A stretch of 43,170 nucleotides of DNA from a virus. Positions 1-43,170 of the stretch are shown here, piece after piece; within the stretch, counting starts at the first letter, position 1, and each line of letters opens with the position of its first letter. The stretch is taken from positions 1 to 43,170 of the IMG/VR virus record IMGVR_UViG_3300021182_000196. One strand, given 5' to 3'. The notes beneath the pieces were generated by a model, which made no database searches, was not told the origin of the DNA, and saw nothing but the letters and a program-made list of their open reading frames with translations. The translations under genes were made by a program, and so were the position numbers.

Positions 1-184
1 GAACAGGGATCAGGGAACAGGGAACAGGAAAAGCCCACGGCTCTGGTTATTGTTCATATTTCAATTGTGCGCCAAGGGATCGTAATTATCTGCAAACCCC
101 TGCGGTGGGGCCAGCGGCCTTCGGCTTGTGGGTGGTGGGCTTGAGGTATCCCACCCTTTCCACATCGAACGCGCAAAGGATGGA
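1..184. other. host flank left of the prophage, no gene
   Basis: Host intergenic DNA up to the prophage boundary. I see no convincing coding frame. It starts with a low-complexity run built from GGGAACAGG/GGGATCAGG units (about 1-30). At 99-128 it carries a 30-bp GC-rich element that recurs with three mismatches at 42581-42610 in the right flank. The last five bases (180-184) are one copy of the target-site duplication. Removing the prophage and one duplication copy would join this DNA to 40806 onward, downstream of the response-regulator gene that ends at 40841. Confidence 0.75.
180..184. repeat. target-site duplication, left copy (ATGGA)
   Basis: ATGGA lies immediately outside the left terminus of the transposable prophage. 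The same five bases lie immediately outside the right terminus at 40806-40810. Five-bp duplications are what Mu-family transposases generate on integration. The match fits the boundaries predicted independently from the symmetric end sites. Confidence 0.9.
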
Positions 185-314
185 TGTGATTACAGGAATT
201 ATATGTCCAGTGGAGGGATTGAGTGGGTGATGGCGGGATGTGGCGGATTGGCGCGGGTGAAAGTGAGATTTCAACAGGCAGAAAGCGCGACGGGGATACC
301 GGAATTAAATGTCC
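185..314. repeat. left end with transposase-site copies L1 and L2
   Basis: L1 is the GGAATTATATGTCC core at 195-208, ten bases in from the terminal TG at 185. L2 is ATACCGGAATTAAATGTCC at 296-314, same orientation, 106 bp further in. L2 is identical over 19 bases to R3 at the right end (40734-40752). Read inward from each terminus, the left end and the right end align without gaps over 24 bases with most positions matching. By analogy with Mu attL these are the transposase binding sites; binding itself is inferred. No gene lies here. Confidence 0.85.
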
Positions 315-325
315 AAAATAGGTCC

Positions 326-531
326 AGTGGACTTGGATTTACCCCGTAAGTGATTGAAAAACCGTATAGCAATTTTCAAAATCCAAGTCCACTCGGTCCA
401 GTCATCCAAAAGATCGGTGCTGAGGCTGGTGGAAAACTAGAAACAGGCGCATAAATAAAGGATCGAAGCCCTTTGAAAATCCGAGTCCACTCGTCTCAAA
501 CCGCCCTTAAAAACCAAAATCCAAGTCCACT
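326..531. repeat. four copies of a 15-bp repeat AAATCCRAGTCCACT beside the left end
   Basis: Copies lie at 326-340 (inverted), 379-393, 477-491 and 517-531. Three are identical; the one at 477 has G for A at position 7. They sit in the non-coding stretch between the left terminus and the last gene of the early operon, and I find none near the right end or in the 11007-11072 control region. The motif differs from the terminal transposase site. Spacing is irregular and units are short, so this is not a CRISPR array. Plausible roles are a regulator-binding array, an accessory transposition site or the packaging-initiation region, which in Mu lies near one end. Confidence 0.7.
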
Positions 532-588
532 ATGAAAAACTGTAGACCAAGGATACTTCCAATAGGTAAACCGTTGGGGAAAATCTCG

Positions 589-610
589 AAAATGAGGCGA
601 TTTCGCCCTC
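589..610 (-). terminator. candidate terminator of the leftward early operon
   Basis: Just downstream of the last early gene (stop at 622) the minus strand reads GAGGGCGAAATCGCCTC (610-594), a GGCG/CGCC hairpin with an AAAT loop and flanking GAG/CTC pairing around a bulge, followed by CATTTTCG. The stem is short and the T-tract brief, so termination would be modest. The position is where the operon should end, before the binding-site region of the left terminus. Confidence 0.4.
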
Positions 611-621
611 GATTTCTCCCT

Positions 622-867
622 TCAAAAGCGCTGGTCGAGGCCGTTGGTTTGGTGGATGGATTCGCAGTGGGCGACGACTGAATCGTAACTGATGCGCCAG
701 GGGCTGTTGGGCTTATCGCGCACCTTGTAAGCCCGCAGAGTTCCGTCCTCGATCAAGCGTGTCACGGTCTGGATGGACACGTCAAGTATCTCCGCCACGC
801 GGGCTGTTGAAACAGTGAATCGCGGACTCCAGGGAAGCAATAACTGATCGGGGTGGCGGAAGCTCAT
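622..867 (-). CDS. small excisionase/MerR-type helix-turn-helix protein
   Basis: An 81-residue protein whose middle (about residues 17-65) matches the helix-turn-helix fold of the excisionase/MerR family: a Thr-Val-Ser-Thr-Ala-Arg-Val-Ala-Glu-Ile-Leu first helix, a Ser-Ile-Gln-Thr-Val recognition helix, then a Leu-Arg-Ala-Tyr-Lys-Val wing. It probably binds DNA as a phage regulator. I chose the ATG at 867 because it gives the operon's usual ATGA overlap with the gene ending at 864 and has AAAGGA seven bases upstream; a longer frame from 912 would overlap by 49 bases. It is the last gene of the early operon, next to the 15-bp repeats, so those repeats are possible targets (inference). Confidence 0.8.
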   Translation of the reverse strand: MSFRHPDQLLLPWSPRFTVSTARVAEILDVSIQTVTRLIEDGTLRAYKVRDKPNSPWRISYDSVVAHCESIHQTNGLDQRF

Positions 868-1406
868 AAAGCTATCCTTTCTCGTATAACTTTTGAACTG
901 CGAACTTCCCATTTTCCAGCGTGCTGAAGCATCCCTTTGAGCGCCCAGCGAACTTGGTTGGCGTCGGCCACAGTTACTATGGTTGGCGAGGACTTATGCT
1001 TGAGCGGTGAGTGCGGCGAATGCAGCCATGCATCGAACTGCGCGCGGCTCCATCCGAGACGCGCGTAGTAACTCTCCAGAGTGGCCAGGTCTACCGCTGA
1101 GGCTATCTGTGGGGCGCTGGCGAACTCACAGCCATCCTTGCGGCCGTCGAGGCCAGCGCGGCGCGCCTGGGCGCGATCTGGGCGCTGTTTTACAGGTGCT
1201 TTGACGCCCAAGACTTCCTGAAGGCTATCAATCAGAAACCCAGCGTCAGAGGGCGCTAAATCGCTGAAACTCTTTATCTGTTTATGCAGATGCTCACAGG
1301 CCCAAGATATTCTTTCTTCGCGCGACAAACCTATGCCGATTTCGCGGCGGGCGTACTGCGCGTAGAGCGTCTGGAGCCTTCCGAGTTGTCTTTTCGTGAT
1401 CGCCAT
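864..1406 (-). CDS. hypothetical early protein, possibly GemA/Mu gp16-like
   Basis: A 180-residue protein. The first 65 residues form two helical blocks, a Thr-Lys-Arg-Gln-Leu-Gly-Arg-Leu-Gln start followed by an Asp-Ala-Gly-Phe-Leu-Ile-Asp segment. This recalls the modules of the Mu gp16 (GemA) family, which affects host gene expression in Mu. Residues 75-90 are basic; the C-terminal 90 residues contain a Gly-Trp-Ser-Arg-Ala-Gln-Phe-Asp-Ala-Trp-Leu motif, again helix-rich. It begins 3 bases after the preceding gene's stop and overlaps the next by ATGA. The GemA link is from motif feel and genomic position only, so hypothetical protein is the safe name. Confidence 0.7.
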   Translation of the reverse strand: MAITKRQLGRLQTLYAQYARREIGIGLSREERISWACEHLHKQIKSFSDLAPSDAGFLIDSLQEVLGVKAPVKQRPDRAQARRAGLDGRKDGCEFASAPQIASAVDLATLESYYARLGWSRAQFDAWLHSPHSPLKHKSSPTIVTVADANQVRWALKGMLQHAGKWEVRSSKVIRERIAL

Positions 1407-1409
1407 AAC

Positions 1410-1601
1410 TCAATCCTTCTGATGTAACACCTTTTTACAGTGATCGCAGAGTGTCTGTGGCTTATTGCGGCGCATTTCCCGGCCATCTCTTTGACGGCAG
1501 GCATCCGAGCAAAACTTGGCGCGCGCGCGCATCTGTTTTTCGTTCAGCAATTCCGTACATCCCATTCTTTGGCACTGACGCCGATAACCTTGATCTTCCA
1601 A
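1410..1601 (-). CDS. small zinc-ribbon-like protein, TTG start
   Basis: A 63-residue basic protein with paired cysteines: Cys-Gln-Arg-Met-Gly-Cys near residue 10, Phe-Cys-Ser-Asp-Ala-Cys-Arg-Gln-Arg near 31 and Cys-Asp-His-Cys near 52. The central motif is a common signature of small zinc-binding proteins. The start is a TTG at 1601, with GGGGAG seven bases upstream and an in-frame stop shortly before. A longer overlapping frame (1462-1788) has no such motifs and I take it as a shadow. It is one of six Cys-rich small proteins in the early operon. Function unknown; nucleic-acid binding is likely. Confidence 0.65.
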   Translation of the reverse strand: MEDQGYRRQCQRMGCTELLNEKQMRARAKFCSDACRQRDGREMRRNKPQTLCDHCKKVLHQKD

Positions 1602-1616
1602 CCCCGTTCTCCCCGT

Positions 1617-1823
1617 TCATTTTGAAGTAACTAGCCGGCGCATTGGTTGCTGATGAAGTTTGACGTGACCGATATGCCAGCCTTTGCAAAAGCGGCAGGC
1701 GTAGATTTGTAACTCGCCAGGCGGATGGTTGAACTGGCGATTCGTTGAGCTGAGACCTATGCAAGCCTTGCGGTGACTGCTGTACCAAACTTTTTGAAGG
1801 CAGGAACGCTGCTCACTGGTCAT
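1617..1823 (-). CDS. small Cys/His protein with CxxC-WHxGH motif
   Basis: A 68-residue protein with a Tyr-Ala-Cys-Arg-Phe-Cys-Lys-Gly-Trp-His-Ile-Gly-His stretch near residues 40-53, a zinc-knuckle-like pattern seen in many small phage and bacterial hypotheticals. An earlier Cys follows a Ser-His-Arg-Lys segment. The start at 1823 gives an ATGA overlap with the ASCH gene and has GGAGGA six to seven bases upstream; a 19-residue longer frame to 1880 would run deep into that gene. Function unknown, probably a zinc-stabilised nucleic-acid-binding protein. Confidence 0.75.
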   Translation of the reverse strand: MTSEQRSCLQKVWYSSHRKACIGLSSTNRQFNHPPGELQIYACRFCKGWHIGHVKLHQQPMRRLVTSK

Positions 1824-2173
1824 GGCTTCCTCCAGTGAATAATGCAACCTCTGAAAGGCAACCTTCCGCGCCAAAAGCACATCATGTCCACGTAATCCAT
1901 AAATCCATCGCGCCTTGCAAGCTGCTCTCGCTCAGATATGTCTAAAAGTTGACCATCAATACTGATCTGGCACGCGGAATCTATAAGAATCTCTTCAACC
2001 TTTGTGCAGCGGACGCGCATAAGCAGTTGCGCTCCTTTTTGCCGAAGTCCGGTGTAGAGGTGAAGGACGTTTCCTGGCTTATCAGGATGAGCGCGGAGCG
2101 CACGGATAGTGTGCGTCTTGCTACCATCGAGAATCATTGGCACGAAACGCTTCTGAAAGTTATAGAGACCCAT
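1820..2173 (-). CDS. ASCH-domain protein
   Basis: A 117-residue protein. Its first 60 residues look like an ASCH domain: a Phe-Gln-Lys-Arg-Phe-Val-Pro-Met-Ile start, Gly-Ser-Lys-Thr-His-Thr-Ile-Arg, then Pro-Gly-Asn-Val-Leu-His-Leu-Tyr-Thr-Gly. The Lys-Thr-x-Thr-Ile-Arg element is the usual signature of this PUA-related fold, which binds RNA or modified nucleosides. A central Cys-Thr-Lys-Val-Glu-Glu-Ile strand follows. It overlaps its neighbours by TAATG upstream (2173) and ATGA downstream, so it is translationally coupled. ASCH proteins are frequent in phage early regions; the substrate here cannot be told from sequence. Confidence 0.8.
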   Translation of the reverse strand: MGLYNFQKRFVPMILDGSKTHTIRALRAHPDKPGNVLHLYTGLRQKGAQLLMRVRCTKVEEILIDSACQISIDGQLLDISEREQLARRDGFMDYVDMMCFWRGRLPFRGCIIHWRKP

Positions 2174-2409
2174 TATGCAGCCTTCCGTTCTTCTTCCGCC
2201 GACTCTTGCCGAAAGGCCAGGTTGTGCACGCGGGCGAGTTGTTTCAGCCGCGCAGAGTTATAGCCAGCGCCATGCAATATGCGGAAGATCGTATTGCGAT
2301 GAACTCCGGTATTCTTGGCGGCGGCGCACATATTTCCGCGCGCGTTGATGACAGCGCGGAGAAGCAAGACAACCTGGCATCTGCGCAGTTCCTGGGCGTA
2401 GGCGGTCAT
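2173..2409 (-). CDS. Fis-type helix-turn-helix protein
   Basis: A 78-residue protein with an arrangement like the C-terminal DNA-binding helices of Fis: Gly-Asn-Met-Cys-Ala-Ala-Ala-Lys-Asn-Thr-Gly-Val-His-Arg-Asn-Thr-Ile (about 25-41), then a recognition region Arg-Ile-Leu-His-Gly-Ala-Gly-Tyr. It lies after the receiver-like gene with an ATGA overlap, so the two could act together as a split response regulator (receiver plus output domain); that is inference. It is also a candidate for the missing middle/late activator that Mor or C supplies in Mu. Confidence 0.75.
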   Translation of the reverse strand: MTAYAQELRRCQVVLLLRAVINARGNMCAAAKNTGVHRNTIFRILHGAGYNSARLKQLARVHNLAFRQESAEEERKAA

Positions 2410-2843
2410 GCGACACCAGCCAATCTTTGAGCGTCGTCTGCCAACAGAATTTCAGCCGCAAAAACAACCGGCTTGCGCGCAGGCTTTGGTCCGCGTTTGC
2501 GGGCGGTGATTACCTTGACGCGTTCAAGCAAGGCCGTTTGGTCGCGCTCACGCACGGCTGTGGCATCAGCGTGTATATCTTCCGCACACAGATCGGAGGC
2601 TTTGGGCGTAAGCACAAGGCTGGGGAATCCAGCAATATGAGCCTGGTCGAGTAACTTAGCCGCACCAACAAAAGGCAGATCAACAAAGAGTAATTCAAAG
2701 AGATCGGTACACAAAGCCAACTGAGCGTCTGGCAGCAGAATTGCCGAAGTTACCGCATAGCCATTTGTATTTAGCATGAAGCTGAGAATGGAGATGCGAT
2801 CTTCTGATGCGCCGGCCAGGAGTATTTTCTTTTTTGGTCTCAT
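2406..2843 (-). CDS. degenerate response-regulator receiver-like protein
   Basis: A 145-residue protein. Residues 1-110 alternate hydrophobic strands and helices like a CheY fold: Lys-Ile-Leu-Leu-Ala-Gly strand 1, Leu-Leu-Phe-Val-Asp-Leu-Pro strand 3 with an Asp at the phosphorylation position, and Ser-Leu-Val-Leu-Thr-Pro-Lys strand 5 with the Thr and Lys of the switch. The acidic pair that normally follows strand 1 is replaced by Gly-Ala-Ser, so metal binding may be lost. The C-terminal 35 residues contain a basic Arg-Lys-Arg-Gly-Pro-Lys-Pro stretch. The ATG at 2843 is chosen for its ATGA overlap and GGAGGTG ribosome site; a longer frame reaches 2891. Possible partner: the Fis-like protein next door. 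Confidence 0.7.
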   Translation of the reverse strand: MRPKKKILLAGASEDRISILSFMLNTNGYAVTSAILLPDAQLALCTDLFELLFVDLPFVGAAKLLDQAHIAGFPSLVLTPKASDLCAEDIHADATAVRERDQTALLERVKVITARKRGPKPARKPVVFAAEILLADDAQRLAGVA

Positions 2844-3082
2844 GCCAACACCTCCAGAACGCGCACCAGGCTGGGATTCAAAGGATGCCATGCCAAAGCG
2901 CCGCGCAGGTGAAGGTAGCGCAACTCTTTTTTGAGGAGGATGCCTGTGGGAGTTCCATCGAATTCAGTGTTGATATCGCGCCATTTCACGCCGTCTATTT
3001 CCACGGCAACCGAGTGAGAATCAAGCGCACTTTCCGAAGTGCGGAGCGCGAGTTCATGCGCGAGCCTATTGAGTTCCTTCAT
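2840..3082 (-). CDS. hypothetical early protein
   Basis: An 80-residue protein I do not recognise. It starts with a helical Lys-Glu-Leu-Asn-Arg-Leu-Ala-His-Glu-Leu segment, has a central beta-like stretch (Val-Ala-Val-Glu-Ile-Asp-Gly-Val-Lys-Trp) and ends with a Leu/Val-rich segment. An AAAGGA ribosome site lies about nine bases before the ATG. It follows the upstream gene after 13 bases and overlaps the receiver-like gene by ATGA. Confidence 0.65.
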   Translation of the reverse strand: MKELNRLAHELALRTSESALDSHSVAVEIDGVKWRDINTEFDGTPTGILLKKELRYLHLRGALAWHPLNPSLVRVLEVLA

Positions 3083-3095
3083 AGGGTGATTCCTT

Positions 3096-3425
3096 TCACT
3101 GCTGGATGCAGTTAACGTGCGCCAGCTTTATTTCAAGATCGGACACATCTTCGTGATGCAGCTTTCCGACATAGATGATGGCCGCGAGACGCGCGGCCCG
3201 GTAGGAGTAAAAGTTTTGACTCCCAGCAACCCAGCAGGCGTAAGTGTCTTCGACCTGGTGGCGCAGTTCAAGCGATAACTCAAACCAATGCTTCTGACAC
3301 ATAAGCTGACCGGGCAGGCGGCTCCAAGTGCAACCGAGAGCGTGACAGATATAGTTGCTGTCGAGTGGACGATTGTCGTCCGGCCTAGTGGATTCGTTGA
3401 TCTGCTTGGAGGAGCGAACGAACAT
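3096..3425 (-). CDS. hypothetical zinc-finger-like protein with CxxKHW motif
   Basis: A 109-residue protein. Near residues 27-46 it has Cys-His-Ala-Leu-Gly-Cys, then Leu-Met-Cys-Gln-Lys-His-Trp-Phe, followed by a Leu-Arg-His-Gln-Val-Glu-Asp-Thr-Tyr helix. This Cys4/His arrangement with a following Trp is familiar from small phage hypotheticals, where it probably binds zinc. The rest is helical with a Tyr-Arg-Ala-Ala-Arg-Leu-Ala-Ala-Ile-Ile segment. It is joined to the upstream gene by TGATG. Function unknown. Confidence 0.7.
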   Translation of the reverse strand: MFVRSSKQINESTRPDDNRPLDSNYICHALGCTWSRLPGQLMCQKHWFELSLELRHQVEDTYACWVAGSQNFYSYRAARLAAIIYVGKLHHEDVSDLEIKLAHVNCIQQ

Positions 3426-3910
3426 CAGGCCACCTCCATCGCATCGACTTCGATTTGAAGTTGGCCGAGCAGCTCCAGCGCAGCGCGCGGACCGTCAACA
3501 GCCTTGAGCACTTCCAGCTCCGCGCGAACCTGGTCGAGGACTTGCTTGTGTAGGATGGCGTGATCTTGCTCGGTGAGCATCAGAAAGTAGCCGCCGTCGC
3601 TGCCCTTCTTACTGGAGCCGATGGGCAGGCGGAAATCGATGCGCAGAGTACGGACGGCGTTTTTGACTTGGCGCTCTGAAAGCTGAACGTATTTCACCCA
3701 ACTTTCACGCATTTCACGAATGGTGATGGCGCGATCCGCGCCACGGTGGAAGCGGATGGCGCGCAGCACTTGTTTCTCATCGTCGGAGAGATTGAGTTTG
3801 AGCGGGCCTCCGGGCTTGCCGAAAAGCAGCAGCTCTATCTCCAGATCGAGCAGGCGCGCACGCTCTTCGACTGACGGTGAGAGGTCGGGAAATAGAGACA
3901 GTTCAGTCAT
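3425..3910 (-). CDS. winged-helix DNA-binding phage protein
   Basis: A 161-residue protein. The middle (about 50-120) has a winged-helix pattern: Asp-Asp-Glu-Lys-Gln-Val-Leu-Arg-Ala-Ile, a Ser-Glu-Arg-Gln-Val-Lys-Asn-Ala-Val-Arg-Thr-Leu recognition helix, then Leu-Pro-Ile-Gly-Ser-Ser and Gly-Gly-Tyr-Phe-Leu-Met-Leu forming the wing. This module is common in phage replication or regulatory proteins. The ATG at 3910 is preferred over 3955 for the ATGA overlap with the upstream gene. The C-terminal 50 residues look coiled-coil, suggesting dimerisation. A regulatory role in the early region is inference. Confidence 0.75.
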   Translation of the reverse strand: MTELSLFPDLSPSVEERARLLDLEIELLLFGKPGGPLKLNLSDDEKQVLRAIRFHRGADRAITIREMRESWVKYVQLSERQVKNAVRTLRIDFRLPIGSSKKGSDGGYFLMLTEQDHAILHKQVLDQVRAELEVLKAVDGPRAALELLGQLQIEVDAMEVA

Positions 3911-4134
3911 AAGGTCTCCGTTGTGGCGAGTGAGTCTTCCAGCAGGTGGCCGCACTCTCGGCAGTAAACGCGTTTGATGTGGTCACACTGATTGGTCAAT
4001 ACATTGGCGGCCGTTTCTTCGGTGTACCTTGCAAAACTTTCACCTGGCCAAATTCTGTCGAAGCATTCAGAGCATTCGTTGAATGCGCTGGATCTGACCC
4101 AGCGAACAACACAGGACACGGCGGCGGCTGTCAT
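3907..4134 (-). CDS. small zinc-ribbon protein
   Basis: A 75-residue protein with two Cys-x2-Cys knuckles, Cys-Ser-Glu-Cys near residue 21 and Tyr-Cys-Arg-Glu-Cys-Gly-His near 57, and an extra Cys-Asp-His between them; this is a treble-clef or ribbon layout. It overlaps both neighbours by ATGA, and its position directly after a zinc-ribbon/HTH gene and before a winged-helix gene suggests a nucleic-acid-related role. No specific function can be assigned. Confidence 0.7.
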   Translation of the reverse strand: MTAAAVSCVVRWVRSSAFNECSECFDRIWPGESFARYTEETAANVLTNQCDHIKRVYCRECGHLLEDSLATTETL

Positions 4135-4730
4135 GAGACAGTGCCTTCCAGGCCAATGACGTAATTACCAGCAAAGAGATTAGCTTTGCTCTCCAGCGAG
4201 AGCTGCATCCACCAGGCATCGAGTTGCAGTTGGTTCACCTTGATGGTGACGGGCCAGGAATCGACGACTTGCGCGGCGCGCTGGATCGCATTCCCGATGG
4301 GTTTCGAGGCAGCCTTCGCCCTGGCGGCTGCTTTGCCTGACTTTGGTGCTTTGGCCGCTCCAGACTCTCTGCTCTGCTTGGTGCGGTAATACTGCACGAC
4401 GCTCTGGGCAACGCCCAGGCGCTTGCCGACGATGCGGCAGGAATCAGATGGATCTGATTCGCGGATGGCTCGGAGTAATTCTGGTTTCATCGTATTCTCC
4501 TTTAAAGATTTGGGTTCAGGGCAGAGATGCACTTCAGTTGCGCCGAGCGCGGTGGCCAGGGAAAAGGCCTTCTCCTCGATAGGTGAGGCGAGTAGCCCCG
4601 GGGGCGCGTGCGTGCCGTCATCGCAGGCGGCGCAGAGAGCCTCGCCGTCGAAGATCAAAACGGCATCGCAGCAGAGGCAACGCGAGCAGTGCTTGCCTTT
4701 TGGCGGCATCGTGGTGTGGGCTTCAATCAT
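4131..4730 (-). CDS. zinc-ribbon plus helix-turn-helix fusion with an internal start
   Basis: A 199-residue protein in two parts. Residues 15-36 hold six cysteines (15, 18, 20, 21, 33, 36), a zinc ribbon. Residues 81-120 form a helix-turn-helix (Cys-Arg-Ile-Val-Gly-Lys-Arg-Leu-Gly-Val-Ala then Val-Val-Gln-Tyr-Tyr-Arg), followed by a Lys/Ala-rich linker and a C-terminal block with Leu-Asp-Ala-Trp-Trp-Met-Gln-Leu. Met81 (ATG at 4490) is preceded by a perfect AAGGAG with a six-base spacer. A 119-residue HTH-only product from 4490 to 4131 is therefore likely besides the full protein. It looks like two genes fused by loss of a stop codon. Function unknown. Confidence 0.75.
   Translation of the reverse strand: MIEAHTTMPPKGKHCSRCLCCDAVLIFDGEALCAACDDGTHAPPGLLASPIEEKAFSLATALGATEVHLCPEPKSLKENTMKPELLRAIRESDPSDSCRIVGKRLGVAQSVVQYYRTKQSRESGAAKAPKSGKAAARAKAASKPIGNAIQRAAQVVDSWPVTIKVNQLQLDAWWMQLSLESKANLFAGNYVIGLEGTVS
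4488..4502 (-). promoter_or_regulatory. internal ribosome-binding site and start within the 4131-4730 gene
   Basis: The minus strand reads AAGGAG at 4502-4497, a six-base spacer, then ATG at 4490-4488, in frame with the long gene and exactly before its helix-turn-helix half. It is as strong as any ribosome site in the operon. Confidence 0.65.
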
Positions 4731-4951
4731 TTGCGGCCAGCTTTCCGCTTCATCTGCGCGCTGAAGTTTTTAGTAAGAGCGTCGGCCTCTACTTTGCCGC
4801 GCTTGAGATAGTCATGAAGGCGTGAGTTTGCAGCGAGCAAATCGAAAGGATCGGCACCTTCAAGTTCTTCCATTTGCGATACGGCATAGAGCGCGGAATC
4901 GAGCAGGCTTTCGAGTTCTAAGAGCCGGTCATTTATAGAACGATCCATCAT
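4727..4951 (-). CDS. hypothetical small coiled-coil protein
   Basis: A 74-residue, mostly helical protein: an acidic Leu-rich N-terminal helix (Leu-Leu-Glu-Leu-Glu-Ser-Leu-Leu-Asp-Ser) and a basic C-terminus ending Lys-Arg-Lys-Ala-Gly-Arg-Lys. It begins with two Met codons; the first (4951) makes the ATGA overlap with the 58-residue gene upstream. I recognise no family. The helical, charged composition suggests a protein-protein or DNA-associated role. Confidence 0.65.
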   Translation of the reverse strand: MMDRSINDRLLELESLLDSALYAVSQMEELEGADPFDLLAANSRLHDYLKRGKVEADALTKNFSAQMKRKAGRK

Positions 4952-5124
4952 GCGGCCTCTTTCTTTTGGCAGTAGATTGGCCGGCCTGAAGAGGATGTGG
5001 AAGCCGCCACCTCTGCGGTCACTTTAGGGCAGCAATTCCAAGGGTCAAGCGGAAGACTACAGACCGCGCAAGTGGCGCGCAGGTGATAGGGGATCGGATC
5101 GATCTGGATGACTTGTGTATTCAT
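4948..5124 (-). CDS. 58-residue Cys-containing protein
   Basis: A small gene in what would otherwise be a 170-bp gap. ATG at 5124, TGA at 4950-4948, 58 residues. Cysteines form Cys-Ala-Val-Cys at 19-22, Cys-Cys at 31-32 and a last Cys at 52, a small zinc-ribbon pattern like the others in this operon. It overlaps both neighbours by ATGA, which together with the cysteines is the main evidence that it is real. Function unknown. Confidence 0.7.
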   Translation of the reverse strand: MNTQVIQIDPIPYHLRATCAVCSLPLDPWNCCPKVTAEVAASTSSSGRPIYCQKKEAA

Positions 5125-5357
5125 TTTTTGCCAGCTTTCTTGGCCGCCTTGGCGGCTTTACGCTCGGCTTTCTCAGCGGCTTCGGTTTCCTTCTGGCGGA
5201 GCGCGGCGGCCAGGTCAACAGAGAGCGCCGGAGCTTTGGCGCTGACATTGAAGCAGCCGGAGAAGAGCGAGAGAATCCGGCGCTGTACATCGTCGGCGAA
5301 GCCGCCAATTTCCAGCTTCAGTGTGCTGGCGGCATCTTTGCGCAGACTGTGCTTCAC
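5121..5357 (-). CDS. C-terminal part of a split early gene (or separate GTG-start gene)
   Basis: 78 codons read from a GTG at 5357, giving a protein with a beta-like middle and a Lys/Ala/Glu-rich basic tail. The same frame is open without interruption back to the TAA at 5417-5415 that ends the upstream gene. No ribosome site precedes the GTG, and no other in-frame start exists after the TAA. This is the only junction in the whole operon with a gap above 15 bases. I therefore think 5121-5678 was one gene of about 185 codons cut by a nonsense mutation, or one read through. Family not recognised. Confidence 0.5.
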   Translation of the reverse strand: MKHSLRKDAASTLKLEIGGFADDVQRRILSLFSGCFNVSAKAPALSVDLAAALRQKETEAAEKAERKAAKAAKKAGKK

Positions 5358-5414
5358 CTTGCGGTCAAAGAGCTGGCAGAATACCTTGGGCTTTTTGAGT
5401 CGCGAGAGTTCCGA

Positions 5415-5678
5415 TTACAGTTTGCCCACCATCGGTTCCACGGTCTCGATGGAAGAGGCAACGGTAGCGTCGGCGATGTAGAGCGTGCCTTCCAAGCGTG
5501 TGGTCTTTTCGGCGTGGGCGGGTGTGTAACCGAAGTCCTGCACGGCGGCCAGCAATGCGCCTTTGGCGGTGGAGAGTTTCTGTTGCTCTTTTTCGACGGC
5601 CGCTTTGGCTGTGTCGAAGGCAAGACAGAGATCGTCAATCTCTGCGGCGGTGGGAGCGGGTTTCTTTTCGTTGGTCAT
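5415..5678 (-). CDS. N-terminal part of a split early gene
   Basis: 87 residues from ATG 5678, starting Met-Thr-Asn-Glu-Lys-Lys-Pro. A long charged helix (Asp-Thr-Ala-Lys-Ala-Ala-Val-Glu-Lys-Glu-Gln-Gln-Lys) at about 23-50 is followed by a beta-rich segment. It ends at TAA 5417-5415, and the same frame continues for another 98 codons to 5121. The start is fixed by the ATGA overlap with the upstream gene; a longer frame to 5756 is a shadow. In Mu-like phages this part of the early region often holds the Gam nuclease inhibitor. The long helix is compatible with that but I see no diagnostic motif. Confidence 0.65.
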   Translation of the reverse strand: MTNEKKPAPTAAEIDDLCLAFDTAKAAVEKEQQKLSTAKGALLAAVQDFGYTPAHAEKTTRLEGTLYIADATVASSIETVEPMVGKL

Positions 5679-5929
5679 AGTGCCTCGGTTTCTTGGGTTG
5701 AGTTGAACAAGCTGTTGAGATCGTCCAGGTAGCGCGAGATGCGTTTGTGACAGCACTGCTGGCCGCAGAGGTCTTCGTATGTGAACACTGGATTGCGCGG
5801 TGTTTCCGTGGCTTCCACGGGCTGAATGAGAATGCCTTCGAAGCTGGGCCGCGTGATGGCAACCAGCCAGTGATTTACCTCAGCCTTCTGGCGTCCGCAG
5901 ATGTCGCAAACCACAGTGGGTGCTTCCAT
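5675..5929 (-). CDS. small zinc-ribbon-like protein
   Basis: An 84-residue protein with Cys-Asp-Ile-Cys-Gly-Arg at residues 8-13 and a second cluster, Leu-Cys-Gly-Gln-Gln-Cys-Cys-His, at 54-61, followed by an Arg-Ile-Ser-Arg-Tyr-Leu helix. Two knuckles about 45 residues apart suggest one zinc site. It is linked upstream by TGATG at 5929 and downstream by ATGA. Function unknown. Confidence 0.75.
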   Translation of the reverse strand: MEAPTVVCDICGRQKAEVNHWLVAITRPSFEGILIQPVEATETPRNPVFTYEDLCGQQCCHKRISRYLDDLNSLFNSTQETEAL

Positions 5930-6186
5930 CAGCGTTCTCCAATCTTCGGCATGGCCTGGTAGCTCTGGAAGTCGGCCTCGATCACGCGCATCTTCGGTGA
6001 AATCAGGTCGAGTATCTGGAGCGCCTCGATCTCGATGGCTTGCGCAATGTACATCGGGACGGCGTCGCCAACTACCATCAAGTTCCGCATGATCCGGAGA
6101 TTTTCGCGCAACTCGTCGAGCAGATAGGAAATCGCGCTTGGCTTATCAATAGTTAAAGCGAGGTCGTTTAACGAGAGTTCAGGCAT
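5929..6186 (-). CDS. hypothetical helical early protein
   Basis: 85 residues from ATG 6186, which forms a TGATG junction with the gene upstream; a longer frame to 6300 overlaps that gene and begins with Arg/His-rich shadow sequence. The protein is helical, with Leu-Leu-Asp-Glu-Leu-Arg-Glu-Asn-Leu-Arg-Ile and Val-Pro-Met-Tyr-Ile-Ala-Gln-Ala-Ile segments. The second faintly resembles a Gly-x-Ile-Pro-x-x-Val-Ala-Lys-Ser-Ile segment in the next gene upstream, so the two may be distant paralogues; this is weak. Function unknown. Confidence 0.65.
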   Translation of the reverse strand: MPELSLNDLALTIDKPSAISYLLDELRENLRIMRNLMVVGDAVPMYIAQAIEIEALQILDLISPKMRVIEADFQSYQAMPKIGER

Positions 6187-6458
6187 CAGTTCACCTTTTC
6201 TTTCTGAGGCGAGCAGCGGATCGCCATGTCGATGGCGGCGTGGGCCGGTTCGATGTTGCGCAGGATGGATTTGGCGACGGGGAGCGGAATGCATCCCCAA
6301 AGATCAATGCAGGCGAGAGCGAGTTCCATATCCGCGCAGACTTCCTTGAGCACGTCGCCGAACTCAACCGGGATTGTCGCCTCGCTCTTCAGGACGATGC
6401 ACTGCGCTTTTCCCTGCTCGTTGATGTAGACCATGCGGTTGCTGGTTTGATCGGTCAC
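6186..6458 (-). CDS. hypothetical early protein, GTG start
   Basis: 90 residues from a GTG at 6458 that overlaps the upstream stop as GTGA, with GGAGG just upstream. The long frame reaching 6653 is rejected because it lies inside that gene and is Arg/His/Pro-rich. The protein has a beta-like N-terminus (Arg-Met-Val-Tyr-Ile-Asn-Glu) and helical remainder with three Cys in Val-Cys-Ala-Asp, Ala-Cys-Ile-Asp and Gly-Cys-Ile-Pro contexts. No family recognised. Confidence 0.65.
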   Translation of the reverse strand: MTDQTSNRMVYINEQGKAQCIVLKSEATIPVEFGDVLKEVCADMELALACIDLWGCIPLPVAKSILRNIEPAHAAIDMAIRCSPQKEKVN

Positions 6459-6859
6459 CGGGCACCTCCGAGTACTAGCTCGACAGCTCCACCGGACAGG
6501 AAAGCGATGCCGATTTCGTAGAAGGTATAAAAGATGCCCAGGATGATGACGAAACGGATCGCGTTTTCCAGAAAGCGGCCAGTGCGGATCAGTATCCGAA
6601 ACGCATTGCGCATCTGGCGGTCCGTGGGCCTCCAGGCCGTCTTCAAAGCCCACCAGCGGCGCAGACGCACGGTGATGTGTATGTGGCTGCCCTGCACGCT
6701 GGTTGTCAAGCAGCCCTCGTCCTGGCGGAGCAGTTCACCTTGCTCTTCGGCTTCCAGCAGGCGGCGCAGTGATTCTGGAACTTCTTGCATCAGGCCTATC
6801 TCCGTTAAAGGCACAGCGCAAGCCAGACTCATCATGTGAACGAAGCGATGGAGTGTCAT
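6455..6859 (-). CDS. small protein with C-terminal membrane segment
   Basis: 134 residues directly downstream of ATPase B, overlapping it by ATGA. The N-terminal 65 residues look soluble with an acidic helix (Leu-Leu-Glu-Ala-Glu-Glu-Gln). A basic Arg/Trp-rich stretch follows, then a hydrophobic segment from about residue 103 (Phe-Val-Ile-Ile-Leu-Gly-Ile-Phe-Tyr) to 130 that would cross the membrane once or twice. A membrane-tethered early protein beside the transposition genes could be an exclusion or host-takeover factor; that is speculation. Confidence 0.65.
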   Translation of the reverse strand: MTLHRFVHMMSLACAVPLTEIGLMQEVPESLRRLLEAEEQGELLRQDEGCLTTSVQGSHIHITVRLRRWWALKTAWRPTDRQMRNAFRILIRTGRFLENAIRFVIILGIFYTFYEIGIAFLSGGAVELVLGGAR

Positions 6860-7869
6860 GCTACGGCCTCTTCCCTTTCCGCAGCGGCTTGAGAGGCCGC
6901 TGCTTTGATCTGGTCAAGCGCGTTGGTGAGGGTGCGGACATTGATGTAGGTACGGTTGCCTTCGAAGGCATCGCGCACCGTGGCGCTGGCGATCAGCTTG
7001 TCGGCCAGCTTGTCGGCATCGTGGGGCGTGCGCTTGCGAAGCAGGTCGCCGATTTCGCGCTGGATGATGCCGCGCGCCTCCAGCCGCTCCAGGCCGGGCA
7101 GCCGAACCTTGGCGATGATGCGAGAGTTCCACTGCTCCAGCGTGGCGCTGAACTCGTCAAACTTGCGTTTGAGGTCATGAGAGCCGACAAAGAGCAGAGA
7201 GAGGTAAGGCGGCTGGTCGAGCAGCTCGCGCAGAGTCTCCATGCACTCGATGGAGAGATGCTGCGCTTCATCCAGCACCAGCACGACGCGATGATTACGC
7301 AGGTCGAAGCGCAGGCTGGAGAGCATGGCGTCCACATTGGCGTTGACGCGCGATCCGCAGGCGATGGCGACGCGCCGCACAATGTCACGCGGGCGGATGT
7401 TCTGGCGGCAGTAAACGTAGAAGGCGCGGCGGCCGCTTTCGTCGGCGATCTGGGTAAGATTGATCTCCGCCACCTGATGCTCCAGGACGAAAGACTTCTG
7501 GCTTCCGGGCGGCGCGTAAATCATGTAGGCAACGGGGCGGGGCATGAGCCGCTCGAATGTGTCGCGGATGATGCGGACGTTGGCCGTTTCGTACAGTCCG
7601 CCCTGCATACGCGCATTGGAGCCGATGGGATGCTGATCGATGTACTGGTCAGCCACGCCGATCAACTTGCGGGCGGAGCCAGCGATGTTGTGGTAGCGAT
7701 CTGTCATGAAGACGCGTAGTGTGTCGGCGCTGTAACCGATACGGCTGGCAAAGTCTGGCCGTGAAAGGCCGGTGCGGATGAGGTAGTCTTCAATGCGCAC
7801 CCGCGCGGCGGCGTCAAATGGCCGTTCGCTTTCGAGTGCAGCCTTCTTTGCTTCAGTGGTGAGTCTCAA
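6856..7869 (-). CDS. transposition ATPase, MuB-like (AAA family)
   Basis: A 337-residue AAA ATPase in the place of Mu B, the target-capture and transposase-activating ATPase of replicative transposition. The N-terminal 70 residues look like a helix-turn-helix (Leu-Ser-Arg-Pro-Asp-Phe-Ala-Ser-Arg-Ile-Gly-Tyr). Walker A is Ala-Pro-Pro-Gly-Ser-Gln-Lys-Ser at 119-126, with Gln in place of the usual Gly or Cys. Walker B is Val-Val-Leu-Val-Leu-Asp-Glu-Ala-Gln at 195-203, and a sensor-like Leu-Phe-Val-Gly-Ser-His follows near 225. The start is a TTG at 7869 that forms a TTGA overlap with the transposase stop, preceded by GGAGGA. Coupling to A ensures co-expression. Confidence 0.93.
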   Translation of the reverse strand: MRLTTEAKKAALESERPFDAAARVRIEDYLIRTGLSRPDFASRIGYSADTLRVFMTDRYHNIAGSARKLIGVADQYIDQHPIGSNARMQGGLYETANVRIIRDTFERLMPRPVAYMIYAPPGSQKSFVLEHQVAEINLTQIADESGRRAFYVYCRQNIRPRDIVRRVAIACGSRVNANVDAMLSSLRFDLRNHRVVLVLDEAQHLSIECMETLRELLDQPPYLSLLFVGSHDLKRKFDEFSATLEQWNSRIIAKVRLPGLERLEARGIIQREIGDLLRKRTPHDADKLADKLIASATVRDAFEGNRTYINVRTLTNALDQIKAAASQAAAEREEAVA

Positions 7870-9965
7870 AAGATTTCCTCCAAAAAACTGCTGGCAATCT
7901 CCGAAGCGCTCTGGGGCGCAACGGCGTGTTTGTTGGGTGTGAGGCGAGGTTTGCGGTGGGTGATGACTTCGCCGGCGTTGGATGGCAACTGCAACCGGCC
8001 GTAGAGAAGTTCTTCGGCAGACTGTGCCCCGTTGCTCCGAGCGGCTGTGGCGATGGCCTGGATGCTCTGGCGAGTGGCTTTTTCCAGGCCGCGGCGGATC
8101 TCCATCGACTCGCCGATCTGAGCCTGAGTGTGAGGATCGTTGGGGGCAAAGCGCAACAGCGGCTCAGCCTCAAGCCAAGCGATGAAGCGTCCATCGAGGT
8201 CGAGCACGGCGGCGAACTCGGCGTCGTCTGGGTTGAAACCCACCAAGACTTCGCACTCATTCACTTCGTGCATCGCAGCCCAGGCCAAGCGGTCATCCGG
8301 GCGCGGCGTGTAGCGGTAGTTGCGCAGCTTGACGGCGCACTCATGCACCTGGCGGCGCACAAACTCTGCCAGCAGCATCGCCATAACCTCCGGCTCAGGC
8401 ACGGGCTTTTGGCGCGGGTTGAGTTCGGCCTTGAATACTTCGTTGGGTGTTGCACCATCCATGCCTTCACCGCGCTGGGGGGTATTGTTGTACTCCTCAA
8501 GCCAGGAGAGGCAGCCGAGAATGAAGCGGCTGGCCAGCGGATGGTTCGACTCGCCCACGCGGCCAGCCTTGAGCAGACGGCGGTGGCGCATCATGGCCGC
8601 TTCCGTGGCCTCGGGGCGCGTGAAGGGCGAGCCAGATGTATAGGTGGAATGCACCGCGTCAAAGCGCATGTGCATAGTGCGGAAGAAGCGCTCAACGTGC
8701 TTGCTCTGAGGGTGGCGGGGAATGCAGTGCGTCACCGCAATGCCGAGCCGCGAGAGAAAGCCTTTCTGCTCGATGCTCTGATATTCGTCGTTGAACCAGT
8801 TGGCGGGAGCCTTGGTGTCGTCGTCGGCAAACTCTGGAACCTCGCTGCCTTTGACAGCGCCCTTGGCCACCTTTTTGTAGTCTTTGCCGTTGTCTACATA
8901 AATTCCTTCCGGTGGACCGGAGTCGAGCATGGCGCGCAGCATGGTGGCGGCGATAGAGCGCGAGGAACCTTCCCATGCCCAGGTTCCCCAGGCCTTGCGG
9001 CTGCGGTAATCCACAAACGCGCTGATGCGCAGGCGTCCCGGCGTGCCGAATTCAACTTCAGGAAATAGGTCATTGGAAATCTCCACGTCGTGGATGGCGT
9101 GGTCACCGACCCATATTTGATTAGCGAAGACATCCACGTAGCCGCGCCGGATGTAGGGAGCCATGCGCTCGCGATATTGGCGCTGGCCTTCGCGGGCTAG
9201 AGTGGTCATGGCTGGAGAGATTTGCTGCGCCAGAAAGACGCGCACGGTCTCGCGGCTGGGCAGCTCGTTCTCCACCAGGTCAAGCAGCGCCGCGTCATGG
9301 GCGATTTGTTCCACAACAAACGTGATGGACTGGCGCTGATCGAGATAAAGATAAGCTGCCAGCATCGCGGCCTTGGGATGCGCGGCAAACCAGCGGCTTT
9401 GGCCTTTGTCCGCGCGGATGCGGTCTGCCAGCGCCGTGTAGCCGCCGCCGCGATACTGCGTGAGCCAGCGCCGCACTGTCCGCTCGGTGACGTTCTGGCT
9501 CTCGGCCACCCAGCGCTCCATCGCGGACTTTGAAGTAACAGGTGTACCGTCGGCGAGCCGCAGTGAGCGGTAGCGGCCTGGGTCATTGGCGTATTCAATC
9601 AGGGGTTCCAGGGCGGCAAGGCGTTCCGCCGCCTGTTTTTGGTCTTCGGTTTCGGTTAAGATCACGCGCTGGGCCTGCGAGGGAATCAGAAGCGGTAAAG
9701 AGGCTTGGATGGGTTGAGGTTTGGGCTGGATGGCTTTGGGGACAACGTGGATCTGCGGAAGAGACGCGGCCAGGTAGAGGCGGATCGGGCGTCCGTTGGT
9801 AGCGAGTTCATCGCTCTCACGGGAGACGACTCGTCCGATTTGTACCTGCTGGTAAAACCATGCCCGTGACCACCGGGTGAGCTGGAGAGCCTTTTCGGCG
9901 TCAACCCACTCGCCATCTGCGGCGGGCGAGGAAGAGACGAGCTGGAGTTGAGGGCAGGCGCTCAT
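7866..9965 (-). CDS. DDE transposase, MuA-like
   Basis: A 699-residue transposase that should pair the two ends, nick and strand-transfer for integration and replicative transposition. Residues about 18-72 form an N-terminal DNA-binding module (Trp-Val-Asp-Ala-Glu-Lys-Ala-Leu) and about 145-190 a second helix-turn-helix (Thr-Glu-Arg-Thr-Val-Arg-Arg-Trp-Leu). The rve-like catalytic core has Asp288 (Trp-Val-Gly-Asp-His), Asp358 (Tyr-Val-Asp-Asn-Gly) and Glu425 (His-Val-Glu-Arg-Phe-Phe). The D-D spacing is close to MuA; the D-E spacing of 67 exceeds the usual 35 or so. A Mu-type C-terminal beta-barrel and basic tail follow from about 540. It overlaps the upstream gene and ATPase B by four bases each. 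Confidence 0.96.
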   Translation of the reverse strand: MSACPQLQLVSSSPAADGEWVDAEKALQLTRWSRAWFYQQVQIGRVVSRESDELATNGRPIRLYLAASLPQIHVVPKAIQPKPQPIQASLPLLIPSQAQRVILTETEDQKQAAERLAALEPLIEYANDPGRYRSLRLADGTPVTSKSAMERWVAESQNVTERTVRRWLTQYRGGGYTALADRIRADKGQSRWFAAHPKAAMLAAYLYLDQRQSITFVVEQIAHDAALLDLVENELPSRETVRVFLAQQISPAMTTLAREGQRQYRERMAPYIRRGYVDVFANQIWVGDHAIHDVEISNDLFPEVEFGTPGRLRISAFVDYRSRKAWGTWAWEGSSRSIAATMLRAMLDSGPPEGIYVDNGKDYKKVAKGAVKGSEVPEFADDDTKAPANWFNDEYQSIEQKGFLSRLGIAVTHCIPRHPQSKHVERFFRTMHMRFDAVHSTYTSGSPFTRPEATEAAMMRHRRLLKAGRVGESNHPLASRFILGCLSWLEEYNNTPQRGEGMDGATPNEVFKAELNPRQKPVPEPEVMAMLLAEFVRRQVHECAVKLRNYRYTPRPDDRLAWAAMHEVNECEVLVGFNPDDAEFAAVLDLDGRFIAWLEAEPLLRFAPNDPHTQAQIGESMEIRRGLEKATRQSIQAIATAARSNGAQSAEELLYGRLQLPSNAGEVITHRKPRLTPNKHAVAPQSASEIASSFLEEIF

Positions 9966-10456
9966 AGTTCTATCCCCTGCAAGCGCTTTTCAAGCAATGC
10001 GACTTTTTCGCAGGCTCGTTTTTGGCGAAGATATTCGCGTCCCAGGTCGAGTAGCTCGGCTTCGGTGGCGTCGATCACGCGGTATCCGGCCAACTCAACT
10101 CGGCAACGGAGAAGCCTGAAATCACTGGTTGCCATGCAGAAAGCGCGGTCCAGTTCGGCGGGGAATCTGTAGTCGTCCGCTGATTCAGCCGTAAAACCGT
10201 TGAGTCTTCTTACCGTGATTTCCGAGCCAGTGAAGTAAGACATCGCATCGGCAATCTGTTCGCGGCTTTTACCGCATCGGCGGATCGAATCCACCAGCAC
10301 TCCACGAACGACCGCCGCGTCATTCATGCTGCCCGGCAAAGTCTCTTCGGCTCCTGAAAACAGGTTTGGCTGCATATCCGCCGAAAAAACTGGTGGAAAC
10401 TTTGCGCTAGACGCGGAGGTTTCGCGTGGGCGAGACTGAGAGCGTGATGAACTCAT
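9962..10456 (-). CDS. conserved protein upstream of the transposase
   Basis: 164 residues. A low-complexity Ser/Arg N-terminus is followed from about 44 by a compact helical domain with Arg-Gly-Val-Leu-Val-Asp-Ser-Ile-Arg-Arg-Cys-Gly-Lys-Ser and Ile-Thr-Val-Arg-Arg-Leu-Asn-Gly-Phe-Thr. A Leu/Glu/Arg-rich helix (Glu-Leu-Leu-Asp-Leu-Gly-Arg-Glu-Tyr-Leu) ends the protein. The Lys-Ser-Arg-Glu-Gln-Ile-Ala-Asp-Ala-Met segment resembles a helix-turn-helix. Proteins like this recur before transposase A in Mu-like phages of this type, as I recall, without known function. A transposition accessory or regulatory role is inferred from the overlap with A. Confidence 0.75.
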   Translation of the reverse strand: MSSSRSQSRPRETSASSAKFPPVFSADMQPNLFSGAEETLPGSMNDAAVVRGVLVDSIRRCGKSREQIADAMSYFTGSEITVRRLNGFTAESADDYRFPAELDRAFCMATSDFRLLRCRVELAGYRVIDATEAELLDLGREYLRQKRACEKVALLEKRLQGIEL

Positions 10457-10800
10457 CGCTCACCGCCGTTCTCTTGCTCGTGAAGATCCTGCTTGATTCG
10501 CAGGTATTCTTCTTCGAGCTCAGCCATAATCAGCGCAGAGGAGTGGAGTCCTGTTGCAACTTGCCGAACGTGTTGAGGCGTCACTCCATTTTTTCTGGCG
10601 ACGCGGCTATAGATTCCAAAAAAACGTTGCATCCGGCGCAGGTCGAGAAGAAAGAGTGGTGTTACGGGGATAGAGACACATCTGCAATTGATGACCTGTG
10701 GAGGCGGTGGACCGACTGGTGTGACGGGACCGCAAAAAAGAGATCTGAAAGCATGACTAACATCTCTATAAAACTCGCGGAGGCGCGATGAAATATTCAT
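10453..10800 (-). CDS. Ner/Cro-position small DNA-binding protein, paralogue 2
   Basis: 115 residues. The C-terminal half contains Phe-Phe-Gly-Ile-Tyr-Ser-Arg-Val-Ala-Arg-Lys-Asn-Gly-Val-Thr-Pro-Gln-His-Val-Arg (about 60-79), a helix-turn-helix. It is almost the same as in the preceding gene, and the DNA of the two also matches (about 10569-10620 against 10899-10950). The N-terminal 50 residues differ and are Pro-rich. The pair probably arose by tandem duplication. Its place as second gene of the early operon, opposite the repressor, suggests a Ner or Cro type role; that is inference. Confidence 0.75.
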   Translation of the reverse strand: MNISSRLREFYRDVSHAFRSLFCGPVTPVGPPPPQVINCRCVSIPVTPLFLLDLRRMQRFFGIYSRVARKNGVTPQHVRQVATGLHSSALIMAELEEEYLRIKQDLHEQENGGER

Positions 10801-11006
10801 GCCGCACGCTCCAGGCTTTTCCGCCGAATCGACTGCATCTCGCGGTTGAGCGCGGCTGTTACTCGGCGCGACGTGCTCAAACCCTTGGCAACATGACGGA
10901 CGTGCTGGGGCGTGACCCCCATTTTTCTGGCCACTCGGCTATAAATTCCGAAGAACAAAGCCGCTTGTTCCAGTTCCGGTGTCGTACTCTTAAATTGCAA
11001 GCTCAA
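10797..11006 (-). CDS. Ner/Cro-position small DNA-binding protein, paralogue 1
   Basis: 69 residues from a TTG at 11006, the first gene of the leftward operon. The TTG is preceded by AGGAG with a seven-base spacer and lies about 20 bases after the transcript start predicted from the promoter at 11032-11061. A frame extended to a GTG at 11051 would overlap that promoter. The motif Phe-Phe-Gly-Ile-Tyr-Ser-Arg-Val-Ala-Arg-Lys-Met-Gly-Val-Thr-Pro-Gln-His-Val-Arg (about 22-41) is shared with the next gene and looks like a helix-turn-helix. The C-terminus is Arg-rich. A lysis-lysogeny regulator acting at the adjacent control region is the likely role. Confidence 0.7.
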   Translation of the reverse strand: MSLQFKSTTPELEQAALFFGIYSRVARKMGVTPQHVRHVAKGLSTSRRVTAALNREMQSIRRKSLERAA

Positions 11007-11072
11007 ATTGGTGCTCCTGATTGTGAAACCGAGCATAATGCACACTTGCACAATTCGTCAAGGAAAATATTT
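11007..11072. promoter_or_regulatory. early/repressor divergent control region
   Basis: This 66-bp gap separates the leftward early operon from the rightward repressor gene. On the minus strand TTGACG (11061-11056) and TATGCT (11037-11032) sit 18 bases apart, a plausible sigma-70 promoter whose transcript would start near 11025, just before the AGGAG and TTG start at 11006. A direct repeat of TGCACA eight bases apart (11039-11044 and 11047-11052) lies between the two boxes and is the best operator candidate. On the plus strand CATAAT (11034-11039) could be a -10 box, but no good -35 accompanies it. AAGGA before the ATG at 11073 serves the repressor. Confidence 0.5.
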
Positions 11073-11822
11073 ATGCCACCAAAATCGAAGCCAAAAACGG
11101 ACGTTTCATCAGTGGCGAGTCGTATAGAAAAAGTTCGTAATACGCTTGGAATGAGTCAGACAACCTTCGCTGAAACTCTAGGAACTCGGCCGTCAAGCAT
11201 TTCAAAATGGGAAGCTGGAAAAAACAGACCAAGTCCAGATGTCCTCGCTCGGATTGCAAAATTATGTGAAGGAATCGATAAACTATTTTTTCTGGAGGAG
11301 GCTGGGATTCCCGAAGAATACTTTGCAGGAGCGCCTATGCTCCGGGAAATACATGAAGCATCTTTGGAAGTTGTTGCTCAGTCACTGTCTGGAGACACTC
11401 GCGACCAGCGAAACATTCCGCTTTTGCGGGATGCCATCGCGGCAGGTAATCCGCGTGGCATCGATGAATCTGAAATCGTCGCTCAGATCCCATTTTTGAA
11501 GCGTTGGCTGCCACGCGGCGCACAGCTCTATGCCTTCAAGGTTGCTGGTGATTCGATGGCTCCTATCATTTGCGATGGCTATTTGGTCATTGTGGACGCG
11601 GCCCAGCGCGATCCAAAAAGCCTCGTTGGCCAGATGGTAGCCGCGCGAGAGGGTGACGGAGTGACCATCAAGTGGCTGCGCAAAGACAAGGACACATATC
11701 TCCTGGTTCCGCAGCACGTCTCGCCGCGCATTCCGGTGCGGGTTATGCGTGAAGAAGACGATTGGAGTATTGTGGGTGTGGTTTTGAAATGGATCGGCTA
11801 TCCGCCGCCAACTGGAAAGTGA
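11073..11822 (+). CDS. LexA-like phage repressor (XRE helix-turn-helix plus S24 peptidase)
   Basis: A 249-residue repressor. Residues 16-70 form an XRE helix-turn-helix (Met-Ser-Gln-Thr-Thr-Phe-Ala-Glu-Thr-Leu-Gly then Ser-Ser-Ile-Ser-Lys-Trp-Glu-Ala-Gly). Residues about 115-245 are an S24 peptidase domain with Ser161 (Gly-Asp-Ser-Met-Ala-Pro) and Lys200 (Thr-Ile-Lys-Trp). A likely cleavage site is Ala124-Gly125 in Ala-Ile-Ala-Ala-Gly-Asn-Pro-Arg-Gly. It should hold lysogeny and be inactivated through RecA-stimulated self-cleavage, unlike the classical Mu c repressor. The ATG at 11073 is chosen over upstream in-frame codons because the XRE domain starts there. The lipoprotein gene follows after 7 bp and is probably co-transcribed. 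Confidence 0.92.
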   Translation: MPPKSKPKTDVSSVASRIEKVRNTLGMSQTTFAETLGTRPSSISKWEAGKNRPSPDVLARIAKLCEGIDKLFFLEEAGIPEEYFAGAPMLREIHEASLEVVAQSLSGDTRDQRNIPLLRDAIAAGNPRGIDESEIVAQIPFLKRWLPRGAQLYAFKVAGDSMAPIICDGYLVIVDAAQRDPKSLVGQMVAAREGDGVTIKWLRKDKDTYLLVPQHVSPRIPVRVMREEDDWSIVGVVLKWIGYPPPTGK

Positions 11823-11829
11823 GAACGTG

Positions 11830-12450
11830 ATGAAGAAAGCAATTTCGTGTGTAATAGCTGCCTCTTTGATTTTGGGGATCGGGTGCAAAAAGGAAACCAC
11901 AGAGAAGCCGGAGCCAGCCATCAAGAAACTCCTGGCGCGGACAGACATTGTCCTGGTGAAGCATTTCTATCAAGCGCAAGCTATCAGTGAAGACCCTACC
12001 GCTAATTTGTCGAGTTTTCACCCTGGATTTATTTCAATAAAGCCGGTTTGGGTGTATGAACCTGGCAAGGTGAAGGAAGGCGAGAAGGGTGCGACTATAA
12101 CGCTCATCACGTACTACTATTGGTCAGGAGAAGGTGAGTTTTCACATAAAGTAGGCGGAGATGAGCGCACTGCCTTTCTCGATCTAAAAGAACTTCGCGA
12201 TCTGGATACCTCACTCGACTTCTTTCAGTCGGATTCTTCGCCATGGCGCGCGCAAGAAAAATCTGACCATGTTGAGGTATCTTTCGACTCCAAGGATGAT
12301 TTTCAGGCTTCCATCTTCCACACTTCAGGAGATCGCGGAGACGTTCTCTTTCTTACCATTGCAGGAAAATCGATAGAGTTGAACACAGCTAAGGCATCTG
12401 AACTTCAGAAAATCACGCGGGATGCAATTGGCGTATTAGACAAACTGTAG
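11830..12450 (+). CDS. predicted lipoprotein, lysogenic-conversion (moron) candidate
   Basis: 206 residues starting with a signal peptide (Lys-Lys then a hydrophobic Val-Ile-Ala-Ala-Ser-Leu-Ile-Leu core) that ends in a lipobox-like Leu-Gly-Ile-Gly-Cys. The box is imperfect, with Gly at -3. The mature part is charged, with several Tyr in Thr-Tyr-Tyr-Tyr-Trp and no family I recognise. A GTG one codon earlier is an alternative start. Only 7 bp separate it from the repressor, so it should be made in the lysogen. By analogy with known phage lipoproteins it may cause superinfection exclusion or change the cell envelope; this is inference. A CTAATTG/CAATTAG inverted repeat follows at 12456-12483. 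Confidence 0.8.
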   Translation: MKKAISCVIAASLILGIGCKKETTEKPEPAIKKLLARTDIVLVKHFYQAQAISEDPTANLSSFHPGFISIKPVWVYEPGKVKEGEKGATITLITYYYWSGEGEFSHKVGGDERTAFLDLKELRDLDTSLDFFQSDSSPWRAQEKSDHVEVSFDSKDDFQASIFHTSGDRGDVLFLTIAGKSIELNTAKASELQKITRDAIGVLDKL

Positions 12451-12548
12451 CTGTTCTAATTGATGTTGAGTTAGAGCAATTAGGCTGATTTCCAAAGCCG
12501 CCACATCTTCGCCTTGCATTCGCCTTTCTTTCGAGCTATGCTCGCGGA

Positions 12549-13337
12549 ATGAACTCTCCATTTCCCTGGCCTGGTGGTAAACGCGCGTTGCAGAAAACCC
12601 TGCTCAGCCTGGTTCCTGAGCACAAGATTTACGCGGAGGTCTTTGCCGGATCGGCGAAGCTGCTCTTTGCTAAAGAACCTGCCAATCTGGAAGTAATGAA
12701 CGATCTGAACGGCGACGTAATCAACTTCTTCCGCGTGGCCAAGCATCGCCCGTCGGAACTGGCCGAGCGCTTGCAGTTGGACTGCATCCACGCGGGCCGC
12801 TTCCGTGAGCTGCGTGCTGGCGCGGATACCACCAGTGAGATCGACCGCGCGCTGCGCTTTGCATACCTGGTCTGGTATTCCTTCGGAGCCAAAGGGCAGC
12901 ACTTCGCCAGCAGTTCTGCGAAAAGTCCAAAGGCCAAGCGGCCACTCGGCCGAGTTTGCGATCTGCTGCGGGCAACGGCTAAACGATTGTCTGCGGTGCT
13001 GATCGAGCAGCGAGACTTTGCGGAGATCATCGAGCGTTACGATTCGGCGGAGACATTCTTCTATCTCGATCCGCCGTATGTCGCCTTTCAGCCCAATGGC
13101 CGCTATCAGCCGTTGGCGAAAGAGCGGCGAGTGGAGATGTTCGCGCAGCTCGGCAAAATCAAAGGCCGGTTTCTGATGAGCTTTGATGACCATGCAGAGA
13201 TCCGCGCGTTGGCGCGCAAGCACGGATTCAAGACACGGAAGGTCGGCGTGGTGTATACAATATGCGGAGCGGCCACGCGCAAGACTTCTCCCGAACTGCT
13301 GATTGCCAACTATGCAATCAATGCGGCGGCGGCCTGA
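12549..13337 (+). CDS. DNA adenine methylase (Dam-type, D12 class)
   Basis: A 262-residue N6-adenine DNA methyltransferase. Motif I is Phe-Pro-Trp-Pro-Gly-Gly-Lys at 5-11, the AdoMet site continues with Glu-Val-Phe-Ala-Gly-Ser at 30-35, and catalytic motif IV is Tyr-Leu-Asp-Pro-Pro-Tyr at 172-177. Length and motif order fit the D12 class that includes Dam and T4 Dam. No restriction partner is adjacent, so a protective or regulatory role (shielding phage DNA from host restriction, or methylation-controlled promoters) is more likely than a restriction-modification system. The ribosome site is weak. Specificity, possibly GATC, is not shown by the sequence. Confidence 0.93.
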   Translation: MNSPFPWPGGKRALQKTLLSLVPEHKIYAEVFAGSAKLLFAKEPANLEVMNDLNGDVINFFRVAKHRPSELAERLQLDCIHAGRFRELRAGADTTSEIDRALRFAYLVWYSFGAKGQHFASSSAKSPKAKRPLGRVCDLLRATAKRLSAVLIEQRDFAEIIERYDSAETFFYLDPPYVAFQPNGRYQPLAKERRVEMFAQLGKIKGRFLMSFDDHAEIRALARKHGFKTRKVGVVYTICGAATRKTSPELLIANYAINAAAA

Positions 13338-13568
13338 TTCTCCCCATCCGCCCTCTCTCCGCACCGGCAACTATTCCATCTTTCACGGCTATCGCAGGTG
13401 CTTCGCGGGGCTGCGCCTGTGCGCTTTAATCTCTCTTCAGAACGCAATGCCAATCCACTGAAAAGGAGAGGCAGAGTGCCAGAGCGAGGGGAGGGCGTTG
13501 GCGAGCGAGGCCCGAAAGGCCGATCTATCACCAGCGCCTTAATCTCTCAAAGTTGGTAAGGGAGCGAG

Positions 13569-14009
13569 ATGAAATTCAGCGCGGCGGGGATGGAATTGTT
13601 GAAGCAGTCCGAAGGCTTCCGGGCGAGGGTCTACCTGGACGTGGCCGGGATTCCTACGGTCGGCTACGGCCATCGGCTGATCCATCCTGAATCTTTCCTC
13701 AACGGCGTGGACGAGCCGGAGGCGGCGCATATTCTGGCTTGCGATGTGCGCGAGTCTGAGGAAGATGTAACGCGCCTGGTGAAAGTGCCGCTCACCCAAG
13801 GGCAGTTCGATGCGCTGGTGGACTTCACGTTCAACTTGGGCGTGGGGCAGCTTGCCAATTCCACTCTACTGAAATACCTCAACGCCGGTCGCTACGACGA
13901 CGCGGCGGAGCAGCTCCTGCTCTGGGATCATGTCGGAGCCAAGGAACTGTCTGCATTGAAGGCTCGACGCGAGGCGGAAGTCGCGCTCTGGAAGGGAGGG
14001 TCGCAATGA
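13569..14009 (+). CDS. phage lysozyme (GH24 endolysin)
   Basis: A 146-residue glycoside hydrolase family 24 lysozyme that cuts peptidoglycan glycan strands. Glu15 (Ser-Glu-Gly-Phe), Asp24 (Tyr-Leu-Asp-Val-Ala-Gly) and Thr30 (Ile-Pro-Thr-Val-Gly-Tyr-Gly-His) have exactly the spacing of the T4 lysozyme triad. The Phe-Asp-Ala-Leu-Val-Asp-Phe-Thr-Phe-Asn-Leu-Gly motif near 77-88 is also typical. No signal peptide is visible, so a holin would release it. AAGGGAG precedes the ATG. The 230 bp upstream (13338-13568) hold no convincing gene and may contain the promoter of the rightward late genes. Confidence 0.95.
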   Translation: MKFSAAGMELLKQSEGFRARVYLDVAGIPTVGYGHRLIHPESFLNGVDEPEAAHILACDVRESEEDVTRLVKVPLTQGQFDALVDFTFNLGVGQLANSTLLKYLNAGRYDDAAEQLLLWDHVGAKELSALKARREAEVALWKGGSQ

Positions 14010-14629
14010 CGCTCTCGAACGGTTGGAAGATCGCTCTCTATGTGTTGGTGGTCGCCTTCATGACGATTGGCGCGTGGGCATGGCTCGCGGAGCACGACGC
14101 CCGGTTGAAGGCGGAGACGGCCTCGGCTGCGCAGCAAAAGACTGTGGACGCGGCCAAGGCGGACAGCCAGCAGGTTGCCAGCCAGCTCAAGGTGACGATG
14201 GCCGCGCTGGAGGCAGAGAAAGCCAAGCCAGCCACACCGCAGCAAATCGTTCTCGACGCATCGAAGCTGATTCCGAATTTGCCGCAGCCTATGGTGATTC
14301 AGGACGCGCCCGCGCCGGCAGTGGGAACTGGACCCGCTCAGCCGGGCAGCGCGATCCAGCAGCCGCAGCAGCAGATCGTGATTCCGGCAGCCGACTTCAA
14401 GGCGATTCAAACCGCCGAGATCGGCTGCCAGGAGAATGCGGCCAAGCTGACTGCCTGCACGCTGACGGCGGCGAACACTGCGACTGAACTACAGGCGATA
14501 AGTTCCCAACGGGACGAGTGGAAGATGGCGGCCAAGGGTGGAACGTGGCTGCACCGGACATTGACGGCGGCCAAGTGGATCGGTATCGGCGCGGCGACGG
14601 GGTATGTGGCGGGAAGGGTGACGAAATGA
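14006..14629 (+). CDS. Rz/spanin-like membrane protein of the lysis cassette
   Basis: 207 residues overlapping the lysozyme by ATGA. An N-terminal transmembrane segment (about 9-27, Ala-Leu-Tyr-Val-Leu-Val-Val-Ala-Phe) is followed by a coiled coil (about 30-75), a Pro/Gln-rich stretch, and a C-terminal Gly/Ala segment (Ile-Gly-Ile-Gly-Ala-Ala-Thr-Gly-Tyr-Val-Ala-Gly) that could also enter the membrane. Two Cys flank Ala-Lys-Leu-Thr-Ala near 140-150. Position after an endolysin, one N-terminal anchor and a periplasmic coiled coil fit an inner-membrane spanin. The second hydrophobic end is unusual, so the assignment is moderate. Confidence 0.75.
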   Translation: MTLSNGWKIALYVLVVAFMTIGAWAWLAEHDARLKAETASAAQQKTVDAAKADSQQVASQLKVTMAALEAEKAKPATPQQIVLDASKLIPNLPQPMVIQDAPAPAVGTGPAQPGSAIQQPQQQIVIPAADFKAIQTAEIGCQENAAKLTACTLTAANTATELQAISSQRDEWKMAAKGGTWLHRTLTAAKWIGIGAATGYVAGRVTK

Positions 14630-14814
14630 AGACATTTCTGGCGGTTCTTTTACTTGAAGTTCTCACGACTGGATTTTTCTACCATCGCATTTCCGGCGAT
14701 ACGCAGGATGGCGATATATCTCTCGGAATTCTTTTCTGGTTGATGGTGTGCATCTACGTCTCCCTCGATTTGTTTTGGGTGCTCATTCTTTTATGGCTCA
14801 ACGGCAGATGGTGA
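14626..14814 (+). CDS. small two-helix membrane protein, holin candidate
   Basis: 62 residues starting at ATG 14626, which overlaps the preceding stop as ATGA. Two hydrophobic segments (Leu-Ala-Val-Leu-Leu-Leu-Glu-Val-Leu near 3-15 and Leu-Gly-Ile-Leu-Phe-Trp-Leu-Met-Val near 32-58, the latter long) are separated by an acidic turn. Size, topology and position in the lysis cassette suggest a holin or antiholin. A longer frame from 14518 is inside the preceding gene. Confidence 0.7.
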   Translation: MKTFLAVLLLEVLTTGFFYHRISGDTQDGDISLGILFWLMVCIYVSLDLFWVLILLWLNGRW

Positions 14815-15116
14815 ACGCTGAAGCCAAGGCGGCGGGATTTCTGCGCTCGATGCTGAGTGAGCGCGATGGCACGGTGAGCAATACGCGGGTGTGCGTGGCG
14901 CTCGTAGTCACCTTTTCTCTTGGCTGGGTGACGGCGCTGCTGGTCCGAGTGCATGGGCCTCTCTCCGCGCAGGATGTGGCCACGTTACTGGGGCCGCTGG
15001 GAATGTTTGCAACGGGAATTACGGGCAGCCTGTACGCGATCAACAAGGCCGCTGACGTGCTCAATAACCGGACGGATGCGGGCGCGGAGAGCGCTGCGCA
15101 GCCTCCACAGCAATGA
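14808..15116 (+). CDS. membrane protein, second holin candidate
   Basis: About 102 residues with two clear transmembrane segments, Val-Ala-Leu-Val-Val-Thr-Phe-Ser-Leu-Gly (about 28-46) and Leu-Gly-Pro-Leu-Gly-Met-Phe-Ala-Thr-Gly-Ile (about 61-78), and a short hydrophilic tail. The start is uncertain: ATG 14793, ATG 14808 or GTG 14811. The last would give the GTGA overlap seen elsewhere, and none has a good ribosome site, so coupling to the preceding gene is likely. Two adjacent small membrane proteins after an endolysin are most simply a holin/antiholin pair. Confidence 0.75.
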   Translation: MVNAEAKAAGFLRSMLSERDGTVSNTRVCVALVVTFSLGWVTALLVRVHGPLSAQDVATLLGPLGMFATGITGSLYAINKAADVLNNRTDAGAESAAQPPQQ

Positions 15117-15129
15117 AGGGAGAAACGCG

Positions 15130-15285
15130 ATGCATCATTTTCTTTTGGTTGTAGTTCTGATAACGTTCGCGCTGGTCTTGGGTGTGGTCTTCTCGATCAA
15201 GATCAAGCAGGCTATCGAAGATTTGGAAGCCACCTTCGAAACCCGTCTGCGGGCGCTGGAGACGGCTGTCAAGGCAAAGCTCTGA
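15130..15285 (+). CDS. 51-residue membrane-anchored coiled-coil protein
   Basis: A short gene with AAGGGAG before the ATG at 15130. Residues 3-22 are strongly hydrophobic (Phe-Leu-Leu-Val-Val-Val-Leu-Ile-Thr-Phe), followed by a charged helix (Lys-Gln-Ala-Ile-Glu-Asp-Leu-Glu-Ala) with heptad spacing. It could be a lysis accessory protein or an outer spanin-like partner without lipobox. It is real by ribosome site and composition; its function is unknown. Confidence 0.65.
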   Translation: MHHFLLVVVLITFALVLGVVFSIKIKQAIEDLEATFETRLRALETAVKAKL

Positions 15286-15380
15286 TGTTTTGCTTACGCC
15301 TATTTCGCACTTTTCACAGGCTGCTGAAAACGCAGCATAACCGCGTACTGGGCGGCGTGATGTCCCAGCAAGGAGTTTCA

Positions 15381-15710
15381 ATGCCACTCGTTCCCCTATC
15401 CCCCGGAAACTCTCCGCAGTTTCAAGTCACCCCCTCGCCGGCTGGCGTTGCCACGTTGGCAGCCAACACCTCCTGGATAAGTTCGGACTCGGTGAACTTC
15501 CCGGTTACGATGAACGCGGATGATCCGACCGGCCTGACCGCAACCGTGAACATTCCCGCGACAGAGACCGTGACCGAAAGCGTTACGCTCGCGTGGAGCT
15601 ATACCAACCCTGATGGGGTGGTCGCCAATGCGACGGCCAGCTTCAATTTGGTCAGCGGTGTTGCGGCTGCGGTCGATGTGACCGGTGGCACACTGGCGCA
15701 GATCGTTTAA
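15381..15710 (+). CDS. small Ig-like/beta-sandwich protein
   Basis: 109 residues from ATG 15381, which has AAGGAG six bases upstream; longer frames (15285, 15360) lack such a site. The sequence is rich in Thr, Ala and Val in strand-like alternation with Asn-Pro-Asp-Gly turns, as in bacterial Ig-like domains, and ends Gly-Thr-Leu-Ala-Gln-Ile-Val. No signal peptide. It may be a virion decoration or adhesion module, though its place between lysis and packaging genes is unusual. Confidence 0.65.
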   Translation: MPLVPLSPGNSPQFQVTPSPAGVATLAANTSWISSDSVNFPVTMNADDPTGLTATVNIPATETVTESVTLAWSYTNPDGVVANATASFNLVSGVAAAVDVTGGTLAQIV

Positions 15711-15827
15711 GAACAGGCATCAGGGGTCTGAGGTTAGAGATCGGGCCCCGCAAACGATAACCCCCGCAAAGCGCACGACTCCTCGGATGATCCAAAGGCT
15801 ACGTACCGAGGGGAACTCAACCAACCT

Positions 15828-15861
15828 GCCGCCGCACAGCCCAACCAGGCCGTGCGGCGGC
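15828..15861. other. 10-bp perfect hairpin in the 15711-15877 gap
   Basis: GCCGCCGCAC (15828-15837) and GTGCGGCGGC (15852-15861) form a GC-only stem with a 14-base loop. It is followed by AATCAAAAAA, not by a T-tract on either strand, so it is not a standard terminator. Just upstream CCTCGG/CCGAGG (15781-15811) can also pair. The gap carries a stretch from 15711 resembling the GGGATCAGGG repeats of the left host flank. Possible RNA-processing or attenuation element. Confidence 0.4.
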
Positions 15862-15877
15862 AATCAAAAAAGGAAGC

Positions 15878-16129
15878 ATGATGCGGGTCAGCTTTGACAA
15901 CATGCCGGTGCTGAAATATCACGCCATCCGCGCGCGCATCCGGGCGCAGGCCGACGAGATGCGCTGCACTGGCAATGCCGGATCGGCAACCAGCAACGGC
16001 GTAACCGTCGAGTGGAGCTATGACGAGGCTGAAGAGCGGCTGATCGTTACCTTGGCGAAGCGGCCCTGGTGGGTTGCTGAGAGTTTGATTGCCAGCAGGA
16101 TTCGAGACTTGGTGGAGGCGGTGCAATGA
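15878..16129 (+). CDS. hypothetical small protein
   Basis: 83 residues, first ATG at 15878 (a second follows directly), with AGGA upstream. A basic helix (Ala-Ile-Arg-Ala-Arg-Ile-Arg-Ala-Gln-Ala-Asp-Glu) is followed by strands containing Val-Thr-Val-Glu-Trp-Ser-Tyr and Leu-Ile-Val-Thr-Leu-Ala-Lys-Arg-Pro-Trp-Trp-Val, the latter typical of small phage proteins ending a beta hairpin. It overlaps the next gene by ATGA. No function recognised. Confidence 0.7.
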   Translation: MMRVSFDNMPVLKYHAIRARIRAQADEMRCTGNAGSATSNGVTVEWSYDEAEERLIVTLAKRPWWVAESLIASRIRDLVEAVQ

Positions 16130-16770
16130 AGACAGTTCTCAGTTGTCAGTTATCAGTTCTTAGCCGGTTGAGAGTCGTGCTGCTCTTCGCTGTGATGGGC
16201 TGCTTGGCCAGTTGCGGCGGCGGGGGTGGCATCCCTTGCTTTGCCCAGGGCGCGGTGCGCGCGGCGCTGCCTGTGGCACCTATCGGCACCTTCTACTCAC
16301 CAGAGGCCAACCTTGAGGCGATGGACGTGGCCGCGCTGACTTCCGCGCAGCACGCCATCAACCTGGCGGCCTTCAGCTTGACGGACAAGGCTATTATTGC
16401 CGCGCTGGCGGACCGTGCCCAGCATGGTGTGATTGTGCGGATCTACCTCGACCGGGGCGAGCTGCAGGCCGAGTGCCGGGGCGACGCAACCTGCGCGCGA
16501 TCTCCACTGCATATTTTGATTGGTTTATCGGGAGTGGAAATCCGGGTCAAGCACTCGAAGATTCTGATGCACCTGAAGAGCTATGCGGTGGATGCCGCTC
16601 TGGAGCGAGACGGCTCCGCCAACTTTTCCGAACAAGGCGAGCAGCGGCAGGACAACTCCGCGATCTTCAGCGGCGACCAGATGGCCGTCGGGAGATTTTG
16701 GAGGGAGTTCCAGGGGATGTGGACGCGAGCCGACAATCTGACCGTTGCCCAAGCCGTCGCCGGGCAGTAA
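16126..16770 (+). CDS. PLD-superfamily (Nuc-like) lipoprotein
   Basis: 214 residues. A hydrophobic signal (Arg-Val-Val-Leu-Leu-Phe-Ala-Val-Met-Gly) leads to Leu-Ala-Ser-Cys at 27-30 and a Gly run, a lipobox-like ending. The mature part matches single-motif phospholipase D family nucleases: Ala-Ile-Asn-Leu-Ala-Ala-Phe-Ser-Leu-Thr near 77, His143-Ser-Lys145 of the HxK motif and Gly-Ser-Ala-Asn-Phe-Ser at 163-168. The Asp expected five residues after the Lys is Leu, so activity is uncertain. The first codons are made of the CAGTTnTCAGTT repeat also seen at 25700 and 26170. A secreted, membrane-bound nuclease or lipase in a prophage suggests a cargo role. Confidence 0.75.
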   Translation: MKTVLSCQLSVLSRLRVVLLFAVMGCLASCGGGGGIPCFAQGAVRAALPVAPIGTFYSPEANLEAMDVAALTSAQHAINLAAFSLTDKAIIAALADRAQHGVIVRIYLDRGELQAECRGDATCARSPLHILIGLSGVEIRVKHSKILMHLKSYAVDAALERDGSANFSEQGEQRQDNSAIFSGDQMAVGRFWREFQGMWTRADNLTVAQAVAGQ

Positions 16771-16946
16771 GGCGACGAAAAAGCGAAAACGCATCAGATC
16801 GAACAGAATTGCGTTTTAACGGGTTCGGGGTATTACCCCTCGATGAATTTCCATGAACGGGGTCGACGGCGGCAAAGAATCGCAGGATTGGCCAAAATTT
16901 TGAGCTGGTTTGACCAGCAGAGATCGATTTTGAGGTTGAGAGAGTT
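16771..16946. other. intergenic gap with two short inverted repeats
   Basis: 176 bp without a convincing gene. AAAACGCA (16786-16793) pairs with TGCGTTTT (16810-16817) across a 16-base loop, a weak terminator-like structure ending in T. GGGGTATTACCCC (16827-16839) is a compact palindrome. The gap separates the lysis/cargo block from the packaging and head genes and may hold a promoter, but I see no consensus boxes. Confidence 0.35.
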
Positions 16947-17531
16947 TTGGAAGGGAAAACGGCCACGGTGACGACTTTAGATTTAGGCGGGCATGGAGTA
17001 CCGAGAGCGAGTATCGAGGCCGGGTTTCGGTCGGGCTGGCTCCGGCATATCGGGGTGGCTATCGGCGGGGCAAGCGGGGCGGCGGCTGCGCTGGGCAGCT
17101 ACGAAGTGTTGAAGCAGCAGCCGGAGAGGGCTTTTAACTTGCTTCAGGGCTGGGGCCCGGTTTTTCTTATCTCCATCATTGCGCTCTTTGTGCTGGGCAG
17201 GTATCTGGAAGGTTTGAACTGCACGGTACGCGAGAGCTTCAGTGTGGTGGCAAGCGGTTTGCAATCGAGCGCCGCCGCCGCAGGCCGCACGGCGGATGCC
17301 TTGACCAGGCTGGCCGAGCAGGGTGGACGCCAGGCTGAGCAGGTGGAGCGGTTGGCTATTTATGCCGCGCAGGAATTTCCAGGAGTGTATGAGCGTCTGG
17401 ACCGGCAGGATGATATTTTGCAAGAACTTTTGAGCGGCCAGAAGGGGCTGCATTCAATGTTGAGCAGAGAAAAGGCGGCATTGGAGCGCAAGGACCGAGA
17501 GTTGGAGGAGCGCGATGGAAGCGGAGCTTAG
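16947..17531 (+). CDS. membrane/coiled-coil protein in the Mu gp25 position
   Basis: 194 residues from a TTG at 16947 (a GTG at 16968 is an alternative). Two hydrophobic segments (about 35-50, Gly/Ala-rich, and about 72-90, Val-Phe-Leu-Ile-Ser-Ile-Ile-Ala-Leu) are followed by a long coiled coil to the C-terminus. A membrane plus coiled-coil protein just before the winged-helix and small-terminase genes is where Mu-like phages carry gp25-type proteins (DUF2730); the resemblance is in layout, not in a motif I can name. It overlaps the next gene by 17 bases. Confidence 0.7.
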   Translation: MEGKTATVTTLDLGGHGVPRASIEAGFRSGWLRHIGVAIGGASGAAAALGSYEVLKQQPERAFNLLQGWGPVFLISIIALFVLGRYLEGLNCTVRESFSVVASGLQSSAAAAGRTADALTRLAEQGGRQAEQVERLAIYAAQEFPGVYERLDRQDDILQELLSGQKGLHSMLSREKAALERKDRELEERDGSGA

Positions 17532-17835
17532 GGAGATTCAAGCGCGGCGGCGGCGGGGCATCATTCTCAAGCTCGTGCGCGAGGGACACGAAAACCAGCT
17601 TTCGCGGATGGATGACTTTGAGGTCTGGGTCATCTTGCTCAAGATGGGGCAGACGACGGGCCGCCAGCAGGTGGTTACGCTGCTGCAAGATCTTCAAGTG
17701 CTGGATTACATCGACTTCAAACAGGCGGTGAACGAAGAGACGGGACGTGTGGAACTGAGCCAGATCACGCTCTCTGCCGCAGGTCTGCGCTTTCTGACGC
17801 GGCGCAAGAGCAATGACGACGTGCTCTTCAACTAG
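17515..17835 (+). CDS. winged-helix-like protein in the Mu gp26 position
   Basis: 106 residues, ATG 17515 with GGAGGAG five bases upstream. A basic N-terminal helix (Gln-Ala-Arg-Arg-Arg-Arg-Gly-Ile-Ile-Leu) is followed by Trp-Val-Ile-Leu-Leu-Lys-Met-Gly and a Val-Val-Thr-Leu-Leu-Gln-Asp-Leu recognition-like helix. Then Leu-Asp-Tyr-Ile-Asp-Phe and Val-Glu-Leu-Ser-Gln-Ile-Thr-Leu strands form a wing ending in Ala-Gly-Leu-Arg-Phe-Leu. This is the standard winged-helix pattern of proteins found before the terminase genes in Mu-like phages. Probably DNA-binding, perhaps in packaging. Confidence 0.75.
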   Translation: MEAELREIQARRRRGIILKLVREGHENQLSRMDDFEVWVILLKMGQTTGRQQVVTLLQDLQVLDYIDFKQAVNEETGRVELSQITLSAAGLRFLTRRKSNDDVLFN

Positions 17836-17845
17836 AGGTTGTCTG

Positions 17846-18007
17846 ATGCAGAGTTGCTCACATAAATGGGAAGCGGCGCTGATTTTCGAACGTCCGGGTA
17901 GAAGCTGCCTTCTATGCGGTCGATTTGAGCAGATTACTCGGTGTACTTTCAAACGGCTATTCGGGCGGACTGCTCAGTGGTTTATCAAACGGAAGCTCTT
18001 TGATTGA
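17846..18007 (+). CDS. 53-residue Cys-rich protein
   Basis: ATG at 17846 with AGAGG upstream. Cysteines in Ser-Cys-Ser-His-Lys-Trp-Glu near 3 and Ser-Cys-Leu-Leu-Cys-Gly-Arg near 21-25 suggest a zinc knuckle; the C-terminus is basic and aromatic. It fills the gap between the winged-helix and small-terminase genes. Function unknown. Confidence 0.55.
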   Translation: MQSCSHKWEAALIFERPGRSCLLCGRFEQITRCTFKRLFGRTAQWFIKRKLFD

Positions 18008-18016
18008 TGAGGAAGC

Positions 18017-18700
18017 ATGGCGAAGCCTAGACCAAAAACCGGAGAGCAGCGGAAGACCAAGCAGCCGCTCAAGATCGACCGCCTGCCGCAATCCGCGCAG
18101 GACGCGATCAAGTTGCTCTATGACCGGGGTCGCACCTGGGTGCAGATCGAGGAGCAATCCGCGCGTCCCTATAGCGCCGAGTGGGAAAAGGACGGCGGCG
18201 GCTTCATCGACTGGCCAGCGGTGGACGCGGACGCGCTCGATCTCTTTCCCGGCCTGCGCCTGGCTAAGTCCAGCTTGCAGCGGTGGTTTGATTTGCGCGT
18301 GAGCCAGGTGCGGGCGCAAGTGATGGCCGAGAGCGCCAAGGCGCGGGAGTGGGCTGGAGTCTTCGCCGGCGCGGATCTGCTGAACTCGAATGCCGCCGTC
18401 ATGAACGCCATGCGCGACCAGGTCTTCACGCTGATGCAGCAGGTTGGCCCCGGCGACCAGGCTGCGTTTCTTAAGGGCTTGAATATGCTTTCCTTGACCA
18501 TGAGTCGCCTGCAACGCGTCGATCTGCAAGCGCGGCGGGTTGCGGTAGACGAAAAGAACGTCCAGATCAAGCTCGACCTCATCAAGGACAAGGCTGGCAA
18601 ACTGCTGGGGGCAATGGAAGGCGGCGATGGTAAGCCTCCCGTGGAATTGACCCGCGAGGATCTGCTGGAAAAGGTGAGGGAGATTTATGGCGCGGTCTAA
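18017..18700 (+). CDS. small terminase subunit, DUF3486 (Mu gp27-like)
   Basis: 227 residues. The N-terminus reads Lys-Ile-Asp-Arg-Leu-Pro-Gln-Ser-Ala-Gln-Asp-Ala-Ile (19-31), followed by Thr-Trp-Val-Gln-Ile-Glu-Glu and Ser-Ser-Leu-Gln-Arg-Trp-Phe, a helix-turn-helix typical of DUF3486. That family sits directly before the Mu gp28 large terminase and is taken as its small, DNA-recognising partner. The rest is helical for oligomerisation. It overlaps the large subunit by 14 bases. It should recognise the packaging site, whose place is unknown; the repeats at 326-531 are one candidate. Confidence 0.88.
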   Translation: MAKPRPKTGEQRKTKQPLKIDRLPQSAQDAIKLLYDRGRTWVQIEEQSARPYSAEWEKDGGGFIDWPAVDADALDLFPGLRLAKSSLQRWFDLRVSQVRAQVMAESAKAREWAGVFAGADLLNSNAAVMNAMRDQVFTLMQQVGPGDQAAFLKGLNMLSLTMSRLQRVDLQARRVAVDEKNVQIKLDLIKDKAGKLLGAMEGGDGKPPVELTREDLLEKVREIYGAV

Positions 18701-20084
18701 GCAAATCTTCCTTCAATACCAGCAAGAGTGGATCGCCGACAAATCGCCCCTCAAAATCTGGAAGAAGGCGCGGCAAATCGGATTCAGCTTCTGCGCCACA
18801 TTCCGCGCGGTCACGGACCTGGTCCGCCACAAGACGCTGTGGATCGCGCTCAGTGCAGGGCAGCGCCAGTCGAACGAATTGGCACAGAAGGCGCGGGAGC
18901 ACGTAGAGGCGATTGCGCGCATCGAGCAGGCGGCGCGCGGCTACGAGTTCATCGAAAAAGAAGGCACTGGGGCGTTTGTCGAGGGCGTCGAGCAGACCCA
19001 GTCGATCATTCACTTTCCGTCGAACAAGTCGCGCATGATCTTTCTGCCGGCGAATCCGGACACAGCACGCGGCTACACCGGCAACGTGCTGGCCGATGAA
19101 TTTGCCTTTCACAAGGACGCCAAGCGCATCTACGCCGCCATTTATCCGTCGATCACGCGCGGTTATTCAATCGAGATCGGCTCAACATGCTTTGGCGAGT
19201 CGGGGATGTTTTACGAGCTGTGCGAGAAAGAGAATGGCTTCTCGAAGCACTGCACTACGATCTATGACGCCGTGGCGCAGGGGCTTGATACTGACATCGA
19301 AAAACTGCGCGAAGGTTGCCCTGACGAGGAAATCTGGGAACAGGAATACTGCTGTAAATTCATCAGCGACGCTTCGAGTTGGATTACCTGGGATCAGATC
19401 ATCGCGGCGGAGTCGGGATCTGCCACGATTGACCTGCCAGATTACTTTATTCCCGTCGGCGAGCTTTACCTGGGTGTAGATATTGGCCGCAAGAAGGATT
19501 TGACGGTCATCTACCTGCTCGAAAAGGTGCTGGGAGTCTTTTGGACTCGCGCGGTTGTGCGGATGCGCGCCACGCCGTTTGCCGTTCAGCGCCAGCGGAT
19601 TGATTGGTTCTTTGAGAATCTTCCGATTCGTCGCGGTTGTTTTGACTCAACCGGCATCGGAATGCAGATGGCTGAAGAGGTTCAGGAAAAGTTTGGCAGC
19701 TACCGGATTGAGCCGGTGACCTTCACTTTGGCCATAAAAGAAGATCTGGCCGTTCGGACGCGGCGCAGCTACGAGGATATGACGATTCGCATCCCGGATG
19801 AGCGCGGTCTGCGCAACGCGATTCACGCGGTGCGCAGGTTCCCGACGACAGCGGGTAACTTCCGCTTTGACGCGGATCGCACCGAGGCGGGACATGCAGA
19901 TGAATTCTGGGCGCAGAGTCTGGCGCTGCTTGCTGGCAGCTCTGGAGCCGAGGCGGCTGCGAGCAGCAGTGACGCCCAGGTGGGTGGACGTGAGCAGAGC
20001 TTTGGGCGCGGCGAGGCATTGACCGGCGTAAGCCGGGGCGGCGACGACTTTGTGCGCCGCGACAGGAGATCGAGATGGGCTTGA
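18687..20084 (+). CDS. terminase large subunit, Mu gp28-like
   Basis: A 465-residue packaging motor. The ATPase has a Walker A-type Lys-Lys-Ala-Arg-Gln-Ile-Gly-Phe-Ser at 26-34 and Walker B Leu-Ala-Asp-Glu at 135-138. The RNase H-like nuclease shows Gly-Val-Asp-Ile-Gly at 263-267, Asp271 and Phe-Asp-Ser-Thr-Gly at 319-323. Length and order match Mu gp28-type terminases that package by headful from an integrated template. GGAG lies four bases before the ATG. The last 40 residues are Ser/Gly-rich and poorly conserved. Confidence 0.93.
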   Translation: MARSKQIFLQYQQEWIADKSPLKIWKKARQIGFSFCATFRAVTDLVRHKTLWIALSAGQRQSNELAQKAREHVEAIARIEQAARGYEFIEKEGTGAFVEGVEQTQSIIHFPSNKSRMIFLPANPDTARGYTGNVLADEFAFHKDAKRIYAAIYPSITRGYSIEIGSTCFGESGMFYELCEKENGFSKHCTTIYDAVAQGLDTDIEKLREGCPDEEIWEQEYCCKFISDASSWITWDQIIAAESGSATIDLPDYFIPVGELYLGVDIGRKKDLTVIYLLEKVLGVFWTRAVVRMRATPFAVQRQRIDWFFENLPIRRGCFDSTGIGMQMAEEVQEKFGSYRIEPVTFTLAIKEDLAVRTRRSYEDMTIRIPDERGLRNAIHAVRRFPTTAGNFRFDADRTEAGHADEFWAQSLALLAGSSGAEAAASSSDAQVGGREQSFGRGEALTGVSRGGDDFVRRDRRSRWA

Positions 20085-21706
20085 TTTCAGGACGGATCAA
20101 AAACTTTCTTCAACGCCGCTCGACGGCTGAGCGCAGCGGCCTGACGCTGCTCAACCTGGACGAGGCCAAGCGATGGGACGCGGCGCGGGCCGAGGGCGAG
20201 GCCGCCGCGCGGGCCAAGCTCGCCGCAGAGGCCGTTGCGCCGCAGCTCTTCACACTGACCACCGGAGACGGTGAAGATCCGGGATTCCGGCGCATCACCA
20301 GCCTGGCCACGCTGCGCGATCTGAATCCACTGATGCACGACCGGATGCTACAGGTCTGTTACTTCCTGCGGGTGACGACGCCCTTCGGCAAGCGCATCGT
20401 GGAGATCATCACCAACTACACGGTGGGCAAGGGTATCCGCGTTACCGCCAAAGATCCGCGCGTCCAGGAAGTGATTGACGCCTTCTGGAACGACGAAATC
20501 AACAACATGGACGAGAACTGCTCCATGTGGTGTGACGAGCTGACCACCTTTGGCGAGCTATGCCTGCCAGTGGCCAAGAACCCGGTGAGCGGCAAGGTGC
20601 GGATCGGCTACATCGATCCGATGAACATCGACACCATCCAGTTTGCTGAGATGGCCACCTCGGACGGAACGGCCAGCATCAACATTCCGTATGCCGTGCG
20701 CCTGCGCCGCGAGGTGGGCGAAGTACTGCAGAAACCGATGCTGCTGGTGCAGCGCAGCGAAGATCCCAACGCTGAGAACTATGGACGCCTTGCCGGAGAG
20801 TGCTTCTACTTCACGCTCAACAAAGCAAAGTCCGCGAGCCGGGGCTTCAGCGAACTCTTCGCCCTGGCTGACTGGATCGATCTCTTTGACCAGATGATCT
20901 TCGACTTTGGCGACAAGGTCCGCTTCCTGAACAGCTTTGTTTGGCACTACACATTGAGCGGTTCCGATGCGAAGAAGGTGGAGGAGTACAAGAACAAGCT
21001 CACCAAAGACCCTCCGCGCCAGGGCGGCGTGATGGTGACCAACGAGCAGGTCAAGATCGAGGCGCAGACGCCAGAATTCCATGGCCAGGACATGGCATCC
21101 GTGGCGCAGATGACAAAGCTATACGGCCTGGGCGGCGCGGGGCTTCCTCCGACGTTCTTCGGCGACGGCGTTGACGCCAATCGGGCAGCGGCCGTCGAAA
21201 TGAATGCGCCGGTGCAGCGCAAGATTCAGGACCGGCAGAATCACCTGGCCAGGTGCCTGACGAGCGTGCTGAACTTTGTGATTGAGTCGGCACAGGATGC
21301 AGGCGTGCTTCCGCCGAGCGTGGATGTGGGCTACAACATCGAGTTCCCAGAGATTGCCACGCGGGACTTGGAAAAGGGCGCGCAAACGTTATCAGGCGGT
21401 GCGACTGCGCTTCAGGTCGGTCAGCAAGAGGGATGGGTTACCGGCCAGACGGCGGCGCGGGCATTCCACACGCTGCTCTCGGAGATCGGCGTGGACATCG
21501 ACGACAGCCAGGAAGAGTACGAAAACGCGCAGCAGGAAAAGGAAGACAAGGCGGCCAAGCAGCAGGATCAGTTCTTTCCGCAGTCGTCCCTGGGCGCGGC
21601 GCTGAAGTCGCTGAAGACGCCGCCGCCGAACGCGGCTGACGAGGCTGGCAAAGGCCCAGATAACGATCTGCTTGACGCGGATGAAGCAAAGACGCTGGTG
21701 CAATAA
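20075..21706 (+). CDS. portal protein
   Basis: 543 residues, ATG 20075 overlapping the terminase by ten bases, with AGGAG upstream. Features of phage portals are visible: an N-terminal basic helix, a conserved Thr-Pro-Phe-Gly-Lys-Arg-Ile-Val-Glu-Ile-Ile-Thr-Asn-Tyr region (about 107-120) and a Gly-Glu-Leu-Cys-Leu-Pro turn. The late Gly-Leu-Pro-Pro-Thr-Phe-Phe-Gly-Asp-Gly and Asn-Arg-Ala-Ala-Ala-Val-Glu-Met motif is in the stem region. The C-terminal 60 residues are charged and disordered. It differs from the Mu gp29/DUF935 type, suggesting mosaic origin of the head module. It forms the dodecameric vertex for packaging. Confidence 0.9.
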   Translation: MGLISGRIKNFLQRRSTAERSGLTLLNLDEAKRWDAARAEGEAAARAKLAAEAVAPQLFTLTTGDGEDPGFRRITSLATLRDLNPLMHDRMLQVCYFLRVTTPFGKRIVEIITNYTVGKGIRVTAKDPRVQEVIDAFWNDEINNMDENCSMWCDELTTFGELCLPVAKNPVSGKVRIGYIDPMNIDTIQFAEMATSDGTASINIPYAVRLRREVGEVLQKPMLLVQRSEDPNAENYGRLAGECFYFTLNKAKSASRGFSELFALADWIDLFDQMIFDFGDKVRFLNSFVWHYTLSGSDAKKVEEYKNKLTKDPPRQGGVMVTNEQVKIEAQTPEFHGQDMASVAQMTKLYGLGGAGLPPTFFGDGVDANRAAAVEMNAPVQRKIQDRQNHLARCLTSVLNFVIESAQDAGVLPPSVDVGYNIEFPEIATRDLEKGAQTLSGGATALQVGQQEGWVTGQTAARAFHTLLSEIGVDIDDSQEEYENAQQEKEDKAAKQQDQFFPQSSLGAALKSLKTPPPNAADEAGKGPDNDLLDADEAKTLVQ

Positions 21707-22608
21707 TGGCAGACTCACGCGCACAGGCTTACGCTCAGCAGCTCAACCTGCTCACCAGGCAGGCTGAGGCTCTGACGCCTGAAGCGCGGCGGCGGATCAT
21801 AAAACTCCTGGACGACGCCAATCGCGAGATCCTCGCGGACGTGGCGCGCAGCCAGCCAGAGAGCTACAACGCGGCTCGGCTGCAAGCGTTGAAGGCGCAG
21901 ATTGAACGCGTGATGTCGGAGTTTGCCAATCAGGCCAGCAGCCAAGTCAGCGACCTGCAGCAGAAGGCATACGAGCAGACGGCAGTGCAGATCGACGCCA
22001 CGGTGGCGGCTGGCACTGGCACACTGGCAGTGCATCCGGTTATGGACCGGGCAATGGTTCAGGTTGTGCAAGGATACACGGCAGACCTCATCAGCGGTCT
22101 GACGCACGACATGAGCGCCAAGATCAACGCGGCGATTCAGCGCGCGGCAATGGGCGGCATGAATCTGCAGCAGCTCGTCACACAAATCGGCACCACGCTG
22201 GAGGGAGGCCAGTTCAGCGGACTCTTCAGCCAGGTGGGCGAGCGGGCCATGAGCATCGCCACCAACGAGATTATGCGCGTCCAATCACTGGCCTCTGTGG
22301 CGCGGATCAACGATTTAAGCGAAAACCATCCCGGCCTGGGCAAACGTTGGCTGCATATCCCGGTGGCGCGTGTGCCGCGCATCGGGCATCTACTGGCGGA
22401 CGGCCAGGTGGTCAAACCCGGAGAGCCATTCATTGTCGAGGGCGAAGAGTTGCAATATCCGCGCGATCCATCGGGATCGCCGGAAAACACCATCAACTGT
22501 CATTGCCTGGTGCAACCCTACGTGAGCGATGACGATCTCAAACCTACAGACCAGGAGCGCCAACTGCTGCATAGCTACGGCGTCTCGGTCTCAACCAGCG
22601 AAGCATAG
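21706..22608 (+). CDS. Mu F-like minor head/morphogenesis protein
   Basis: 300 residues joined to the portal by TAATG. The N-terminal two thirds are helical. The C-terminal part carries the Mu F/SPP1 gp7 domain: Ala-Thr-Asn-Glu-Ile-Met-Arg-Val near 186, then Lys-Arg-Trp-Leu-His, an Arg-Ile-Gly-His turn, Gly-Gln-Val-Val, Pro-Phe-Ile-Val-Glu-Gly-Glu-Glu-Leu-Gln-Tyr-Pro-Arg-Asp-Pro and the closing Asn-Thr-Ile-Asn-Cys-His-Cys. This protein helps build the head around the portal and may be ejected with DNA. Confidence 0.93.
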   Translation: MADSRAQAYAQQLNLLTRQAEALTPEARRRIIKLLDDANREILADVARSQPESYNAARLQALKAQIERVMSEFANQASSQVSDLQQKAYEQTAVQIDATVAAGTGTLAVHPVMDRAMVQVVQGYTADLISGLTHDMSAKINAAIQRAAMGGMNLQQLVTQIGTTLEGGQFSGLFSQVGERAMSIATNEIMRVQSLASVARINDLSENHPGLGKRWLHIPVARVPRIGHLLADGQVVKPGEPFIVEGEELQYPRDPSGSPENTINCHCLVQPYVSDDDLKPTDQERQLLHSYGVSVSTSEA

Positions 22609-22617
22609 GAGTTCACC

Positions 22618-23109
22618 ATGTCTCCAGTCGCCACAGCATCCCCATCGAGTATGGCTTCGGCCGTCGTCACGCCCGCACCGCCAGCAAACCTGTCGGCAGC
22701 GGCCAAAATTGTTTGGAGTATCACCTACGTCAAGGCGCTGGCGCAGGCCAAGCTCGATCACCCTGACAATCCACGCGCACAGAGCATGGTGGCTCTGAAG
22801 GCCGCGAATGCGCTGCTGGCCGTGCCTCCGCCCACCAGCGCGGCTGAGATTGACGCGCTGGAGCCGTGGCAGGTGCTTCAGCGTGGCACACGGATCATCA
22901 ACGGCGCGCTGACGGCTGTCTGTGTTACAACAGATGGCAGGAAGTACAGCTTCCCGGTTGTCGATGCGCCACCGGCTGTGCCCGTCAATCTGGCAGCCAT
23001 GACCAAAGCGGAGATCGTGGCACACGCGCAGGATGTCCACGGCTTGGAACTCGATCCGAACTTGAAGAAGGAAGAACTGATCGCTGCTGTCGCTGCAAAA
23101 GCAGCTTAA
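22618..23109 (+). CDS. hypothetical head-region protein with C-terminal LEM/HeH-like motif
   Basis: 163 residues, AGGAG before the ATG. A Pro/Ala/Ser-rich N-terminus leads to a helix (Ala-Ala-Ala-Lys-Ile-Val-Trp) and a beta segment ending in Thr-Asp-Gly-Arg-Lys-Tyr-Ser. The last 35 residues, Met-Thr-Lys-Ala-Glu-Ile-Val-Ala-His-Ala then Leu-Asp-Pro and Lys-Lys-Glu-Glu-Leu-Ile, resemble the helix-extended-helix (HeH/LEM) motif often found in phage structural or DNA-associated proteins. Possibly head-tail joining or DNA-associated. Confidence 0.7.
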   Translation: MSPVATASPSSMASAVVTPAPPANLSAAAKIVWSITYVKALAQAKLDHPDNPRAQSMVALKAANALLAVPPPTSAAEIDALEPWQVLQRGTRIINGALTAVCVTTDGRKYSFPVVDAPPAVPVNLAAMTKAEIVAHAQDVHGLELDPNLKKEELIAAVAAKAA

Positions 23110-23192
23110 TAACAGCATCGATTGCAGCTTCCCGGTCGTAGTTGAGAATCCTAAAACATCTAAGAAATAGCTGAACTATTCCACGTTTCACA

Positions 23193-23231
23193 CCTGTTTC
23201 AGGTGCTTCATGATGAGGCACCTGAAGCAGG
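23193..23231 (+). promoter_or_regulatory. 14-bp hairpin before the capsid gene ribosome site
   Basis: CCTGTTTCAGGTGC (23193-23206) pairs with GCACCTGAAGCAGG (23218-23231) over 14 positions (13 Watson-Crick, one G-U in RNA) with an 11-base loop. No T-tract follows. It stands 15 bases before the ATG at 23247, just ahead of the AGGGAG ribosome site, in a 137-bp gap. It could stabilise the capsid message, be an RNase III site or an attenuator. Confidence 0.6.
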
Positions 23232-23246
23232 GATACTCAGGGAGAT

Positions 23247-25688
23247 ATGAATCACTCCCTGATATTTTTGCTCGCGGCTGAAGCTGATCTCTCACTCGAT
23301 GAGCAGCAGCAGCTTATCAACGGCGAACTGCGCGAGTCTTTTGGCTTAGACGAGCAGGGTTGCCAGCGCTTTTACCTCTTCGAGACGTTCAGCGATTACT
23401 TGATTGCGCGCGGCCCGGAGTCGAAGCTCTTTCGTATCTCCTACACCATCGCCGGAGACGAAGTAACTTTTGGCGACGCGCAGGAAGTGACCACGGCATA
23501 TGTGCCTGTGGCCGAGAGCTGCGAGTTCTTCTCCGCCGAAGCGGACACCACTCCACAATCTGGAAAGTATAAGATCGGCGCACTGAAGGCTGGCTGGGGC
23601 AACGGCGCGCTCAACGGCTCGACGGTGCCTCATTACTATCCCCCGGCGTTTGTGGCGCTGGTGGCCGAGGCTTTGAACGGGAAGCCTTTTGGCCGCCGCC
23701 ATCCCGATCAGCGCGGAGCCGATCCCACGGGCGCGGCTGACCCTGACCGCATTGCGGGCTGGCTTGAAGGCGGATCGTTTGACGGACAGCGCGCAGTGGC
23801 CACAGTGAACCTGTTTACTGCGGAGTCTGTACTTCGCTCGAAGCTCGACGAGGCGCGAGATAAGCGCACCATCAATAATTTCGCCGTCTCGATGCTGGCT
23901 TCGGTTGGCTACAAGCCTGGAGTGATTGAGGGCAAGCAATGCCTGGTGGCGGAAGACCTGGGTACGCTCTATTCCGTCGACCTTTGCGCGCGAGCTGGCG
24001 CGGGCGGCGAGTTTCTGACCGCTGCCGCTTTTGCGGCCAACGATGTTTCAGCGGCGCAACTGCGCGCCGTCAACGCTTCAACCACTGCGATTACTCCCAA
24101 TCGCCCCAACCGCGGCGGCGCTGCCAGCGCTACCGAAGGAGCACCGATGAAGAAGATAATCCTTCAACTGCTCGAAGCGCTTCGGCTGAAGAATGCCGCG
24201 CGTTGCGCCGAGCTGAGCTTGCAATTCAATACCGTGGCCGAGGCTGACTATCCAGCGTTTCTCGACACGGTGACCACCGCTTTTACTGAAGCGCCAGCTA
24301 CTGCGACCGCTGCCACCGTCCTGACTGCCGAAGCTGCTCAGGCGACACTGACCGAGGCGCATCGCATTCAGAGCCGCAATCGCATCGATACTTCACTGGC
24401 GGCTTCCAAGCTGCCCAAGCCCGCGCAGGATCTGGCGCGGACGCATCTGGAGCTGGCGCTTACCTCCGAGGCTGATCTTCCCCAGGCAAAGATTGATGCG
24501 GAGCTTACCGGCGTCCGCACAGCCTTTGCCGCCTTCAACAACGTCGGCCGTATTCACCCGTCGGCCATCGTGGTGCTGGACAGCGGCGACAAGATGCAGC
24601 TCGCGATGGAAGCGGCCATCGGCGTCAAGGACTCGATTGGCAAAGGCGTCCCGGCCTTCCGCAGCCTGCGCGAGGCTTACACCACGGTCACCGGCGATTA
24701 CGACCTGGCACGGCTGACTGGCGGCGGCGGTTTCTCCGGACAGCGGATGCTGGCTTCGGAAGCTGTGTTGACCGCAGACTTCCCAAACATCTTGCTCAAC
24801 TCGATGTCCAAGCGCCTCTTGCAGGACTGGGCGGAACTCGCGCTCGACGGCTTGAGCAACCTCTACACCAAGCAGTCGATCAGTGACTACAAGCAGCAGG
24901 ACAGGGTCCGCGAGGGCTACTTCAGTGAGCTGCCGATTGTGGGTGAGGGTGGCCTGGGTGACGCGGGTAACACAGGCACCGGGACGGCGAGCTACCTGGA
25001 AGTGACCCGCCCCACGGACGAGCACATCTTCTATACGCTGCAAAAGCGTGGCGGGATGCTTTCGATCTCGGAGGAAACAATCCGCAACGACGATCTCGGT
25101 GCGATTGCGCGTTTCCCTGGACGCCTTGCGCGGGCTGGACGCTGGACGCTGAAGAATTACATCACCAGCTTCTTTGTGAACAACCCGACGTACACGGGCG
25201 ATTCCGTGGCGTGGTTCAATGGGGCGCACGCCAACCTGGGCGCACTGGCGCTTTCGCAGGATGCATTGATTGCTGCAGAAATCTCGCTGCTGACCCAGAC
25301 CGAGAAGGATTCCGGCGAACCGTTGGGATTGCCTCTGGACTGGATCATGGTGCCTCCGGCGCTGGCCGCCACCGCGCGCCAGATCAACCAGACCAACACT
25401 GCCGGTTCCAACGCGTTCTTCCAGCGCTTTGGCGTCAACAACGAGCGCATCTACGTCAACGAAAAGCTGACCGACACCAATGACTGGTATTACGGAACGA
25501 AGCAAGAGAACGCTCCGTTCTTGGAGATTGGCTTCCTCGACGGCATCGAGAATCCGCAGATCTTCCTGGCCAACCAGCCCACCATCGGCACTCAGTTCAC
25601 GATGGACGAGCTGCAATACAAGGTCAAGATGGTCTTCAACGGCGCGATCATCGACTTCCGTGGAGTCGGCAAGAACGTCGTAGCCTAA
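23247..25688 (+). CDS. fused prohead protease, scaffold and major capsid protein
   Basis: 813 residues in three parts. Residues 1-255 look like an S78-type prohead protease: Tyr-Tyr-Pro-Pro near 130, His152 (Gly-Arg-Arg-His-Pro-Asp), Ser215 (Phe-Ala-Val-Ser-Met-Leu) and Tyr-Ser-Val-Asp-Leu near 242 as catalytic candidates. Residues 301-425 are helical and Ala/Thr-rich, a scaffold. Residues about 430-813 form an HK97-fold/Mu gpT-like capsid (Tyr-Lys-Gln-Gln-Asp-Arg-Val-Arg-Glu, then Glu-Asn-Ala-Pro-Phe-Leu-Glu-Ile-Gly). Met301 has its own AAGGAG. A minor full-length protease form and a major scaffold-capsid form of 513 residues are therefore likely, as in lambda C/Nu3. Self-cleavage would free the mature capsid. 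Confidence 0.9.
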   Translation: MNHSLIFLLAAEADLSLDEQQQLINGELRESFGLDEQGCQRFYLFETFSDYLIARGPESKLFRISYTIAGDEVTFGDAQEVTTAYVPVAESCEFFSAEADTTPQSGKYKIGALKAGWGNGALNGSTVPHYYPPAFVALVAEALNGKPFGRRHPDQRGADPTGAADPDRIAGWLEGGSFDGQRAVATVNLFTAESVLRSKLDEARDKRTINNFAVSMLASVGYKPGVIEGKQCLVAEDLGTLYSVDLCARAGAGGEFLTAAAFAANDVSAAQLRAVNASTTAITPNRPNRGGAASATEGAPMKKIILQLLEALRLKNAARCAELSLQFNTVAEADYPAFLDTVTTAFTEAPATATAATVLTAEAAQATLTEAHRIQSRNRIDTSLAASKLPKPAQDLARTHLELALTSEADLPQAKIDAELTGVRTAFAAFNNVGRIHPSAIVVLDSGDKMQLAMEAAIGVKDSIGKGVPAFRSLREAYTTVTGDYDLARLTGGGGFSGQRMLASEAVLTADFPNILLNSMSKRLLQDWAELALDGLSNLYTKQSISDYKQQDRVREGYFSELPIVGEGGLGDAGNTGTGTASYLEVTRPTDEHIFYTLQKRGGMLSISEETIRNDDLGAIARFPGRLARAGRWTLKNYITSFFVNNPTYTGDSVAWFNGAHANLGALALSQDALIAAEISLLTQTEKDSGEPLGLPLDWIMVPPALAATARQINQTNTAGSNAFFQRFGVNNERIYVNEKLTDTNDWYYGTKQENAPFLEIGFLDGIENPQIFLANQPTIGTQFTMDELQYKVKMVFNGAIIDFRGVGKNVVA
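24136..24149 (+). promoter_or_regulatory. internal ribosome-binding site and start within the capsid fusion gene
   Basis: AAGGAG at 24136-24141, a five-base spacer and ATG at 24147-24149, in frame at codon 301, exactly between the protease and the scaffold-capsid parts. Codons just after it (Met-Lys-Lys-Ile-Ile) look like a gene start. Confidence 0.75.
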
Positions 25689-25723
25689 CGGTAACTTTCA
25701 GCCTTCAGTTGTCAGTTTTCAGC

Positions 25724-25754
25724 TTCAGAGCCTCGATTCCATCGAGGCTCTGAA
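25724..25754. other. 13-bp perfect hairpin after the capsid gene
   Basis: TTCAGAGCCTCGA (25724-25736) pairs perfectly with TCGAGGCTCTGAA (25742-25754) around a five-base loop (TTCCA). It lies between the capsid gene and the decoration candidate, preceded by CAGTT-type repeats at 25704-25720. TAAAAAGCG follows on the plus strand, so a T-tract is missing; partial termination or 3' protection of the capsid message is more likely than full termination. Confidence 0.6.
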
Positions 25755-25771
25755 TAAAAAGCGAGGATCAT

Positions 25772-26164
25772 ATGCAGGATAGTTTCCGCAGAAGCACTAT
25801 CACTCTTCCGCTGCCCGCTCCGCTGGCTGCAAGCGTTGGCCAGGTGACGTACACCTCTCCGCGCCCACAGCGCATCGCGGGCGCGCAACTCTGCCTCTCA
25901 GACACCGGCACAGGCGCAAGCGCGACGGCGGTCAATATCAACGTCAACGGCGCGGCAGTGAATGCTGCTGGCAGCCTTTCCATCGCGGGCGCTGCGGCAG
26001 GTAAGTCAGTCGGCACCGCAATCACCAAGGGTTCCAACCAGTTCCCTGGCGGCGCACGCCTCAACAAAGGCGACGTGGTGACCGTGGATCTGGCTTCAGT
26101 GCCGGCAACAACGGCTCCCAAGGCGGGGTTCGTTGTGCTGGACATCGTTGAAGTGGATGTCTAA
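25772..26164 (+). CDS. head decoration-like structural protein
   Basis: 130 residues, GAGGA before the ATG. It is beta-rich with Ala/Gly/Thr/Val alternation (Ala-Thr-Ala-Val-Asn-Ile-Asn-Val-Asn-Gly-Ala-Ala-Val) and ends Leu-Asp-Ile-Val-Glu-Val-Asp-Val. Size and place immediately after the major capsid gene are those of a head decoration or stabilising protein. No motif proves it. Confidence 0.75.
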   Translation: MQDSFRRSTITLPLPAPLAASVGQVTYTSPRPQRIAGAQLCLSDTGTGASATAVNINVNGAAVNAAGSLSIAGAAAGKSVGTAITKGSNQFPGGARLNKGDVVTVDLASVPATTAPKAGFVVLDIVEVDV

Positions 26165-26185
26165 ACAGCCGTCAGTTGTCAGTGG

Positions 26186-26244
26186 TCAGTTATCAGTAAT
26201 GACTCCCGACCGCTGGCAACTGAGAACCGAGAACTGATAACTGA
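26186..26244. repeat. 12-bp inverted repeat made of CAGTTATCAG units, overlapping a start region
   Basis: TCAGTTATCAGT (26186-26197) and ACTGATAACTGA (26233-26244) are perfect inverted copies with a 35-base interval that holds further CAGTT/AACTG relatives. The right arm ends two bases before the ATG at 26247, where a ribosome site should be and none is recognisable. The left side continues GTCAGTTGTCAGTGG from 26171. The same unit occurs at 16131-16155 and 25704-25720. Confidence 0.6.
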
Positions 26245-26246
26245 AA

Positions 26247-26981
26247 ATGCCTTACCCATACACCATCTCGGACTTTGTTGCGGAGATCCCAAACGTGATC
26301 TCGGACGACGTGCATCGCATCAGCTCGGACTCCTGGGCCGCGCTGGTGGCGCGCGCCATCCTGGAGCGCTACTCGGCAGACTCACCGCTACGCCGAGTCA
26401 GTGACATACGGGGCAATGGCACCAATTACCTGCCGCTGCCGGTTGCATCGGGCACCGGACCAAATCTGCCGGTCTTTGAGCCGAACTTCTCAGTGATCCA
26501 GCATATGGAGTATCCAATTCTCCAGCAGCCGCCGCAGCTCATCCTTGACTCGGATTTCCGTGTTTACTACACGCCAGGTCAGCCTGCGCGGATTCTGATT
26601 AACTTCGATACGCCGGGGCTAGATGACATTGTGCGTTGCACCTGGACCGCTCGGCACCTGCGCGACGGATCGACGGTGCCGGATAAGGACTTCTACGCGG
26701 TGACAGACTATGCGGCCAGCCTGGGCGCGGAGAAGTTGGCCTCATTCTACGTGGGCACCGGCGACTCAACGCTCCAGGCGGATGTGGTGCAGTACCGCTC
26801 GAAGTCGGCGGAGATGTTGAAGTGCGCCGCCGCGCTACGCAAGCGCTACTACAACCACATGGGCATTGAAGAGGGCAAGGGAGGCGAGGCCGACACCGGG
26901 CCGGCCTTTGCCCTGGGCAACCAGTATCTGGATCAGAACAGCGGCGTGGCCCGGCTCGTTCACAACAAGTACAGCAGGTAA
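26247..26981 (+). CDS. head-tail connector (adaptor) protein candidate
   Basis: 244 residues with no clear ribosome site, its upstream bases being an inverted-repeat arm. The N-terminus (Tyr-Thr-Ile-Ser-Asp-Phe-Val-Ala-Glu-Ile) and an Ala-Leu-Val-Ala-Arg-Ala-Ile-Leu-Glu-Arg-Tyr helix precede a Pro/Tyr-rich central domain. A helical region (Glu-Met-Leu-Lys-Cys-Ala-Ala-Ala-Leu-Arg-Lys-Arg-Tyr-Tyr-Asn) and a disordered end follow. Position after capsid and decoration genes and before an HK97 gp10-like gene is that of the adaptor closing the portal. Confidence 0.75.
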   Translation: MPYPYTISDFVAEIPNVISDDVHRISSDSWAALVARAILERYSADSPLRRVSDIRGNGTNYLPLPVASGTGPNLPVFEPNFSVIQHMEYPILQQPPQLILDSDFRVYYTPGQPARILINFDTPGLDDIVRCTWTARHLRDGSTVPDKDFYAVTDYAASLGAEKLASFYVGTGDSTLQADVVQYRSKSAEMLKCAAALRKRYYNHMGIEEGKGGEADTGPAFALGNQYLDQNSGVARLVHNKYSR

Positions 26982-26983
26982 GC

Positions 26984-27020
26984 ACCACCCCAGCGACGAA
27001 GACCTGTCGCCGGGGTCCCC
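26984..27020. repeat. hairpin element, copy 1, before the gp10-like gene
   Basis: CCCCAGCGAC (26988-26997) pairs with GTCGCCGGGG (27006-27015) except for one A/C mismatch, with loop GAAGACCT; TCCCC follows. A degenerate relative lies at 27571-27610, at the other end of the 27035-27571 gene. The pair flanks exactly that gene. Similar CACCCC...GGGG elements are, as I recall, common between acidobacterial genes. Confidence 0.5.
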
Positions 27021-27034
27021 AGAAGGAAGAACCA

Positions 27035-27571
27035 ATGGCCTGGACAGCGCAAATTCGAGGGACGGAAGGCCTGGAGCCGAAGATGCAGGCTGCTGTCCAG
27101 CAAGGAACGCGGGCTGGCCTTGAATCTCTGGGTATCAAGGGCGCGGAGATGGTGCAGGAAAACATCAGGACGCCCTACAATGGACAGCCGCCAGCCGTAG
27201 CCTTCGGTAACCTGGCCGGGTCGATTATGTCTCTCTTCGTTCGCGAAGCAACGATGTGTCGCGAGATCATTGGCGTCAATCCCAGTGTGGGTGCGGATGT
27301 TTACGCTGCACCGGTGGAGACGGGCACGCGCCCGCACATGCCTCCGGCCTCGGCGCTGCTGCCCTGGATTCAGAAGAGGTTTGGCATTGAGGACGAGAAA
27401 CAGGCGTTGAGTATGGCTTTTGCTGTGGCGAAATCTATTGCCAAAAAGGGCACACAGGGTCACCAGATGTTCAGCCGCGGCCTCGATGCGCTGGAACCGC
27501 TGGCCGCGCCGATTCTGGAACGCGAGCTGGCAGTTGCATTCGCCGCACACGGATTCACGGGGGCAGCATGA
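27035..27571 (+). CDS. HK97 gp10-like neck/tail-completion protein
   Basis: 178 residues, AAGGAAG before the ATG. The diagnostic run is Val-Glu-Thr-Gly-Thr-Arg-Pro-His-Met-Pro-Pro (about 90-100), followed by Leu-Leu-Pro-Trp-Ile-Gln-Lys-Arg-Phe and Ile-Ala-Lys-Lys-Gly-Thr-Gln-Gly-His-Gln-Met-Phe, the pattern of the HK97 gp10 family. These proteins sit at the head-tail interface. A hairpin element lies on each side of the gene. Confidence 0.88.
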   Translation: MAWTAQIRGTEGLEPKMQAAVQQGTRAGLESLGIKGAEMVQENIRTPYNGQPPAVAFGNLAGSIMSLFVREATMCREIIGVNPSVGADVYAAPVETGTRPHMPPASALLPWIQKRFGIEDEKQALSMAFAVAKSIAKKGTQGHQMFSRGLDALEPLAAPILERELAVAFAAHGFTGAA

Positions 27572-27610
27572 CCACCCCACCGAACACAAATCATTCGTCG
27601 GGGGCCCCGA
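27571..27610. repeat. hairpin element, copy 2, after the gp10-like gene
   Basis: ACCACCCCACCGAA (27571-27584) and TTCGTCGGGG (27594-27603) pair imperfectly: CCCC/GGGG and CGAA/TTCG with two mismatches between. It shares the CCACCCCA-n-CGA start and the TCG-n2-GGGG-n-CCCC end with copy 1 at 26984-27020. The start codon of the next gene follows directly. Confidence 0.4.
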
Positions 27611-27611
27611 T

Positions 27612-28079
27612 ATGAGCGCACAGACAGCCATCGCCGCCGCCTCCAACCTGCTGAAGACCGTCACGGGCGTCGGTCCCAATGTTTATGACCAGATCCGCTT
27701 CTCGAACGATGACGCTCAGTTCAAGGCGCTCTTCGTGGATGCGACGACGAACCCGGAAGCTCCGGTGGTTCGCACCTGGATGGTGAATCGCGAGGCTTCG
27801 GCGGCGCGCGATAAAGAGATGCAGGCATACGGACGCACGCACTCCATCGTCATGACCGGCTATTTTGCCTTCAAGGACGGTGTGAGTTCAGCGGAGTGGG
27901 AGCCTGTGATTGAAGCAGTTTGCGCGGCGTTCGGGTCGTTTTCTGTTCGCCACTTTAGCGGAGAATTCGATTGGTCAGGTCCGCCGCAGGTCGAGGGTAA
28001 CAAGCTGGTTTTCTTTGGCAATGTGCTTTGCCACACTGTCCGCATCATTCACACGTTTGAAGAATTTCCGCTCAACTGA
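27612..28079 (+). CDS. tail terminator/completion protein candidate
   Basis: 155 residues from ATG 27612; the longer frame (27420) runs inside the preceding gene. It begins with a helix (Ala-Ala-Ser-Asn-Leu-Leu-Lys), has Arg-Thr-Trp-Met-Val-Asn-Arg and His-Ser-Ile-Val-Met-Thr-Gly-Tyr-Phe strands, and closes with Thr-Val-Arg-Ile-Ile-His-Thr-Phe-Glu-Glu-Phe. An alpha/beta protein of this size between gp10-like and tail-tube genes is usually the tail terminator. No specific motif proves it. Confidence 0.75.
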   Translation: MSAQTAIAAASNLLKTVTGVGPNVYDQIRFSNDDAQFKALFVDATTNPEAPVVRTWMVNREASAARDKEMQAYGRTHSIVMTGYFAFKDGVSSAEWEPVIEAVCAAFGSFSVRHFSGEFDWSGPPQVEGNKLVFFGNVLCHTVRIIHTFEEFPLN

Positions 28080-28094
28080 GCGCAAGGAGTTGCA

Positions 28095-29399
28095 ATGTCA
28101 ACGAGCTTTCAAACACAACGATCCATTCTGCGCAACGTGGTTGTCGGCGGAAAAATCCAAGCCGCACTGGCCGAAACGCTGGACGACACCGCGCTCACCT
28201 ATCGCGCACGTCCTGAGACCAGCGGCTTCTTTCAGGTCACCCTCGGCAAAGAGTCTGACTATGCCTATGCGGGCAAGGGCGGCTCTTTCGCCACGGAGGC
28301 GCGGCTGATTGAGCAAAGCGCCGCCGGCGAGATCAACACGCGTCTGGACGATTACCTGGCCGGATGGATGCTGGCCATGGTGATGGGAAACGAGGCCGTG
28401 ACGCCACTGTCAACGCCGGTACTAGCATCGCTCGCCGGTACGTTGACGGTGCTCAATGCTGGAGACATTCTCTCCGGCACGCTCTCTGGCGTGCAGGGCG
28501 ACGGCATCACGCCCTACAGCATCGCTCTTGGAACTCCGGGTACTACTGACACGCTGGCTCACCTGCTGAACGCCATCAACGTCACCTACGTGGCGTATGG
28601 CATCACGGCCACACTCAACGGACCCGGAAAGCAGATGACCTTTGCCGCCAAGGCTGGTGACACCGGCATCCCCACCATGGTGGGGGCGAACCTGTTGGAC
28701 TTGGCTGCCGCTGGCCCGTATACCCACGTCCTCACCTGGCGCGACACCGGCGAACCGGCGCAGGTGACCAACGTCTACATCGAAGACGCGCCGGGCTTGA
28801 AGCGCAAGTTCCAGGACATGTCTTGCTCAAAGGTTGTGTTGAGTGGCACCGACAAAGGCTCTGTGATGGCCAAAGCCAGCTTTATCGGCACGGGCCGCTA
28901 CGTGGACGGAGCGATGGCGACACTGCCCGCGCTGCCCTCCGCGCAGTACATCTATGGCTCGGATTCGGTGGTTTCCATCGGACCTGCAGGCGCGGCCGTC
29001 TCCATGTCGCCACGCATTCTGAGTTGGGAGGCTACCTTCGACCATGCCAACGATCTCTTCCGCTCTTGCGGAGGGGGCGTGTTTGCGGTCTTCCCGCGTT
29101 ACGGCAACCCGCTGTGCAGCCTCAAGATTGTTGTGGCCATCGACACCACGAGCGATGTGCGCGACTGGATGATGAATCAGACGCTGCTCGAAGTGAAGAT
29201 CGCCATCACCAGCGGCGCGGCCTCGCTGACCATCGACTATCCCAACGTCATCATTCCCAAGGCGGACCTGGGCGAACAGGATAAGTACGTCATCTACACC
29301 ATCGACCTGGATCAGCAGTCGATTCTTCAGCCGACGGGCGGCCACGTCTGCACGGCGACCGTGGTGAATGCGGCGCCAGCTTACCTCGTGGCCGCCTAA
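28095..29399 (+). CDS. major tail tube protein (siphovirus type)
   Basis: 434 residues, AAGGAG six bases before the ATG. N-terminal Gly-Phe-Phe-Gln-Val-Thr-Leu-Gly-Lys-Glu-Ser and Ala-Arg-Leu-Ile-Glu-Gln-Ser are followed by a long beta-rich body, an inserted domain around 100-200, and strands such as Arg-Ile-Leu-Ser-Trp-Glu-Ala-Thr-Phe. It precedes chaperone-position genes and the tape measure, and no sheath gene exists, so the tail is non-contractile. A strong terminator follows directly, as expected for an abundant protein. Confidence 0.85.
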   Translation: MSTSFQTQRSILRNVVVGGKIQAALAETLDDTALTYRARPETSGFFQVTLGKESDYAYAGKGGSFATEARLIEQSAAGEINTRLDDYLAGWMLAMVMGNEAVTPLSTPVLASLAGTLTVLNAGDILSGTLSGVQGDGITPYSIALGTPGTTDTLAHLLNAINVTYVAYGITATLNGPGKQMTFAAKAGDTGIPTMVGANLLDLAAAGPYTHVLTWRDTGEPAQVTNVYIEDAPGLKRKFQDMSCSKVVLSGTDKGSVMAKASFIGTGRYVDGAMATLPALPSAQYIYGSDSVVSIGPAGAAVSMSPRILSWEATFDHANDLFRSCGGGVFAVFPRYGNPLCSLKIVVAIDTTSDVRDWMMNQTLLEVKIAITSGAASLTIDYPNVIIPKADLGEQDKYVIYTIDLDQQSILQPTGGHVCTATVVNAAPAYLVAA

Positions 29400-29413
29400 A
29401 GCAGGTTTCCTCC

Positions 29414-29445
29414 GGGGACGCTGGTGAGGGCGTCCCCTCTTTTTA
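29414..29445 (+). terminator. rho-independent terminator after the tail tube gene
   Basis: GGGGACGC (29414-29421) pairs perfectly with GCGTCCCC (29430-29437) across an eight-base loop, followed by TCTTTTTA. This is the clearest intrinsic terminator in the window. Downstream tail genes must be reached by read-through or another promoter, which would keep tail tube protein in excess. Confidence 0.85.
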
Positions 29446-29470
29446 CCTTTCGCAACACTCCGAGGAGAAT

Positions 29471-30229
29471 ATGAGTAAGACACTTTCGATTGCCGGTTCC
29501 GACGCCAACGCCGATACTGCCCTGCTACCGCTGGATACCCCGCGCTCTGTGGCCTTCAAAACCAAGCGCGGCGCGTTCGTTTACCACTTCCGCCGCATTG
29601 GCCTCGACGACTGGCAGCGTTACTACGCGGCTATCGTCCACCAGACGGTGCAGATCAAAAATGTGAGCGAAAAAGTCTTCGAGACCGAGAGCGCGCTGCT
29701 TGAACTGGTGGACCGGACGGTCTCTTCCGTGGACGGCTATGGCGACTTATCTAACGCCAAGGACTGGAAGCAAAGCCTGCCGCTACGTCACCGTATCGCA
29801 GCCGGCATCACTTTGCGCGCAGTGGGCGAATCGGAGGCCGCAGACGCAGATCAGCCGATTCTCTGCGACCAGGTCGAGGTCAGCCTGGACGCCAACTGGG
29901 GCAGCGCAGGTGACGGCAAGACGACGGTCTACTCTAGGCTGATTCACCGCTTCCGCCTGCCCGCGATTGCTGAACTGAAACGCTTCAACTTTGAATCGGC
30001 ACGGGTGCGTGTGACAGGCACTGCTGAGGCTGGGGTGACCAGCTATCCCTCGCGCCAGGGCGTCGCGATGAAGATCTACGACGATCTGATTGAGAGCGTC
30101 GACGGCTATAGCGTGGGCGGAGTTCCATTGACCGGGGTTGAGGCCATCCGGCGCGAGATGGACGGCGCGCATAAGGCGGCGGCGGCGTTGGCGCTCTTTG
30201 AGCAGGGCGATGAAATCACGATAGAGTAA
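29471..30229 (+). CDS. tail assembly chaperone-position protein
   Basis: 252 residues, GAGGAG before the ATG. An N-terminal Pro-Arg-Ser-Val-Ala-Phe-Lys-Thr-Lys-Arg-Gly strand, a Trp-Gln-Arg-Tyr-Tyr-Ala-Ala helix, and a beta-rich C-terminal half with Asp-Leu-Ile-Glu-Ser-Val-Asp-Gly-Tyr. Its place between tail tube and tape measure suggests the lambda gpG role. The following gene is separate, ten bases on, and I found no slippery site joining them. Confidence 0.7.
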   Translation: MSKTLSIAGSDANADTALLPLDTPRSVAFKTKRGAFVYHFRRIGLDDWQRYYAAIVHQTVQIKNVSEKVFETESALLELVDRTVSSVDGYGDLSNAKDWKQSLPLRHRIAAGITLRAVGESEAADADQPILCDQVEVSLDANWGSAGDGKTTVYSRLIHRFRLPAIAELKRFNFESARVRVTGTAEAGVTSYPSRQGVAMKIYDDLIESVDGYSVGGVPLTGVEAIRREMDGAHKAAAALALFEQGDEITIE

Positions 30230-30239
30230 CGAGGCTGCC

Positions 30240-30608
30240 ATGCGCGATCTAGCGATGCTGCGGCGCGCGGCGGCCGAGTTCTTTATCGAAGGGTTCATGG
30301 CGGCGGAGGTGGCGCGGATTGTGGCCAACACGCCTCCAGAAAATCAGGAAGCGGCGCTGAAAAGCCTGATGGCCCCGCGCACCGTGCCGGAAGGCGGCTT
30401 TATCTGGATCAACTATCTGATCTGGCTGGAGCGGGTGCTGGATCTGGTGGATGTTCCGCTGACAGCGGTCGAAGTGGAGGCTCTGATGGTGCTGAAGCGC
30501 GAACGCATTCGATTCCAGAACGAACATCCACCCTGCCCCCACTGCGGAATGCCCAACGAAGCACATGCGCTCCGGTGCCGCGAGTGCATGGGAGAAATAG
30601 GTAACTGA
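30240..30608 (+). CDS. small tail-region protein with C-terminal zinc ribbon
   Basis: 122 residues. A helical N-terminal part (Met-Leu-Arg-Arg-Ala-Ala-Ala-Glu-Phe-Phe, then Trp-Ile-Asn-Tyr-Leu-Ile-Trp-Leu-Glu-Arg) is followed by a complete Cys4 ribbon at about 99-117 (Cys-Pro-His-Cys-Gly and Cys-Arg-Glu-Cys). It overlaps the tape measure by TGATG. Position suggests a chaperone (gpT-like) for the tape measure; a zinc ribbon in such a protein is unusual. Confidence 0.7.
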   Translation: MRDLAMLRRAAAEFFIEGFMAAEVARIVANTPPENQEAALKSLMAPRTVPEGGFIWINYLIWLERVLDLVDVPLTAVEVEALMVLKRERIRFQNEHPPCPHCGMPNEAHALRCRECMGEIGN

Positions 30609-33600
30609 TGGCCACCGCCGTACAAATCGAATTGAAGGTGGACGAGAGCGGCGCAGTTAGCGGCGTTCGCTCGTTTGATACGGCTATCAAAGGCACAACC
30701 GGCAGTGTGCGCCAGCTCAACACGGAGCTGAGCGCAGTGGGAACTCACGCTGCTCAGGCAGGGACAAAAAGCAAGGAGGGGCTGGATAAGGTAGGCCACT
30801 CCGCGCTGAACAGTCACCAGAAGGTGCATCTGCTCACTGAAGAGATGGGCATTCACATTCCTCGCGCCATGCAGCAGGTGATTTCGAAGTGCCCTACCGT
30901 GATGAATGCGATCAATGGCATCAGCGGCGCGATGATCGGCCTGGCCGCGATCCAGATCGGCGGCATGGTCTTTGAAGCGGCGATCAAGGGTGCGGAAAAG
31001 CTGTGGAGCGCTCTCACTGAACTTCCCCAAGCTGTGCGCGATTACCAGGCCGAAGTGGAAAAGAGTCGCAATGAAGCCTTCGGTAACACTCACTCGATTG
31101 AGACGACCAGGGCGCGGATCGATGAAGTCACCGAGTCCATCAAAAAAGCGAATGAAGAATATGAAAAGTTCAAAAATGGTCCCCCGGAGCATACTTGGCG
31201 CAGTGCGGCAGATGCTCTTCCCGGCGCAGGCGCGTTATGGGAAAGTTACCACCGCCATGAAAAGGGAAATGAGCTTCAATCGGCAACTGTCGAAAAACGA
31301 AAGACGCTCGATAAACTACAAAGCGAGAAGGATCAAGAGCAGTATCACCAACAGCAGGAAGATGAAAACAGAATCCGCGCGGCAGAACGCGCATCAGCAG
31401 CTCAGAAGCTGCCAGAAGCTGCACAGGCAAAAGCTAAGCGTGATGCAGCGGTGCGGGATGCCGTAGAAAAAGCAGCCGAAAAACGCCGCTACGAAAATGA
31501 ACAGGATCGCAAGTATGGGCTACATACTCCTCAAGATGCAGGCGCTTCCGCTGAAAAAGCAGCGGTACTTGAAGCAACTGTCAAAGCCGACGAAGATCTG
31601 GCCAGGTCAAAGAAAAAGCATAACGGCGACGCAGCCGAACTGGCGCGCATCCATGAGCAGGCGATTGAGTCTGCGCTACGCGGTTCCGCGCTTTATGTGG
31701 CGCAAGAGGCTCATGCGATTCAGGAGCTGAAAGATAAACACATCGCCAGCGCTCAGGCCGTGGCCGACATTCACGCCAAGTTCCACAACGAAGAGATGCG
31801 GAGGCTGGAAGAGCAATCGCGCGCCACGGAAAAGATCGAGCAGCGCGCGGCTTTGGCAGGCATGACCGGCATGGCCAAGACGCGGCGCGAGGGCGCGAAC
31901 AGCATCGCCGACATCGAGGCCGATCCGAATCTCGATCCTGAACAGCGTGATCGGCGCATTGCCGCCGCCAAACTGGAGACCAGCCAGCAGATCCAGGCTG
32001 AAGCAAAAAGGATGGCGGAAGAGGTTGATGCCCTCTCTGATCGTTCCGCCGATCACCAGGTGCAAGGATTCAAGCGCATCGCCGCTGAAAACACTCGGCT
32101 GCTTGATGAGTGGAAAAAGAAGATCGAGGCGGTCTATGGTGTTGCGCCGAAGATCGGCCCAGCCACTCCTGAACAGGCAACCGGCCAGCAGTTGTTTCAC
32201 CAGGTCACAGGTAAGATCAATCAAGGCTCCGCTGAGGAACGCGCCGAGCTGACCAAGAAAAACTCCGAGGAGACGCTGCACCTGGAGCAGGAAGCGCGGC
32301 GGCGTTCACTCGTGGACGAAAAGCACAAAACCCAAGCCATCAAGGCCGAACTTGACGAGCGGCTGCAAAAGTACAAGCAAGAGCTGGATGATGAGCAGAT
32401 TTCGCAGAGCGATTATGATCGCCGCGCGGCGGCCGCGCAGCAGCTCGCCAATGCCGAGATGGTGGAGGCCAATAAACAAGCACGCGACAAGATGGCCCAC
32501 GAATTCACTGAATTCTACAAGGGGATGGAAGACCCCAAGAAATACCTGAAAGAACTGGGCGACAAATCGGCGGGGCAGGCATCGGCCTATCTTGTGCAAA
32601 AGTTCCAGCAGCATCATGGAATGGACATAGCCGCGCCTCAGCAAAATGGCGGCCTGAGCGGAATGTTCAGTAGTTTTGGTTTGGGCGGCTTTGGCAAGAT
32701 GCACAAAACTCCCGGCGTGGGTGGCGACGCGAAGGCAGAGCTACATAGCACTCGTGACACGCACGCGGCGTTGAGCACGTTCAGCGTGGCTTCGGCCACC
32801 ATTCATATCGGAAGCGCCAGCTTCGCAGGCGGAGGCGGACTGCCGGGAGCTGGTGGCTCAACAGCAGCCGGATCGAGATGGAGTGGAGGCTCCGCGCTGT
32901 CTACGCCGGGAATGATCTCTTCAACTTCGGATAGCTCTGGTTGGAGCGCGAGCGGTGGATCTGCGCTGACCTCTCCAGGAACGACAGGCGCGACGGGTGG
33001 CTTCGGCGGGGCTAGCGATAGCGGCGGCAACGGAGCCACGCCAAACTTCAACGCAGGCAGTCCAGGCAGCGCGCCAGCAAAAGGCCCTGGAATCTTGGGC
33101 AAAGCAAACAGCGTCATGGGAGATGTGAGTCAAGCTCGGAAGCTGGCAAAAACCTTTGCCGGTGGCAGTAAAAAAGGAGCCGCCGGTGATAGCGGTGATG
33201 GGCCAGAAAGTGGCGCATCTCCTGGCGCTGGGTTGATGGCTGGCGGATCGGGGAAAACCGCAGCGGGTAATGATGTTGTTGACGCATCGAGTTTGAGTCC
33301 CGCTGGATCTGGATCGAGTTCGTCGCGTTCTCACGCTGGCAGTGGAGGGATGCTTGAGGGCGGTGGAATAAAGAGCAATCTGGGCGGCGCAGTGGAAGGC
33401 GGGGTGGGCCTCTATTCAGCTTCACAAGGTCAGGGCGGAGTTGGTGGCGCGTTCAAGGGGGCTGCCAGTGGAGCTGAACTGGGCATGTCTGTCGCTGGCC
33501 CAATCGGTGCTGCCGTTGGCGCGGTTGCTGGTGCTGTCGTAGGCTTCATGGGTTCGAAGGAACAAGCCCACGTCTACGATCTCAAGGTTGTTCGCCCAGG

Positions 33601-34156
33601 GATTCAAGGCGATCTCGATGCTTATCATCATGGCGAGACGGATTACCTCTCCACTTATACAGCCTTAGAGTCTCTGCGCAACGAAGCCTTCCAGGCGACG
33701 AACAAGATGGGCCATAGCGGCCGCACCTACCGTAACGAGCATATTGTGCCGGAGTTCAAAGAGGCCGAGGCAAAGCTCTCCGCGCAAGAAAAAGCTGGCC
33801 GCAGTAAATATACTGCGCAGGCCGCCAGCTACGCAGTTGGGACGGATTACGTTCCAGCCACTGGATTCAACCTGAACCATGAAGGGGAGCGCATTATGCG
33901 CTCTGACCAAAACGAGCGCATCACGCGTGCCGTTGAGTCAGGCGCATCGCTGGAAAAAGTCCATGCCAGCTATCAGGCTGCAATGCAGTCGAACGATGCG
34001 CGGCGCGGCTCAGGCGGCGGAGACCGCACCATGAATATGAATGTCCACGCCATCGACTCCAAGGGCGTCGCGCAGTTCCTCGACACCTACAAGCACCACA
34101 TCCGCGCGGCTGTGAATGACAGCTACGCGGAAAACTCAGGCGGAGGAATGAACTAA
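30608..34156 (+). CDS. tape measure protein
   Basis: 1182 residues, the largest frame, coupled by TGATG. A hydrophobic segment (about 90-125, Gly-Ala-Met-Ile-Gly-Leu-Ala-Ala-Ile) is followed by a very long charged coiled coil to about 700, a Gly/Ser/Ala-rich low-complexity region (about 700-960) and a second hydrophobic glycine-zipper segment (Gly-Ala-Ala-Val-Gly-Ala-Val-Ala-Gly near 970). A conserved C-terminal domain follows. All this is typical of tape measures, which set tail length and help membrane passage. No peptidase domain seen. Confidence 0.92.
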   Translation: MATAVQIELKVDESGAVSGVRSFDTAIKGTTGSVRQLNTELSAVGTHAAQAGTKSKEGLDKVGHSALNSHQKVHLLTEEMGIHIPRAMQQVISKCPTVMNAINGISGAMIGLAAIQIGGMVFEAAIKGAEKLWSALTELPQAVRDYQAEVEKSRNEAFGNTHSIETTRARIDEVTESIKKANEEYEKFKNGPPEHTWRSAADALPGAGALWESYHRHEKGNELQSATVEKRKTLDKLQSEKDQEQYHQQQEDENRIRAAERASAAQKLPEAAQAKAKRDAAVRDAVEKAAEKRRYENEQDRKYGLHTPQDAGASAEKAAVLEATVKADEDLARSKKKHNGDAAELARIHEQAIESALRGSALYVAQEAHAIQELKDKHIASAQAVADIHAKFHNEEMRRLEEQSRATEKIEQRAALAGMTGMAKTRREGANSIADIEADPNLDPEQRDRRIAAAKLETSQQIQAEAKRMAEEVDALSDRSADHQVQGFKRIAAENTRLLDEWKKKIEAVYGVAPKIGPATPEQATGQQLFHQVTGKINQGSAEERAELTKKNSEETLHLEQEARRRSLVDEKHKTQAIKAELDERLQKYKQELDDEQISQSDYDRRAAAAQQLANAEMVEANKQARDKMAHEFTEFYKGMEDPKKYLKELGDKSAGQASAYLVQKFQQHHGMDIAAPQQNGGLSGMFSSFGLGGFGKMHKTPGVGGDAKAELHSTRDTHAALSTFSVASATIHIGSASFAGGGGLPGAGGSTAAGSRWSGGSALSTPGMISSTSDSSGWSASGGSALTSPGTTGATGGFGGASDSGGNGATPNFNAGSPGSAPAKGPGILGKANSVMGDVSQARKLAKTFAGGSKKGAAGDSGDGPESGASPGAGLMAGGSGKTAAGNDVVDASSLSPAGSGSSSSRSHAGSGGMLEGGGIKSNLGGAVEGGVGLYSASQGQGGVGGAFKGAASGAELGMSVAGPIGAAVGAVAGAVVGFMGSKEQAHVYDLKVVRPGIQGDLDAYHHGETDYLSTYTALESLRNEAFQATNKMGHSGRTYRNEHIVPEFKEAEAKLSAQEKAGRSKYTAQAASYAVGTDYVPATGFNLNHEGERIMRSDQNERITRAVESGASLEKVHASYQAAMQSNDARRGSGGGDRTMNMNVHAIDSKGVAQFLDTYKHHIRAAVNDSYAENSGGGMN

Positions 34157-35010
34157 TGCCAGCCTCCGATATTCTCAACCCAAGCCCCGGCTGGGACCAC
34201 ACCCTGGGCGATTCGATGAATCCCAGCTACGGCTTCACGCGCAAGCGCTCCTCCACTAAGCTGAACAAAAAGGCTGTGGGCGGAACACCGTGGACGCGCG
34301 AGACGCAAAACACAGGCCACAGCTTCCAGTTGAGCTGGCTGGGCCGCACCTGGGCGTGTGTACAGCGGCTGAAGTGGTATGCAGAGCAGTATGAAGATGG
34401 ATTCTTCACCATCGTCGATTGGGATGGCGGAGGCCGTCAGTACGTGGGCCGCTTCACGAGCGAGGTCAGCCCCACCGAAACAGCCAACAATAAATGGGAC
34501 GTGCAGAGCGTCACCTTTGAAGAGATGCCCCAGCAGGCAATGCTCGAATATCCCAGCGACTGGGCGCATGATGCGGTTGCATTCTTCGTCACCAACGACT
34601 TCGGCGATCAGAAGCTGGCATATAGCGGCGCATGGTCTCAGACGGCTCGCACTGCCGTGGCCGGCGCACAGGGCACTGAGCATGTTCCGTTGCCGACCAG
34701 CACCGCCTATATGACGATGGACAATGCCGGCACGGCCGGCGACTGGGCCTGCTACGAGTATCGCGGCTATGGCTTCAGGCTCTACATGCTGAAAGGCCCG
34801 GCGTTCGGCAATGCAGACCTATATATAGATGGAGTGCTGGCCGAGACCATCCATCTCTACGCCGCCACCGACCTCGGCCCGCAGATCGTGGCCACGTATC
34901 AATCGCTTCCGCTGGATATTCATCGCGTTAAGGTGATCTGCGATGGAACCCACGATACGTCTGCATCGGGCACGGCGGTGAGTTGGTATGCGCTGGAGGT
35001 GATGCGTTGA
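34156..35010 (+). CDS. distal tail (Dit-like) protein with C-terminal jelly-roll-like domain
   Basis: 284 residues, coupled to the tape measure by TAATG. The N-terminal 130 residues have the beta-rich pattern of a distal tail or gp12/DUF2460-like protein (Phe-Gln-Leu-Ser-Trp-Leu-Gly-Arg-Thr-Trp, Phe-Phe-Thr-Ile-Val-Asp-Trp-Asp). The C-terminal 150 (Gly-Asp-Trp-Ala-Cys-Tyr-Glu-Tyr-Arg-Gly-Tyr-Gly-Phe-Arg-Leu-Tyr) look like a carbohydrate-binding jelly roll. Such a tail-tip module would suit first contact with host sugars. Confidence 0.75.
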   Translation: MPASDILNPSPGWDHTLGDSMNPSYGFTRKRSSTKLNKKAVGGTPWTRETQNTGHSFQLSWLGRTWACVQRLKWYAEQYEDGFFTIVDWDGGGRQYVGRFTSEVSPTETANNKWDVQSVTFEEMPQQAMLEYPSDWAHDAVAFFVTNDFGDQKLAYSGAWSQTARTAVAGAQGTEHVPLPTSTAYMTMDNAGTAGDWACYEYRGYGFRLYMLKGPAFGNADLYIDGVLAETIHLYAATDLGPQIVATYQSLPLDIHRVKVICDGTHDTSASGTAVSWYALEVMR

Positions 35011-36215
35011 GCATCCCGTATCCATCCTCTCTTAAAGCCATTGGCGGTGCGCGCACCGGCATCGCGCCGATCAACCTGCTTGATATCTCAGACACAAACG
35101 GAAACGTGTATTATCTGGCTGATCGCAAAATTATTGCGCCGCCAGTGATGGTAAATGAAACTCCCCCTACCCCTCCACGCCCGCTGGCTCCCGGCGAGTT
35201 TTTGGCATGGGCTATGGGACAGCCAATTTCTCTCTCTGGAAATGAGAGCGGAACATTGGGCCTTTACGACCAAACTCTTTACAACGGTGTTTTACCCTTG
35301 TCTCTCCCGCCGGTTGGAGCCACGATCATAGACATTTTTCCGGGAGCTTCTGGAACTGCTACGTCAGCTTCTTCCTATTCGCCAGGCGCGGCTGGTTGGG
35401 AAATAGATTTTGTTCAAGTTGTCGGCGGGTTAAAATTGATCTTGAATTCCACGGAAGAGGCTAACTGGTCCGGAGTTGCCTGGGCTAGTTCCGTAGGGAC
35501 TTCTTTGGATAATCTAAGCAAAACCTTTAGGTTTAGGGCTTTTGCTGAATCTAATTATGGTTCAAGTTCATCAGTGACCCTCTCCGCTAGGCCTTTGATG
35601 GCAATCTATTACACGTTGCCTGTCGGCAAAATTCCATCCGGAAATGGATATGGAATTTCGAGCACTTTTCAGCAGGGCAAAACCGCTATTGCTGCCTCCG
35701 ACACGGAAACGGCCTCCTATTCCCCATTTCTGCTCAGCGTTCCTTCATTCTCTTTTCACCGTTCACTACAAACCGATTCAGGCTCCTTCATTCTGCAAAA
35801 TCTCAGCGGCGACACGCTCTCGCGCGATTTTGAAAAGCTCGCGCGGCGCACAGCTCTGGAAGGCGCACTCTTTGTCTATAGGCTCTGGCAGCCTGACGCC
35901 GAGGCGGCATGGCTTGAGGTGCATGGCACGCTGTCCGTGGACGATATTGGCATGGACACGGTGAAGTTGAAAGGAACTCAACTGCTGAACCCAGCGCAGG
36001 ATGATACCCCGCTGGAAATCTACTGCGAAACCTGCCAATTGCAATGGGGTGGCCCGCGCTGCGGATCAACACAGACGACGGAATGCAGCTATAGCTTTCA
36101 GACCTGCCAGGTGCCTGAACGCATCATGGTGGCGATGAACCATTATGAAAAGAACTATGGCGAAGCACAGGCCGGCACGGCTTTGAACGTTATTAACCGG
36201 AGGCGCGTGATCTAA
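35007..36215 (+). CDS. tail-tip protein, DUF2163/gpL-like, with inserted domain
   Basis: 402 residues from a TTG at 35007, which gives a TTGA overlap with the preceding gene and has GGAGGTG upstream. The C-terminus has Tyr-Cys-Glu-Thr-Cys (about 340), Pro-Arg-Cys-Gly, Glu-Cys-Ser-Tyr and Thr-Cys-Gln-Val: a Cys cluster like that of lambda gpL, which binds an iron-sulfur cluster. Between Asn-Val-Tyr-Tyr-Leu-Ala-Asp-Arg-Lys near 35 and Leu-Ser-Val-Pro-Ser-Phe-Ser-Phe-His near 243 lies a stretch of about 190 residues, Ser/Thr/Gly-rich and in clearly more AT-rich DNA (about 35140-35720). It seems to be an acquired insertion. Confidence 0.8.
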   Translation: MSIPYPSSLKAIGGARTGIAPINLLDISDTNGNVYYLADRKIIAPPVMVNETPPTPPRPLAPGEFLAWAMGQPISLSGNESGTLGLYDQTLYNGVLPLSLPPVGATIIDIFPGASGTATSASSYSPGAAGWEIDFVQVVGGLKLILNSTEEANWSGVAWASSVGTSLDNLSKTFRFRAFAESNYGSSSSVTLSARPLMAIYYTLPVGKIPSGNGYGISSTFQQGKTAIAASDTETASYSPFLLSVPSFSFHRSLQTDSGSFILQNLSGDTLSRDFEKLARRTALEGALFVYRLWQPDAEAAWLEVHGTLSVDDIGMDTVKLKGTQLLNPAQDDTPLEIYCETCQLQWGGPRCGSTQTTECSYSFQTCQVPERIMVAMNHYEKNYGEAQAGTALNVINRRRVI

Positions 36216-39200
36216 TGCCCAACGCCGCATCAACTCCGATCAGTAGCGCTAGTTCTACCACTGGGACTCCAATTCCTTTGGCTTACGGCTATGTTTGGGC
36301 CACTGGAAAACGCCAGGAATATTACGAGTTGCAAAACACCGGCAACTCCTGGATGGACTTCACTCGTATCGGTATCTGGCTGCTCGGCCATGGAGAATGG
36401 GATGGTCCGATAGAACTCTGGATCAACGATAAGCTCACGCTGAGAGGAATGGGCGCGCCAACCACACGCCCCGGCGCGTCGACGTTCAGTGGTCAGAATT
36501 GGGTGATGGGCCTCGACGCGAATCCCCAATTTCCTCAGTTGGTCTTTAACTTCCATCGTGGATCTGACGCTACGATTGGAACTGGATTGACACCGTCTTC
36601 CAGCGGGCCAGACCAGGGCACGGATGTCCTTTGGAAGATGTTTCCGACCGCCATTAATCCTCTCGCTTACTCGCGCATCGCATACTACGCCATCATGCGC
36701 AAACAGGGCGTGCAGAATCCCACCAGCGACCATCGCAACGATCCGGCTCAATGGGGTGATGTAAATCCCATCGGACTATGGCGGGCGCTGCGCTGCCGGA
36801 TGTTCGACGCTGAAGGTAACCAAACCGGCTATGCATTTACAACCAACCCCGCTTGGCATTTCGTAGACGTTCTACTGAGGCGCAAAATCATGCCCGAATA
36901 TGGCCTCGATCTTCTGGCCGGCCCGGATGTTTTGTCTGCGGCTGTGCGAAACCGCTTTGATTGGGGATCGATCTATGCGGCCGCTCAATATTTTGATGAG
37001 TTCTTAGCGAACGGGCGGCGGCGCTTCGAAGGAAACTATAGCTTCAGCGCACAGACATCGCTTCAGGCCGTGCTGGAGCAGATACTTCAAAATTGCCGCA
37101 GCTTCTCTTCTGAGTACGCAGGCAAGATCGGCCTGCACTGCGATATGCCGCGATCAAGTGTCTTTACTTTCAGCCGCAGTCACATTCTGCCTGGCTCGTG
37201 GAACGCGGACGATCAGCAACTCAATAAATCGGCTAACAGGTTCATCGCCAACTTCCGCGATGTGCTGGTTCCAGAATGCAGCCAGATTGCTTCGATCACT
37301 TGCGCTTTTGGCGGAAACCCGCGTGTAACAACAGTTGAACCACATCCCTTCCAGGCAAATGACTTCATCGCTATCGGCGGAACAAACACGCCTTACGATC
37401 AGCAGTGGCAGGTCTATACTGTCCCGGATGTTCTCAACGTTGGCACTGCGGAGGAAGTCGATCCTTCCACTTTCACCTTGATTTCGCAGGGTTCAAATTT
37501 TCCTGCAAGTGTGGGCGCTGGCGGCGGGTGCGGTTTGCTCTACTCCCGCTTTAGCGCTCGCACTCCAGAGTTTTGGCATAAAGCAAACATGATGGCGCGC
37601 GGCGCAATCGGCGTGGGCATTCCGCGCCAACGCAATAAGGTCAAGCAAAGCCTGGACTTTGCAACTTCAACATACGACCAGGCAAGCCGCCTTTGCAGCT
37701 ATGAGCGAGATCGGCTGCTCGGCATCGATCAGACACCATATATCACTCCGCCCAGGGTTAAATTTCGCACGTCGATGTTTGCACGCGACGCGAGCGGTAA
37801 TCTGGCGGCCTCCATCCGTCCGGGAGATCGCATCACGCTCGATGACACAACCAACTTTCAGTATGCAGGCGAATATGAAGTGCTGGAGCCGTTGACGATC
37901 TATCCGCCGACGATTCAAGTGTCTGGTGAGGCTGGCAAAATAGCTTCTCTGCCAGCCGAAAACAGCGGCGAGATTGAGTTATCTCTTGGACCTTATAGTG
38001 AAGTTATCATGTACGACACCAGCGATCCTTTGGAGGCTGGCTGGCCGAATGTTCCGGGAAGTGATCCGGGAAACAGTTCCACCTTCACCGTGATTCCTTT
38101 AGCTTCTGGCCAGTTTTCGTTTTTCACTGGGACTTTAGCAAGCGGCTCAGCCTTCCAGCTACCATCGACTGGCTACAATCCAGGCAACGCTCTCTCTTGG
38201 GCTGGGCCAGGGGGCTACGGCGGAGGCCATTGGACCGGCCATATGGCTACGATCCAACTGTGCGCGGTGGGTGCCACGTTTGGATTGACGCTCAACTACG
38301 AAGACAATGACAGAAGCACCTGGCATGGCCAGGTTAACTATGCCTGCTGCACCTGGCTGAGTAGCGATACACCCACAATTTCCGGCTCAATGACTTGGCT
38401 CGAATTGACGCTCGAAGGCGGAGAGAAGATTATCTTTGGTCAAGGAGTTATGGCGGATGGCGCTACTTTCACGCTGCCTGCCGGATATTCAACCGATCAG
38501 ATGTTTGCTGTAGCCTATCCGCATGATGGCGTGCCCACGGGTGGCCACAATTCCCACTGGGTGGGCGCGTATGTTGATTCTGCGCAGATGGCACACCTTA
38601 ACTATAAGGATGGCGAAGGCAACGTCTGGCATGGCAACGTGGCTGTTCTCGTTTTCGCCTATAGAAACAACATGGCCACCTGGACCACTCAAACGCTCGG
38701 GGGCGCGAATTGGGCGCAATGCCCGCTAAACTCTAGTTTGATCTTTGGTGTGGGATGCGCCCTGGGCGTGGCGGATGGTTCAACTCTGGAATTGCCCGCT
38801 GCTGCCGGAGACGGTTCTCAACTTGAAGCTATCGTTGGTACTAGTGGATGGGATTATGCACCAATGGACAATGAGGCACATGGCATCTATGAGGCTTACC
38901 TCGATGCTTCCAACGTCGTGCATCTTCAGTTCGGCGATGGCTCAGGAAATATCTGGAGCGGCGCGGCGGACGTTTTTGCACTCTATCTTTCGCCTTCAGC
39001 AACCGTGGCAGTTGTGGTTTCGGTGCTTCCTTCCTCGATCACCATCCAATCTGGATCTCAACAGCAATTCTCGGCAATCGTATCGAACAATGCCAACCAG
39101 AATGTAACCTGGGGCGTGGATGGAGTCGCTGGCGGAAACGTGACCGTGGGCACCATTGATTCCTCTGGCCTCTACACATCCCCCGGCATTTCTGGCAGTC

Positions 39201-39319
39201 ACACCATCACTGCTACCAGCGTCGCCGCGCCTACCGCCTCTGGCTCTGCCACGGTGGCCGTCACGGTTAGTGGTTCTACGTCGGGGACCGGGTCAATATT
39301 CCAGGTGAACGGAGCTTAA
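36215..39319 (+). CDS. central tail-tip/receptor-binding protein with tandem repeats
   Basis: 1034 residues, coupled by TAATG. The first 600 residues form the tip body (N-terminal Pro-Ile-Pro-Leu-Ala-Tyr-Gly-Tyr-Val-Trp-Ala, a J-like opening). Then come three tandem repeats of about 85-90 residues (from about 632, 736 and 840), each with Phe-x-Gly-x-Gly, Phe-x-Leu-Pro, a central His/Trp segment and a closing Tyr-x-Asp-Gly-x-Gly-Asn-x-Trp-His-Gly type motif. An Ig-like Big_2 domain (about 929-1020, Ser-Gly-Leu-Tyr-Thr-Ser-Pro-Gly) ends it. Repeats and Ig domain are probable receptor or sugar binders. Confidence 0.85.
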   Translation: MPNAASTPISSASSTTGTPIPLAYGYVWATGKRQEYYELQNTGNSWMDFTRIGIWLLGHGEWDGPIELWINDKLTLRGMGAPTTRPGASTFSGQNWVMGLDANPQFPQLVFNFHRGSDATIGTGLTPSSSGPDQGTDVLWKMFPTAINPLAYSRIAYYAIMRKQGVQNPTSDHRNDPAQWGDVNPIGLWRALRCRMFDAEGNQTGYAFTTNPAWHFVDVLLRRKIMPEYGLDLLAGPDVLSAAVRNRFDWGSIYAAAQYFDEFLANGRRRFEGNYSFSAQTSLQAVLEQILQNCRSFSSEYAGKIGLHCDMPRSSVFTFSRSHILPGSWNADDQQLNKSANRFIANFRDVLVPECSQIASITCAFGGNPRVTTVEPHPFQANDFIAIGGTNTPYDQQWQVYTVPDVLNVGTAEEVDPSTFTLISQGSNFPASVGAGGGCGLLYSRFSARTPEFWHKANMMARGAIGVGIPRQRNKVKQSLDFATSTYDQASRLCSYERDRLLGIDQTPYITPPRVKFRTSMFARDASGNLAASIRPGDRITLDDTTNFQYAGEYEVLEPLTIYPPTIQVSGEAGKIASLPAENSGEIELSLGPYSEVIMYDTSDPLEAGWPNVPGSDPGNSSTFTVIPLASGQFSFFTGTLASGSAFQLPSTGYNPGNALSWAGPGGYGGGHWTGHMATIQLCAVGATFGLTLNYEDNDRSTWHGQVNYACCTWLSSDTPTISGSMTWLELTLEGGEKIIFGQGVMADGATFTLPAGYSTDQMFAVAYPHDGVPTGGHNSHWVGAYVDSAQMAHLNYKDGEGNVWHGNVAVLVFAYRNNMATWTTQTLGGANWAQCPLNSSLIFGVGCALGVADGSTLELPAAAGDGSQLEAIVGTSGWDYAPMDNEAHGIYEAYLDASNVVHLQFGDGSGNIWSGAADVFALYLSPSATVAVVVSVLPSSITIQSGSQQQFSAIVSNNANQNVTWGVDGVAGGNVTVGTIDSSGLYTSPGISGSHTITATSVAAPTASGSATVAVTVSGSTSGTGSIFQVNGA

Positions 39320-39321
39320 AG

Positions 39322-40680
39322 ATGTCGGAAGTCATCAACCTGAATAACGCCTCTCCGGACGCGCCCAGCGGGACTCTGAATGTTGAGTGGCAAAAGGGTG
39401 CGAGCACAGGAGCTGATCCTGCAACGGGACTGCCGATCTATCCTGTCAGCGCGAATGTTCGGGCGATGGTTGGCGACACAGGCGCGGGCGGTGGAATGGG
39501 CCTAGTACCAGCCCCAGCAGCAGGTGATGCCGCAGCGGGCAAGGTACTCAAAGCGGATGGTTCCTGGTACATTCCTCCGGCTACTCCGCTGCCTTCTGGC
39601 GCAGCCAATAAGATCGTTGCAACGCCAGACGGCTCGTCGGGAATCGCGGCTTTGCGCGCGCTTGTTCCTGCCGATCTTCCCATGGCCACAACCTTAGCCT
39701 TGGGCGCGGTCAAGCCGGATGGCAGCACAATCACAATCACAGGCGGAGTTATTAGCGCGGTCGGCGGAGGTGGGGGAGGTGGCAGTTTAACCGCTCCTGT
39801 CGAGATCAACACAGGTTCACCAACCACGGTTGGATTACAGGTTGAGGGCACCTATGGATCAAGTTCTTCTGTGAATTTTATTCAGAGTGGTACAGCGAGC
39901 GGAGCAGTGGCAGTTTTCGCCTTCGCCAGTCCGGTGACCGCTGGCAATACACTGATTCTTTGCTATGCCCCAAACCTTATTTTCACCGGTATGGGCACCC
40001 CTCAGTCTATCGTTGATTCTTTAGGAAACACCTACACTCTCGCAACGAGCATCGGACTTTTATCCATCTACGTTGCCTCGAATTGCTTGGGTGGATCTGA
40101 CACGGTGACGGTGACTGGGTTATATGGGGTTGTTCCTGGTGATTTTGTAATCCACGAGTACGCTAATTTAGCTACCTCCAGTTTGATCGATGTGATGGCC
40201 ACAGCTCAGGCATCCAGCGGATCAACGTTGACTGTGGGACCAATTTCGACGACGGTTTATGACCTTGTGTTCTCGGTCTTTGCCAACACCAATTATCTCG
40301 GCAGTACGCCTTCAGGTTTTACTCTTCGGGAAAGTGTGAATTCTTCAGGTGTGTCCTTTCAATCGGCAGACACGCAAGGCATATCTGGAAGTTATTCTGC
40401 TGTATGGGATTCATCGGGTGTCACGTCTGGAACTTTCTATGGAGCTATCATCGGCTTCAAGGCGACGAGTGGTGTTTCACAGATCGCCAATCTGGCACAG
40501 TTTCTCGCACCAGGTGGGGCCGTTCTTAGCGCTGTGAATGGCCAAGGTCAATTCGTGTTACCAGCCACCTCCGGCGCGCCCACAAACACTCCGACGGCTT
40601 GTGCAATCTGTTTCGATCCAGCCACCAAAAAGCTCTGGGCTTACGACGGCACCGCTTGGGTAGGAACAACCCTCAGTTGA
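39322..40680 (+). CDS. tail fibre protein
   Basis: 452 residues, GGAG before the ATG. The N-terminal 140 residues repeat fibre-like motifs (Gly-Lys-Val-Leu-Lys-Ala-Asp-Gly-Ser-Trp-Tyr, Val-Lys-Pro-Asp-Gly-Ser-Thr). A run of eight Gly is followed by a beta-sandwich domain (about 180-375: Asn-Thr-Leu-Ile-Leu-Cys-Tyr, Gly-Asn-Thr-Tyr-Thr-Leu) like those in acidobacterial cell-surface proteins. A C-terminal Phe-Asp-Pro-Ala-Thr-Lys-Lys-Leu-Trp-Ala-Tyr-Asp-Gly ends it. As last late gene it is probably the side fibre. No invertible segment or tail-fibre assembly gene follows. Confidence 0.82.
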   Translation: MSEVINLNNASPDAPSGTLNVEWQKGASTGADPATGLPIYPVSANVRAMVGDTGAGGGMGLVPAPAAGDAAAGKVLKADGSWYIPPATPLPSGAANKIVATPDGSSGIAALRALVPADLPMATTLALGAVKPDGSTITITGGVISAVGGGGGGGSLTAPVEINTGSPTTVGLQVEGTYGSSSSVNFIQSGTASGAVAVFAFASPVTAGNTLILCYAPNLIFTGMGTPQSIVDSLGNTYTLATSIGLLSIYVASNCLGGSDTVTVTGLYGVVPGDFVIHEYANLATSSLIDVMATAQASSGSTLTVGPISTTVYDLVFSVFANTNYLGSTPSGFTLRESVNSSGVSFQSADTQGISGSYSAVWDSSGVTSGTFYGAIIGFKATSGVSQIANLAQFLAPGGAVLSAVNGQGQFVLPATSGAPTNTPTACAICFDPATKKLWAYDGTAWVGTTLS

Positions 40681-40733
40681 TCTTGATCGAAATGGGGTCA
40701 AAAAGGGGCTAATTCGCGTCTATGAAAAATGGA

Positions 40734-40805
40734 ATACCGGAATTAAATGTCCGGGTTTGGACATGTAATTCCGGTATTCTCGGACACGTAATTCCGGCAG
40801 CCACA
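40734..40805. repeat. right end with transposase-site copies R3, R2 and R1
   Basis: R3 is ATACCGGAATTAAATGTCC (40734-40752), identical over 19 bases to L2. R2 (GGACATGTAATTCCGGTAT, 40759-40777) is its inverted copy with one mismatch after a six-base spacer, making a 44-base near-palindrome. R1 has core GGACACGTAATTCC (40782-40795) in the R2 orientation, ten bases from the terminal CA at 40805. R1 and R2 point outward as mirror images of L1 and L2; R3 points the other way, unlike the uniform R1-R3 order of Mu. The R3/R2 palindrome could also form a hairpin at the end of the late message. Confidence 0.88.
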
Positions 40806-40810
40806 ATGGA
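40806..40810. repeat. target-site duplication, right copy (ATGGA)
   Basis: Direct repeat of 180-184, immediately outside the prophage right terminus. It marks a 5-bp staggered insertion, 30 bases downstream of the stop codon of the host response-regulator gene, which is not broken. Confidence 0.9.
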
Positions 40811-40840
40811 AGCTCTGCAAATCTTGAAAAACGTGACTCT

Positions 40841-41857
40841 CTAATTCACCGACCGTGGCTTTGCCGTGCCCATGAACGTGCCCCCTTGCATCAGCATATG
40901 CATCAGGTCTTTGGCGATACGCGGGTCCGGGTCCATGCTGAGGCCGGTCAGCGAGCGGCCCACCAGGCTTTCGGCGGGCACGCCTGACTCATTCAGCAGC
41001 GCCTGGTTGACGCGAACAATGCAGCCGTTGGCATCCAACTGCACCATCGCCGTCGGCGCTTGGTCGAAGGAGTGCGGCTCGTCGATGGTCTCCTCGATCG
41101 CCTGGGAGCGCAGCCGCTCGGCGGCATCGCGAATCGCGATCACATATCCTTTGCGCGGCCCTGCAACACTGGCCAGCGGCGACAGGCTCAGGTCCACTAC
41201 TACCTTGCCTCCACTGGGCTGGTTCAGCGTCCAGCCAAACTCCTCCGCGGAGAGGGCGTTCTCATGTCCATCCAGCAGACTCAGGGAGTGCTCCTGTCCG
41301 TCGCTCAGGTTCATCACCTCATCCACATGCCGGCCTTTGACCTTGGCCTGCGACCAACCGGTGAAGCTCTCGGCGGCCGCGTTCATGAACTGCACCCGGC
41401 CTTCGGCGGAAACCATCAGCACACCCTCGCGCATGCCGTCCACAGTGGTCTGCAAACGCTGGTGCGCCTCCTCCCGCCGCGCGTCCACACGGGCCTTGTG
41501 CATCGCCACCTGCAAGGTAGCCTTCAGTTCCCCGCTCTGGAACGGCTTGGTCAGATACCCGTAAGGCATCTCCCGTGCTGCCCGTGCGATAGTGGTTTCG
41601 TCACTATAGGAGGTTAAAAATACCACCGGAACGCGATACGCGGCCCTCAGCAGCCCAGCTGTCTGAATCCCATCCACGCTGCCGACGATGCGCACATCCA
41701 TCAGCGCCAGGTCTGGACGGCAAACCCCGACAGCCACCAGCGCTTCGTCGGCGCTTTCCGCCACGCCCAGCACATCGTACCCCAGTTGCTCGATTTCCTG
41801 TTTCAGATCCAGAGCTACAATGGGTTCATCTTCAACGATCAGCAGTTTGCCTGTCAT
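40841..41857 (-). CDS. host response regulator with two PAS-like domains
   Basis: 338 residues. An intact receiver domain (1-125) has Glu8-Asp10-Glu11 acidic residues after Leu-Leu-Ile-Val, phospho-acceptor Asp near 54 (Leu-Met-Asp-Val-Arg), a Thr/Ser switch (Phe-Leu-Thr-Ser-Tyr) and Lys (Leu-Thr-Lys-Pro-Phe). Two PAS-like domains follow (about 135-245 and 265-330; Gly-Met-Arg-Glu-Gly-Val-Leu-Met-Val and Ala-Pro-Thr-Ala-Met-Val-Gln-Leu-Asp). No output domain is visible, so it probably signals to a partner kinase or through PAS ligands. The prophage inserted just beyond its 3' end. Confidence 0.88.
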   Translation of the reverse strand: MTGKLLIVEDEPIVALDLKQEIEQLGYDVLGVAESADEALVAVGVCRPDLALMDVRIVGSVDGIQTAGLLRAAYRVPVVFLTSYSDETTIARAAREMPYGYLTKPFQSGELKATLQVAMHKARVDARREEAHQRLQTTVDGMREGVLMVSAEGRVQFMNAAAESFTGWSQAKVKGRHVDEVMNLSDGQEHSLSLLDGHENALSAEEFGWTLNQPSGGKVVVDLSLSPLASVAGPRKGYVIAIRDAAERLRSQAIEETIDEPHSFDQAPTAMVQLDANGCIVRVNQALLNESGVPAESLVGRSLTGLSMDPDPRIAKDLMHMLMQGGTFMGTAKPRSVN

Positions 41858-42250
41858 GTGAGTCTTCTCCCTTATGTCTTCTCAGGCGAAGAACATTCTG
41901 GCGCTCATCGTGCCGCCCGAAACACTTTCATGCATACGCTATCGTCTTGGCTGCACCAAATCTTTAACGGTCCAACAGCGTTTGTATGAGACTCCCGTCA
42001 TTGGAGCATTATGATGACCGCTGAAATTCAGGCTTCTGGATGTGTTGCACTTGGATATTGAGCGCGGCAAAATTTAAATTTATCGCTGCGGAATGCAAAG
42101 CAGGTTGGGCATATAGGACGACAATGATCCGCATTGCATTAGAGCGTTTTCGGAAATAGCGTAGACCAAAAATCATCGGTATCCCACCCATTCCGCAGAA
42201 AAAAGCGGAATGGATGGGGCACGGAAGTCTACAACAAAAGCCAAAAAGAT
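41858..42250. other. host intergenic region, no gene seen
   Basis: About 390 bp between the response regulator and the zinc-ribbon gene. Short frames exist but none has a ribosome site plus plausible composition. At 42181-42220 it carries an ATCCCACCC...GGATGGGGC element with an inner hairpin (listed separately). Confidence 0.6.
42188..42213. repeat. host REP-like hairpin
   Basis: CCATTCCGC (42188-42196) and GCGGAATGG (42205-42213) form a perfect 9-bp stem around an A-rich loop, with CCCAC and ATGGGG extending it outward. It resembles intergenic repeat elements frequent in acidobacterial chromosomes (recalled, not checked) and may serve as terminator for the zinc-ribbon gene reading leftward from 42460. 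Confidence 0.5.
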
Positions 42251-42460
42251 CTAATCAGCGGATTGGGCAGAAGTTTGGCTGAGTTGGTCTACTGTATGAG
42301 AAGACCTCTTCTCGTATCCTCTCACCTTGAGCAACTCTTCTTTTCTGCAGACAGAACACCGCCAGGGATAGTAGCCAAACAGCGGGGCCAGTTTCACGCG
42401 CAGGAAGCCTTTTCTCATGATTCGACGCATCTTACGACTGTGACAAGTAGAACAGACCAT
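42251..42460 (-). CDS. small host zinc-ribbon protein
   Basis: 69 residues with Cys-Ser-Thr-Cys near 3-6 and Trp-Arg-Cys-Ser-Val-Cys-Arg near 33-39. Between lies a basic stretch and Leu-Ala-Pro-Leu-Phe-Gly-Tyr-Tyr-Pro-Trp. The Tyr-Tyr-Pro-Trp-Arg-Cys motif before the second knuckle is one I associate with small acidobacterial proteins. It looks like a stand-alone zinc ribbon, function unknown. Confidence 0.7.
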   Translation of the reverse strand: MVCSTCHSRKMRRIMRKGFLRVKLAPLFGYYPWRCSVCRKEELLKVRGYEKRSSHTVDQLSQTSAQSAD

Positions 42461-42782
42461 CCGATTTCACTCCGCAGACGACGAAAATGAGAATGCAACA
42501 TGCGAATACAAACGCTATCGTCCGGAAATATTATCGCAAGATACACATAGGCCGCACAAGAGTCTCCAAGGTAACAGCCACCTGCGGTGGGGCCAACAGC
42601 CTTCGGCGTGCGACTGAAGGGTTCGGCGGTACTCCATCAGAGAGAATCTTGCGCAAGGACGGAGTGTCCGGCTGGCCCCGGCAGTCTCAATGGAATTTTG
42701 CGCGAGGCTCAGGGAAAAACGAATTTTTCTCTTGACTAGATTTATTTATGGCACTATACATAGTTATACGAGGTATGAAGCT
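42461..42782. other. host intergenic region before the PadR gene
   Basis: About 320 bp without a convincing gene; the plus-strand frame 42487-42735 has shadow-like composition. It holds a 30-bp element at 42581-42610 (27 of 30 matches to 99-128) and, at its right end, the promoter of the PadR-like gene. Confidence 0.6.
42732..42760 (+). promoter_or_regulatory. sigma-70-type promoter of the PadR-like gene
   Basis: TTGACT (42732-42737), a 17-base spacer and TATACA (42755-42760), near-consensus boxes at ideal spacing, 22 bases before the ATG at 42783. The AT-rich CATAGTTATA after the -10 box is a possible operator for autoregulation, as PadR proteins usually repress their own operons. Confidence 0.75.
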
Positions 42783-43170
42783 ATGGCTAAGTTGAGAGCG
42801 TATCCAGCCGAAGGCGAGCAGCCGGACCGCTGGGAGGCGCAACTACGAAAGGGCGCTGTGGAGATGGCGGCACTGGCCAGTCTTTGGCAGGGACGTCTGT
42901 ATGGCCTTGAAATCATTCGCTTTCTGGAGAGCCATTCGCAGTTGGCTTTGGCGGAGGGAACAATCTATCCGATTTTGAACCGGCTCAAAGTCGAAGGGCT
43001 GCTCACCTCTGAGTGGGTGGAGGCCGAGGCCGGACATCCACGCAAGTACTACTCGCTGACCGATGCTGGACGGGAACGGCTGCGGCTGATGGCCGAGGCC
43101 TGGACCAGCTTTTCTCGCGGCCTGAGCCGCCTTCTTGAACCTGTACTCGATAGAAAGGAGACACTGCAAT
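42783..43170 (+). CDS. PadR-family transcriptional regulator (3' end beyond window)
   Basis: 129 codons are visible before the window ends, already past the DNA-binding domain. Gly-Arg-Leu-Tyr-Gly-Leu-Glu-Ile (about 43-50), Gly-Thr-Ile-Tyr-Pro-Ile-Leu-Asn-Arg-Leu (about 66-75) and Arg-Lys-Tyr-Tyr-Ser-Leu-Thr-Asp-Ala-Gly (about 93-102) are the signature winged-helix motifs of PadR regulators. In acidobacteria such genes often precede FtsX-like ABC permease genes; that neighbour would lie outside the window. A GAGG sits about nine bases before the ATG. Confidence 0.88.
   Translation, partial: MAKLRAYPAEGEQPDRWEAQLRKGAVEMAALASLWQGRLYGLEIIRFLESHSQLALAEGTIYPILNRLKVEGLLTSEWVEAEAGHPRKYYSLTDAGRERLRLMAEAWTSFSRGLSRLLEPVLDRKETLQ

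Follow-up and report, generated by a model that had tools for sequence, protein, structure and literature searches.

In the C/Nu3 system of phage lambda, an in-frame internal start with its own Shine-Dalgarno (SD) sequence lies at the boundary between protease and scaffold, and allows the scaffold to be made without the protease. Nested protease/scaffold starts that yield scaffold without protease have also been described in phage Mu I/Z and in gene 27 of PaMx73 (PMC4378225). All three of these systems have the major capsid protein in a gene of its own. In HK97, the scaffold (delta domain) is an N-terminal extension of the capsid protein gp5 and is removed by the gp4 protease (PMC8508860), with the protease and the delta-capsid encoded by two adjacent genes. 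In the MD8-like Pseudomonas phages, protease, scaffold and capsid are joined in a single gene, gp5, which is treated as one product in that work, with an internal start unmentioned (PMC8508860). The protease-scaffold-capsid fusion as such is already known, both from NCBIfam and from the MD8 study. Such a fused gene poses a stoichiometry problem, as shells need hundreds of capsid subunits and few proteases.

The window analysed here is the whole stretch of a virus record, 43,170 bases in length. Positions 23247–25688 of its plus strand, on which all of the gene features given below lie, form a single open frame of 813 codons, starting with ATG and containing zero internal stops. The encoded chain has a computed mass of 87.4 kDa, and the same protease-scaffold-major capsid fusion is present in relatives. 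An earlier note had claimed that the prohead protease and the major capsid protein share one frame, and the uninterrupted 813-residue frame bears this out. The chain is composed of a protease-like part (residues 1–300), a predicted helical scaffold (residues 301–434) and a capsid part (residues ~447–813). The gene is located in a head module, where the terminase large subunit (18687–20084), the portal (20075–21706) and a Mu F-like head morphogenesis protein (21706–22608) precede it in that order, and tail genes lie 3' of it. A search for relatives in the genome contigs collection found none.

Since sequence searches of residues 1–300 against Pfam and the PDB returned no match, this part had to be compared by fold. 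The AF2 model, built from 14 relatives, has a mean pLDDT of 74, and its best solved Foldseek match is T4 gp21 (5jbl; probability 1.00, E 1.4e-3). This is the sole confident match in the PDB, though a weak one, as the TM-scores are low (0.28–0.47) and no PDB entry matched below E 0.001. Among the viral models of BFVD, 57 matches were obtained at E<=0.001, down to 6e-7, many of them named prohead protease. In addition, hhalign gave 97.7% for the protease part against the N-terminal part of the fusion protein of Microcystis phage Mae-JY22, in which a GLSID motif of the kind typical for prohead serine proteases is present. S215 and D245 are kept in all 52 aligned relatives and H152 in 52 of 53, and these near-invariant residues (positions 23889, 23979 and 23700, respectively) are candidates for the catalytic residues. 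By fold likeness, the model thus assigns residues 1–300 to the T4 gp21/herpesvirus-assemblin-like prohead proteases, with the predicted domain spanning residues ~1–260 (23247–24026), in agreement with the proposal that residues 1–255 fold as a protease. T4 gp21 is a stand-alone protein with ~14% identity, whereas the protease of the window is part of a fusion.

The window shares the three-part, one-gene architecture of MD8 gp5, but the MD8 protease is ClpP-like while that of the window has a gp21-like fold. Two NCBIfam models of such fusions were compared with the window. NF045541 (prohead protease/MCP fusion) scored 150 bits against a cut-off of 525 (E 8.5e-44), with only residues 349–810 aligned, and NF045540 (ClpP-like protease/MCP fusion) scored 123 bits against a cut-off of 475 (E 1.3e-35). 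The fusion architecture is shared with both and the scaffold-capsid part matches, but the protease part (1–348) does not align, and in place of the ClpP-like N-terminus of NF045540 the window has one that matches the T4 gp21 fold. Some fusions among the relatives (L003–L005, L007 and L012) bear an extra N-terminal domain of ~90 residues (KTKSVGGKEYPASDFAYVGDPED...) ahead of the protease, which the window lacks.

The protease is connected to the scaffold by a linker (24021–24146) that varies in sequence and length among the relatives, and AF2 confidence is low at residues 288–300. The following residues 301–434 (24147–24548) are all-α in the AF2 model, with pLDDT mostly 67–83. Helical and flanked by protease and capsid, this region is consistent with a scaffold or delta domain, a role suggested by its position. 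The capsid part (24585–25685) was identified by Pfam PF25209 Phage_capsid_4, an HK97-fold capsid family, which matches residues 503–807 with 103.1 bits against a gathering cut-off of 27. The AF2 model of residues 301–813 was kept out of the fold search, because its capsid part is poorly modelled (mean pLDDT 47.9). In an unfused relative (L018), the first residue of the capsid corresponds to residue ~440 of the fusion, and we therefore placed the scaffold/capsid junction near residues 430–447. As in HK97, the scaffold is an N-terminal extension of the capsid, but the two adjacent genes of HK97 are overlapped here in one frame.

The linker holds an internal SD, AAGGAG (24136–24141), separated by a spacer of 5 nt from an in-frame ATG at codon 301 (24147–24149); direct reading confirmed both elements as the earlier note had given them. 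The SD stretch ahead of this ATG reads GAAGGAGCA. The strength of the SD duplex is -8.0 at codon 301 and -4.2 at codon 1, and in the window the mean dG is -6.4 for presumed true starts and -2.4 for internal ATGs. The RNA around the internal start is moderately structured (-23 kcal/mol, z -1.3). An SD that matches or exceeds this strength (dG <= -8.0) precedes 7 of the 188 in-frame ATGs lying inside the window's likely genes, and significance of the SD and ATG at codon 301 by themselves was rejected for that reason. The predicted product of the internal start has 513 residues (301–813) and 55.7 kDa, would begin with MKKIILQLL, and is co-terminal with the 87.4-kDa chain. The idea that the capsid is made separately from codon 301 is supported as to the separate start, but the product would be scaffold plus capsid, as the title of the earlier note has it, and not the capsid alone.

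To assess conservation, 92 sequences including the window were placed, and 56 were left after those with >95% identity had been dropped. Three of these do not have the region (two are cut by contig ends and one is unfused), leaving 53, with the window among them. In all 53, the boundary carries a start codon in frame: 52 ATG, of which 45 are in the same alignment column and 7 are one or two codons upstream, and 1 GTG. An SD core (GGAG, AGGA or GAGG) is found within 18 bases of this codon in 53/53, while the remaining conserved Met columns of the fusion gene lack one. Where the ATG is displaced by one or two codons (L157–L159, L161, L165, L171 and L175), its SD is displaced along with it. In L181, GTG takes the place of ATG, so that the long form has Val instead of Met there while a start codon is retained. 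In L016, AGGAG lies in a different frame and encodes other amino acids. The SD core is spelled by differing peptides, namely EGA, QLGGE, NTGA/RNTGA, EIGAN, SRSIT and IQGGF. The nearest upstream glycine is encoded by GGA in 45 of 49 sequences, as compared to a gene-wide usage of 14.4% GGA and 64% GGC. When the upstream codons were recoded synonymously with each gene's own usage, the observed mean SD strength was reached in 3 of 2000 shuffles. Such shuffle counts overstate independence because the relatives share descent, above all in the ClpP-like clade described below. That the signal survives altered peptides, frames, spacings and start codons is a stronger argument than these counts. The sequences thus show selection for the internal start signal, which across the relatives is real and far beyond chance.

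With its conserved in-frame internal start and SD at the protease/scaffold boundary, this gene resembles lambda C/Nu3, Mu I/Z and PaMx73 gene 27. It differs from them in that the capsid (residues ~447–813) is not encoded separately but is the C-terminus of both predicted products. The earlier suggestion that the nested logic of lambda C/Nu3 is combined here with a complete capsid fusion therefore agrees with our data. Relatives with a naturally split gene, in which the protease is encoded apart from the scaffold-capsid, were sought and none was found. A nested start that would yield a scaffold-capsid chain appears to be new here, while the fusion and nested protease/scaffold starts were each known before. 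Keyword searches of the open-access literature, which can miss a paper, returned no report of a nested start in protease-scaffold-capsid fusions.

The first start (codon 1) looks weaker than codon 301, both in its SD and in the predicted folding of its surroundings. The codon-1 SD is buried in an 8-bp hairpin, TCAGGGAG/CTCCCTGA (23237–23262, plus strand), with the ATG in the loop, and an 18-bp hairpin (23193–23231) lies ahead of it. The folding z values here are -3.7 and -6.6, the latter for the leader. These two hairpins could serve in regulation or processing. The SD-hiding hairpin was sought in the relatives and not found, and is hence not conserved. Among 51 relatives, with the first ATGs picked by a rule of thumb, 46 have a stronger SD at the internal start than at the first ATG.

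We propose, with a probability of about 0.85, that one mRNA gives two co-terminal proteins, with the nested start yielding the major scaffold-capsid chain and codon 1 the minor protease-scaffold-capsid chain. Initiation at codon 1 would produce few copies of the 813-residue, 87.4-kDa chain, and initiation at codon 301 from the embedded SD would produce the 513-residue, 55.7-kDa chain in presumably larger amounts. Because the two chains have scaffold and capsid parts in common, they would co-assemble into the prohead, which would then hold a few protease domains inside, brought by the long chain. During maturation, the protease would free itself and strip the scaffold from the shell protein, presumably by cleavage near residues 430–447. 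In this view, the abundant precursor of the shell would be the short chain, and the protease would enter the prohead on the long one. The conserved internal start would in this way resolve the stoichiometry problem of the fused gene.

It is also conceivable, although unlikely, that only the full-length fusion is made, with a self-excising protease present at 1:1 to the capsid, and that the SD and ATG are a by-product of a linker peptide EGA-x-M. The frame is indeed a single stop-free one, the TEGA linker peptide is common in close relatives, and an SD/ATG of this kind is expected by itself a few times per genome. However, the SD persists under other peptides (QLGGE, RNTGA, EIGAN, SRSIT and IQGGF), Met is replaced by a GTG codon in L181, and the GGA bias is 45/49 against 14%. 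The conserved start codon, the SD and the synonymous GGA choice thus argue against a single full-length product. A separate internal promoter that gives the short form its own mRNA would require the internal SD and ATG equally. This explanation has a small chance of being correct, as a sigma-70-like scan, which covers that type of promoter only, found no promoter ahead of codon 301, its lone site being at 23187–23214 and at chance rate. Finally, the SD-like sequence could be non-initiating and stall elongating ribosomes, giving the protease time to fold ahead of the scaffold's emergence; its location at the domain boundary in all four clades examined would suit such a pause. We regard this as very improbable, since a pause would not require that a start codon follow in frame at the distance proper to an SD, whereas such a codon is present in 53/53, in one case as GTG for ATG.

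The two-product reading is extended by three more clades of fused genes. A search for conserved internal ATGs found one in every clade, preceded by an SD and located where protease and scaffold meet. In the Mae-JY22-like clade, with a gp21-like protease, it is present in 7 of 8 fused members (5 aligned and 2 with the ATG one or two codons off) and absent in L035. Of the two clades with a ClpP-like protease, the JBD68/mEp043-like one has the internal ATG and SD in 16/16, and the Nsp-JY21-like one has the ATG in 7/7, with an SD dG <= -5 in 6. A conserved EEF/KEF peptide, SD-like by itself, could be behind part of the signal in the ClpP-like clade. In the GenBank records examined for phages of these clades, only the full-length gene is annotated. 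Tripartite fusions are likely to set their protease:capsid ratio generally by such a nested start between protease and scaffold, which would have been either kept or independently evolved in fusions whose proteases, gp21-like or ClpP-like, are unrelated. Many 'fusion' capsid entries in databases would then miss the main shell precursor. Two co-terminal products are predicted in a widespread phage group, among them culturable phages of Pseudomonas (JBD68, internal start at codon 224) and E. coli (mEp043, codon 211), whose short forms would begin with MPEALKTLL or MPKSIRNM. The abundant precursor probably begins elsewhere than at the 'capsid' start annotated in such records.

Stand-alone capsids of the same family, 350–384 residues long, are found in L018 (2953–4107), L193/L194 and L033 (2459–3511). 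These unfused relatives lack both the protease and the scaffold, and their capsid genes sit downstream of helix-turn-helix genes; the loci are possibly satellites or other small elements. In the window itself, tandem 7-base repeats TCAGTTN occur at 16132–16157, 25705–25723 and 26172–26244, inverted around 26172–26244. They amount to 11 matches against 0.5 expected, and lie in or beside apparently intergenic stretches.
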